The position numbers and the translations under genes are program-made. Below, piece after piece: positions 1 through 42,539 of a DNA stretch of 42,539 nucleotides. Under the pieces are notes generated by a model. That model had not been told where the DNA came from. It did no database searches and was given only the letters and a program-made list of their open reading frames with translations. Numbering within the stretch: position 1 is the first letter of the stretch; the number at the start of each line of letters is the position of its first letter. The stretch spans positions 1-42,539 of the forward strand of contig NZ_APHY01000066.1 in assembly GCF_000417505.1 (NCBI RefSeq), read 5' to 3'. The DNA comes from Megasphaera sp. NM10 (GTDB taxonomy: Bacteria; Bacillota; Negativicutes; Veillonellales; Megasphaeraceae).

Positions 1-93
1 TTTTCCAGGATCGTATAATCGGCCGCACCGGCAGCCATGGTCCCACGACAAGGCCATCGACAGCAGGATGCATGCTACTTTTTTCTTCCACAT
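1..93 (-). CDS. N-terminal fragment of a probable secreted protein, apparent frameshift
   Basis: An ATG at 91-93 on the minus strand follows GGAGG with 6-7 bases spacing. It opens a typical Sec signal peptide: MWKKK, then a hydrophobic run ACILLSMAL. In the start frame the sequence then becomes Cys/Arg-rich and atypical. Shifting one base at about positions 45-49 restores a normal signal-peptide end, GTMAAGAADYTILE, with AGA-A as a likely cleavage site. The gene runs off the left edge, so the mature protein is unknown. The start is well supported by the RBS and by a near-consensus promoter at 168-196; the frameshift is an inference. Confidence 0.55.
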   Translation of the reverse strand, partial: MWKKKVACILLSMALSWDHGCRCGRLYDPGK

Positions 94-167
94 TAGGCGT
101 AACCTCCAAAATTCAGTCTCTTTCTATGCTAATCGTATCGTCTTGGCTTTTTCTGAATACTACCTCC

Positions 168-196
168 ATTATATAAGACTCATGTATAAATTGCAA
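168..196 (-). promoter_or_regulatory. Sigma-70 type promoter for the secreted-protein gene
   Basis: On the minus strand TTGCAA (191-196) and TATAAT (168-173) are separated by exactly 17 bases. Transcription would begin near 161 and give a leader of about 65 bases before the ATG at 93. Confidence 0.7.
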
Positions 197-278
197 TAAA
201 ATGGTGCCGCCTCGCCCCTCCAAGGCCTTATTTTTTAATCAATAATTATTTTCAATTAAAAGTTTTACAAAATTACTC

Positions 279-307
279 TTGATTTTCCCCCATCAGTCTG
301 TTACAAT
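279..307 (+). promoter_or_regulatory. Promoter of the rubrerythrin gene
   Basis: TTGATT (279-284), a 17-base spacer and TACAAT (302-307) form a good sigma-70 type promoter. The start point would be near 314, directly at the edge of the palindrome at 315-337. A second TATAAT at 373-378 lies too close to the RBS (382-387) to give a translatable leader. The rest of 94-392 holds only this promoter, the divergent one at 168-196 and the palindrome; I see no gene there. Confidence 0.65.
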
Positions 308-314
308 GTAGCCA

Positions 315-337
315 TAACAAATAAAAGTTATTTGTTA
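315..337. promoter_or_regulatory. Perfect 10-bp palindrome, candidate operator of rubrerythrin
   Basis: TAACAAATAA (315-324) and its exact reverse complement TTATTTGTTA (328-337) flank AAG. It lies at the predicted transcription start, a classical repressor position. Peroxide-responsive repressors such as PerR often control rubrerythrins in anaerobes, but the sequence does not closely match the PerR consensus, so the regulator is unassigned. Confidence 0.55.
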
Positions 338-395
338 GTATTCAGTTAATATCCATTTTATTCAAAATGTATTATAATATCAGGAGGAATGAATG

Positions 396-944
396 ATGAA
401 AAAATTTGTATGCGGTATCTGCGGTTTTGTTTATGAAGGTACGGAAGCTCCGGAAAAGTGTCCTCAGTGCGGCGCTCCGAAAGAAAAATTCACGGAACTC
501 GTCGCTGGTGTCAAAGAATACGCTGACGAACATCGCGTAGGCATCGCTAAAGGCGTCGACGAACGCATCCTCGAAGGCCTCCACCTCAACTTCACAGGCG
601 AATGCTCCGAAGTCGGCATGTACCTCGCTATGAGCCGTGTCGCTGACCGCCAGGGCTATCCGGAAGTCGCTGAAGCCTACAAACGCATCGCTTTCGAAGA
701 AGCTGAACACGCTGCTAAATTCGCTGAACTCCTCGGCGAAGTCGTTACGGACGACACCAAGACCAACCTCGAAATGCGTGCTGCTGCTGAACAGGGCGCT
801 TGCGCAGGCAAGAAAGAAATCGCAACCCTCGCTAAACAGCTCAACCTCGACGCTATCCATGACACTGTTCATGAAATGGCAAAAGACGAAGCTCGTCATG
901 GCCGTGTATTCGATGGCCTCCTGGCTCGTTACTTCGCAAAATAA
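396..944 (+). CDS. Reverse rubrerythrin (N-terminal rubredoxin domain, NADH-linked peroxidase type)
   Basis: Rubrerythrins reduce hydrogen peroxide to water in the cytoplasm using a di-iron site and a rubredoxin iron. Here the rubredoxin knuckles come first (C6-C9 in CGICG and C22-C25 in CPQCG). They are followed by a ferritin-like four-helix part with di-iron ligand motifs ECSEVG (about residue 69), FEEAEH (about 105) and KDEARH (about 165). This is the order of 'reverse' rubrerythrins of clostridia, and 182 aa is the usual length. Two ATGs occur in tandem (393 and 396). AGGAGG at 382-387 is better spaced (8 bases) for the second. Highly expressed character is suggested by its own strong promoter, palindromic operator and strong terminator. 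Confidence 0.93.
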
Positions 945-959
945 TCCGTTTGGGAATGC

Positions 960-994
960 AAAAAGCGCTGTCTTATAAAGACAGCGCTTTTTTT
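960..994. terminator. Bidirectional terminator after rubrerythrin and the LysR gene
   Basis: Stem GCGCTGTC (965-972) and GACAGCGC (980-987) with a 7-base loop is flanked by A5 and T7, so it works on both strands between convergent genes. It belongs to the repeated GCTGTC/GACAGC terminator family of this window. Confidence 0.9.
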
Positions 995-1027
995 AGTGGT
1001 TAGTGGTTAGTAGCTAGTGGTTAGGGG
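993..1027 (+). repeat. Array of five 7-bp units next to a terminator
   Basis: Five heptamers in register: TTAGTGG, TTAGTGG, TTAGTAG, CTAGTGG, TTAGGGG. They begin inside the terminator T-tract and run directly into GATGGCAGAAGCC, a module also seen at 13437, 16503 and 39421. This is the shortest copy of the composite intergenic element. Confidence 0.8.
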
Positions 1028-1057
1028 ATGGCAGAAGCCGCTACGCGACAGCGCTTT

Positions 1058-1981
1058 TCAACCAGCGACGTCACAGATGACGCGGATGACGGCTTTATCG
1101 GCCTTGGACAAGTAACGTCCCCGTTTATAGGCCAGGACGATATCCCAGTCGTCCAGATAGGCCCGCAGGGAAAAATACTTCGGTTCCACAGCTGGGATAT
1201 TGGCCAGAGCCAGGCCACCCGGTACGATAGCCGCGCCGACGCCGATGCCGGCCAGGGTCTGGGCCGTGGCCATGTCCGTCGTTTCCAGGGCCACTGTCGG
1301 CGATATATCCAGGGCTTCGACAAGGGCAAAAAAGGAATGGCGCAGTTCCTGGCCTTCTTTCATGACCAGGAAGGGATGGCCGTCGAGGCTGTGATAATCA
1401 AAGACAGGATAGCGGGAGTGGAGGCCCTCGTCATGCAGCGGTTCCCGCCCCAGGCCCCAGTCCGGCGAGACAGCCAAGAGCAATTCTTCCCGGAAAAGTT
1501 CGATATAATCCAAGTCCCTATGCCCTGTAGGCTTAACGACGATAGAAAAATCCGTCTTTCCCTGGATGGCGAAATCTTCCAATTCCCGCGTCGTCCCTTC
1601 TTCCAGGCAGATATCGATGTGCGGATAGCGTTCGTTGATGATGGGAATAGCCCGCGCCAGGATGGTCGAACTGCGATAATTGGAACTGCCGATGCGCACG
1701 GTGCCGCCAACGGTCTGCCCCAAATCCTGGATACGCTGTTCCCGGACCTTGCACAAGTCCTGGATCTGCCCTTCGATGTCCAGATAGATACGCCCGGCTT
1801 CGGTCAAGGTCACAGGCTGATGGGAACGGTCAAAGAGTTCCGCACCGACATGGCGCTCGATGCGGCGGATGAACTGGCTCAACGACGGCTGGGTGATGTA
1901 TAATTTTTCGGCTGCCGCTATGAAACTCCCTGTCTCAGCAATTTTACGGATATATTCATATTCACGTCTTTCCAACTCCAT
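1058..1981 (-). CDS. LysR-family transcriptional regulator
   Basis: The 307-aa protein has an N-terminal winged helix-turn-helix (residues about 3-62, including FIAAAEKLYITQPSLSQFIR) and a two-lobe effector-binding domain after about residue 90, the standard LysR layout and length. An upstream in-frame start exists at 2002, but AAAGGAG sits about 7 bases before the ATG at 1981, so I place the start there. It is divergent from the usp gene. Two copies of TTCGTATAC in the shared intergenic region (2009-2017, 2042-2050) are candidate binding sites. The ligand is not predictable from the sequence. Confidence 0.9.
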   Translation of the reverse strand: MELERREYEYIRKIAETGSFIAAAEKLYITQPSLSQFIRRIERHVGAELFDRSHQPVTLTEAGRIYLDIEGQIQDLCKVREQRIQDLGQTVGGTVRIGSSNYRSSTILARAIPIINERYPHIDICLEEGTTRELEDFAIQGKTDFSIVVKPTGHRDLDYIELFREELLLAVSPDWGLGREPLHDEGLHSRYPVFDYHSLDGHPFLVMKEGQELRHSFFALVEALDISPTVALETTDMATAQTLAGIGVGAAIVPGGLALANIPAVEPKYFSLRAYLDDWDIVLAYKRGRYLSKADKAVIRVICDVAG

Positions 1982-2008
1982 AAAAGCTCCTTTATGTAAC
2001 AAAAAATA

Positions 2009-2050
2009 TTCGTATACCTAATTATAACACAAGAGCTATAGTTCGTATAC
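2009..2050. promoter_or_regulatory. Two TTCGTATAC direct repeats, candidate LysR-binding sites
   Basis: TTCGTATAC occurs at 2009-2017 and 2042-2050, 33 bp apart, about three helical turns. A minus-strand TATAAT (2021-2026) for the LysR gene lies between them, and the second copy covers its poor -35 region. This is the usual arrangement for LysR autoregulation plus control of a divergent gene. Confidence 0.5.
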
Positions 2051-2062
2051 GGCAAAACCACT

Positions 2063-2091
2063 TTGACGCCAGCCTCCTTCAAGGCTATCCT
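2063..2091 (+). promoter_or_regulatory. Promoter of the usp gene
   Basis: TTGACG (2063-2068), 17 bases, TATCCT (2086-2091). Transcription from here would begin near 2098, inside the inverted repeat described at 2073-2111. Confidence 0.5.
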
Positions 2092-2111
2092 AAAGGTACC
2101 CTTGAAGGAGG
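2073..2111 (+). promoter_or_regulatory. Perfect 12-bp inverted repeat that includes the usp ribosome binding site
   Basis: CCTCCTTCAAGG (2073-2084) is the exact complement of CCTTGAAGGAGG (2100-2111), with a 15-base loop. The right arm contains the Shine-Dalgarno of usp (AAGGAGG, 2105-2111). Any transcript that starts upstream would sequester the RBS, while a transcript from the promoter at 2063-2091 lacks the left arm and leaves it free. Confidence 0.6.
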
Positions 2112-2118
2112 TATTTTT

Positions 2119-3019
2119 ATGAAATCATATCAGCATATCCTCGTCCCTATCGACGGATCCGATCATTCTAAACAAGCCTTGCAGCACGCCATCGACATCG
2201 CCAGGATCACTGGCGGTGCCATTACCCTGCTGAGCGTCGCCAATATGGCCGATATCATCAACCAGTTCGGGCAAATGGAAAATACGAGTGAACTGACTAT
2301 GGATGAAATGACGGCTTCGGCCCAGGCCAACAGCACAGGACTGTTAAAAAAATTTGCCGCCATGATACCCGCTTCCCTGTCAGTCCAGTCTATTTTTGAA
2401 CTCAGCGCCCCGGAAGCGGCCATCCTGGCAGAACAGAAATCCCAATCGGCAGACCTCATCTGCATGGGCCGCGGCGGCGGCCAGGCCCTCAAGAATTTTC
2501 TTCTCGGCAGCGCTCAGCACTTACGTCATCACCCACGCACCCTGCCCGGTCCTCTTGGCCCGCGATGAAAAGAAAGGCCCATACCGGCATATCCTGGTGC
2601 CCGTAGACGGGTCTGAATCGTCTTTACAGGCCCTGAAACAAGCCGAAGTCCTGGCCAAAGGAGATGGCGCTTCCCTGACCGTCCTCTACGTCGCCAGCGT
2701 CAGCGACAGCCTGCGCGATACGGCCATCCCCAATACGCTGGAACCGCATAAATTACAGGAATTAGCCGCTCACATGCGGACCAAGGGTCATAACGCCTTC
2801 CTGCGCTGCCAGGAAGAATTGTCATCTCAAGTCCCCTTGCAATGCCTGTATAAAATCGGCTCGCCCGGTCCGATCATCTTACAGACCGCAGCCGATACGG
2901 AAACGGACCTCATCGTCATGGGCAGCCGCGGCCTGAGCCGTATCCAAAGCGTCCTCCTGGGCAGCGTCGGCCGCTATGTATCCTCCCATTCAGGCCTTCC
3001 CGTCCTCATCATCCGCTAA
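2119..3019 (+). CDS. Tandem universal stress protein (two UspA domains), one-base frameshift
   Basis: Two UspA domains lie end to end: residues 1 to about 140 (opening with SYQHILVPIDGSD) and about 150-299 (opening with YRHILVPVDGSES). Both carry the nucleotide-binding pattern G-x2-G-x9-G-S (GRGGGQALKNFLLGS and GSRGLSRIQSVLLGS), so ATP-binding Usp type is expected. The reading frame breaks at about 2512-2515: removing one base turns the junction into GSVSTYVITHAP, the normal end of a UspA domain, and makes a 299-aa protein. As written the first frame stops at 2568. Together with the radical SAM gene 28 bases downstream it probably forms a unit under LysR control. Confidence 0.8.
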
Positions 3020-3055
3020 TCATTACTTCATTAAACTCCTCAGGAGATGATTCCC

Positions 3056-4453
3056 TTGAATAAACTCATGTATAAAGCCCAAAAAGAATCGGTCGCCCTC
3101 CTGGTCAACCGCATCATGGCCGAAAAAAATCCAGAAACCCGTAAGAAGACTTTGAAACGACTGACCACGATTATGGAAACCTTCTTCGGTGACTTATTTG
3201 AAGAAGAATCTTTTGCCAATGCCCGCAAGCTCATTGACGAAGGCGGCAAGTGGTTCCAATTCCTCAACCGAGCCCTGGATACACTCAACCCCAACGTAGT
3301 CCGTACAGCCGTCATGGACCTGGGCTTTGAATCGGGCTTCTACGGTCTGCGTACGCGGGACGAAGCCAAAGCCAAATATCACTGCAATATTCCCTGGGCC
3401 ATCCTCTTCGACCCGACCAGCGCCTGCAACCTGCACTGCATCGGCTGCTGGGCTGCCGAATATGGTCACACCCTGAACCTGTCCTACGATGTCATGGATA
3501 AAATCGTAAGCCAAGGCAAAGAAGTAGGCTGCCATTTCTACCTCCTCACTGGCGGCGAACCGCTGGTCCGCAAAGCGGACATCCTGAAACTTTGTCGGAA
3601 ACATCCGGACTGCGAATTCCACGCCTTTACCAATGGGACCCTCATCGACGATGCATTCTGCCAGGAAGTCGTCAAGGTCGGCAACCTCAGCTTCTCCCTC
3701 AGCGTCGAAGGCTTCCGCGAAGTCAACGACAGCCGCCGCGGTGAAGGCGTCTTCGACAAGGTCATGCACGCCATGGACCTACTGCGCCAGTACGGTATCG
3801 TCTTCGGTACTTCCATCTGCTATACCCGTAAGAACATCCAGACCGTCACATCCGATACCTTCCTCGACCTCCTCATCAGCAAGGGAGCCTGGTTTACCTG
3901 GTACTTCCACTATATGCCCGTCGGCAACGATGCCTCTGTCGATTTACTGCCCACACCGGAACAGCGTGCTTATATGGTACGGCGTATCCGTGAAATCCGC
4001 AGCGTAAAGGGCGGCAAACCCATTTTTGCTATCGACTTCCAGAACGATGGCCAGTTCATTGATGGCTGTGTCGCTGGCGGCCGCAACTACTGCCATATCA
4101 ATCCTAACGGCGACGTCGAACCGTGCGTCTTTATCCACTACTCTAGTGCCAACATCAACGACCAGGACCTCATCACCTGTCTCCAGCAGCCCTTATTTAA
4201 GGAATACGCAAAAGGGCAGCCGTTCAACCACAATCATCTCCGCCCCTGCCCGATGTTGGAAAATCCCCAATCCCTCGTCGATATGGTCAAACGGACGGGA
4301 GCCAAATCGACGGACATGCAGTCACCAGAATCGGTTGAACACCTCTGTGCTAAATGCAAAGCCTATGCCAAGCACTGGCAGCCGACAGCCGATAAGTTAT
4401 GGACTGATATCGTCCAGGACGATAAAAAATCGTCAGAACAGGAAATCTCGTAA
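3056..4453 (+). CDS. Radical SAM protein with SPASM-like C-terminal cysteines
   Basis: The radical SAM cluster motif CNLHCIGC (C124, C128, C131) binds the SAM-cleaving 4Fe-4S cluster; GGEP follows, as in the family. A C-terminal cysteine-rich part (CVAGGRNYCHINPNGDVEPC and CAKCKAY) resembles SPASM/twitch auxiliary cluster domains. About 110 N-terminal residues before the SAM domain are helical and unassigned. I choose TTG at 3056 because AGGAG (3042-3046) is 9 bases upstream; the in-frame ATG at 3047 directly abuts the RBS. SPASM enzymes often modify peptides or proteins, but no small precursor gene is visible nearby, so the substrate is unknown. Confidence 0.8.
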   Translation: MNKLMYKAQKESVALLVNRIMAEKNPETRKKTLKRLTTIMETFFGDLFEEESFANARKLIDEGGKWFQFLNRALDTLNPNVVRTAVMDLGFESGFYGLRTRDEAKAKYHCNIPWAILFDPTSACNLHCIGCWAAEYGHTLNLSYDVMDKIVSQGKEVGCHFYLLTGGEPLVRKADILKLCRKHPDCEFHAFTNGTLIDDAFCQEVVKVGNLSFSLSVEGFREVNDSRRGEGVFDKVMHAMDLLRQYGIVFGTSICYTRKNIQTVTSDTFLDLLISKGAWFTWYFHYMPVGNDASVDLLPTPEQRAYMVRRIREIRSVKGGKPIFAIDFQNDGQFIDGCVAGGRNYCHINPNGDVEPCVFIHYSSANINDQDLITCLQQPLFKEYAKGQPFNHNHLRPCPMLENPQSLVDMVKRTGAKSTDMQSPESVEHLCAKCKAYAKHWQPTADKLWTDIVQDDKKSSEQEIS

Positions 4454-4470
4454 AAAAGTAAAAAATTAAA

Positions 4471-4494
4471 CCTATCCGCTAACAACTAACAACC
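4471..4494 (-). repeat. Heptamer units beside the terminator
   Basis: On the minus strand GTTGTTA, GTTGTTA, GCGGATA follow each other in register. The same GTTAGTTGTTAGCGG sequence recurs on the plus strand near 32134. Confidence 0.6.
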
Positions 4495-4496
4495 TG

Positions 4497-4532
4497 AAAG
4501 GAGCTGTCGCGATGCGACAGCTCCTTTTTTTT
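4497..4532. terminator. Convergent terminator with 11-bp stem
   Basis: GGAGCTGTCGC (4500-4510), loop GAT, GCGACAGCTCC (4514-4524), then T8. A's on the other side make it usable for the minus-strand gene ending at 4536. Confidence 0.9.
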
Positions 4533-4535
4533 ACT

Positions 4536-5228
4536 TCACCCTATGATATCGGTTTTTTTTATGTGACGCTTGCGCCACCAGATGATGCCATAAATGAAAG
4601 AAACGACGGCTACCAATATGAGCAGGCGGCCCCAGTGTTCCTGGATGCGCAGGAGGTCATGGCCCAGCCAGACTTCGACCAGGACGGCCGGCATCTTGCC
4701 GAAGAAGTTGGCAATGAAGTGGTCGCGGTAAGAAATATGGCTCAAGGCACTGAACGCCGTGACGACGACATTCGGTGCATACGGGATGGCCCGGCCCATC
4801 ATGACTGTCTTGATACAGCTGTAAGAATCGAGTTTTTCCAGCATCTTGCTCTTGGAAATGACCTTCTGGGCCTGCTTGCGGAGCAGCGTCCGAGTCAGTC
4901 GGAAGCTGATTTCAATGCCGATGACTTCGCCGATCCAGGAAATGATGATGCCCGGAATGAGGCCGAAGATGATGCCGTTGACGGTCAGGAAGGGAATGGA
5001 CGGCAGGCCGATGGCATTGACAAAGGCAATCATGAACACGCTGATGCCGATGGCATAGAAGCCAAAAGAGGCAATGTAATCGGCTAACCCATCCAGATCA
5101 CCACTGACGGTCAGATGCCACATGATCGAATAAAAATCAGGTGCCATGAGCTGAATCGATAAAAACATCAAGACGACTAAGATGCCCCCGCCGATATGAA
5201 GGAGCCAGCCTAAATATTTATCATTCAT
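4536..5228 (-). CDS. TVP38/TMEM64 (VTT domain) family membrane protein
   Basis: The 230-aa protein is largely hydrophobic, with an N-terminal membrane segment (about 9-28), a core containing the family pattern around GLPSIPFLTVNGIIFGLIPG (about 74-93) and a C-terminal membrane helix followed by basic residues. This matches the VTT/SNARE-associated family related to DedA, inner-membrane proteins whose relatives act in lipid scrambling or envelope homeostasis; the exact role is not established. It lies 45 bases downstream of the TrpD-like gene on the same strand and probably shares its transcript. The RBS (GAGGAC) is weak. Confidence 0.8.
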   Translation of the reverse strand: MNDKYLGWLLHIGGGILVVLMFLSIQLMAPDFYSIMWHLTVSGDLDGLADYIASFGFYAIGISVFMIAFVNAIGLPSIPFLTVNGIIFGLIPGIIISWIGEVIGIEISFRLTRTLLRKQAQKVISKSKMLEKLDSYSCIKTVMMGRAIPYAPNVVVTAFSALSHISYRDHFIANFFGKMPAVLVEVWLGHDLLRIQEHWGRLLILVAVVSFIYGIIWWRKRHIKKTDIIG

Positions 5229-5273
5229 AGAAATGCGGTCCTCACGTAATAATGAATTTTTTCGTACCCTTTA

Positions 5274-6338
5274 TTATACCATATCTTCCGGGTCCCTGTC
5301 TGCTATGAGCTTCACTTTTTCCGCCTGTCCCAGGCGCTGGCTCAGGATGAGGAAGTCATCGAGTTTCTGCCGGGCCAGGCCGCTGTCGATGAGGCGGGCT
5401 GCCTTGCGGACGCCGGCATAGAGGTTGAGGACACTGCCGCCGACGTAGAGACCGGCGCCGGCATTGAGGAGGACGGCTGTCCGGGCCCCGCCCTTGCGGC
5501 CGTCGAGGACGGCGCGGGTAATGGCAGCATTGTGCTTGGGCAGGCCGCCGCGCAGTTCGTCCCGCGAAGCCCTGGGCAGGTTGAAATCTTCCGGCCTGAT
5601 TTCATACGTCGAAAACGATTCTGGCGTAAATTCGCAAATCGTCGTCGCTGCCGATGCCGAGATTTCATCGCTGCCGTCCTGACCATAGACGACCATGCCG
5701 TGGCGGACGCCGAGGGCAGCCAGGACATGGGCCATGGGTTCGACCAGGTGCGGCGCATTGACGCCGAGGATCTCATAGACTGCATGAGCCGGATTGGTCA
5801 AGGGCCGCAGGACATCGAAGACCGTATAGATACCCAACTGTTCGCGGACGGCATCGATACGTTTCATCATATAATAGTAGTAACGCGTATAGAAATAACA
5901 GAGGCCGATCTGCCCCAGCATATCCAGGCAGCTTTCGGGGCTGAGGAAGATATTGGCCCCTAAGGCTTCCAGAACGTCGGCAGAACCACTGCGCGACGTC
6001 TTGGCCCGGTTGCCGTGCTTGGCGACGCGGACGCCACCGGCGGCGATGACGAAAGACGCCGTCGTCGAGATGTTGAAGGTCTTGGTCCGGCCGCCGCCGG
6101 TCCCGACGATGTCGAAGACGTCCATCGTACAGGGAACATGCATACTGTATTTCCGCATGGTCCGGGCAAAGGCCGTGATTTCCCGCTCTGAAGCGCCTTT
6201 CGTCGTCAAGGCTGCCAAAAAAGCAGCCAACTGGACGTCTGAAATCGTCCCTTCCATGATCTGCTCCATGACGATAGCGCTTTCCCGTTCGCTAAGGTCT
6301 TTTCCTTTAGTAATGGTTTTCAGTAAGCTGGTCAGCAT
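5274..6338 (-). CDS. Anthranilate phosphoribosyltransferase-like protein (TrpD family, altered active site)
   Basis: TrpD transfers phosphoribose from PRPP to anthranilate. This 354-aa protein keeps the N-terminal helical domain, NISTTASFV, KHGNR (about 107-111), SGSADVLEALG and the metal-site DGSDEIS. However, the PRPP loop reads GTGGG (79-83) instead of GTGGD, the anthranilate-site HPAMK is replaced by YYMMK (about 155-159), and GPLTNP is RPLTNP (R178). No other trp gene is present. It could be a TrpD with changed specificity or a paralogue of unknown substrate. GGAGG (6347-6351) lies 8 bases before the ATG at 6338, which decides the start over the GTG at 6347. A TATAAT at 6386-6391 in the 85-base gap after truA may give it its own promoter. 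Confidence 0.75.
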   Translation of the reverse strand: MLTSLLKTITKGKDLSERESAIVMEQIMEGTISDVQLAAFLAALTTKGASEREITAFARTMRKYSMHVPCTMDVFDIVGTGGGRTKTFNISTTASFVIAAGGVRVAKHGNRAKTSRSGSADVLEALGANIFLSPESCLDMLGQIGLCYFYTRYYYYMMKRIDAVREQLGIYTVFDVLRPLTNPAHAVYEILGVNAPHLVEPMAHVLAALGVRHGMVVYGQDGSDEISASAATTICEFTPESFSTYEIRPEDFNLPRASRDELRGGLPKHNAAITRAVLDGRKGGARTAVLLNAGAGLYVGGSVLNLYAGVRKAARLIDSGLARQKLDDFLILSQRLGQAEKVKLIADRDPEDMV

Positions 6339-6423
6339 GGTCCTCACCTCCGCCTGAAAAAAACGGAACTATACTATTCTCTTTTATTATAGCATATTAT
6401 GCCCATCAGCGCTGTAAAAAAGC

Positions 6424-7209
6424 TCATTCTCCTTCTAATTCGGCAATGCGCCCTTTCAGCTCCCCTTCATCATAAAAGACGGTCTCCAGGCACAGGCCCT
6501 GGGCCGGTGCCGTCGCCCCGAGCTGAGTCCGGTCGCCGCTGGCGAGGATTTCCCGGAAGCGCTCCGGTGTCAGGCGGTGCAGGCCCAGGTCGACGAGGCC
6601 GCCGGCAATGTTCCGCACCATATGGTAGAGGAAGCCGTCGCCGACGACGTCGATGTCTAGGACATGGCCCCGCTCATGGAGGGTAATGGAATACATCGTC
6701 TTCACAGGATTCATGGGCGTCGTATTCTGGCCTTCAAAAGCAGAAAAATCATGCGTCCCCAAGAGGATGGCCGCCCCTTCCCGCATGGCCTGCCGGTCCA
6801 GGGGCTTGCGGATGAACCAGGCATAGCGCAGGAGAAAGGGGTCGTGCATGCGGTTGTTGTCGATGGAATAGCGGTAATGCTTGCCCACATTATCGTGGCG
6901 GACGCTGAAGCGATTGGGCATTTCCCGGGCCGACAGGACGGCAATTTCCGGCGGCAGATAGCCTTTCATGGCATAGGGAATCTTTTCCGTCGGAATCGAT
7001 TCCTGACCATAGAAATTGACGACCTGGCCGCGGGCGTGGACACCGGCATCCGTGCGGGCGGCGCCATAAATCGTAATAGGCGTCTGGAAAATAGCCGACA
7101 AGCCCTGTTCGATGCAGCCCTGGATCGACTCGGCGTTGGTCTGGCGCTGGAAGCCGTGGAAATCCGTACCGTCATAGGCGACGACGAGGCAGATATTCTT
7201 CTTCATCAT
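6424..7209 (-). CDS. truA: tRNA pseudouridine(38-40) synthase TruA
   Basis: TruA isomerises uridines 38-40 of the tRNA anticodon arm. The catalytic aspartate lies in GAARTDAGVHA (D54), preceded by the N-terminal YDGTDFHGFQ motif; the C-terminal half contains GDGFLYHMVRN, typical of the family. Length is about 261 aa, as expected. Its ATG (7207-7209) overlaps the ecfT stop as ATGA, so translation is probably coupled; another ATG follows at once. Linkage of truA behind ecfA1-ecfA2-ecfT is a common Firmicutes arrangement. Confidence 0.95.
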   Translation of the reverse strand: MMKKNICLVVAYDGTDFHGFQRQTNAESIQGCIEQGLSAIFQTPITIYGAARTDAGVHARGQVVNFYGQESIPTEKIPYAMKGYLPPEIAVLSAREMPNRFSVRHDNVGKHYRYSIDNNRMHDPFLLRYAWFIRKPLDRQAMREGAAILLGTHDFSAFEGQNTTPMNPVKTMYSITLHERGHVLDIDVVGDGFLYHMVRNIAGGLVDLGLHRLTPERFREILASGDRTQLGATAPAQGLCLETVFYDEGELKGRIAELEGE

Positions 7210-8003
7210 AACCACCGCATAGCGGCCAGGACGGCCGTGACAATCAGGACAGCCGCCATGGCGATGCCGTCCCGATAGGTATAGGACAATTCATTCATCC
7301 GCGTCCGCCCTTCACCGCCGCGGTAGCAGCGGGCTTCCATGGCCGTCGCCAGGTCATCGGCCCGGCGGAAGGCGCTGACGAAGAGCGGTACCAGCAGGGG
7401 GATCATGTTCTTGCCGCGCTGCAAGAGGCTGCCGCTGGTAAAATTGGCACCCCGCGCCGTCTGGGCCTTCATGATGCGGTCCGTTTCTTCCAAAAGGGTC
7501 GGGATGAAGCGCAGGGCAATGGTCATCATCATGGCCAGTTCGTGAGCCGGCACACCGATGCGCTTAAAGGGATTGAGCAGGTGTTCGATGCCGTCGGTCA
7601 GGACGATAGGCGACGTCGTATACGTCAACAGCGACGAAAAGACGATGAGGAAGACCAGGCGGGCCGTCATGAGGGCCCCTTGATACAGGCCTTCTTTGGT
7701 GATGTGGAAAATGCCGTACTGCCAGAGGACATCGCCTGGCGTCGTGAAGATATGGACGCCCATGGTGAAAATGATGATGACCCACAAGGGCTTCAGCGAC
7801 TTGACGATGAACTTCGCCGGCAGGCGGGAAATGGCGAAATTCAAGGCCACGAAGGCCGTGACGATGGCATAGGATGCCAGGGAATGGGCAAAAAAGATGG
7901 CGACGATGAAGATCATCGTAGCGACGATCTTGATGCGCGGATCGAGTTTATGCAAAAAAGACGTGCCAGGAAAATACTGGCCCAAAGTAATATCAGTGAG
8001 CAT
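7206..8003 (-). CDS. ecfT: Energy-coupling factor transporter transmembrane protein EcfT
   Basis: EcfT is the membrane scaffold that links the two ATPases to interchangeable vitamin-binding S components. The 265-aa protein has several membrane helices. Two coupling-helix signatures of the A-R-G type, AQTARGANF and AMEARCYRGG, lie in the second half and contact the ATPases. AGGAGG is 8 bases before the ATG. It overlaps ecfA2 by 11 bases and truA by 4 bases. No S component is encoded in the window, so this is the shared group II type of ECF module that serves S proteins encoded elsewhere. Confidence 0.94.
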   Translation of the reverse strand: MLTDITLGQYFPGTSFLHKLDPRIKIVATMIFIVAIFFAHSLASYAIVTAFVALNFAISRLPAKFIVKSLKPLWVIIIFTMGVHIFTTPGDVLWQYGIFHITKEGLYQGALMTARLVFLIVFSSLLTYTTSPIVLTDGIEHLLNPFKRIGVPAHELAMMMTIALRFIPTLLEETDRIMKAQTARGANFTSGSLLQRGKNMIPLLVPLFVSAFRRADDLATAMEARCYRGGEGRTRMNELSYTYRDGIAMAAVLIVTAVLAAMRWL

Positions 8004-8865
8004 GGCCCTTGCCTCCTTTCAGGCAGTCAAAAATAGCCTGTGCCCCTTCTTCGACCGTCCGTACCCGGTCGTCGACGGCAAAGCCCCGGCCCTGGAGATA
8101 TTGGAGGGCACCCGTTACAGGCGGCACGGACACGCCGGCATCGTGCAGGGCCTGCTGCTGAGTCGCAAAGATGTTCAGCGGTTCGCCGTCGAGGACGATA
8201 TGGCCGTGGGACAAGACCAGGAGGCGGCTGGCCAGGCGGGAAATATCGTCCATGTTGTGCGATACCAAGATGACGGTAATGCCCTTTTCCTGGTGCCAGC
8301 GCTGGATTTCCGAAAAGATTTCCCGCCGGCCGATAGGATCCAGGCCGGCTGACGGTTCGTCCAGGATGAGATACGACGGATGGATGGCGATGACGCCGGC
8401 AATGGCGACGCGGCGCATCTGGCCGCCACTCAGGCGGAACGGCGAACGGTCGGCATAGGTCTTATAATCGAGGCCGACGAAGTCCATGGCTTCTTTGACC
8501 CGTTCTGTGATTTCTTCTTCGCTCAGACCGAAATTGCGCGGCCCGAAGGCGATGTCTTTGGCAATAGTTTCTTCAAAGAGCTGATACTCCGGATACTGGA
8601 AGACCATACCGACTTTATGGCGCACGGCCATGGCTTCTTTCGTCTTCTTGCCGATATCCGTCCCGTCGACGGTCACCGTTCCGGAAGTCGGCTTGATGAG
8701 GCCGTTGAGGATCTGGACCAGCGTCGACTTGCCCGATCCGGTATGACCGATGATGCCGACGAATTCCCCTTCATGGATTTCGACATCTGTATCGTAGAGG
8801 GCCGTCTTTTCAAAAGGCGTCCCGATGCCGTAGGTATAGGTCACGTTGCTTAACTTAATTGACAT
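7993..8865 (-). CDS. ecfA2: ECF transporter ATP-binding protein EcfA2
   Basis: One of two ABC ATPases powering ECF vitamin uptake. Walker A GHTGSGKST, Q-loop FQYPEYQLF, signature LSGGQ, Walker B with DEPSAGLDP and the switch histidine SHNMDD are all intact, so it should hydrolyse ATP. At 290 aa it has the usual extended C-terminus. It overlaps ecfA1 by 16 bases and ecfT by 11, with GGAG 7 bases before its ATG. Confidence 0.94.
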   Translation of the reverse strand: MSIKLSNVTYTYGIGTPFEKTALYDTDVEIHEGEFVGIIGHTGSGKSTLVQILNGLIKPTSGTVTVDGTDIGKKTKEAMAVRHKVGMVFQYPEYQLFEETIAKDIAFGPRNFGLSEEEITERVKEAMDFVGLDYKTYADRSPFRLSGGQMRRVAIAGVIAIHPSYLILDEPSAGLDPIGRREIFSEIQRWHQEKGITVILVSHNMDDISRLASRLLVLSHGHIVLDGEPLNIFATQQQALHDAGVSVPPVTGALQYLQGRGFAVDDRVRTVEEGAQAIFDCLKGGKGHAH

Positions 8866-9689
8866 AATGCATCTCCTAATTCTTCCTCGGTAATGATGGA
8901 GTCCGGCAGGTCGAGGCCTTTCTGGCGCAGCCGTTCGGCCAGTTCCGCCGCTACCGGTACGTCGAGGCCCATGGCCTTCAGCTCTTTGACGTGCGTAAAG
9001 ACGTCACGCGGCGCCCCGTCCATCTTCAGTTCGGCCTGGTCGACGACGACGACCCGGTCGGCCTGGACGGCTTCTTCCATGAAATGGGTGATGATGATGA
9101 TGGTAATGCCTTCGTCATGGAGCTGGTGGAGCGTATCCATGACTTCCTTGCGGCCGACAGGGTCGAGCATGGCCGTCGGTTCGTCGAGGACGATGCAGTC
9201 GCACTGCATGGCCAGGATACCGGCAATGGCGACGCGCTGTTTCTGGCCGCCGCTCAGGAGGTGCGGTCCGTGCTTGGCATAAATGGTCATGTTGACGCGG
9301 CGCAGGGCATCGCTGACGCGGGTCTTGATCTCGTCCGACGGGACGCCGAGGTTTTCCGGGCCAAAGGCCACGTCTTCTTTGACGACGGCGGCGACGATCT
9401 GGTTATCCGGATTCTGGAAGACCATGCCGACGTGCTGGCGTATCTTCCAGATATTGTCGGGGTCATCGGTCCGCATGCCGCAGACTTCACACGTGCCGGA
9501 CGTCGGCGTCAGGAGGACGTTGAAATGCTTGGCCAGCGTCGACTTGCCCGAACCGTTGGTCCCGATGATGGCGACGAACTCGCCCTTGCCGATTTCCAGG
9601 GAAATATCCTTCAAAGCATAGACCACCTTGCCGTCTTCGTCTTCATAGGTATGGCTGAGATGATCCGTTTTTATCATAGGTTCTGTCAT
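8850..9689 (-). CDS. ecfA1: ECF transporter ATP-binding protein EcfA1
   Basis: The partner ATPase of EcfA2. Walker A GTNGSGKST, Q-loop FQNPDNQIV, signature LLSGGQ, Walker B/D-loop DEPTAMLDP and switch ITHFMEEA are conserved. The FQNPDNQ versus FQYPEYQ difference between the two ATPases is the usual way to tell A1 from A2. GGAG lies 8 bases before the ATG. Only 24 bases separate it from the end of feoB, suggesting read-through from the iron operon. Confidence 0.93.
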   Translation of the reverse strand: MTEPMIKTDHLSHTYEDEDGKVVYALKDISLEIGKGEFVAIIGTNGSGKSTLAKHFNVLLTPTSGTCEVCGMRTDDPDNIWKIRQHVGMVFQNPDNQIVAAVVKEDVAFGPENLGVPSDEIKTRVSDALRRVNMTIYAKHGPHLLSGGQKQRVAIAGILAMQCDCIVLDEPTAMLDPVGRKEVMDTLHQLHDEGITIIIITHFMEEAVQADRVVVVDQAELKMDGAPRDVFTHVKELKAMGLDVPVAAELAERLRQKGLDLPDSIITEEELGDALCQLS

Positions 9690-9713
9690 ACTGCACTCCT
9701 TAGTTATTAGTGA

Positions 9714-11818
9714 TTAAAAAATCCGACTTCCGATCTGATAGACGACGAAGGTCAGGACCCAGGCAACGGCAATCTGGAAACAGACGGAGAAAGCCGTCCA
9801 CTTCCAGCTGTGCGATTCGGCGTGGATCGTGGCTATCGTGGCGGCACAGGGAATATAGAGCAGCGAGAAGAGCATCATGCAGTAGGCATTGAGCTGAGTA
9901 AAGCCGCCTTGGCTCATCATAGAGCCAAAGCCGCCAGGGCTGCCGGAGAATTGATGTTGACGCCATCGAAGAGGACGGCGAAACTGGATACGACGACTTC
10001 CTTGGCCGAAATGCCAGCGATGAGGGCCAGACAGATCTGCCAGTACCCCAGGCCGATGGGCGCAAAGAAAGGCACGATGGCCTTGCCGATGATGGCCCCG
10101 AAACTGTCGGCCATATCGCCATAGCCGGCAGGGCCGAAGTTGAGGATGAACCACATGAGGATGGAAGCGGCAAAGATGACTGTACCGGCACGGCTCAGGT
10201 AATCCTTGATTTTTTCCCAGACATAGACGTAGACCGTATGGGCACTGGGCCGCTTATATTCCGGCAGCTCGATGAGCAGGTCGTTTTCCTTTTTCTCATG
10301 ACTGAAGAGATTCATCGCCTTCAGGGCTGCCAGGGCGACGACGATGCCGATGAGGTACATGGAATAGGCGACAATCATGGCATTGTGCGGGAAGAACATG
10401 CCCGAAAAGAGGATGTAAATGGGCAGGCGGGCACTGCAGGACATGAAAGGCGTAACCAGCATCGTCCGATAGCGGTCGCGTTTATCCTCCAGAGCACGCG
10501 ACGCCATGATGGCCGGCACACTGCAACCAAAGCCGAGGATCATGGGGATGAAGGCCCGGCCCGACAAACCCAAACGGTTCATGATATCGTTCATGACATA
10601 GGCCACGCGGGACATGTAACCGCTGTCTTCCAGGATGGCCAGGGCAAAGAAGAGGATACAGATGTTGGGCAAAAAGGTCAGGATGCCGCCGACGCCGGCG
10701 ATGATGCCATCACAGACCAGGGAAATGAGCATATCGTCAGCCCCCAGCGAAGTCAGGCCGCCTTCAGCCAGGGCCGATAAAGTATCAATGGAGCCCTGGA
10801 AGGAATCCTGGACCATATCGCCGATGAAGAAAGTCAGGAAAAAGACGATGGCCATGATGGCCAGGAAGATGGGGATGCCCAGCCATTTATCGGTCAAGTA
10901 GCGGTCGACGGAATCCGTTGCCGCTGCTTTCGACGCCTGGTTGACGACGACTTCATGGATGATTTCTTCGATGAAGGCATATTTTTCGGTGATGATATCC
11001 GTTTCATAACTGCGGTCCAGGACGTGATGGACGTCGTCGACGGGATACTTGGCCGTAATTTCCGGGTCCCTTTCGATGAGCTTCAGCGCATGCCAGCGGT
11101 GATTGTACAAATCGGGATATTTGTCATGCAGGAGCTGGCGCACGGCGTCGATGCGGTCTTCCATGGCGTCGCTGTAGACCATGGCGAATTCACTGTGATG
11201 ATTATGCTGATGATGGGTATGGTCTGAATGGTTGTGGATGAGCCGATCCGGGTGGACGTGGTCCTTGTGGTGCACGGCCGCATGGAGCAGGACGCTCAGG
11301 CCGCGGCGCTTCAGGGCCGATACGGGGATGACCGGCACGCCGAGCATTTCCGGCAGGCGGTGCAAGTCGATTTCCATGCCCCGTTTTTCGACGATGTCCA
11401 TCATGTTCAAGGCGACGACGACGGGTTTCCCCAGTTCCAGGAGCTGCAAGGTCAGGTAGAGATTGCGTTCCAGCGCCGACGCGTCGATGACATCGACGAT
11501 GACGTCGACATCGTCACTGAGGATGAAATTCCGCGAAACCTGTTCTTCCATGGTGTACGACGTCAAGCTGTACGTCCCGGGCAGGTCGACGAGATGAATG
11601 TGATAGCCGTGGGCATTGATGGCGCCTTCAACTTTTTCGACGGTAACGCCGGGCCAGTTGGCGACCTTGAGGTTGGCCCCCGTATAGGCGTTGAACAGCG
11701 TCGTCTTGCCGCAGTTCGGATTGCCGATGAAAGCGACGGTCATTTCCTTTTTTTCAGCCTTGACCGGTGCCTTCTGGACCTGCGGCTGGCCAGCCTTTAT
11801 TTTTACTTCGCTAGTCAT
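9714..11818 (-). CDS. feoB: Ferrous iron transport GTPase FeoB, one-base frameshift near the C-terminus
   Basis: FeoB imports Fe2+ through the inner membrane. The G domain shows G1 GNPNCGKT (32-39), G3 DLPG (78-81) and G4 NMMD (138-141). Gate/nucleoside-recognition membrane repeats follow. A His-rich stretch at residues 179-208 has 13 histidines in 30 residues between the G domain and the helical linker. The long frame ends early at 9917 with ALAAL; one base added at about 9930-9935 joins it to a frame ending GFTQLNAYCMMLFSLLYIPC and a last membrane helix, restoring 701 aa, the normal FeoB length. The ATG overlaps the feoA stop by 8 bases. Confidence 0.88.
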
Positions 11819-12041
11819 GGTCTTTCCCCCTTATGCCGATATGCGACGAAATGCCCTTGCCCAAGGCCAGGCGGGTGCTGCGCATCTTGATGATGACCGT
11901 CCCTTCGTTCTTATTATTGAGCACGGAGATTTCCGTCCCTTCAATCATGCCCAGGGCCTGGAGGCGCTTTTCCGTCTGGTCCGGCAAATCCAATGTTTCG
12001 ATGATATAGTCGTGTCCGATTTTTCCTTCTGCTAAGGTCAT
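11811..12041 (-). CDS. feoA: Ferrous iron transport protein FeoA
   Basis: A 76-aa SH3-like protein of the FeoA family, the small cytoplasmic partner of FeoB. Family pattern LQALGMIEGTEISVL and the C-terminal LALGKGISSHIGI (a metal-repressor-like beta barrel) are present. It starts 11 bases after the DUF805 gene and overlaps feoB by 8 bases, so the three are co-transcribed. Confidence 0.92.
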   Translation of the reverse strand: MTLAEGKIGHDYIIETLDLPDQTEKRLQALGMIEGTEISVLNNKNEGTVIIKMRSTRLALGKGISSHIGIRGKDHD

Positions 12042-12052
12042 GCTACCGCCCC

Positions 12053-12610
12053 CTATCGTGCCCGTTCCGGACCGTAAGCGTTATCGCCGGACGTCCCCTT
12101 GACCGTGAACAAGCCTAAATAGGATACAGCCATGATCGACTGGGCTGCCGTCGCCGCCGTATCCTGTCCCAGGACGGGCAGGACATAGCTGGCCAGGTAA
12201 CAAATGAAGGGAACGGCAAACATGAGGCCGGGCTTATTGATGTCGTGACAGCGCCGGACGCCCAGGGAAATCTGGGACCAAATAGCCGGAATGGACAGCA
12301 GAACGAAGATGATACCGAAGATGATGGCATATTCCATATGATTGATTAAAATAGATTCGACGATCTTGCTGTAGAGGATGATGGAAAACATGAACTGGGC
12401 GAACATCAAGATCAGCGTCCGGAAAATAAAAGGCCGGCGCTGGATGCGGCCGGTAAAGCGGAAATACTTGGCCTTCAGATCGGCAAAGTCGCGGAAACTG
12501 ACCAGGCTGTTTTCACTGCCCGGACCGACAGGCATGGCAAAGCCGCGATGGATACGTGCCGATTGGCGGGACCGCTTCTTCAATTTAATTTTTTGATTGC
12601 GTTGAGACAC
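12053..12610 (-). CDS. DUF805 family membrane protein
   Basis: The 185-aa protein begins with a basic segment, then FRFTGRIQRRPF, about four membrane helices, RRCHDINKPG and a final KGTSGDNAYGP: the characteristic DUF805 motifs. Function of the family is unknown. The start is GTG, fixed by GGAGG exactly 8 bases upstream. It is the first gene of the feo-ecf unit, which is unusual company, and the palindrome at 12627-12645 probably regulates the whole operon. Confidence 0.8.
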   Translation of the reverse strand: MSQRNQKIKLKKRSRQSARIHRGFAMPVGPGSENSLVSFRDFADLKAKYFRFTGRIQRRPFIFRTLILMFAQFMFSIILYSKIVESILINHMEYAIIFGIIFVLLSIPAIWSQISLGVRRCHDINKPGLMFAVPFICYLASYVLPVLGQDTAATAAQSIMAVSYLGLFTVKGTSGDNAYGPERAR

Positions 12611-12626
12611 AACGATTACCTCCTAT

Positions 12627-12645
12627 AAAATACTCTTAGTATTAT
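12627..12645. promoter_or_regulatory. Near-perfect palindrome at the feo operon promoter, candidate metal-repressor operator
   Basis: AAAATACT-CTT-AGTATTAT has arms matching at 7 of 8 positions. It covers the end of the -10 element and the presumed start point of the minus-strand promoter. Fur- and DtxR-type repressors bind AT-rich palindromes of this size at feo promoters, but the sequence matches neither consensus closely. Confidence 0.4.
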
Positions 12646-12672
12646 CCTACTATATTCATGGCCTCGATTCAA
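12644..12672 (-). promoter_or_regulatory. Candidate promoter of the DUF805-feoAB operon
   Basis: TTGAAT (12667-12672), 17 bases, TAGGAT (12644-12649) on the minus strand; 4 of 6 consensus bases in each element. Confidence 0.4.
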
Positions 12673-12690
12673 TTCATTTCCGGCAAAATA

Positions 12691-12699
12691 TGCTATAAT
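12691..12699 (+). promoter_or_regulatory. Extended -10 promoter of the acidic protein gene
   Basis: TGCTATAAT is a TGn-extended -10 element 28 bases before the ATG; no good -35 is visible. Confidence 0.45.
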
Positions 12700-12726
12700 A
12701 GAAAAAATTACTTCAAGGAGGTCCTT

Positions 12727-13188
12727 ATGGAATCTACTGTCTTTACGAATCTGCGCGGCTCTGAAGGAGCCCTGACCTTTAATTTTTTCTGTGAATCCCT
12801 GATCACGTCGCTCCACACCTTGACGCACGTCATGGAAGACGCCGGCCTTGCCGTTCCGGACAACGTCGGCGACATTGCCGATGCCTTGGGAGAAATGGGC
12901 AGCCACCTCATGGAAGACTACCAGCGCGGCGAGCTCGACTTAGGCCGCTTCAAAGATGAAATCCTCGACTTCTACGACCTCAACTTCGCCGTCAACGACG
13001 CCCTGGCCTTGGCCATCATGAGCCATGACGACCTGCAGTATTACTACTACGTCTATATGCAGGGCCTGTACATCTTCTTCCCCAACATGATGGAAGCCTT
13101 CAACGCCGACATCGACGACGCCAAGATCATCCCCTTCCTGGACGAACTGGCCAACGAATTCCGCCAGCTCGCCGGCAGCGGATTGTGA
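12727..13188 (+). CDS. Acidic protein of unknown function
   Basis: A 153-aa protein, start ATG at 12727 set by AAGGAGG (12715-12721). It is very acidic (runs such as DADIDDAK, ELDLGRFKDE) and rich in aromatic residues (YYYYVYMQGLYIFF). It looks all-helical and soluble, without signal peptide or membrane helix. I do not recognise the family. It stands alone, divergent from the feo operon across a short shared regulatory region, and ends before a block of intergenic repeats. Confidence 0.7.
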   Translation: MESTVFTNLRGSEGALTFNFFCESLITSLHTLTHVMEDAGLAVPDNVGDIADALGEMGSHLMEDYQRGELDLGRFKDEILDFYDLNFAVNDALALAIMSHDDLQYYYYVYMQGLYIFFPNMMEAFNADIDDAKIIPFLDELANEFRQLAGSGL

Positions 13189-13201
13189 TGGCGTCTGTGG
13201 C

Positions 13202-13290
13202 CTAGTGGCTCGTGGTTGCGGCCCGTTGTGGGAATCCCGCCATCGGCATCCGTAGGGGCGACCACGTGGGGCGCCCGCCATGGGGATCCC
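13202..13290 (+). repeat. Heptamers plus GTAGGGG hairpin module
   Basis: CTAGTGG, CTCGTGG and TTGCGGC (13202-13222) are in 7-bp register. GTAGGGGCGACC at about 13250 begins a GC-rich imperfect hairpin ending GGGCGCCCGCC. The phrase ATCCCGCCA occurs twice in the region. Together with the next two entries this fills the 267-base gap 13189-13455, which has no gene. Confidence 0.6.
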
Positions 13291-13303
13291 GCCAACCTGA
13301 TTC

Positions 13304-13341
13304 AAAAAAAGGGGCTGTCGCACGTACGACAGCCCCTTTTT
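13304..13341. terminator. Bidirectional terminator, GCTGTC/GACAGC family
   Basis: GGGGCTGTCG (13311-13320), loop CACGTA, CGACAGCCCC (13327-13336), A7 before and T5 after. It serves the acidic protein gene on the plus strand. Confidence 0.88.
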
Positions 13342-13446
13342 AGGGTTAGCAGCTAGTGGCTAGTGGTTAGGGGATGGCTTTAAATTTAAAGGTTTTCTCT
13401 GACAACTACAAGCTCCGTACTACAAACCATACTCGCATGATGGCAG
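13339..13446. repeat. Full composite intergenic element: heptamers, AT-rich core, inverted heptamers, GATGGCAG module
   Basis: Left arm heptamers TTTAGGG, TTAGCAG, CTAGTGG, CTAGTGG, TTAGGGG (13339-13373). Core GATGGCTTTAAATTTAAA (about 13373-13390). Right arm read on the minus strand GTTTGTA, GTACGGA, GCTTGTA, GTTGTC (13427 back to 13401). Then CATGATGGCAG (13436-13446). The same order of modules occurs at 16396-16523 and 39318-39441. Confidence 0.75.
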
Positions 13447-13455
13447 GCCAACGCC

Positions 13456-14283
13456 CTACAGGATGAAGAAGTAGACGAAGGAAATGACGGCTACGACGAA
13501 ACGGTAGTAGGCAAAGGATGCCAGCGTCGACTTGTTCATGAATTTCAGGAACCAGAGGACCGAGATGTAGGCGACGATGAAGGCCGTAATGAAGCCGATG
13601 ACGATCATGACCAGGTCGTTGCCGCTGAGGTCGCTCAGGCTCTTCAAGAGGTCATAGAAACAGGCGACGATCATGACCGGTACGGCGATGATGAAGGAAA
13701 AGTCAGCTGCTGCTTTCCGGCTGAGGCCCAGGAAAAGGCCGCCGGCAATGGTCGAACCGGAACGGGAAAAGCCGGGCCATAAGGCCAGGATCTGGAACAT
13801 GCCCGTCAGGAAGGCCTGGGCAATAGTCATCTTTTCGACGTCGTTACAGACCGTCTTGGTATGGGACTTTTCAGCGACGAGCATGAAGATACCACCGATG
13901 ATGAGGCCGATGATGACCGTCCCTGCCGAAAAGAGATAGGTCTTGATGGCGTGGTGGGCCAGATAGCCGATGCCCATGACCGGCACGATGCCGGCTGCGA
14001 CGTGGGCCAGGGTCAGTCCCGTATCGGTGCGGAACCAGTTTTCCCGGCGGAAGAGGTCCCAGCAGCGGTACTGATGGAGCATGCGGATGAACTTCTCTTT
14101 ATAAATGACGATGACCGACAAGATAGCGCCGAGCTGGATGAAGACTTCAAAGACGCTGGCCCGGGGACCGGTAAAGCCGAGCATATCGCCGACGAGAATC
14201 ATATGGCCTGTCGATGAAACTGGCAAATATTCCGTGACCCCTTCGACGATACCCAGGATGACGGCAATAATATAATCACTCAT
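13456..14283 (-). CDS. uppP: Undecaprenyl-diphosphatase UppP (BacA)
   Basis: UppP recycles the cell-wall lipid carrier by removing one phosphate from undecaprenyl diphosphate at the outer face of the membrane, and high levels give bacitracin resistance. The 275-aa protein has the two catalytic motifs: EGVTEYLPVSSTGHMIL near the N-terminus and GFSRSGSTI in the middle, within about eight membrane helices. The ATG at 14283 follows GGAG; the reading frame extends further upstream but without an RBS. Confidence 0.95.
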   Translation of the reverse strand: MSDYIIAVILGIVEGVTEYLPVSSTGHMILVGDMLGFTGPRASVFEVFIQLGAILSVIVIYKEKFIRMLHQYRCWDLFRRENWFRTDTGLTLAHVAAGIVPVMGIGYLAHHAIKTYLFSAGTVIIGLIIGGIFMLVAEKSHTKTVCNDVEKMTIAQAFLTGMFQILALWPGFSRSGSTIAGGLFLGLSRKAAADFSFIIAVPVMIVACFYDLLKSLSDLSGNDLVMIVIGFITAFIVAYISVLWFLKFMNKSTLASFAYYRFVVAVISFVYFFIL

Positions 14284-14338
14284 GTTTTTAACTCCTTTTC
14301 GCTGAATACCTGATGAAATGTTTACAACAATACTAGAA

Positions 14339-14347
14339 AGTATACCA
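14339..14347 (-). promoter_or_regulatory. Extended -10 promoter of uppP
   Basis: TGGTATACT on the minus strand is a TGn-extended -10. The upstream -35 position falls in the T-tract of the preceding terminator. Confidence 0.4.
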
Positions 14348-14358
14348 CAATGGCAGGT

Positions 14359-14408
14359 AAAAAAAAAAGTGCTGCCGCGCAAAGAGCTTTTCTTTGCGGG
14401 ACAGCACT
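14359..14408 (-). terminator. Terminator of the BrxF-like gene
   Basis: Long stem AGTGCTGTCCCGCAAAGA against its partner ending CGGCAGCACT, then T10 on the minus strand. Confidence 0.88.
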
Positions 14409-14475
14409 CATTCTAACAAGTATCTATGAAAAAACGATTGCGAAAAAATAACGAATCTTTAAATTACGCCTATTT

Positions 14476-14943
14476 TTATTCGTCGAGGCAAATGACGTGA
14501 TTCGGGTTATCGATGACGAATTTAGCATATTTCGGATCGCCATTGTGTTCAAAATACAAAGTATTGCCTTCCAGGCTGCCGCGCCAGCTGACGATAATCG
14601 GGCATTCGCGGCTCAACTTCTTCAGCATCGCTACGGGGTCGAGGTTCAGGATCGGTGCGAACAGGAATTCAACATTATCAATCATGACAACACGGGCATT
14701 GAGACGATGAATGGCTGCCGACACCAGGGCAATGGCCTTATCCGGGCGGTCAGCGCGGGGGATTTCCAGGAATTCGTCATCAAAGAGTTCCCGGGCTTCA
14801 CAGATTTTCCAGCCATCCTGGAATGTCAGTTCACGAATCAAGCTGCTCTTGCCGGAACCGGGTCCGCCAATGAGAATCAACAATTTTTCATCGTCCTGGG
14901 CAATGTACTTCCACCGTTTTAAAACATCTGCATCTGTAACCAT
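14476..14943 (-). CDS. Small P-loop protein resembling BREX-3 BrxF
   Basis: A 155-aa protein with Walker A GGPGSGKS (26-33) and Walker B VVMIDN (85-90). After Walker B it reads NVEFLFAPILNLDPVAMLKK, then LSRECPIIVSWRG and HNGDPKYAKF. From memory this pattern (DN-E-LF-p-L-LDP-LL-LSR...W-G...HP-Y) is that of BrxF, the small P-loop component of BREX type 3 phage defence; I could not run a search. No other BREX gene is nearby. The start is ATG at 14943, after AAGGTG, rather than GTG at 14952. TTTACT-18-TATAAT lies upstream and a strong terminator follows, so it is a one-gene unit. Confidence 0.6.
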   Translation of the reverse strand: MVTDADVLKRWKYIAQDDEKLLILIGGPGSGKSSLIRELTFQDGWKICEARELFDDEFLEIPRADRPDKAIALVSAAIHRLNARVVMIDNVEFLFAPILNLDPVAMLKKLSRECPIIVSWRGSLEGNTLYFEHNGDPKYAKFVIDNPNHVICLDE

Positions 14944-14978
14944 GAAAATCACCTTCGTTTTCTTATATTATTTATTTT

Positions 14979-15008
14979 ATTATACCTAACTTTCATCATA
15001 TAAGTAAA
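14979..15008 (-). promoter_or_regulatory. Promoter of the BrxF-like gene
   Basis: TTTACT (15003-15008), 18 bases, TATAAT (14979-14984) on the minus strand. Confidence 0.45.
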
Positions 15009-15055
15009 GCATTTTTGCTATTTTATTTTGACATATGACAAAACAATATGTATCA

Positions 15056-16333
15056 TCATTTCAATCCATACCGTTCCATCGGGTCCTGGATGTTCTTGAT
15101 CGGCGTCGACGTCAGGATGATGTCATCGACATAGGGCTCGTTGTGACGCACGACGATGACCAGGGACACGCCTTTCTGATAGGGACTGTCATAGTAATAG
15201 GCGTCGACGGATTTTTCTTTGTCCGGCCCCCATTCAACGCGGTCCGGCCGGCCATATAAGGCCAGGATCGTCGAGACATGATAACCCAGGGTCGCCCCGC
15301 GGCCAGTATAGGCATTATTCGTCAAGAGGAAGACTTTCTGCACGATATTGCGCCGGTCCACTTCGACGCCGTAATCGCCATAGAGCCAGAAGTTGCTGTT
15401 ATTGCGCTTGACCAGGTTGGTCCACATGTTGTACTTGTTCGGCTCGAAAGGCTGGTTGAGGCCAAAACCCATGAGGGTAAAGTCCCGTTCGCCCAGTTTC
15501 ATGCGGTCCGCCGGTTCGTCCCCCGTAATGTACGGCGGCCGCACGGGCATGAGGGCCACGCGTTCGATGCGGCGGTTGCCGATGGCAAAGACGTACATGA
15601 CATCTTTCCGCGGACTTTCATAAGTGAAGTAATAGACATTGGCATCGGCATCGCGCAGGACCGAATCGGGCAGGCCATATTGGCGCAGCAGCACTTCGGC
15701 CGGATATTTCAGGCGTACGTCCCGGCCGATTAGGATGTTCGTCCCAGCCGACAGGAACATCGATTCCGCACCGGGCAGGACGGCTTTGCGCGTATCGGCA
15801 CTGTGGCGCAGGCTGTCAGCCGTCTTGTTGCGGAAAGTAAAGCGCATCTTCAAGTCCTTGTCGTTGTACTGCATGGTCGTATAGTGGGTGCTGCGGGAAA
15901 ACTTCGCCGGCGGCCCAAAAATGCGCTTGACCTTGGCCGGGCTGTCGCCGTGATGGATGCTGCCGATGTAAAAATCACTGGCCTGCAGGGGCGGAATGGT
16001 CAGCGTATCCAGCGAATCGAGGAGGACGCAGTCATCATCCGTCGGTACATGGGCCGTTTCTTTTTTGCTGTCTTTATTCTCTTTGCCGTCTTTATCGGAT
16101 TTATCCGCTTTGCCGGTTTTGTCATCGGACTGGGGCGCGACGGCCTTGATGGCCTTATCGGCGTCCTTCTGGGCAGACGGAACGGTCCCGGCTTTCCCGC
16201 CGGCATCCACTGCGGCTGCAGTGGCAGTCCCGGTCAGGGCCTTTTCCGGCTTTTCAGCTGGTGCCGCCCCCGTTGCCGGCCCCCAGGCCAGGCAGGCAGC
16301 GAAGACCAGCGCAGCCATGGCTGTACATTTCAT
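15056..16333 (-). CDS. Secreted protein with three BamE/SmpA-like repeats
   Basis: The 425-aa protein has a clear signal peptide (MKCTAMAALVFAACLAWG, cleavage near residue 24), then an Ala/Lys/Asp-rich low-complexity linker to about residue 100. Three similar segments follow at about 123-170, 208-255 and 345-405. Each has the pattern helix-(F/Y)G-x-P, then Tyr-rich strands: VKRIFGPP, LLRQYGLPDSV, ILALYGRPDRV. This pattern is reminiscent of BamE/SmpA-like folds found in envelope proteins of diderm bacteria; the assignment is an inference. GGAGG is 6 bases before the ATG. Its start lies just behind the lysS terminator and no own promoter is visible. Confidence 0.6.
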   Translation of the reverse strand: MKCTAMAALVFAACLAWGPATGAAPAEKPEKALTGTATAAAVDAGGKAGTVPSAQKDADKAIKAVAPQSDDKTGKADKSDKDGKENKDSKKETAHVPTDDDCVLLDSLDTLTIPPLQASDFYIGSIHHGDSPAKVKRIFGPPAKFSRSTHYTTMQYNDKDLKMRFTFRNKTADSLRHSADTRKAVLPGAESMFLSAGTNILIGRDVRLKYPAEVLLRQYGLPDSVLRDADANVYYFTYESPRKDVMYVFAIGNRRIERVALMPVRPPYITGDEPADRMKLGERDFTLMGFGLNQPFEPNKYNMWTNLVKRNNSNFWLYGDYGVEVDRRNIVQKVFLLTNNAYTGRGATLGYHVSTILALYGRPDRVEWGPDKEKSVDAYYYDSPYQKGVSLVIVVRHNEPYVDDIILTSTPIKNIQDPMERYGLK

Positions 16334-16358
16334 AGCGTTCCTCCTTCGTAGGATTGAG

Positions 16359-16393
16359 AAAACGGAGCTGTCCAATGAAGACAGCTCCGTTTT
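16359..16393. terminator. Terminator after lysS
   Basis: ACGGAGCTGTC (16362-16372), loop CAATGAA, GACAGCTCCGT (16380-16390), with A and T tracts on both sides. Confidence 0.85.
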
Positions 16394-16395
16394 AC

Positions 16396-16523
16396 GTTGG
16401 TCGCAGGCCGTTCATCGTTTGTCGCAAGGGAGCAAAAATAACAAGCCATCGCGATGAACGATGAACGACGAACGAAAAACTTTTAAGTCAAAGGAATCGT
16501 GCATGATGGCAGAAACCTTCATG
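16396..16523. repeat. Second full copy of the composite intergenic element
   Basis: Plus-strand heptamers GTTGGTC, GCAGGCC, GTTCATC, GTTTGTC (16396-16423). A core that contains GATGGCTT on the minus strand. Then minus-strand heptamers GTTTTTC, GTTCGTC, GTTCATC, GTTCATC (16480 back to 16453). It ends with CATGATGGCAGAA plus CCTTCATG (16502-16523), which differs at one base of 22 from 39420-39441. Confidence 0.75.
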
Positions 16524-16537
16524 GAACCGTCCTTATC

Positions 16538-18049
16538 TTATTTATGCTGTTCCGGGCGGCTCAACGGGAAGAGGAGAACGTCGCGGATAGACGGGCTGTT
16601 GGTCAGGAACATGACCAGTCGGTCAATGCCGATGCCCAGGCCGCCTGTCGGAGGCAGGCCATATTCCAGTGCGCGGCAGTAGTCTTCGTCCATCTGATGC
16701 GCTTCGTCATCGCCGCGTTCCCGTTCCTTCATCTGTTCGATGAAGCGGTTGCGCTGGTCGATGGGATCATTCAATTCCGAGAAGCCATTGGCCAGTTCGC
16801 GGCCATAGATGAAGGCTTCAAAACGATAGGTCAAGAGCGGATTGTCCCGGTCCTGTTTGGTGAGCGGCGAGATTTCCAGGGGATGACCGGTGATGATCGT
16901 CGGCTGGATGAGGTTTTCTTCGACGAATTTTTCAAAGAAAGCGTTGATGATCTTGCCGACGCCATCGTACTGGCCGTATTCAACGTCGTGTTCGTCAGCC
17001 ATCTTGCGGGCCGTTTCGACATCGGTAATGCCTTCAAAGTCAGCACCGCTGAATTTCTTGACGGCTTCGATCATGGTCATGCGGTCCCACGGCGGCGTGA
17101 GGTCGATTTCCTTGTCGATATAGGTCAATTTCATCGTGCCATAGAGCATTTCTGCCAGTTTGGAGACCATGTCTTCCGTAATGTTGATGACGTCTTCCAA
17201 GTCGCCATAAGCCTGGTACAATTCGACCGTCGTGAATTCCGGGTTATGCCGTGTATCGATGCCTTCGTTGCGGAAGCAGCGGTTCATTTCATAGACCCGT
17301 TCCAAGCCGCCGACGAGGAGGCGTTTGAGGTGGAGTTCCGGTGCGATACGCAGGTAGATGTCCATATCGAGGGCGTTGTGATGGGTCTTGAACGGACGGG
17401 CTGCAGCGCCGCCGGCGATGGTATGGAGCATCGGCGTTTCGACTTCCAGGAAGTGGCGGTCATCGAGGTATTTGCGGATGCCCTTGATGATCTTCGACCG
17501 TTTGATGAATGTGTCTTTGACTTCCGGATTGACGATGAGGTCGAGGTAGCGCTGGCGATACCGCGTTTCCTTATCGGTCAGGCCATGGAATTTTTCCGGC
17601 AGCGGACGGAGCGATTTGGACAAGAGGGTCCATTTTTCGACGCGAATCGTCGTTTCGCCCGTATGGGTGACGAAGACTGTCCCTTCGACGCCGACGATAT
17701 CACCGATATCGAGGAGCTTGAATAAATTGTACGATTCTTCACCGAGTACGTCTTTGCGGAAATAGAGCTGGATTTCGCCGCTCAAGTCGCGGAGGACGCA
17801 GAATGCAGTCTTGCCGTGGCGGCGGATGGCCATGAGGCGGCCGGCGACGCTGACGACGGTTTCATTCTTTTCCAGTTCAACGGCGTCATCTTTGACTTCC
17901 TGTGCATGATGATCCCAGTTGTATTTCTGACCGAAGGGATAGACGCCGGCGTCGATGAATTCCTGCATCTTTTCGCGGCGGACCTTCATTTGGTCATTCA
18001 ATTTTTCTTCTTCAATAATGGGCGTTTCTTTTTCTTTCGTGTCCGACAT
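16538..18049 (-). CDS. lysS: Lysyl-tRNA synthetase, class II
   Basis: LysS charges tRNA-Lys in the cytoplasm. The 503-aa protein has an N-terminal OB-fold anticodon domain (about 70-165, VSVAGRLMAIRRHGKTAF) and the class II core: motif 1 around KRSKIIKGIRKYLD, motif 2 FRNEGIDTRHNPEFT and motif 3 GLGIGIDRLVM. Length is normal. It lies 17 bases downstream of greA in the greA-lysS pair common in Firmicutes. Confidence 0.97.
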   Translation of the reverse strand: MSDTKEKETPIIEEEKLNDQMKVRREKMQEFIDAGVYPFGQKYNWDHHAQEVKDDAVELEKNETVVSVAGRLMAIRRHGKTAFCVLRDLSGEIQLYFRKDVLGEESYNLFKLLDIGDIVGVEGTVFVTHTGETTIRVEKWTLLSKSLRPLPEKFHGLTDKETRYRQRYLDLIVNPEVKDTFIKRSKIIKGIRKYLDDRHFLEVETPMLHTIAGGAAARPFKTHHNALDMDIYLRIAPELHLKRLLVGGLERVYEMNRCFRNEGIDTRHNPEFTTVELYQAYGDLEDVINITEDMVSKLAEMLYGTMKLTYIDKEIDLTPPWDRMTMIEAVKKFSGADFEGITDVETARKMADEHDVEYGQYDGVGKIINAFFEKFVEENLIQPTIITGHPLEISPLTKQDRDNPLLTYRFEAFIYGRELANGFSELNDPIDQRNRFIEQMKERERGDDEAHQMDEDYCRALEYGLPPTGGLGIGIDRLVMFLTNSPSIRDVLLFPLSRPEQHK

Positions 18050-18066
18050 GATATTCCTCCTAGGAT

Positions 18067-18555
18067 TTATTCTGCATCAGGCGGCAAGATGCGGTATTTG
18101 ATTTCACCTGCCGGTGCTTTGACGGTAACGATAGCCGGATTGGCAGCATCGATGACCTGGCCGAGGATGGCTTTCCCTACAGGAGATTCATTGGAAATGC
18201 GGCCGTTGAACGGATCGGCTTCTGCCGTACCGACGACGGTGTAATCGAAGCGGTCCCCCGTTTCGGCATCTTCCAGGATGACTTTGGAACCGAGGCGGAC
18301 TTTATCCGAGCCATCATCGGTTTCCTTGATGATCTTAGCCGTGCGGATCTTGGCTTCCAATTCGGCAATACGGCCTTCGATGATGCCCTGTTCATTCTTG
18401 GCGGCATCGTATTCGGCGTTTTCGCTCAAGTCACCGAGGGCGATAGCTTCTTTGATGCGCTGAGAAATTTCAATGCGGCGGACCGATTTCAGTTCATTCA
18501 ATTCATCTTTTAATTTCTGTAACCCTTCCTGGGTAATCAGCGTTTCGTTGGTCAT
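18067..18555 (-). CDS. greA: Transcription elongation factor GreA
   Basis: GreA rescues backtracked RNA polymerase by stimulating cleavage of the nascent RNA. The 162-aa protein shows the N-terminal coiled coil with the acidic tip (GDLSENAEYDAAK) and the C-terminal FKBP-like domain (SPVGKAILGQ). Length is normal. It is the first gene after a consensus promoter and is followed by lysS. Confidence 0.96.
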   Translation of the reverse strand: MTNETLITQEGLQKLKDELNELKSVRRIEISQRIKEAIALGDLSENAEYDAAKNEQGIIEGRIAELEAKIRTAKIIKETDDGSDKVRLGSKVILEDAETGDRFDYTVVGTAEADPFNGRISNESPVGKAILGQVIDAANPAIVTVKAPAGEIKYRILPPDAE

Positions 18556-18624
18556 GATATTCCTGCTCCTCCTGCGATATAATCACGTTTCAATATCATA
18601 TCTTTAATTTATACCGTACTCTTA

Positions 18625-18653
18625 ATTATATGCACATCCGTCCCTTGTGTCAA
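18625..18653 (-). promoter_or_regulatory. Consensus promoter of greA-lysS
   Basis: TTGACA (18648-18653) and TATAAT (18625-18630) on the minus strand, spacer exactly 17: a perfect sigma-70 consensus, just past the dusB stop. The leader is about 65 bases. Confidence 0.85.
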
Positions 18654-18661
18654 TAAAACAG

Positions 18662-19660
18662 CTATGTCCCTGCCCGGCGCGCCTTGTCCATCATGTCGCG
18701 GACGATGGCTCGGAATTCGTCAGCCGAACCGGCCCGGTTGATGCGTTCGCGCAGGGCCGCCGAGCCATAGAGGCCGTGGGTATACCACGAGGCGTGGGAG
18801 CGCATCTCCCGGACGCCGATGTATTCACCTTTATAGGCCAGCAGGGCTTCAAAATGGGACAGCATCTGTTCATAACGTTCCATGGCCGTCGGCGGCGGCA
18901 GGACTTCGCCCGTCGCCAAATAATGGCGTATCTGCGGGAAAATCCAGGGATTGCCCTGAGCGCCGCGGCCGACCATGACGGCACCGCAGCCGGTCTGTTC
19001 CATCAGGGCTGCCGCCGACGGGCCGTCGACGACGTCGCCGTTGCCGATGACCGGGATGGATACGGCATCGACGACGGCCTTGATTTTCTGCCAGTCCGCC
19101 TTGCCGCTATAGAACTGTTCCCGCGTCCGTCCGTGGACGGTGACGGCAGCGGCACCAGCCGCTTCAGCCCGTTTGGCCAGTTCCGGCGCCGTAAAAGAGG
19201 CGTCATCCCAGCCGGTGCGCATCTTGACCGTGACCGGGATGGACACGGCGCCGACGACGGCACGGATGACTTTCTCTGCCAGGGGCAGGTTCTTCATCAA
19301 GGCCGAGCCGTCGCCGTTCTTGACGACTTTCTTGACGGGACAGCCCATATTGATATCGACGATATCGGCACCGGCTTCTTCGACGACGGCCGCTGCCTGG
19401 GCCATGACGTCCGGGTCCGAGCCGAAAATCTGCATGGACAGGGGGTGTTCCCCGTCTTCGATGTGCAGCAGTTCTTCTGTATGCTGGTTGCGGTAGCGGA
19501 TACCCTGGGAACTGACCATTTCCGCGCAGACCAGGGCCGCCCCATAGCGGTGGGCGATGACCCGGTACGGCGCATCACAGACGCCGGCCATAGGGGCCAG
19601 GATGACCGGGGCATCGAGCTCGACCTTGCCGATGGCAAAGGGCTTAACGGTTGCGGTCAT
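18662..19660 (-). CDS. dusB: tRNA-dihydrouridine synthase (DusB type)
   Basis: An FMN-dependent reductase that makes dihydrouridine in tRNA. The TIM-barrel sequence opens with [12 protein letters not shown]; the catalytic Cys is C107 in NMGCPVKK, followed by [12 protein letters not shown]-binding segments [25 protein letters not shown] and GRGAQGNPW are present. The 332-aa length is normal. It overlaps coaX by 17 bases and belongs to the birA-coaX-dusB run. Confidence 0.95.
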
Positions 19661-20408
19661 AAATGATTCTCAACCCTTCCAGGGTCAGCATGGGTTCGAC
19701 GACGTCGATGGCATCCGTAGCCGGAGCGACGATGACGGCCAGGCCGCCCGTAGCGACGACTTTAGCCTTACAGCCCAGTTCCTTGCGCATACGGGCGACG
19801 ATGCCGTCGACTTGGCCGACGAAGCCATAGAAGACGCCGGCCTGCATACTTTCGACGGTATTGCGGCAGATGACCTTATCCGTGCGGACGACTTCGATAC
19901 GCGGCAGTTTCGCCGTGCGCTGGACCAGGGCGTCCGTAGAGATGCCGATGCCCGGGCAGATGGCGCCACCGAGGTACGTCCCTTTCTTGTCGACAGCACA
20001 GAAGGTCGTCGCCGTGCCGAAGTCGATGATGATGACCGGGCCGCCGAATTTTTCATACGCTGCGACGGCGTTGACGATGCGGTCGGCACCGACTTCACGG
20101 GGATTGTCGTATTTGATGTCCATGCCCGTCTTGACACCCGGTCCGATGACCAGCGGCGTCAGGCCGAAATAGCGCTGGCACATGCGTTCCAGCGTGGGCA
20201 TGACCGGCGGTACGACCGACGAAATGATGATGGCATCGATTTCATCGGAGTTGACGCCGTTCAAATAAAAGAGGTTGCGAATGAGGACGCCGTATTCATC
20301 GGTCGTCCGGAGGCGGTTCGTCGATACGCGCCAGTGGTCCATGAGCTCTTTTCCCTTGAAAATGCCCAGGACAATATTTGTATTCCCTACATCAATGACT
20401 AATAGCAT
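19644..20408 (-). CDS. coaX: Type III pantothenate kinase CoaX
   Basis: CoaX phosphorylates pantothenate, the first step of coenzyme A synthesis, and is the feedback-insensitive form. Phosphate-binding motif DVGNTN (6-11) at the N-terminus, [15 protein letters not shown], and DFGTATTF (about 124-131) place it in the ASKHA fold type III family; 254 aa is usual. The ATG follows GGAG by 9 bases. TATAAT occurs in the 86-base gap upstream, without a convincing -35. Confidence 0.95.
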
Positions 20409-20494
20409 AACTTTATCTCCTGCCTACTTTAAGTTGATAATACGCCTATTATAATAACAGAGTTTGCCTGTCTTGAATAGTCTTTACGGCTAAA

Positions 20495-21463
20495 TTAAGC
20501 CGGACGGACATGAATATCCCCTGCCATGACGACTTCCACGCCTTCTGGCGTCGCGACGAGGAGATTGCCGTTCTCATCGATATCGACGGCTTTGCCGGAA
20601 AAGGTCTTGTCGATGGATGTGACCGTTACGTCCTGGCCCAACATGCAGGACAGGGCCCGCCATTCGGCCAGGACTGGGGCGAAACCGTCACGGCAGACGG
20701 TCTGGTACAGCCCTTCGATTTCCTTCAGCAGCGTTTCCAGCAGGGCCAGCCGGCTGACGCGGACGCCTTCGCGGGCAAAACTGGTGACGATGGACTGCAA
20801 ATCCTTAGGCAGGTCCTCAGCGGTGATACCCGTATTGACCCCGATACCCATGATGATGTAATTGACCTTTTCCGCCGAACCGTTTAGTTCGGTCAGGATG
20901 CCCACCATCTTGCGGCCCTTGACCAGGATGTCATTAGGCCACTTGATGCCGCAGTCCGTCAGGCCGTGATGGCGGATGGCCCGGGCCACGGCGACGGCAG
21001 CCAGGAGGGTCATCTTGGAGACTTCCATAGGCGGGATGTTAGGCCGCAGGATCAGGGAGAACCAGACGCCCTTGGCAAAAGGCGACAAGAACGAGCGGTT
21101 AATGCGTCCCCGGCCTCCGGTCTGTTCTTCGGCGACGACGATGGTCCCTTCCGGGGCGCCTTCATCGGCCAGCTTCTTGGCGACATTATTCGTCGAATCG
21201 ACGCGTTCCCGGTAGACGATATGACGTCCCACGACTTTCGTCGAAAGCCCTTCTTCGATAGCCTGTTCCGACAGCAGTTCCGGCGCTTCGCGCAGACAAT
21301 ACCCTTTCTTGGTATACGACTCGATGACATAGCCCCGCTGTTTGAGGACGCGGATATGCTTCCATACGGCCGTCCGGGAAATCCCGAGCTGCTCAGAAAT
21401 CTGCTGGCCCGATACGAATTCGTCCTTGTGCTGTATCAAAAAATCGAGAATGTCTTGTCTCAT
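20495..21463 (-). CDS. birA: Bifunctional biotin-[acetyl-CoA-carboxylase] ligase / biotin repressor BirA
   Basis: It attaches biotin to carboxylase carrier domains and, with the N-terminal winged helix (residues about 3-55, VSGQQISEQLGISRTAVWKHI), can repress biotin genes. The ligase core has the biotinyl-AMP loop GGRGR (116-120) and KWPNDI. The 322-aa length is normal for the class II type. ATG at 21463 follows GAGGTGA; the frame extends further upstream without an RBS. A promoter and a leader hairpin lie upstream (21503-21579). Confidence 0.94.
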   Translation of the reverse strand: MRQDILDFLIQHKDEFVSGQQISEQLGISRTAVWKHIRVLKQRGYVIESYTKKGYCLREAPELLSEQAIEEGLSTKVVGRHIVYRERVDSTNNVAKKLADEGAPEGTIVVAEEQTGGRGRINRSFLSPFAKGVWFSLILRPNIPPMEVSKMTLLAAVAVARAIRHHGLTDCGIKWPNDILVKGRKMVGILTELNGSAEKVNYIIMGIGVNTGITAEDLPKDLQSIVTSFAREGVRVSRLALLETLLKEIEGLYQTVCRDGFAPVLAEWRALSCMLGQDVTVTSIDKTFSGKAVDIDENGNLLVATPEGVEVVMAGDIHVRPA

Positions 21464-21502
21464 AGCAATCACCTCTGCCGCTGCCCCTGGCAGCATCCAT
21501 TC

Positions 21503-21527
21503 AAAAAAAAGCGCTACTCCCTAGCGC
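21503..21527 (-). terminator. Leader terminator (possible attenuator) of birA
   Basis: On the minus strand GCGCTA-GGGAG-TAGCGC is followed by T8. It lies between the birA promoter and the birA start, about 40 bases before the ATG. A tiny ATG-CGC-TAG frame preceded by AGGTGA overlaps the stem. It may be an attenuator, or only a back-up terminator for ftsH. Confidence 0.5.
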
Positions 21528-21551
21528 ATAACTCACCTATTCTATGTAGAA

Positions 21552-21579
21552 ATTGTAACATAAACGATAACCCTGTCAA
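21552..21579 (-). promoter_or_regulatory. Promoter of birA
   Basis: TTGACA (21574-21579), 16 bases, TACAAT (21552-21557) on the minus strand. Confidence 0.6.
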
Positions 21580-21587
21580 GGGGAGGT

Positions 21588-21676
21588 TAGGGTTAGTGGC
21601 TCGTGGAGAGCACCACCAAATCCCAGGCGGGTCGCCCACGCGGCGACCCCTACTACAAACTGCAAACTTAATACTC
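21588..21676. repeat. Composite intergenic element with GTAGGGG hairpin
   Basis: Heptamers TTAGGG, TTAGTGG, CTCGTGG at the left. A GTAGGGG-type GC hairpin in the middle (minus strand, GGGGTCGCCGCGTGGGCGACCC). A 24-base stretch at 21653-21676 is the exact reverse complement of 39318-39341; both sit next to a GGCGCTGTC terminator. Confidence 0.75.
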
Positions 21677-21712
21677 AAAAAGGCGCTGTCTTCATGCGAC
21701 AGCGCCTTTTTT
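21677..21712. terminator. Terminator after ftsH
   Basis: GGCGCTGTC (21682-21690), 7-base loop, GACAGCGCC-type right arm (21698-21706), A and T tracts on both sides. Read on the minus strand it is identical, loop included, to the ribBA terminator at 30419-30454. Confidence 0.9.
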
Positions 21713-21718
21713 CACTCT

Positions 21719-23767
21719 CTATTTTTCTTCGTCAGCCTTTTTTTCTTCTTCGTCCTTATCGGTCAGGCCTGTGGTCAGGCCGCCTTTGGGGACAGGGTTT
21801 CCCCAGGGGCTGATCTGTACTTCTGTCTGTTCGGCTTTGGGAGCTGCCGGTGCAGGTGCTTCTTCCTTGACTGTCGGAGCGGCTTCGGAAACGGCTGCTG
21901 TGTCCGGTGTTTCGGCTTCTGCCGTTTCTGCCGGTGTTTCAGCAGCTTCTTTTTTAGCGTCCTGCGGCCCTTCCAAGGTGCCGTATTTGACCAGGTTATC
22001 GACTTGCTGATGATTGATCGTTTCGACTTCCATCAGGGCATTGGCCATATTTTTCAGCGTATCCAGTTGTTCCCGCAACATGTGGAGCACGTCGGCATAG
22101 GCTTCCGATACGGTGTCGTGCATTTCCTTGTCGATGAGTTCGGCTACGCTTTCGCTGTAGTTGCGTTCGTGACCCAGGCTCTTGCCGAGGAAGACCTGGT
22201 CCTGCTGTTCGCCAAAGACCATGGGGCCCAGTTTCGGGCTCATGCCCAGGCGGGTGATCATCTGGCGGGCGATACGGGTGACGCTCTGAAGGTCACCGGA
22301 AGCGCCGCTGCTGATTTCGTTGAAAACGATTTCTTCAGCAGCCCGGCCACCGAGGGCGACGCGGATCTGGGCCAGGTAGTACGACTTCGTTTCATACGAC
22401 CGGTCTTCTTCCGGCAGCATCATGGTATAGCCGCCAGCCCGGCCGCGGGGGATGATGGTGACCTTGTGGACCGGGTCGGCATCAGGCAGGAGATAGGCGA
22501 TGAGGGCGTGGCCCGATTCGTGGACTGCCGTCAGGCGCTTTTCCTTATCGCTGATGACATGGCTGCGGCGTTCCGGACCGAAGCAGACTTTTTCGCTGGC
22601 TTCTTCCAGTTCAGCCATGTTGATGACTTTCTTATTAGCCCGGGCAGCCAGGAGGGCTGCTTCATTGAGCAGGTTGCCCAAGTCGGCACCGGTGAAGCCC
22701 GGCGTCTTCTTGGCGATGACGTCGAGGTCGACATCCTTGCCAAGGGGCTTGCCTTTGGCGTGGACGTCGAGGATAGCCCGGCGGCCGCGCAGGTCCGGCC
22801 GGTCGACGGTGATCTGCCGGTCGAAACGGCCCGGACGGAGAAGCGCCGGGTCGAGGATATCCGGACGGTTGGTCGCAGCGATGGTGATGATGCCTTCGTT
22901 GGAACCGAAGCCATCCATTTCGACCAGGAGCTGGTTCAATGTCTGTTCCCGTTCGTCATGACCGCCGCCAAGGCCAGCACCGCGCTGGCGGCCGACGGCA
23001 TCGATTTCGTCGATGAAGACGATGCAGGGCGCGTTCTTCTTGGCCTGTGTGAACAAATCACGGACACGGGAGGCACCGACGCCGACGAACATTTCGACGA
23101 AGTCGGAACCGCTGATGCTGAAGAAGGGGACACCGGCTTCGCCGGCTACGGCACGAGCCAGGAGGGTCTTGCCGGTCCCCGGAGGGCCGAAGAGGAGCAC
23201 CCCTTTGGGTATCTTGGCGCCAATGGCATTATACTTGCTGGGGTTGCGCAGGAATTCGACGATTTCCGCCAATTCCTCCTTCGCTTCGTCTTCACCAGCA
23301 ACGTCTTTAAAGGTAACCTTGATCTTACCTTCCCCGTGCATCTTGGCATGGCTCTTGCCAAAGTTCATGACCCGGCCGCCGCCGCCTTGGGTCTGCTGCA
23401 TGATGAAGAACCAGATGGCAATGAGGACCAGGATTGGCAGGACTGCTGTCAGCATGTTCATCCACCACGAAGGCTGTTCGGGCGGTTTGGCGATGATGTT
23501 GACATCAGCATCGCGCAGTGCCGGCAAGAGTGCCGAATCGGTCGGGGCATAAGAAGTAAAAGAGGTTCCGTCTTTCAGCTGTCCGACGATAGCGTGGTCG
23601 GCTGTGATCTGGACGGCATCGACTTTTTTCTGCTGCACCTGACTCATGAAATTCGTGTAAGAAATTTCCGATTTATCTGTCTTACTGCTGGTAAAGGCAT
23701 CTATGATCGATACGGCGACGATGATGATGAGTAAGTATAAACTTACATTCCGCACAAATTTACTCAA
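21719..23767 (-). CDS. ftsH: ATP-dependent zinc metalloprotease FtsH
   Basis: A membrane-anchored AAA+ protease that degrades misfolded membrane and regulatory proteins. Two membrane helices (about 8-25 and 105-123) flank an extracytoplasmic domain. Then come Walker A GPPGTGKT (194-201), Walker B VFIDEIDA, the arginine-finger SRH region RPGRFDRQ and the zinc site HESGH (416-420). The Ala/Glu/Pro-rich C-terminal tail is low complexity. The frame begins with a TTG at 23818, but AAGGAG lies 7 bases before a second TTG at 23765-23767, giving 682 aa and a normal N-terminus MSKFVRN. It follows hpt, as is usual. Confidence 0.95.
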
Positions 23768-23856
23768 AATATGGCTCCTTTCACTTAGTTTATGATAATG
23801 CTTTTTTATTCCAACCAATACAGTCTTATATTACCACACTTCTTCTAAAGTAACAA

Positions 23857-24396
23857 CTACTTGGAATATACTTCTTCTTTCAAAATGCCAATGTACGGCA
23901 GGTTGCGGTAGCGGCTGTCGTAGTCGAGGCCATAGCCGACGACGAAGGCATCGGGGATTTCAAAGCCGTTGTAATCGACAGGGACTTCGACCTGGCGGCG
24001 GGCCGGCTTGCTGAGGAGGGTTGCCAATTTGACCGAGCGGGCACCCCGTTCCTGGAGCATGGGGACGAGATGGCTCAAGGTGACGCCCGTGTCGATGATG
24101 TCTTCGACGATGAGGACATCTTTATCCTTGACGTCGTTATCTAGGTCCTTGCGGATCTTGAGGACACCTGACGACGTCGTCGACGAACCGTAGCTGGAGC
24201 AGCTCATGAAATCGAAGTAGACCGGGCCGTCGATGCAGCGGGCCAGGTCGGTGAAAAAGGTGACGGCCCCTTTGAGGATGCCGCACATGAGGATGGTCTT
24301 GCCGGCATAATCTTTAGTAATCTGCGCACCCAGTTCGCGGACGCGGGCAGCAATCTGTTCTTCTGTAAATAAAATTTCTTTGATATCCTGATGCAT
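23857..24396 (-). CDS. hpt: Hypoxanthine phosphoribosyltransferase
   Basis: It salvages hypoxanthine (and guanine) with PRPP to give IMP/GMP. PRPP-binding signature VLIVEDIIDTGVTL and the purine-site region DFMSCSSYGSSTTSSG are visible; C-terminal VDYNGFEIPDAFVVGYGLDYD is typical. The length is 179 aa. Start is at 24396 with GGAGG 8 bases upstream; the open frame upstream belongs to tilS DNA. tilS-hpt-ftsH is a conserved Firmicutes trio. Confidence 0.95.
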   Translation of the reverse strand: MHQDIKEILFTEEQIAARVRELGAQITKDYAGKTILMCGILKGAVTFFTDLARCIDGPVYFDFMSCSSYGSSTTSSGVLKIRKDLDNDVKDKDVLIVEDIIDTGVTLSHLVPMLQERGARSVKLATLLSKPARRQVEVPVDYNGFEIPDAFVVGYGLDYDSRYRNLPYIGILKEEVYSK

Positions 24397-24422
24397 CTTG
24401 TTTTCCTCCGTGAAAAAGTGAA

Positions 24423-25415
24423 TTACCCCTGCCGTCCCCTGCGGGGAACGGCAGGACCCAGGCAGAGGGCTGTCCGGGTCGTATAAGCACAGGCCCGGCC
24501 GCACTGGAACTGTTTTCCAGCTCCTTTGGCGGCCAGGTCCCGTATCGTTTCAACATAATGAAAAGGCAGGTCCTGACGAGAGCCCGTCGCCTCCTGCCAC
24601 AAGCGGCGGATGAGGCGCCGCTGCATAGCCAGCGGCTGGGCCAGCAAGCGCTTCTTGTCTAAAGCCGGTACGTCTTCGGGAAGGACGAGCTGCCCATAGA
24701 GTGTTTCGGCAGCGTCGTCCAGAAAGGCTTCGTCGGCCCTGACGATATCGGCCAGGCGGTTCAGGTCCGCCGTAATGGCCGGGTTATAAGCCTGCAGCTG
24801 CGGCAGCAGGTCCAGGCGTATCCGGTTGCGGCTGTAGCGCCGGCTGTCATTGGTTTCGTCGTGACAGACCGGAAGGTCCCGGGCCGCGGCATAGGCTGCC
24901 AGCTCCGCCTTGGTCACCATAAGCAGCGGCCGGATGATGTCGCCCCGCCTGGGCGCCATGCCGCAGAGGCCGTCGAGGCCGCTGCCGCGCAGGAGATGGA
25001 GCAATACCGTTTCGGCCTGATCATCGGCGTGATGGGCCACGGCAATGCGTTCGGCCCCGCAGGCCCGGGCCGTTTCCCGCAGGATGCGGTAGCGTTCGCG
25101 CCGGCCTACGGCTTCTTCCGACGCCTTTTCCCGCCGGGCCAGGGCCGGCACGTCGACGTACTGCCAGGCAAAACCGCAATGGCGGCGCACGGCTTCGCGC
25201 CGTACCAGGCTGACTTCTTCATCGGCCGCCCGGCGGATGCCGTGGTGGACGTAGCAGGCCGTCAAGGTCAGCCTATATAACGGGGCCAGGCGGCTCAGTA
25301 TATCCAGCAGAGCCAGCGAATCGGGCCCGCCGGAGCAGGCGACGACCAGGGCCCTCCCCGGCTGCCACAGGCCGTGCTGCCTGCCGTAAGCGTCTACGCG
25401 GTCGACAAGGTTCAC
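24423..25415 (-). CDS. tilS: tRNA(Ile)-lysidine synthase TilS, short form
   Basis: TilS converts C34 of tRNA-Ile2 to lysidine so that it reads AUA, an essential step. PP-loop SGGPDS (28-33), VHHGIR, HHADDQAET and ETNDSRRYSRNRIR are intact. The protein is 330 aa. It stops soon after the substrate-binding domain and lacks the usual C-terminal domain of long forms (430-470 aa); short TilS proteins exist in some bacteria, so it may be complete. The start is GTG, overlapping the ppx stop as GTGA. Confidence 0.92.
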   Translation of the reverse strand: MNLVDRVDAYGRQHGLWQPGRALVVACSGGPDSLALLDILSRLAPLYRLTLTACYVHHGIRRAADEEVSLVRREAVRRHCGFAWQYVDVPALARREKASEEAVGRRERYRILRETARACGAERIAVAHHADDQAETVLLHLLRGSGLDGLCGMAPRRGDIIRPLLMVTKAELAAYAAARDLPVCHDETNDSRRYSRNRIRLDLLPQLQAYNPAITADLNRLADIVRADEAFLDDAAETLYGQLVLPEDVPALDKKRLLAQPLAMQRRLIRRLWQEATGSRQDLPFHYVETIRDLAAKGAGKQFQCGRACAYTTRTALCLGPAVPRRGRQG

Positions 25416-26335
25416 GACTGGCGGTCCCGGGAGTTCCAGGCCGCATCATGGAAGGAATGGCGGAAAAAGACGCCTTCCATGAGATCCCGTTCGCTGACGG
25501 TGATGGCCGGGATGTGATAGCGCTGGAGAAAGGACTTGGCAATGAGCAGGCCGGCGACGATGATGTCGCTGCGCTTGGGCTGCAGGCCCGGTACGTGGCG
25601 CCGTTCTTCCGGCGTCATGGCCCGGAGGCGTTCGATATGGCCGCACAGGGCATCATAGGAAACGCGATGGCCTTCGACTTTCTCTGCATCGTAGACGGCC
25701 AGCTGCAAGTCCATGGCCGCCAGCGTCGTCAGCGTCCCGCCGACGCCGATGAGCAGGTCCGGCTGGACCTGCATGGGCAGCCATTCCTGATAGCAGCGGT
25801 TTTCCAGATGGGCGACGGCCTGATGGCTCATAACTTCGCCCCGCGTAAAGCGCACAGCCCCCATGGGGTAGCTGTGGGACCAGCACAGGTCACCGCCGCG
25901 GCCGACGGCGACTTCACTGCTGCCGCCGCCGATGTCGATGACGGCTGCCGTCACATCGGGGCTGAGCGAGGCCGTAGCTCCAGTGAAGCTGAGCGACGCT
26001 TCTTCCAGGCCCGAAATGGCCCGGCAGTGCCAGCCGAAACGGGCCCGCACTTCTGCCAGGAAGGCCTGGCCGTCGATAGCTTCGCGGACGGCACTGGTGG
26101 CGACGGCACAGACCGGTACGCCTGTCAGCTGTTCTTTCCAGCCTTCCATGGCCGCAAAGGACGCTTCCATCCCTGCCGGTGACAAATGGTGTGTTTCATC
26201 GATATCTTTCCCCAGCCGCGTCGTCGCCAGTTCTTTCGGCGAAAAGATCCACGTGCCCGGGACTTCCTGCCAGCCCGTCATGAGTCGCAGGGAGTTGGAG
26301 CCGATGTCGATGACTGCATACTTCTGATACTCCAT
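25412..26335 (-). CDS. Exopolyphosphatase / pppGpp phosphohydrolase family protein (Ppx/GppA)
   Basis: An ASKHA-fold phosphatase; relatives hydrolyse polyphosphate or pppGpp. N-terminal VIDIGSNSLRLM, catalytic-region SGLEEASLSF (the usual SG-x-EEA), DIGGGSSE and IGVGGTLTTLAA are all present. At 307 aa it is the short, single-catalytic-module form common in Firmicutes. AAGGAG precedes the ATG at 26335 by about 5 bases. The choice between Ppx and GppA activity cannot be made from sequence. Confidence 0.9.
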   Translation of the reverse strand: MEYQKYAVIDIGSNSLRLMTGWQEVPGTWIFSPKELATTRLGKDIDETHHLSPAGMEASFAAMEGWKEQLTGVPVCAVATSAVREAIDGQAFLAEVRARFGWHCRAISGLEEASLSFTGATASLSPDVTAAVIDIGGGSSEVAVGRGGDLCWSHSYPMGAVRFTRGEVMSHQAVAHLENRCYQEWLPMQVQPDLLIGVGGTLTTLAAMDLQLAVYDAEKVEGHRVSYDALCGHIERLRAMTPEERRHVPGLQPKRSDIIVAGLLIAKSFLQRYHIPAITVSERDLMEGVFFRHSFHDAAWNSRDRQS

Positions 26336-26357
26336 ATCTGCTCCTTCCTGTAAACGT

Positions 26358-26397
26358 AAAAAGGCGCTGTCTTTGTGCAACAGCGCCCTTCTTTTTT
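26358..26397. terminator. Terminator between the S1-domain gene and ppx
   Basis: GGCGCTGT (26363-26370) and ACAGCGCC (26380-26387) with A5 and T-rich flanks. On the minus strand it ends the S1 gene. Confidence 0.85.
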
Positions 26398-26420
26398 ACC
26401 TTCCGCTATTCAATACGCAC

Positions 26421-26870
26421 TCAATCAGCATGGCGCGCACCGCGGCCGCCGCGTTTCGATTCCGTATTGCGCTTCAAATCCATCAGGCGTTCATCGCTTT
26501 CCTTCAGGAATTTGCTGAGCCGGTCTTCAAAAGACAGCGAGCCCGACGAACGGCGCGAATCAAAGCCGTTATGCTGGCGGAATTCATGTTTCTGCCGAAA
26601 ATCGCGTTTCGGACGGAATTCTTTCTTTTCCGGCGCCGGTTGGGTCTGTTTGATAGACAGGGCAATTTTTCCCTTATCGTCTACAGACAACACTTTGACG
26701 TTGACCTTGTCTCGAACTTTCAAAAAATCATTTACATCTTTGACATACTCATTAGCGACTTCAGAAATATGTACAAGACCTACCTTCTTATCCGGAAGCT
26801 CTACGAATGCGCCAAATTTTGTGATTCCTGTAACGGTACCTTCCATCACACTGCCTACTTCGATTGTCAT
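26421..26870 (-). CDS. S1 RNA-binding domain protein
   Basis: A 149-aa cytoplasmic protein. Residues 1-75 are an S1 OB-fold (VGSVMEGTVTGITKFGAFVE, VGLVHISEVA, DKVNVKVLSVD). The rest is a basic, Arg/Lys/Glu-rich tail. It resembles the YabR/GSP13 group linked to ribosomes in Firmicutes. The position next to divIC is the conserved one for yabR. The ATG at 26870 is 13 bases from GGAGG, an unusually long spacing, but no better start fits the domain. Confidence 0.88.
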   Translation of the reverse strand: MTIEVGSVMEGTVTGITKFGAFVELPDKKVGLVHISEVANEYVKDVNDFLKVRDKVNVKVLSVDDKGKIALSIKQTQPAPEKKEFRPKRDFRQKHEFRQHNGFDSRRSSGSLSFEDRLSKFLKESDERLMDLKRNTESKRGGRGARHAD

Positions 26871-26978
26871 GCTGTTTTGATTTCCTCCTTGTAATATCAG
26901 CATTACTGCTAAACGTATAAAGCCATTATACTCATAAATGCCAAAAAATTCAATCATCAAAATACAAAATATAGGGAA

Positions 26979-27326
26979 TCACGGCTTATAGGGAATTTCA
27001 TCGGGCTTGGCCAGGCCGAACTGTTCGCGCGCTTCCCGGGCGATTTCATCGGGATCATTCAGCTTGTCACGCCGTTCGCGAAGGCGAAGATTTTCGTCCC
27101 GCAAGGTCTGTTCCTGCTGCAGGGTCCGGTTCATGTCGTCATGGATTTCCCACAGCCTGTAGAGGCGGACGCCGATGAGATAGAAGCCGGCGACGATGAT
27201 GGCCACGAGAATAAGATTATACCAGCTCATCTGCCGGAGCCGGATGAGCAGCCCTGTACGGCGCTTCCGGGGGACCTTGCGGCGCTTCTTTCGGCGCCGA
27301 GGCTGGCGATACTGCTTGGTTTCCAC
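26979..27326 (-). CDS. divIC: Septum formation initiator, FtsB/DivIC family
   Basis: A bitopic divisome protein. The 115 aa comprise a strongly basic cytoplasmic N-terminus (RRRKKRRKVPRKRR), one membrane helix (about 35-55), a coiled coil (about 60-95) and the family end LNDPDEIAREAREQFGLAKPDE. The start is GTG, preceded by AAAGGGTG. Location upstream of the S1 gene, tilS and ftsH is the Firmicutes arrangement. DivIC versus FtsB naming is by context. Confidence 0.88.
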   Translation of the reverse strand: METKQYRQPRRRKKRRKVPRKRRTGLLIRLRQMSWYNLILVAIIVAGFYLIGVRLYRLWEIHDDMNRTLQQEQTLRDENLRLRERRDKLNDPDEIAREAREQFGLAKPDEIPYKP

Positions 27327-27490
27327 CCAATCACCCTTTCTAAGAACAAGAGACTGAAAAAGTCTTACCCTATAGTATACCGTGCTTTGCTGGCAAGATA
27401 AAGTTTTTTTGTAAAATTCCTTTTAAAATGGGCGGCAGTTATATATAATAGAGGCACGACATTTTGTATCTTATCCGAGGGGGAACACGT

Positions 27491-28893
27491 ATGCACTATG
27501 AAAAAATAACGACAGAAATCCTGGAAAAATTAAAGGCCATCGTCGGCCCGAAAGACGTCGTCACCGACGCCGACGCCATGCAGCCTTATTCCCATGACGA
27601 AGTGACCGACCCGGCTTACCATCACATGCCCGAAGCCGTCGTCTTTGCCGAAACAGCCCAGCAGGTCAGCGCCATCATCAAGCTGGCCAATGCCTGCCAC
27701 TTCCCTGTCGTCCCCCGCGGGGCCGGCACGGGTCTGGCCTGCGGCGCCGTCCCGGAATACGGCGGCATCGTCTTGTCGCTGGAAAAGATGAACAAGATAC
27801 TGGAAATCAATGAAGACGGCCTCTATGCCGTCGTCGAACCAGGTGTACGCACGTCGGACCTGCAGGAAGCGGCCGAAAAGAAAGGTCTCTTCTACGCCGG
27901 CGATCCGTGCAGCGGCGACTCGTGCTTCATCGGCGGCAACATCGCCACCAACGCCGGCGGCAACCGGGCCGTCAAATACGGGACGACGCGCCACCAGGTC
28001 TACAGCGTGGAAGTCGTCAACCCGACAGGGCGCATCGTCAACCTCGGCGCGCGCCTGCAGAAACAGTCGACAGGCTATTCCCTGGACCAGCTGGTCATCG
28101 GCTCCGAAGGGACCCTGGGCATCATCACCAAGGCGACGCTGAAGCTCCTGCCCAAGCCGAAGTACGCCCTCGACCTGCTGGCCATCTTCGACGACCGCCG
28201 CCAGGCCATGGGCGTCGTCACCAAAATCATCAAGGCCGGCATCACGCGACGTGCGTCGAATTCATGGACAACATCACCATCAAGTCCGTCGAAAAATACC
28301 TCAATGAAAATCTCCAGGGCAGCGACAACGGCAACTACGTCATCGTCGAAGTCGAAGGGACCAGCGAAGACGACCTGGACGACAAGGCCGTCATCCTCGA
28401 CGAAGTCTGCACGGAAAACGGCGCGTCGTCAGTCCTCGTCGCTGACCACAATAAGATCTGGCAGGCCCGCAAGGCCTTTGCCGAAGCCGTCCGCGCCGAA
28501 AGCCTCATCGTCTGCAAAGAAGACGTCGTCGTCCCTGTCGACCAGGAAGCGGCCCTCCTCGACGAAATCCTGCGCCTGGCCAAGAAATACAACCTGGTCA
28601 CACGTATCGCCAGCCACGCCGGCGACGGCAACATTCACTTGAACATCCTCAAGAATGAAGATGCCACCTATGAAGACTGGGACCAGCGGGTCAAGGCCAA
28701 CCAGCAGGAACTGTACAAATTCATTTATGCCCACGGCGGCCGCCTGTCCGGCGAACACGGCATCGGCTACAAGCGCAAGCATTTGATGGAAGAATTCACC
28801 GATCCCGGCGAACTGGAAATGATGAAGGCCATCAAGAAAGCCCTCGACCCGAACGACATCCTCAACCCGGGGAAAATCTTCGACGTCGACTAA
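27491..28893 (+). CDS. glcD: FAD-linked oxidase, glycolate oxidase GlcD / D-lactate dehydrogenase type, one-base frameshift
   Basis: A FAD_binding_4 domain (about 40-180; VVPRGAGTGLACGA, DPCSGDSCFIGGNIATNAGG) is followed by a C-terminal FAD-oxidase domain ending with HAGDGNIHLN and the final SGEHGIGYKRK. Such enzymes oxidise D-lactate or glycolate and, in anaerobes, usually pass electrons to an ETF; no etfAB is in this window. The frame breaks at about 28244-28249: one added C gives AGITPTCVEFMDN and a 467-aa protein. GAGGGGG is 7 bases before the ATG at 27491. A TATAAT (27444-27449) lies upstream without a clear -35. Confidence 0.88.
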
Positions 28894-28949
28894 CTTGCAA
28901 AAATGAAAGTTACCGTGTATAATACATAACAGAACTGAATAAAACGTAT

Positions 28950-29073
28950 ATCTTCAGGGCAGGGTGAAATTCCCGATCGGCGGTATAGTCCGCGAACGCT
29001 ACGGCGTAGGAGCCATTGGCTCGTGATTTGGTGCGATTCCAAAACCGACAGTATAGTCTGGATGGAAGAAGAT
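28950..29073 (+). ncRNA. FMN riboswitch (RFN element)
   Basis: The conserved RFN blocks appear in order: ATCTTCAGGGCAGGGTGA, AATTCCCGATCGGCGG, TATAGTCCGCGA, a variable hairpin with GGAGCCATTGGCTC, TTGGTGCGATTCCA, AACCGACAGTATAGT, CTGGATG and the closing GAAGAT that pairs with ATCTTC. FMN binding senses flavin level. A terminator follows at 29115-29144, so control is by premature termination before ribBA. This accounts for most of the gap 28894-29191. Confidence 0.96.
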
Positions 29074-29114
29074 GTGGCGTGCTGTTTCTGCAGCGTGCCT
29101 TTCCTTGCATGTCA

Positions 29115-29144
29115 AAGCCCTGTGCCTCATCGCCAGGGCTTTTT
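29115..29144 (+). terminator. Riboswitch expression-platform terminator
   Basis: AAGCCCTG (about 29115-29122), 11-base loop and CAGGGCTT followed by T's. It lies 42 bases after the RFN element and 48 before the ribBA start. Confidence 0.85.
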
Positions 29145-29191
29145 GAGTACCACCAACTATGGACAATACAGACTTTAAGGAGGTCTTTATT

Positions 29192-30409
29192 TTGACTACA
29201 GAAAAACGTAAATTCAACACTATCGAAGAAGCATTGGAAGAATTACAGGCCGGCCACGTCATCATCGTCACCGATGACCCGGACCGCGAAAACGAAGGCG
29301 ACTTCATCTGCGCCGCCCAGTACTGCACGACAGAAAACATGAACTTCATGGCCAGCCACGGCAAGGGCCTGATCTGCATGCCCATGAACATCGAATATGC
29401 CCATAAGCTCGGCCTGCCCCAGATGGTCAGCGAAAATACAGATAACCACGAAACGGCCTTCACTGTTTCCATCGACCACGTCGACACGACGACGGGCATC
29501 TCGGCTGTCGAACGCGCCCTGACGGCCCGCAAATGCGCTGAAGAATCGGCCCGTCCCGAAGACTTCCGCCGTCCTGGCCACAACTTCCCCCTCGTCGCCA
29601 AACGCGGCGGCGTCCTGACCCGCAACGGCCACACGGAAGCCACGGTCGACCTCATGCGCCTGGCCGGACTCAAACAGGTCGGCCTGTGCTGCGAAATCAT
29701 GGCAGACGACGGCACGATGATGCGCACGCCGGACCTCTGGAAAATCGCCGACGAATACGGCCTGAAATTCATCACCATCCACGATCTCCAGAACTACTGC
29801 CGCCGCCATGACAAACACGTCATCCGCGAAGCCGTCGCCAAGATGCCGACGAAATACGGCGATTTCAAGATCTACGGCTACATCAACGACCTGACGGGCG
29901 AACATCACGTCGCTCTGGTCAAAGGCGAAATCGGCGACGGCAAGAACCTCTTGTGCCGCGTCCATTCTGAATGCCTTACAGGCGACGTCTTCGGCTCCCG
30001 CCGCTGTGACTGCGGTGAACAGCTGGCCGCTGCCCTGACACAGATCAACGCCGAAGGCCGGGGCATTCTCCTCTACATGCGCCAGGAAGGCCGTGGCATC
30101 GGCCTCATCAATAAACTCAAAGCCTATGTCCTCCAGGAACAGGGCTACGATACAGTCGAAGCCAACGAAAAACTCGGTTTCGCTCCGGACCTTCGCGAAT
30201 ACTGGATCGGTGCCCAGATTCTCCAGGACATGGGCGCTAAAGAAATCCGCCTGCTCACGAACAACCCGGAAAAAGTCTACGGCCTCGAAGGCTTCGGCGT
30301 CGAAATCGTAGAACGCGTCCCCATCGAAATGAAACCCCAGAAATTCGACGAATTCTACTTGGAAACGAAAAAGAATAAAATGGGCCACATCCTCCCCCAT
30401 CTGCATTAA
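29192..30409 (+). CDS. ribBA: Bifunctional RibBA: dihydroxybutanone-phosphate synthase / GTP cyclohydrolase II
   Basis: It makes both riboflavin precursors. The N-terminal DHBP synthase domain (1 to about 200) has [11 protein letters not shown] and GHTEATVDL. The C-terminal GTP cyclohydrolase II domain has the zinc ligands in [17 protein letters not shown] and RQEGRGIGL. Length is 405 aa. The start is TTG at 29192, set by AAGGAGG (29177-29183) 8 bases upstream; the ATG at 29159 lacks an RBS. No ribD, ribE or ribH is in the window, so this gene is riboswitch-controlled alone. Confidence 0.96.
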
Positions 30410-30418
30410 AAGCGAGTA

Positions 30419-30454
30419 AAAAAGGCGCTGTCGCATGAAGACAGCGCCTTTTTT
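30419..30454. terminator. Bidirectional terminator between ribBA and the Crp/Fnr gene
   Basis: GGCGCTGTC, loop GCATGAA, GACAGCGCC, with A6 and T6 flanks. It is identical over the stem and loop to the ftsH terminator read on the minus strand. Confidence 0.92.
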
Positions 30455-30455
30455 A

Positions 30456-30483
30456 GCAGTGGCTCGTGGCTCGTGGTTTGTAA
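30456..30483 (+). repeat. Heptamer array after the ribBA terminator
   Basis: GCAGTGG, CTCGTGG, CTCGTGG, TTTGTAA in 7-bp register. The remaining bases to 30571 contain GC-rich imperfect hairpins (CTGCCAG/CTGGCGG) and no gene. Confidence 0.65.
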
Positions 30484-30571
30484 GAGCCGTCCTGAAAGCC
30501 TTTCTGGCCCACCAGGTACCGATAGGGTAGCTGCCAGAATGGACAGCTTAGCTGGCGGCCCGCCGATTTCC

Positions 30572-31240
30572 TTAATGTTCCTGCCGCAAGGTGAATTTGT
30601 CCTTGTGGTAATCGATGAGGCCTTCTTTTTTCATCTTGCTCAGTTCGGCCGATAAGGCGCTGCGGTCGACGGAGAGGAAGTCGGCCATCTGCTGGCGGTT
30701 GAAAGGCAGGACGAAGGTGGCCTTCCCTTTTTTCCGGGCCATGTCGGACAGGTAGAGCATGATTTTCTGGCGCGTCGAGCGCTGGGTCAGGTAGCGTATC
30801 TTTTCCGTAAGGAGGCGGTTCTTTTCGGCCATCAGAGCCAGGAGATTGCCTGTAAAACGAGCCTGGTCCGGCGTCAGGACCTGACCGGCATGGAGGATGT
30901 TGCCGACATAGACCTGCATGATGACCGCATCCGAGGCGGCGACGACGTCGACCGTCGCCGGCGCGTCAGGCAGACAGGCAAAGGCTTCGCCGAAAAAGAA
31001 GCCTGCCGGGATCTGGGACAGGATATTGCGGTTCCCCCAGTAATCTTCCTGGATGATGTGGACCGCCCCTTCCAGGACCAGTCCGATATAGGGGACGGCA
31101 TCGCCGGAATAAAAGAGGAATTCCCCTTTCTCATATTTTTTCTTGCGTACCTTCAAGCGCTGCAAGAGCGGCAGGACATCGGCTTCGGCGACGCCGTGGA
31201 AGAGCGGCGACGTTTCAATGAGGGAAAGATATTGTTCCAT
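30572..31240 (-). CDS. Crp/Fnr family transcriptional regulator
   Basis: The 222-aa protein has a cyclic-nucleotide-type sensor domain (about 12-125, EFLFYSGDAVPYIGLVLEGAV) and a C-terminal winged helix (about 150-215, FNRQQMADFLSVDRSALSAELSKM). There is no N-terminal cysteine cluster, so it is not a classical oxygen-sensing Fnr. GGAGG (31248-31252) precedes the ATG at 31240 by 7 bases; the open frame extends further upstream only by chance. It is divergent from an Fe-S protein gene, a pairing that suggests local control. Confidence 0.92.
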   Translation of the reverse strand: MEQYLSLIETSPLFHGVAEADVLPLLQRLKVRKKKYEKGEFLFYSGDAVPYIGLVLEGAVHIIQEDYWGNRNILSQIPAGFFFGEAFACLPDAPATVDVVAASDAVIMQVYVGNILHAGQVLTPDQARFTGNLLALMAEKNRLLTEKIRYLTQRSTRQKIMLYLSDMARKKGKATFVLPFNRQQMADFLSVDRSALSAELSKMKKEGLIDYHKDKFTLRQEH

Positions 31241-31363
31241 GGAAAGACCTCCAAAAAAAAGATGATAGTTGGAAAAACAACAGCTTATTTTTGCTCCATC
31301 GACTATACTTAGACCATAAAGGTCCCAAACCAGTTTGATGCATATACCACGATGGAGGAAATT

Positions 31364-32053
31364 ATGATACGTAAAATTATACAGATTGATTCGAAAAAAT
31401 GCAATGGCTGCGGCGCCTGCGCCACGGCCTGTCACGAAGGGGCTATCGCCATGGTCGACGGCAAGGCCCGCCTCATGCGCGATGACTACTGCGACGGCCT
31501 GGGCGACTGCCTGCCCCATTGCCCGACGGATGCCATCACCTTTGTCGAACGCGAAGCCGCTGCCTATGATGAAGAAGCCGTGAAACAGCACATGGCCGCC
31601 CAGGGACGGACCTACACCGGCCGCTGTCCCGGCAGCCAGGCCCGCAGCCTCGGCGAAACGCAGAAAAGGGCTGACGACGTTCCTGCCGGGCCGTCCATCT
31701 CCCGCCTGAGCCAGTGGCCGGTCCAGCTCAAGCTCGTACCACCCCATACGCCTTATTTCAACGGTGCCAGCCTGCTCATCGCGGCCGACTGTACGGCTTA
31801 TGCCTACGCCCGCTTCCACGAAGATTTCATCAAGGGCCGCATCACCCTCATCGGCTGCCCTAAACTCGACGACATCGACTATGCCGAAAAATTGACAGAA
31901 ATCCTCCGTCAGAACGACATCCACGACGTCACCCTGGTCCGCATGGAAGTCCCGTGCTGCGGCGGTCTGGAAATGGCTGCCAAAAGAGCCCTCGCACAGA
32001 GCGGCAAAGATATCCCCTTCGAGGTACGCATCATCAGCCTCGACGGAAGATAA
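31364..32053 (+). CDS. Ferredoxin-like 4Fe-4S protein with a C-terminal domain of unknown function
   Basis: The N-terminal dicluster ferredoxin module has a full first motif CNGCGACATAC (C13, C16, C19, C23). The second reads CDGLGDCLPHC (C43, C49, C53), where the usual second Cys is Leu. From about residue 110 a domain with ADCTAYAYA, GCPKLDD and VPCCGG follows. Such proteins often lie beside Crp/Fnr regulators in anaerobes, and electron transfer is likely; the exact partner is unknown. GGAGG is 5 bases before the ATG at 31364. The length is 229 aa. Confidence 0.85.
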   Translation: MIRKIIQIDSKKCNGCGACATACHEGAIAMVDGKARLMRDDYCDGLGDCLPHCPTDAITFVEREAAAYDEEAVKQHMAAQGRTYTGRCPGSQARSLGETQKRADDVPAGPSISRLSQWPVQLKLVPPHTPYFNGASLLIAADCTAYAYARFHEDFIKGRITLIGCPKLDDIDYAEKLTEILRQNDIHDVTLVRMEVPCCGGLEMAAKRALAQSGKDIPFEVRIISLDGR

Positions 32054-32065
32054 TAAAAGGATAGT

Positions 32066-32098
32066 AAAAAGGCTTGCCGCGTAGCGGCAAGCCTTTTT
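32066..32098. terminator. Bidirectional terminator after the ferredoxin-like gene
   Basis: GGCTTGCCGC (32071-32080), loop GTA, GCGGCAAGCC (32084-32093), A5 and T5 flanks; it also faces the Lrp gene. Confidence 0.9.
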
Positions 32099-32099
32099 A

Positions 32100-32210
32100 T
32101 CGTAGGGGCCGTCCCAAAGGGCGGCCCGTTCTGGTTAGTTGTTAGCGGTTCGTCAATGTCTGCGTGACGCCCTTGGGGCATCCCCTACGAACTACGAGGC
32201 ACGACGCTCT
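32100..32210 (+). repeat. GTAGGGG hairpins flanking a heptamer array
   Basis: CGTAGGGGCCGTCCC (from about 32101) opens one GC hairpin. Heptamers GTTAGTT, GTTAGCG, GTTCGTC follow at 32134-32154. A second module on the minus strand, TTCGTAGGGGATGCCCC, closes the block near 32190. It resembles an inverted pair of GTAGGGG modules. Confidence 0.6.
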
Positions 32211-32651
32211 TTACACATTCCATTCTTCCTTCAGTGTCGACAGGCACATGAAGGTCTGGGACGAGGCGACCGTCGGGATTTCGTTCAATACCTGCATGAG
32301 GAAGTGTTCCAGGTCATCCGGTGTCTTGACCAGCACTTTGAGCAAGTAGTCAAAGGCGCCGACGACGTGGTGACATTCCAGGACTTCCGGGTACTGGACG
32401 ATTTTCGAGCGGAATTCTTCGACATCGCCAGAGCGTTCGAGATTGACCATGATGAAAGCCGTCACGTTGTAACCGGTCTTGCGGCGGCTGATTTTGGCAC
32501 CGTAGCCTTCGATGATGCCGTTGTGTTCCATCTTGCGGATGCGTTCGGCAACAGCCGGAATGGACAGGCCGACGACCTTGCTGATTTCCGTAGCCGAAGC
32601 TTTGCCATTGTGTTTGAGTATCGTTAAAATTTTGTCATCGATATGATCCAT
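32211..32651 (-). CDS. Lrp/AsnC family transcriptional regulator
   Basis: The 146-aa protein has an N-terminal helix-turn-helix (ILTILKHNGKASATEISKVVG, LSIPAVAERIRKM) and a C-terminal RAM ligand-binding domain (ECHHVVGAFDYLLKV). Such regulators respond to amino acids. The ATG at 32651 is 13 bases from GGAGG, a long spacing. It lies 130 bases downstream of apbE but has its own promoter, so it may be independent of rnf. Confidence 0.92.
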   Translation of the reverse strand: MDHIDDKILTILKHNGKASATEISKVVGLSIPAVAERIRKMEHNGIIEGYGAKISRRKTGYNVTAFIMVNLERSGDVEEFRSKIVQYPEVLECHHVVGAFDYLLKVLVKTPDDLEHFLMQVLNEIPTVASSQTFMCLSTLKEEWNV

Positions 32652-32693
32652 ATGTAGATACTACCCTCCATAATTTCTAAAATTTACATATCT

Positions 32694-32722
32694 ATTATCT
32701 TACAAACGAATGAAAAAGTAAA
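32694..32722 (-). promoter_or_regulatory. Promoter of the Lrp-family gene
   Basis: TTTACT (32717-32722), 17 bases, GATAAT (32694-32699) on the minus strand. Confidence 0.45.
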
Positions 32723-32780
32723 TAGACTTAAAGATATTAATTTTTTTTCTGTTATACTTTTTGCTTCTATGGAGACTGGT

Positions 32781-33842
32781 TTATTCCGAATCGGAAAGAT
32801 GGAAATCACTATTCAAGTCAGAGAAATTATCGGCAAAGCCCTGGGTCATGTAGACGGCATTGTCGCTGCCTGTGATTTCACAGTTGACGCCTTCCATGCT
32901 GCTTGCCAGTTCCATCCCCTTCTGCGGTCCCAGGACGAAGACGATAGTCGTCATCATGTCGCTGAGCATGCCTGCATGAGGTACGGAACCGTCGATGACG
33001 ACAGAGTCGCTCATGACGCCGGACCGGGCGGGATAGCCCGTGCGGGGGTCGAAGATATGGTGGTAGCGGACGCCATCCTGGATGAAATAGCGTTCATAGT
33101 CGCCTGATGTGGACAGGGCCTGGTTCTCGATGGATACGATGCCCAGGAAGCTCTTGTCGTCGTCAGAGCGGGGATGTTTGATACCAATGCGCCAGGGCTT
33201 GCCCTTGGTCGTCTTGCCGACGGCATACATCGAGCTGGCGCCGAGGTTGATGAGGCCGCTTTCGATGTGGTGTTTTTCATAAATCTTGCGGATTTCATCG
33301 ACAGCATAGCCTTTGGCCACGCCGCCCAGGTCGATGGCCATGCCCGGTTTAGCCAGCATGACGCTGTGGTCTTCCGGCCGCAGGAGGATGTCCTTATAGT
33401 TGACCTTCATCAGGGCCTGGGAAATCTCATCGGCTGACGGCACGTGCTGGTCGTCGTTGCCGATGCGCCATAAATTGGTCATGACGCCAACGGTAATGTC
33501 CCATTCGCCCTGGCTCTTGGCCGAATAATCCTTGGCGTATTCAATCATTTCATAAATGGCCGGGTCGACCTGGACGTATGCTTTGCCGGCAGCGGCATTG
33601 ATACGGCTTACGTCGCTGTCTTCATTCTGTCCTGCCAGTTTGTCCAGCTGATTCAGGCGTTCAAAGCCTTCATCGACTGCTTCTTTGGCTTCTTTCCCGG
33701 ACGCCCGCAGGGAGACCGTCGTATCCATGGCGACACCGCTCCTATCAAAAGAAGACTCCGGATGCAGACTGCATCCGGAGCAACTAAGGATGATGAGGAA
33801 CGCCATGGTGAGAAGAACCCATACATACCGTTTCTTATCCAT
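32781..33842 (-). CDS. apbE: FAD:protein FMN transferase ApbE (lipoprotein)
   Basis: ApbE covalently links FMN to a Thr in flavoproteins such as RnfD and RnfG, outside the cytoplasmic membrane. The 353-aa protein has a lipoprotein-type signal (FLIILSCSGCS; lipid Cys at 21 or 24). Family motifs MDTTVSLRA, DLGGVAKGYAVD, GLINLGASSM, HIFDPRTGYPA and the metal site at GMLSDMMTT (usually A-D-x-x-T-T) are present. It begins 3 bases after rnfB, so the modifying enzyme is in the operon of its targets. Confidence 0.94.
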   Translation of the reverse strand: MDKKRYVWVLLTMAFLIILSCSGCSLHPESSFDRSGVAMDTTVSLRASGKEAKEAVDEGFERLNQLDKLAGQNEDSDVSRINAAAGKAYVQVDPAIYEMIEYAKDYSAKSQGEWDITVGVMTNLWRIGNDDQHVPSADEISQALMKVNYKDILLRPEDHSVMLAKPGMAIDLGGVAKGYAVDEIRKIYEKHHIESGLINLGASSMYAVGKTTKGKPWRIGIKHPRSDDDKSFLGIVSIENQALSTSGDYERYFIQDGVRYHHIFDPRTGYPARSGVMSDSVVIDGSVPHAGMLSDMMTTIVFVLGPQKGMELASSMEGVNCEITGSDNAVYMTQGFADNFSDLNSDFHLSDSE

Positions 33843-33845
33843 GTA

Positions 33846-34703
33846 TTAACCTACGTTTTCTTCTTTCTTGAAAGAGCCTTTGATCATTTCGTTGATGGCA
33901 CCAGTCGGGCACTTGGTCAGGCAGGTAGCATTGTCACAGGTATGGCAGATGTCCTGGTTGACGACGGCCAGATGGTCGATGATCTTGATAGCCCCTTCTT
34001 CCTGATGCGAGCAGTTACGCATGCAGGAACCGCAGCCGAGGCACAGGGCCTTGCAGTTCTTCATAGCCGGAGCGCCGAAATCTTTGGAGCTGCAGCTGAT
34101 GCTGACTTTGGCACTGATCGGCAGGAGTTCGATGACGTGGTTCGGGCAGACAGAAGCGCATTTACCGCAGCCTGTGCAGAGCGTCTTGTTGACGACAGGC
34201 AGGCCATTTTCGCCCATGCTCATAGCACCGAACGGGCAGGCACGCGTGCAGTTGCCGAAGCCGAGACAGCCGAATTTACAGAATTTCGGGCCCTGCTGGA
34301 CGATCTTAGCAGCCGCGCAGTCATGAACACCTTTGTATTCATAAGCCAGTTTGGCAATGCCATTGCCGCCGCGGCATTTGATGTGAGCGTATTTCGGTTC
34401 CGTAGCTTCAGCGACTTTGCCTGTCAACTTAGCGACGACAGCAGCGACTTCAGCTTTACCAGGAACACAGAGGTTAGGCGGAACGTTCGGGTCGAGGACG
34501 ACGGCTTCCGCATATTTTGCACAGCCGGCGAAACCGCAGGCACCGCACTGGCCCTGAGGAAGTGCTTCTTTTACTTCGCCGATGAGCGGATTTTCTTCCA
34601 TGGCAAATTTCTTATCAGCACTTGCAAGGATAAAGCCGAAGACGATACCGATGCAAACCATGACGCCGACAGCATACATAGCTATCGTTGTATAATCGTA
34701 CAT
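33846..34703 (-). CDS. rnfB: Rnf complex subunit RnfB
   Basis: RnfB takes electrons from reduced ferredoxin. An N-terminal membrane anchor (about 8-27) is followed by the RnfB-specific cluster C53, C56, C61, C79 (GQCGACGFAGC). Four further Cys groups follow: CKFGCLGFGNCTRACP, CTGCGKCASVCP, CLGCGSCMRNCS and CHTCDNATCLTKCP. The 285 residues could thus carry up to five clusters, more than proteobacterial RnfB but like the clostridial form. Confidence 0.95.
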   Translation of the reverse strand: MYDYTTIAMYAVGVMVCIGIVFGFILASADKKFAMEENPLIGEVKEALPQGQCGACGFAGCAKYAEAVVLDPNVPPNLCVPGKAEVAAVVAKLTGKVAEATEPKYAHIKCRGGNGIAKLAYEYKGVHDCAAAKIVQQGPKFCKFGCLGFGNCTRACPFGAMSMGENGLPVVNKTLCTGCGKCASVCPNHVIELLPISAKVSISCSSKDFGAPAMKNCKALCLGCGSCMRNCSHQEEGAIKIIDHLAVVNQDICHTCDNATCLTKCPTGAINEMIKGSFKKEENVG

Positions 34704-34724
34704 AATCTAATTCACTCCTTTGCC

Positions 34725-35297
34725 TTAAATCATACCGGAGAAGCCGAGGAAGGCCAGGGACATCATACCGGCGACGATGAAAGCGATTGGTGTGCCTTTC
34801 AGAGCGTGGGGAACAGCGGCATAGTCCAATTTTTCACGGCAGCTTGCCATGAGGATCAGAGCTACGGCGAAGCCGAGGCCTGCGCCAACAGCGAAGACGA
34901 TGTTTTCCAAGAAGTTATAACCGCTGGTGACACTGATGACCGGGACGGACAGGACGATACAGTTCGTAGCGATCAGCATGAGGTAAATGCCCCACATGTT
35001 ATACAAGGTCGGCGATTCTTTCTTGATGACGATTTCCAGTAACTGTACGAAACTTGCGATCAAGATAACGAAGGAAATCGTGCGCAGGAATTCCAAATGA
35101 AGCGGTACCAGGACTAAGTTGTACAGGCACCATGCCAGGATAGTACTCATAGTGATGACGGCAGTGACGGCGAAGCCCATGCCGACAGAGGCGTTCAGGT
35201 TCTTGGAAACGCCGAAGAAGATACACAAACCGAGGAACTTGGTCAATACGAAGTTGTTAATCAAGACAGCCCCGATGAACAGCGTAAAGTATTCCAT
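34725..35297 (-). CDS. rnfA: Rnf complex subunit RnfA
   Basis: An integral membrane subunit (190 aa, about six helices) related to RnfE and NqrE. The half-channel motif LGLCIFFGVSKN with the conserved cysteine is visible, and GLGFAVALILMASCREKLD near the end. It shares one base with rnfE, so translation is coupled; rnfB starts 21 bases further on. Confidence 0.95.
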   Translation of the reverse strand: MEYFTLFIGAVLINNFVLTKFLGLCIFFGVSKNLNASVGMGFAVTAVITMSTILAWCLYNLVLVPLHLEFLRTISFVILIASFVQLLEIVIKKESPTLYNMWGIYLMLIATNCIVLSVPVISVTSGYNFLENIVFAVGAGLGFAVALILMASCREKLDYAAVPHALKGTPIAFIVAGMMSLAFLGFSGMI

Positions 35298-35920
35298 TAT
35301 CCTTCACTCCCTTTCAGTTGTCTCTGTCTTTCAACATGTTCATTCCAGATTTTGAAACCAGCCATGATGAAACCGATGAGCATGAAGGCTCCAGGCGGCA
35401 AGGCCATGATCAGAGCCGGCTGATAGGACGGACCGAAGACAGGGATACCAAAGAAGGTACCGTTGCCGAGGATTTCACGGACGAAGGAAATGAGGAACAT
35501 AGCAATGGTGAAGCCAATGCCCATGCCCATGCCGTCGAGGAAGGAAACGACGACGCCGTTTTTCGATGCAACCGATTCAGCACGAGCCAGGATGATAGCA
35601 AATACGACGACCAGGTCGAGGTATACGCCCAGGGCTTTGTACAGATCCGGAGCAAAAGCCTGTAAGAACAGCTGTACGCACGTTACGATAGTAGCGATAC
35701 AGGTGATGTAAACAGGGATACGGACTTTTTTGTTGATCAGCTTGTGAATGATGGAAACGACCGTATTGTTAGCCGTGATGACGAACCATACTGTGCAGCC
35801 CATGGTCAGGCCATTGACGATGCTTGTCGTAACGGCAAGGCCCGGGCACAGGCTCAAGGCCAGGACGAAGTACGGGTTTTCTTCAATAATGCCTCTAGTA
35901 AATACTTTCCAAAGATTCAT
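35297..35920 (-). CDS. rnfE: Rnf complex subunit RnfE
   Basis: The sister membrane subunit of RnfA (207 aa). The conserved region NPYFVLALSLCPGLAVTTS contains the cysteine that, with the one in RnfA, forms the intramembrane iron site in Rnf/Nqr. About six helices; it ends with a charged tail. It starts 2 bases after rnfG. Confidence 0.95.
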   Translation of the reverse strand: MNLWKVFTRGIIEENPYFVLALSLCPGLAVTTSIVNGLTMGCTVWFVITANNTVVSIIHKLINKKVRIPVYITCIATIVTCVQLFLQAFAPDLYKALGVYLDLVVVFAIILARAESVASKNGVVVSFLDGMGMGIGFTIAMFLISFVREILGNGTFFGIPVFGPSYQPALIMALPPGAFMLIGFIMAGFKIWNEHVERQRQLKGSEG

Positions 35921-35922
35921 TA

Positions 35923-36474
35923 TTATTTACCCCCTAACTCTGCTGCTTTCTGAACAGCCTGTTTAACGCCCAAAGTGAAAGCACGGGAAGAAATGGTAGC
36001 ACCGGTCATAGCCTGGATTTTATCCTTTTCGCTAGCACTCTTGGTGACTTCCAAGTTTTCCAGTTTTTTGCCTTTGAACTGATCTTTAAACGGAGATTTA
36101 GCACCTCTGTCGCCGAGGCCCGGAGTTTCGTTGGCTTCGAGGACCGTGTAGTCCATAACCGTGCCATCCATGGAAACAGCCGTCAGCATCTTGATAGCGC
36201 CGCCGTAACCTTTCGGAGCCGTCGGAATGATATAAGCCACTTTCTTGCCGCCCTGTTCAGCGACGAAGGTATCTTTTTCGCCAGGGACGGGATCGAATTT
36301 TTCAGCCTGCGGAACGAGGGATTTCATGGAATCCTGTTTCATCTGTTCAGCTTTTTCATAGGCAATCTTGCTGGTAGCAGCATAGACGACGCCGATGATA
36401 CAGCCGGAAACCAGGCAGGTCAGGATAAGGTTCATCGCAACCTTGAAGATTCCGCTTTCGTTTTTGTCTGCCAT
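35923..36474 (-). CDS. rnfG: Rnf complex subunit RnfG
   Basis: A 183-aa subunit with one N-terminal membrane anchor (about 11-32) and an extracytoplasmic FMN domain. The covalent-flavin motif is TGATIS (T160 is the likely FMN acceptor for ApbE), preceded by the usual ETPGLGDR segment. It starts 1 base after rnfD. Confidence 0.95.
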   Translation of the reverse strand: MADKNESGIFKVAMNLILTCLVSGCIIGVVYAATSKIAYEKAEQMKQDSMKSLVPQAEKFDPVPGEKDTFVAEQGGKKVAYIIPTAPKGYGGAIKMLTAVSMDGTVMDYTVLEANETPGLGDRGAKSPFKDQFKGKKLENLEVTKSASEKDKIQAMTGATISSRAFTLGVKQAVQKAAELGGK

Positions 36475-36475
36475 T

Positions 36476-37507
36476 TTATTTAGCCCCCTTTTTTACTGCG
36501 CCAAAGACGGTCGGTTTGACCAGACGGTCGATGAGCGGAGTCAAGGTATTCATGAGCAAGATGGAGTAGCAAACCCCTTCCGGATAACCGCCGAGAGTAC
36601 GGATGAGGACCGTAATCAGGCCGCAGCCCAATGCGAAGATCATCTGGCCTTTCAGGGTAATCGGAGCCGTGACCATATCGGTTGCCATGAAGAAGGCGCC
36701 GATGATGAGGCCGCCAGCCATCATTTCAAAGATTGCAACGTTGACGCCATAGAAAGCACCCATGAGGACGCCGACGGTAGCGATCATGATGACCGGAACC
36801 TGCCAGTTGATGTAGCCTTTGTAGATCAGCCACAGACCACCGAGGATGAGGAGGACTGTCGACGTTTCACCGAGGGAACCGTTGCGGAACCCGAAGAATA
36901 AGCTCTGATAAATGCTGCCCCAATCGTTAGTACCGAAGAGATTGAAGAGAGCATCTACGCCGCCGTGTTTGAAGACGTTCAGCGGTGTAGCCCCAGCGAC
37001 ACCGTCGATGACGGTCCCATTGAGCTGGGTCCAGGTCGTCATGGCGATCGGCCAGGAAACCATCAAACCAGCACGGCCGACGTGAGCCGGGTTGAAGATG
37101 TTGTAGCCAAGGCCGCCCATGGCCTGTTTACAAACGACGATTGCCAGGAAGGAACCGATGATGCTCATCCACCAGGGAAGGCTCGGCGGGCAGCACATAG
37201 CCAGGAGAAGGCCCGTGATGACGGCAGAACCATCTTTGATGGTGACGCGTTTGTGCATCAGTTTTTCCCATAAGAATTCAAATACAACTGCCGAGACAAT
37301 TGCGACGATGATATTGACGAGAGCATTGACACCGAAATAGTAGACGCCGAACGCAGCAGCCGGTACAAGGGCGGCGACGACATTCCACATGATCTTAGGA
37401 ATGGTTTCGTTACAGCGAACATGCGGTGAAGATGCTACGGTAAGTTTAAATTCCTGCATGTCTTTAGCATCCTTTCCATTTGTTTGTCCTTTAGCTTCTG
37501 GACTCAT
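36476..37507 (-). CDS. rnfD: Rnf complex subunit RnfD
   Basis: A polytopic membrane subunit (343 aa). SSPHV near the start is the family signature. The covalent FMN motif is DGVAGATPL with T174 as the likely acceptor. An additional 18 residues (SPEAKGQTNGKD...) precede the usual N-terminus; an in-frame internal ATG (residue 17) may be the real start, though AAGGGAT supports the first ATG. Confidence 0.94.
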   Translation of the reverse strand: MSPEAKGQTNGKDAKDMQEFKLTVASSPHVRCNETIPKIMWNVVAALVPAAAFGVYYFGVNALVNIIVAIVSAVVFEFLWEKLMHKRVTIKDGSAVITGLLLAMCCPPSLPWWMSIIGSFLAIVVCKQAMGGLGYNIFNPAHVGRAGLMVSWPIAMTTWTQLNGTVIDGVAGATPLNVFKHGGVDALFNLFGTNDWGSIYQSLFFGFRNGSLGETSTVLLILGGLWLIYKGYINWQVPVIMIATVGVLMGAFYGVNVAIFEMMAGGLIIGAFFMATDMVTAPITLKGQMIFALGCGLITVLIRTLGGYPEGVCYSILLMNTLTPLIDRLVKPTVFGAVKKGAK

Positions 37508-37524
37508 GATATCCCTTCTTCCAA

Positions 37525-38880
37525 TTAGTTCTTGGCTTTCTGTGCTTCAGCTTTAGCCTGCGCTACGCGCTGGATAGCTTTGCACTGGCCTTTCGCATTG
37601 CGGATATACTGGACAATGTTACGTTTTGCCGGGCAGGTATAGACACAGCTGCCACATTCAACACAGTTCATGACGCCGTATTCCATGCATTTATCCCATG
37701 CCTGACAGGACGAGAAGATGCTGAGCTGGCTCGGAATGAGGCCCATGGGACATGCTTCTACGCAACGGCCGCAGCGGATGCACGGAGATTCTTCGCCGAC
37801 CTGGCATTTTTCCGGAGAGAGAGCCAGAATACCGGAAGCCCCTTTGGTGATCGGCACATCGAGCTGATACTGGGCCAGACCCATCATCGGGCCGCCGGCG
37901 ATCAGGCGATCCGGCTGTTTGGAGAAGCCGCCGCAGTAGTCGATGGCTTCCTGGAAAGTCGTACCGATACGGAGACGGAGGTTCTTCGGTTCTTTGATGC
38001 AGTCACCGGTAACGGTCGTAAGGCGTTCGATGAAGGGGATGCCCTGGCAGACAGCATCGGTGATGGCAATGACCGTACCGACGTTGCTGACGACGCAGCC
38101 GACGTTCATAGGAAGTCCGCCCGGTTCGACCTGACGACCTGTGCAGGCTTCGATCATCATCTTTTCAGCACCCTGGGGGTACTTCGTCTTACAAGCGAGA
38201 ACCGTAACTTCAGGAATATCTTTGAAAGCTTCGGTCAGGTTCTGGATGGCTTCCGGTTTGTTGTCTTCAATGCCGATGAAAGCCTTCTTGACGCCGAGGA
38301 CTTTCATGCAGATCTGGACGCCCGTGACGAGTTTGTCCGTCGTTTCCTTTTCGACCATGGCACGATAGTCACAAGTCAGATACGGTTCACATTCGGCACC
38401 GTTGACGATGAACGTATCGACCGGTTTGTTCGGAGCCAATTTGACATGAGCCGGGAAAGTAGCACCGCCGCAGCCGACGACGCCGGCTTTCTTGATGAGT
38501 TCCAGGATTTCCTTGCTGTCGAGCTGTTTCCAGTCGTGAGCCTGGGGAATCCCTTCTGCCCATTCATCTTTGCCATCTGCTTCGATGACGACAGCCATGC
38601 ATTTGACCATCATGTTGTGCGGCATAGGCGCAACTTTGATGACTTTGCCGGACGTAGATGCATGGATGTCGGCATGCAAGAATGCGTCACTCGTCCCGAT
38701 AAGCTGGCCTTTCTTGACCAGGTCACCGACTTTGACGGTCGGCGTACAAGGCGCACCAAAGTGCTGGCTCATGGGAATGACGACTTGAGCCGGTACTGCC
38801 GGGGTTTCTATGGCTTTGTCTTTTGCATAGATCTTGCCATCGTCAGGATGGACCCCACCTCTTTTAAAGGTATTCAACAT
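37525..38880 (-). CDS. rnfC: Rnf complex subunit RnfC
   Basis: The NADH-dehydrogenase-like peripheral subunit that reduces NAD+. The 451-aa protein has the RnfC barrel (HFGAPCTPTVKVGDLVKKGQ), an FMN/NAD fold (GCGGATFPAHVKL) and two 4Fe-4S motifs, CIRCGRCVEACPMGL and CVECGSCVYTCPAK. It is the first gene of rnfCDGEAB-apbE. GAGGTG lies 7 bases before the ATG at 38880; the in-frame TTG at 38883 is less well placed. Confidence 0.95.
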   Translation of the reverse strand: MLNTFKRGGVHPDDGKIYAKDKAIETPAVPAQVVIPMSQHFGAPCTPTVKVGDLVKKGQLIGTSDAFLHADIHASTSGKVIKVAPMPHNMMVKCMAVVIEADGKDEWAEGIPQAHDWKQLDSKEILELIKKAGVVGCGGATFPAHVKLAPNKPVDTFIVNGAECEPYLTCDYRAMVEKETTDKLVTGVQICMKVLGVKKAFIGIEDNKPEAIQNLTEAFKDIPEVTVLACKTKYPQGAEKMMIEACTGRQVEPGGLPMNVGCVVSNVGTVIAITDAVCQGIPFIERLTTVTGDCIKEPKNLRLRIGTTFQEAIDYCGGFSKQPDRLIAGGPMMGLAQYQLDVPITKGASGILALSPEKCQVGEESPCIRCGRCVEACPMGLIPSQLSIFSSCQAWDKCMEYGVMNCVECGSCVYTCPAKRNIVQYIRNAKGQCKAIQRVAQAKAEAQKAKN

Positions 38881-38947
38881 CAAAAATCACCTCATTATTA
38901 TATAATGAAAAATAATAAAAACATGAATCATGCTTTCAATCGCTTAC

Positions 38948-38976
38948 ATTATATCATTATGTAGCATATTATTCAA
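38948..38976 (-). promoter_or_regulatory. Promoter of the rnf-apbE operon
   Basis: TTGAAT (38971-38976), 17 bases, TATAAT (38948-38953) on the minus strand, with about 60 bases of leader before rnfC. Confidence 0.7.
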
Positions 38977-39285
38977 TGTGAAAATCAGAGCAAAGTTACA
39001 CATTTAACTTATTTTTATGACCTGCCGGGCGCAGGAAAAAGAAGTCAAAAATTGTCCGGATACAAAGAGATAACGTAGTTACATTTCCGTATACGTCACC
39101 TGTTTTGTATAGTATAAAGGCCGTTCTTACCCTATTTTATAAGGATGCATAATAACAAAAAATAGTTTATTTTTCATGTCGCCGTAACTAACTTTTATCG
39201 TATTTTGACGGCTCTAGAACAACTTGCCATACGTTCAATAAATCACATATATATGCATCCTATATGTGTCTGCCGCATAGACGCG
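38977..39285. other. Intergenic region without a gene; possible structured RNA
   Basis: About 310 AT-rich bases between the rnf promoter and the pyrG terminator, with no convincing ORF. Visible structure: hairpin CACATATA/TATATGTG (39244-39268) whose loop TATGCATCC is complementary to GGATGCATA at 39143-39151, plus a self-complementary CGTATACG (39088-39095) that resembles the GTATAC motif at the LysR promoter. No function is assigned. Confidence 0.35.
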
Positions 39286-39315
39286 AAAAAGGCGCTGTCT
39301 TATGACAGCGCCTTT
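39286..39315 (-). terminator. Terminator of pyrG
   Basis: GGCGCTGTC (39291-39299), 4-base loop, GACAGCGCC (39304-39312); T5 on the minus strand. Confidence 0.9.
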
Positions 39316-39317
39316 GG

Positions 39318-39441
39318 GAGTATTAAGTTTGCAGTTTGTAGTTTTTAGTGAAGTTTTTTAAATTTAAAGCCATCTTCTACAAACTCCGTACTACAAACTA
39401 TAAATTAAAAGGGGCCTGGCATGATGGCAGAACCCTTCATG
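39318..39441. repeat. Third full copy of the composite intergenic element
   Basis: Left heptamers GTTTGCA, GTTTGTA, GTTTTTA (39327-39347). Core containing TTTAAATTTAAAGCCATC. Right arm read on the minus strand GTTTGTA, GTACGGA, GTTTGTA (39398 back to 39378). Then CATGATGGCAGAA and CCTTCATG (39420-39441). The core is inverted relative to 13339-13446. 39318-39341 matches 21653-21676 exactly in reverse complement. Confidence 0.78.
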
Positions 39442-39457
39442 CGGCGGCCCCCACTAA

Positions 39458-41092
<1,635 letters not shown>

Positions 41093-41134
41093 TCATCGAA
41101 TCAAAAATCAATCAATAACTTTTATTTTATTATA

Positions 41135-42539
41135 TTACATTTTTTCAGGAGCAGAAACCCCTAAAATAGCCAAACTGTTGGCGATAGTGATGCGGACTGC
41201 CGTGACCAGGGCCAGACGGGCTCTTTCCAGATTCTTGTCTTCCTGGATGATGCGGCAGTGGTTGTAGAACGTATGGAACATACCGGCCAGTTCGTGGACG
41301 AAGTGGGCAATGCGGTGCGGTGCCCGTTCGCGGGCGGCACGCTGGACTTCTTCCGGGAAGGCGGCCATCTTCTTGATGAGTTCCAGTTCGTATTCGTTGG
41401 TCAGCGTATCCCATTTGACGTCGGACCAGTCCGTGCTGAGGTCGGCGCCGGCTTCCTTGGCCTGACGGTAAATGCTGTAGATACGGGCATGAGCGTACTG
41501 GATATAATAGACCGGGTTTTCGTTGCTGTGCGATTTTGCCAGGTCCAGGTCGAAATCGAGCTGCGTATCCAGGGAACGCATGATGAAGAAGTAACGGGCT
41601 GCATCGGTACCAACTTCTTCGATGAGTTCGTTCAGCGTAATGGCCTGGCCCGTGCGCTTGCTCATCTTGACCGGTTTGCCGTCGCGGAAGAGGCTGACCA
41701 TCTGCAAGAGGAGCACTTCCAGCTGATTGACGTCATAGCCGAGGGCCGCCATGGCCGCTTTGACACGGGCTACATAGCGTGGTGGTCGGCGCCCCAGATA
41801 TTGATCATCTTCTTGAAGCCCCGGTCGTATTTATTCTTATGATAAGCGATATCGGCAGCCAGATAAGTCGGCACGCCGTTGTCGCGGATGACGACGCGGT
41901 CTTTGTCGTCGCCGTAATCCGTCGATTTCAGCCACAGGGCGCCGTCCTTTTCATAAATCTTACCCCGTTCTTCCAGGACCTTGCAGGCTGCCTGGATGGC
42001 ATCGGGATGGAGGGTCCGTTCGCTGAACCAGTTGTCATAATGGACGTTGAAATGGGCCAGGTCGCGTTTGAGGGCCTTGAGCTTTTCGGCATAGGCCCGG
42101 TCCTTGAAGAGTTCCAGCCGTTCTTCTTCAGGCATGTCCAGGTATTTGTCACCGTCCTGGTCGATGATGGCCTGGGCCGTTTCGATGATGTCGTGGCCGT
42201 GATAGCCGTTTTCCGGGATTTCTGCCGGCTTGCCCAACAGTTCCAGGTAGCGGGCATTGACGGAAGCGGCCAGGTTGTTCATCTGGTTGCCGGCGTCGTT
42301 GATGTAGTATTCGGCCTGGACGTTATAGCCCGCAGCCCGCAGGAGATTGACCAGGGCACTGCCATAAGCGGCGCCGCGGCCGTGACCGACGTGGAGCGGC
42401 CCTGTCGGGTTGGCACTGACGTATTCGACCTGGATCGTGTCTTCTTTGCGCAGCGGTGCATGGCCATAGGCATCGCCGGCAGCCAGGATCTGTTGAGCGT
42501 ATCGTAAATGACGTCATTCTTCAAGAAGAAGTTGATGCT
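41135..42539 (-). CDS. argS: Arginyl-tRNA synthetase, N-terminus outside the window, two one-base frameshifts
   Basis: ArgS charges tRNA-Arg. The class I HIGH motif appears as HVGHGRG after SANPTGPL, and the KMSK motif is intact in PVKMSKRTGQ. The C-terminal DALR anticodon domain ends in LAILGVSAPEKM. The protein lies in three frames. One base is missing at about 41778 (adding it gives ADHHGYVARVKAAM) and one at about 42493 (adding it gives DTL-x-QILAAGDAYG). Because ArgS is essential and both halves are otherwise perfect, sequencing or assembly error is the likeliest cause. The start codon is beyond the right edge. Confidence 0.9.

What the first reader, a model, noticed from the sequence alone, without database searches (positions are those of the whole stretch)
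13304..13446. Dispersed mosaic intergenic element built on 7-bp units with inverted arms
Seen directly: three gaps (13304-13446, 16359-16523, 39286-39441) have the same order of parts. These are a GCTGTC/GACAGC terminator, an array of 3-5 heptamers, an AT-rich core with GATGGCTT (TTTAAATTTAAA in two of them), heptamers in inverted orientation, and a CATGATGGCAG module. The period of 7 is kept while the unit changes between loci (CTAGTGG, GTTCATC, GTTTGTA). Partial copies occur at 993, 4471, 13202, 21588, 30456 and 32134. Period conservation without unit conservation is unusual; it resembles the idea of cyanobacterial heptanucleotide STRR repeats but with a defined architecture. Function (mobile MITE-like unit, nucleoid or RNA structure signal) is unknown.
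Basis: partly seen in the sequence, partly recalled or inferred. Interest (0 to 1): 0.75.

Follow-up and report, generated by a model that had tools for sequence, protein, structure and literature searches.

The report
Dispersed hairpins with seven-base arms
Gaps between genes in this bacterium and its sister species are filled with a repeated hairpin whose two arms are built from three or four seven-base units each, next to likely transcription stop signals, and hairpins built by the same rule turn up in another bacterial family and in viral contigs, which may help explain why seven-base repeats are so common in bacteria.

Summary
The palindromic core matches at 84 or more distinct places in the window's own genome and 32 in one sister species (G006), and in none of the 13 other genomes of the genus. 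A full copy reads: terminator-like hairpin A, three to four heptamers, palindromic core GATGGCTTTAAATTTAAAGCCATC, inverted heptamers, hairpin B; CATGATGGCAG is part of hairpin B. Arms share one register (AGTTNNT, locked to the core). Arm subfamilies match across an element (43 of 52 against 21.7 expected); by eye, arm type differs between the sister species in 10 of 14 orthologous gaps. Printed outgroup gaps have plain hairpins and no heptamers. TGTC..GACA stems make up 137 of 283 terminator-like hairpins against 6 of 62 in two outgroups. The arm rule recurs with an unrelated interior in another family (G042) and in 96 distinct viral-contig hairpins; period-6, period-8 and ATGT controls gave 0, 2 and 1, but a GATT control gave 52. 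I read it as a REPIN-like, probably mobile, non-autonomous hairpin that settles at gene 3' ends. The mobilising enzyme, target duplications and terminator activity are not shown.

The parts
13304..13341 (.). Terminator-like hairpin A of element 1 (A-tract, GGGGCTGTCGCA..CGACAGCCCC, T-tract)
   Evidence: stem covariation of the family
13344..13372 (+). Heptamer arm A, type A1 (TTAGCAG CTAGTGG CTAGTGG TTAG)
13373..13390 (+). Palindromic core GATGGCTTTAAATTTAAA
13391..13431 (-). Inverted heptamer arm B, type B1 (ACTACAA GCTCCGT ACTACAA ACC)
13433..13447 (+). Truncated hairpin B (GCATGATGGCAG)
16359..16393 (.). Hairpin A of element 2; an orthologous hairpin with a CTGTC stem is present in outgroups G009, G013 and G012
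16407..16426 (+). Heptamer arm of element 2 (GTTCATC GTTTGTC)
16427..16449 (+). Variant core of element 2 with AAGCCATCGCG
16450..16475 (-). Inverted heptamer arm of element 2 (GATGAAC GATGAAC GACGAAC), pairs with the left arm in the fold
16490..16530 (+). Eroded hairpin B of element 2 with GCATGATGGCAGAAACCTTC
39286..39316 (.). Hairpin A of element 3; its G006 ortholog is occupied by an insertion sequence
39317..39350 (+). Heptamer arm A, type A2 (AGTATTA AGTTTGC AGTTTGT AGTTTTT AGTGAAG)
39355..39374 (+). Palindromic core TTTAAATTTAAAGCCATC
39375..39403 (-). Inverted heptamer arm B, type B2
39409..39450 (+). Hairpin B with loop CATGATGGCAGAACCCTTCATG
964..1057 (+). Truncated element: hairpin A, TTAGTGG array 993-1024, remnant of hairpin B; the G006 ortholog has a full A2 element
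4463..4530 (-). Half element: CTAACAA arm plus hairpin A
21650..21713 (-). Half element: A2 arm plus hairpin A; the G006 ortholog has an A1 arm
30456..30480 (+). Short GTGGCTC heptamer run beside a hairpin, no core

Best explanation
It is a family of short, non-coding, probably mobile hairpin elements, REPIN-like in lifestyle. Each half is an intrinsic-terminator-like hairpin plus an arm of three to four heptamers (AGTTNNT or a variant); two halves meet head to head at a palindromic AT-rich core. Shown: dispersal, module order, inverted arms in fixed register, matched arm subfamilies with recombinants, compensated hairpin stems, gene-3' bias, absence from the other genus genomes, turnover between sister species. 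Inferred: (1) the paired arms form a hairpin or cruciform that an unidentified enzyme recognises and copies; (2) copies settle at gene 3' ends because they carry a bidirectional terminator and so do little harm, and the native terminator is then replaced; (3) slippage in 7-base steps and exchange between copies spread unit variants along an arm, while pairing keeps the two arms matched, so the period and the anchor stay and the remaining bases drift.
For: 84 or more core places in G000 and 32 in G006; no match in the 13 other genus genomes. Inverted arms: of 87 arms in 1.42 Mb, neighbours within 5-70 nt were 18 inverted facing, 1 direct, 0 facing away (16, 0, 0 at a stricter cut, 63 arms); 0 arms in 343 kb of outgroup. 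Register: over 125 arms aligned to the core, AGT....AGTT..TAGTT..TAG is kept at 70% or more per position. Arm families matched in 43 of 52 elements, permutation mean 21.7, 0 of 10,000 reach it; observed arm pairs are more stable than re-paired ones, 2 of 1,000. Hairpin A stems: 93 of 96 cells paired with several pair types. TGTC..GACA stems 40/89 and 97/194 terminator-like hairpins against 4/36 and 2/26 in outgroups at similar density; heptamer arms beside 23/89 and 45/194 against 0/36 and 0/26. Printed outgroup gaps hold plain hairpins and no heptamers. In C16:57136 and L027 both arms differ in type between species at one locus, by eye. Same arm design with unrelated interior in G042, in a 5.7-kb viral contig and in 49+47 distinct viral-contig hairpins with a mode of four heptamers per arm.
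Against: No transposition was observed, no target-site duplication could be read in the gaps printed, and no partner enzyme is established: Y1_Tnp matches occur in 11 of 15 genus genomes, and five Y1 loci of G000 and G006 scanned with a loose pattern gave one CCATCATG and nothing else of the element. Several G006 gaps look like deletions rather than uninserted sites (L040, L003). Position-by-position identity of the two arms is not raised in the simplest test (0.46 against 0.51 permuted; that permutation mixes arm sides). Some elements barely pair arm to arm (0.3 to 6 expected pairs in the four lowest of 60). With a strict arm pattern 32 of 44 arms have three heptamers and 10 have four, so 'four per arm' holds in G000/G006 only if looser outer units are counted. 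GATT arms, run as a control, gave 52 hits, so AGTT is not unique. In G042 homology runs beyond the arms. In two of nine gaps with a TGTC stem the program found no outgroup hairpin. Terminator function rests on sequence only.
Confidence: 0.5

Rival explanations
1. No mobility: the arms are made in place. DNA polymerase slips in 7-base steps beside terminators, and fold-back template switching copies one arm into the other, giving inverted heptamer arms that drift together.
For: Adjacent heptamers of one arm agree at 0.66 (AGTT) and 0.53 (GATT) of variable positions in viral-contig hairpins; both arms differ together at C16:57136 and L027; a slippage explanation of the period 7 is cited in PMC4679880 and PMC4692102 (passages).
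Against: It does not explain why the same core, the same hairpin B and the same subfamilies recur at scores of places on many contigs.
Confidence: 0.27
2. A host-owned RNA signal: the elements are selected as 3'-end structures (terminators or mRNA stabilisers), and copies spread because they are useful.
For: Compensated stems; gene-3' bias, divergent gaps 7 of 64 against 125 of 492 background, P 0.012; folds 4-6 sd below shuffles.
Against: Copies are present, truncated or absent at orthologous gaps of sister species, and outgroups show plain hairpins in the printed gaps.
Confidence: 0.13
3. MITEs of the insertion sequence with a DDE_Tnp_1_6 transposase found only in G000 and G006, whose ends GGGGCTGTAACA..TGTTACAGCCCC resemble the hairpin A arms.
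For: In the genus search that transposase reached E 1e-100 only in G006 (3 copies) and G000 (1 partial), 2 of 15 genomes, the same two that carry the element; all three G006 copies sit where hairpin A would be, next to an arm.
Against: Only about 8 end bases agree, and some outgroup hairpins share CTGTC; the insertion sequence may simply target such hairpins; n is one clade; the family name IS1182 is recalled, not tested.
Confidence: 0.07

Closest known systems
REPINs / BIMEs (paired REP sequences; PMC3116915, passages seen)
   Same: Dispersed, intergenic, two inverted halves predicted to form a hairpin, mosaic, non-coding
   Different: Arms are heptamer arrays, halves carry terminator-like hairpins, no RAYT found beside them
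Cyanobacterial STRR and other heptanucleotide arrays (PMC4692102, PMC6344855, passages seen)
   Same: Seven-base tandem units in gaps; units differ between species
   Different: In the passages seen those are tandem arrays; here arrays are paired, inverted, three to four units long and tied to a core
TAACTGA direct repeats of Beggiatoaceae, Cyanobacteria, Bacteroidetes (PMC4679880; abstract, section 10 and passages seen)
   Same: TAACTGA is the reverse complement, rotated, of AGTTATC, the main unit of the G042 elements
   Different: Described as direct repeats, in one genome mostly just upstream of start codons; facing pairs are not described in the parts I read
BOX, RUP and other MITEs (recalled)
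   Same: Modular, dispersed, with inverted ends
   Different: Target duplication and parent transposase not shown here

Membership tests
REPIN/REP | Pairs of inverted units predicted to form a hairpin | tested here: met
   18 inverted facing pairs, 1 direct, 0 away; folds
REPIN/REP | High-copy and extragenic | tested here: met
   84 or more core places; 5 of 72 elements with centre inside an ORF of 90 aa or more
REPIN/REP | RAYT (Y1 transposase) gene flanked by the repeats | tested here: not met
   All three G000 Y1_Tnp loci and two G006 loci, about 1.5 kb each side at most, scanned for core, CATGATGG and TGTCG..CGACA: one CCATCATG in L186, nothing else
MITE | Terminal inverted repeats | tested here: inconclusive
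   Outer arms AAAAGGGGCTGTCGCA / TGCGACAGCCCCTTTT are inverted, but any two terminator hairpins would be
MITE | Target-site duplication at empty sites | tested here: inconclusive
   No clean duplication in the orthologous gaps printed
STRR (heptanucleotide tandem repeats) | Period of exactly 7 | tested here: met
   25 and 41 runs at lag 7, at most 4 at other lags
STRR (heptanucleotide tandem repeats) | A free-standing direct array | tested here: inconclusive
   Many arms are paired around a core, but free arrays also exist, e.g. G006:1059971-1060021
Intrinsic terminator | GC stem, short loop, T-tract, stem kept by compensation | tested here: met
   93 of 96 cells paired in 16 distinct stems; 11 of 27 distinct stems were dropped for lack of register
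Intrinsic terminator | Stops transcription | not testable with these tools
   No RNA data

The most novel reading that the evidence does not exclude
Many of the heptamer repeats that are the commonest tandem repeats in prokaryotic gaps are not simple repeats but arms of one unrecognised, widespread class of mobile hairpin: about four heptamers per arm, a constant tetramer (AGTT, GATT) plus three variable bases, inverted around a short interior, read by a dedicated enzyme with a seven-base step, present in bacteria and in viral contigs.
Probability: 0.3. Interest if true: 0.85.

Novelty: new variant of a known kind. Interest (0 to 1): 0.66.

Why it matters
Tandem heptamers are reported as the most abundant tandem repeats in prokaryotic gaps, with 'no clear clue' to function (PMC6344855, passage seen). 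If many are paired arms of hairpin elements, the question turns from slippage to recognition and becomes testable: arm number, anchor, pairing and partner enzyme can each be mutated. The sister-species pair also offers a system in which about half of the detected terminator-like hairpins carry one repeated stem that is rare in two outgroups.

Tried and rejected
RAYT partner: the Y1_Tnp genes inspected look like ordinary IS200/IS605 copies, two in G000 beside a TnpB-like frame (by eye, no family search). Known RNA: the Rfam gathering scan found only an FMN riboswitch elsewhere. Plasmid or phage origin: no BLAST match of element 1 in plasmids or phages. The exact 18-base core elsewhere: 60 genome contigs stretches and 16 viral stretches, one match each; near-own records may be left out there. 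In one search seven of these passed a loose flank filter and three more were printed by name; only L273 has the arms (it reads like own-genome locus L005); the rest were not printed. The idea that heptamers act as stop codons in all frames (7 mod 3 = 1) was noted by eye and not tested; PMC4679880 makes that remark for TAACTGA (passage). AGTGAAGG as a universal inner end: seen in several G042 and A2 arms but as that exact 8-mer in only 2 of 98 viral inner ends, both of one contig, so not claimed. The IS query had wrong ends (121 kb) and its BLAST table was discarded, except for the IS junctions it printed. The direct-orientation control in viral contigs was mistyped (a 6-base step) and is void; one search replaces it on genome stretches. 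L309, L311 and L313 were fetched and not used.

Papers: listings with starts of abstracts; passages of PMC3832451, PMC4679880 (outline with abstract 80; section 10 in 91), PMC4692102, PMC3116915, PMC6344855, PMC9879509; PMC3733652 searched for six terms, no hit (68). Nothing I saw in those describes paired facing heptamer arms; the 'not in print' statement rests on these ten searches of open-licence papers only.

Full report
1. Observation. Read in one orientation a complete copy is: A-tract, GC stem with CTGTCGCA or CTTGTCG, short loop, complementary stem, T-tract (hairpin A, terminator-like); an arm of three to four heptamers; GATGGCTTTAAATTTAAAGCCATC or a variant; an inverted arm; AGAAAGG; a second hairpin with a longer loop, for instance GGGACCTCGCATGATGGCAAAAACCATCGTGTGAGGTCCC, and a T-tract (hairpin B). 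Nineteen distinct copies that passed a pattern for both hairpins align over this order, some with hairpin B eroded. The CATGATGGCAG 'module' is the first half of hairpin B.

2. Numbers and controls. Core with up to 2 mismatches: 108 matches in G000, none for the reversed pattern; the 100 listed rows fall in 84 places, and the 36 G006 matches with up to 1 mismatch fall in 32. These are core matches; a few core-like places lack arms. Among 60 relatives, G000, G006 and one single one-mismatch hit in G029 matched. Period-7 runs exceed all other lags from 4 to 12 in G000 and G006 and are absent in 338 kb of G013 and G009.

3. Grammar of the arms. In 80 core-like places (45 G000, 35 G006), 69 had at least one arm that my hand-made rules could type. 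Aligned to the core, 125 arms keep AGT....AGTT..TAGTT..TAG at 70% or more per position, so types A1 (TTAGTGG), A2 (TTTGTAG), A3 (TTTGATG) and their B partners look like one arm that has drifted. Types match between arms in 43 of 52 A-B elements (mean 21.7 when permuted), with 9 recombinants; A3 pairs best with B3, A1 with B1, and A2 about equally with B1 and B2. This mixes common descent of subfamilies with any pairing constraint. A simpler test, identity of the two arms position by position, was not raised (0.46 against 0.51). Counted with a strict pattern, 32 of 44 arms have three heptamers and 10 have four; the fourth, outer unit is visible in the A1 and A2 consensus.

4. Orthologous gaps. 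G006 is collinear with the window at 86-94% identity in the long blocks. By eye, gaps have a hairpin-A-side arm in both species and in 10 the type differs (window 945, 4454, 13189, 21497, 38884; C9 2491, 60669; C16 57136; L027, L034; same type: window 16376, C9 11668, L003, L040); in C16 57136 and L027 both arms differ while the layout stays. Gaps L002, L006, L009, L010, L030, L035, L043, L048, L053 and C9 16193 lack such an arm in one species and were not counted; the other gaps were not typed. In L030 and L034 G006 has a single hairpin where G000 has two hairpins and an element; L003 and L040 look like truncations in G006. Outgroups G009, G013, G012, G001 and G005, for the gaps that were printed, have plain hairpins and no heptamers. 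So the elements probably expanded in the line leading to the two species and are still turning over.

5. Terminator-like hairpins. A scan for strong hairpins with T-tracts finds similar densities in four species (2.12, 1.93, 1.94 and 1.65 per 10 kb), but the TGTC..GACA stem makes up 40/89 and 97/194 in G000 and G006 against 4/36 and 2/26 in G013 and G009 (pooled P 4e-9), and a heptamer arm lies beside 23/89 and 45/194 against 0/36 and 0/26 (pooled P 5e-7; lag-8 control 1, 0, 0, 0). In 9 comparable G000 gaps with such a stem, an outgroup had a detected hairpin in 7, in 2 of those with the same stem; of the 2 without, one (13189) shows a long-loop hairpin by eye. I read this as overwriting of older terminators. 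Sixteen distinct stems show 93 of 96 outer cells paired, with more than one pair type at every position. Of 72 elements, 5 lay inside an ORF of 90 aa or more and 64 had both neighbours: 36 tandem, 21 convergent, 7 divergent, against 262, 105 and 125 background gaps (divergent P 0.012).

6. Beyond the genus. AGTTNNTAGTTNNTAGTTNNTAG with up to 2 mismatches is at 313 places in G000, 105 in G006 (its reversed control of 52 fits TTTGATG arms), 147 in G042, a 75%-complete genome of another family of the order, and at most 17 in the other 117. G042 has its own element: 62 BLAST matches in that genome (both strands counted, so fewer places) and none in eight other genomes; arms are of the (AGTTATC)4 type, inverted, around two hairpins and an AT-rich middle, and homology runs on to TGTACA ends. 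(AGTTNNY)3AGTGAWGG, a pattern made from both families, is found in 13 of 380 genomes of the class: 128, 49 and 16 matches in G042, G000 and G006 and at most 5 elsewhere; reversed control at most 1. A 5.7-kb viral contig has four such hairpins with both arms and one half, between what look by eye like genes.

7. Viral contigs. Exact scans with 29 fixed bases each: facing AGTTNNN arms, period 7: 55 stretches; period 8: 2; period 6: 0; ATGT, period 7: 1; GATT, period 7: 52. GATT was meant as a control; its hits have the same design, so the rule is a period of 7 and facing arms, with more than one anchor. After removing duplicates, 49 AGTT and 47 GATT hairpins have a mode of four heptamers per arm (49 of 98 and 52 of 94 arms; minimum allowed 3), and their variable triplets match across the stem at 0.587 and 0.532 against 0.296 and 0.329 when shuffled between hairpins. 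Of 46 distinct AGTT hairpins 39 lie outside ORFs of 70 aa or more at 0.90 ORF cover, 2 of 34 in divergent gaps; for GATT only 16 of 43 lie outside ORFs. My direct-orientation scan was mistyped and is void; on G000 and G006 stretches the count is 18 facing, 1 direct, 0 away, and 5, 0, 0 with the strict pattern.

8. Reading. The best single account is a REPIN-like non-autonomous hairpin whose halves, in this clade, carry terminators. The step from 'dispersed and turning over' to 'mobile' is inference. In-place slippage with fold-back copying could make arms but not scatter one core and one hairpin B over scores of sites. Possible partner: an insertion sequence (Pfam DDE_Tnp_1_6, DUF772) that passed E 1e-100 only in G006 and G000 of 15 genomes and whose three G006 copies each stand in the place of a hairpin A; it may instead only target such hairpins.

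9. Known or new. Heptamer over-representation is known and unexplained (PMC6344855, PMC4692102, passages), and TAACTGA is the same unit, read from the other strand, as the main G042 unit (PMC4679880). I saw no description of paired, facing heptamer arms in ten library searches, which cover open-licence papers only.

Noticed in passing
window 28946-29077 +: FMN riboswitch (RF00050, 114.6 bits)
   Followed up: no
L278, L280, L281 (G006) and L279 (G000): An insertion sequence with ends GGGGCTGTAACA..TGTTACAGCCCC flanked by A- and T-tracts; all three G006 copies adjoin a heptamer arm, the partial G000 copy shows no arm at the end seen
   Followed up: partly
window 13249-13285 and 32100-32130: GC-rich palindromic modules (GTAGGGGC..GCGCCCG, GTAGGGGCCGTCCC..GGGCGGCCC) beside the elements, by eye
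   Followed up: no
L308, L310 (G075): Long pure heptamer arrays (ACGAGCC)n and (ACTAGCC)n in a genome of the same class
   Followed up: partly
G026, G035, G059: 11-15 matches to the reversed control pattern, probably other heptamer families
   Followed up: no
G003: 14 Y1_Tnp matches, probably an insertion-sequence expansion
   Followed up: no
L404-L455 (viral contigs): GATTNNN facing hairpins, a second anchor with the same design
   Followed up: partly
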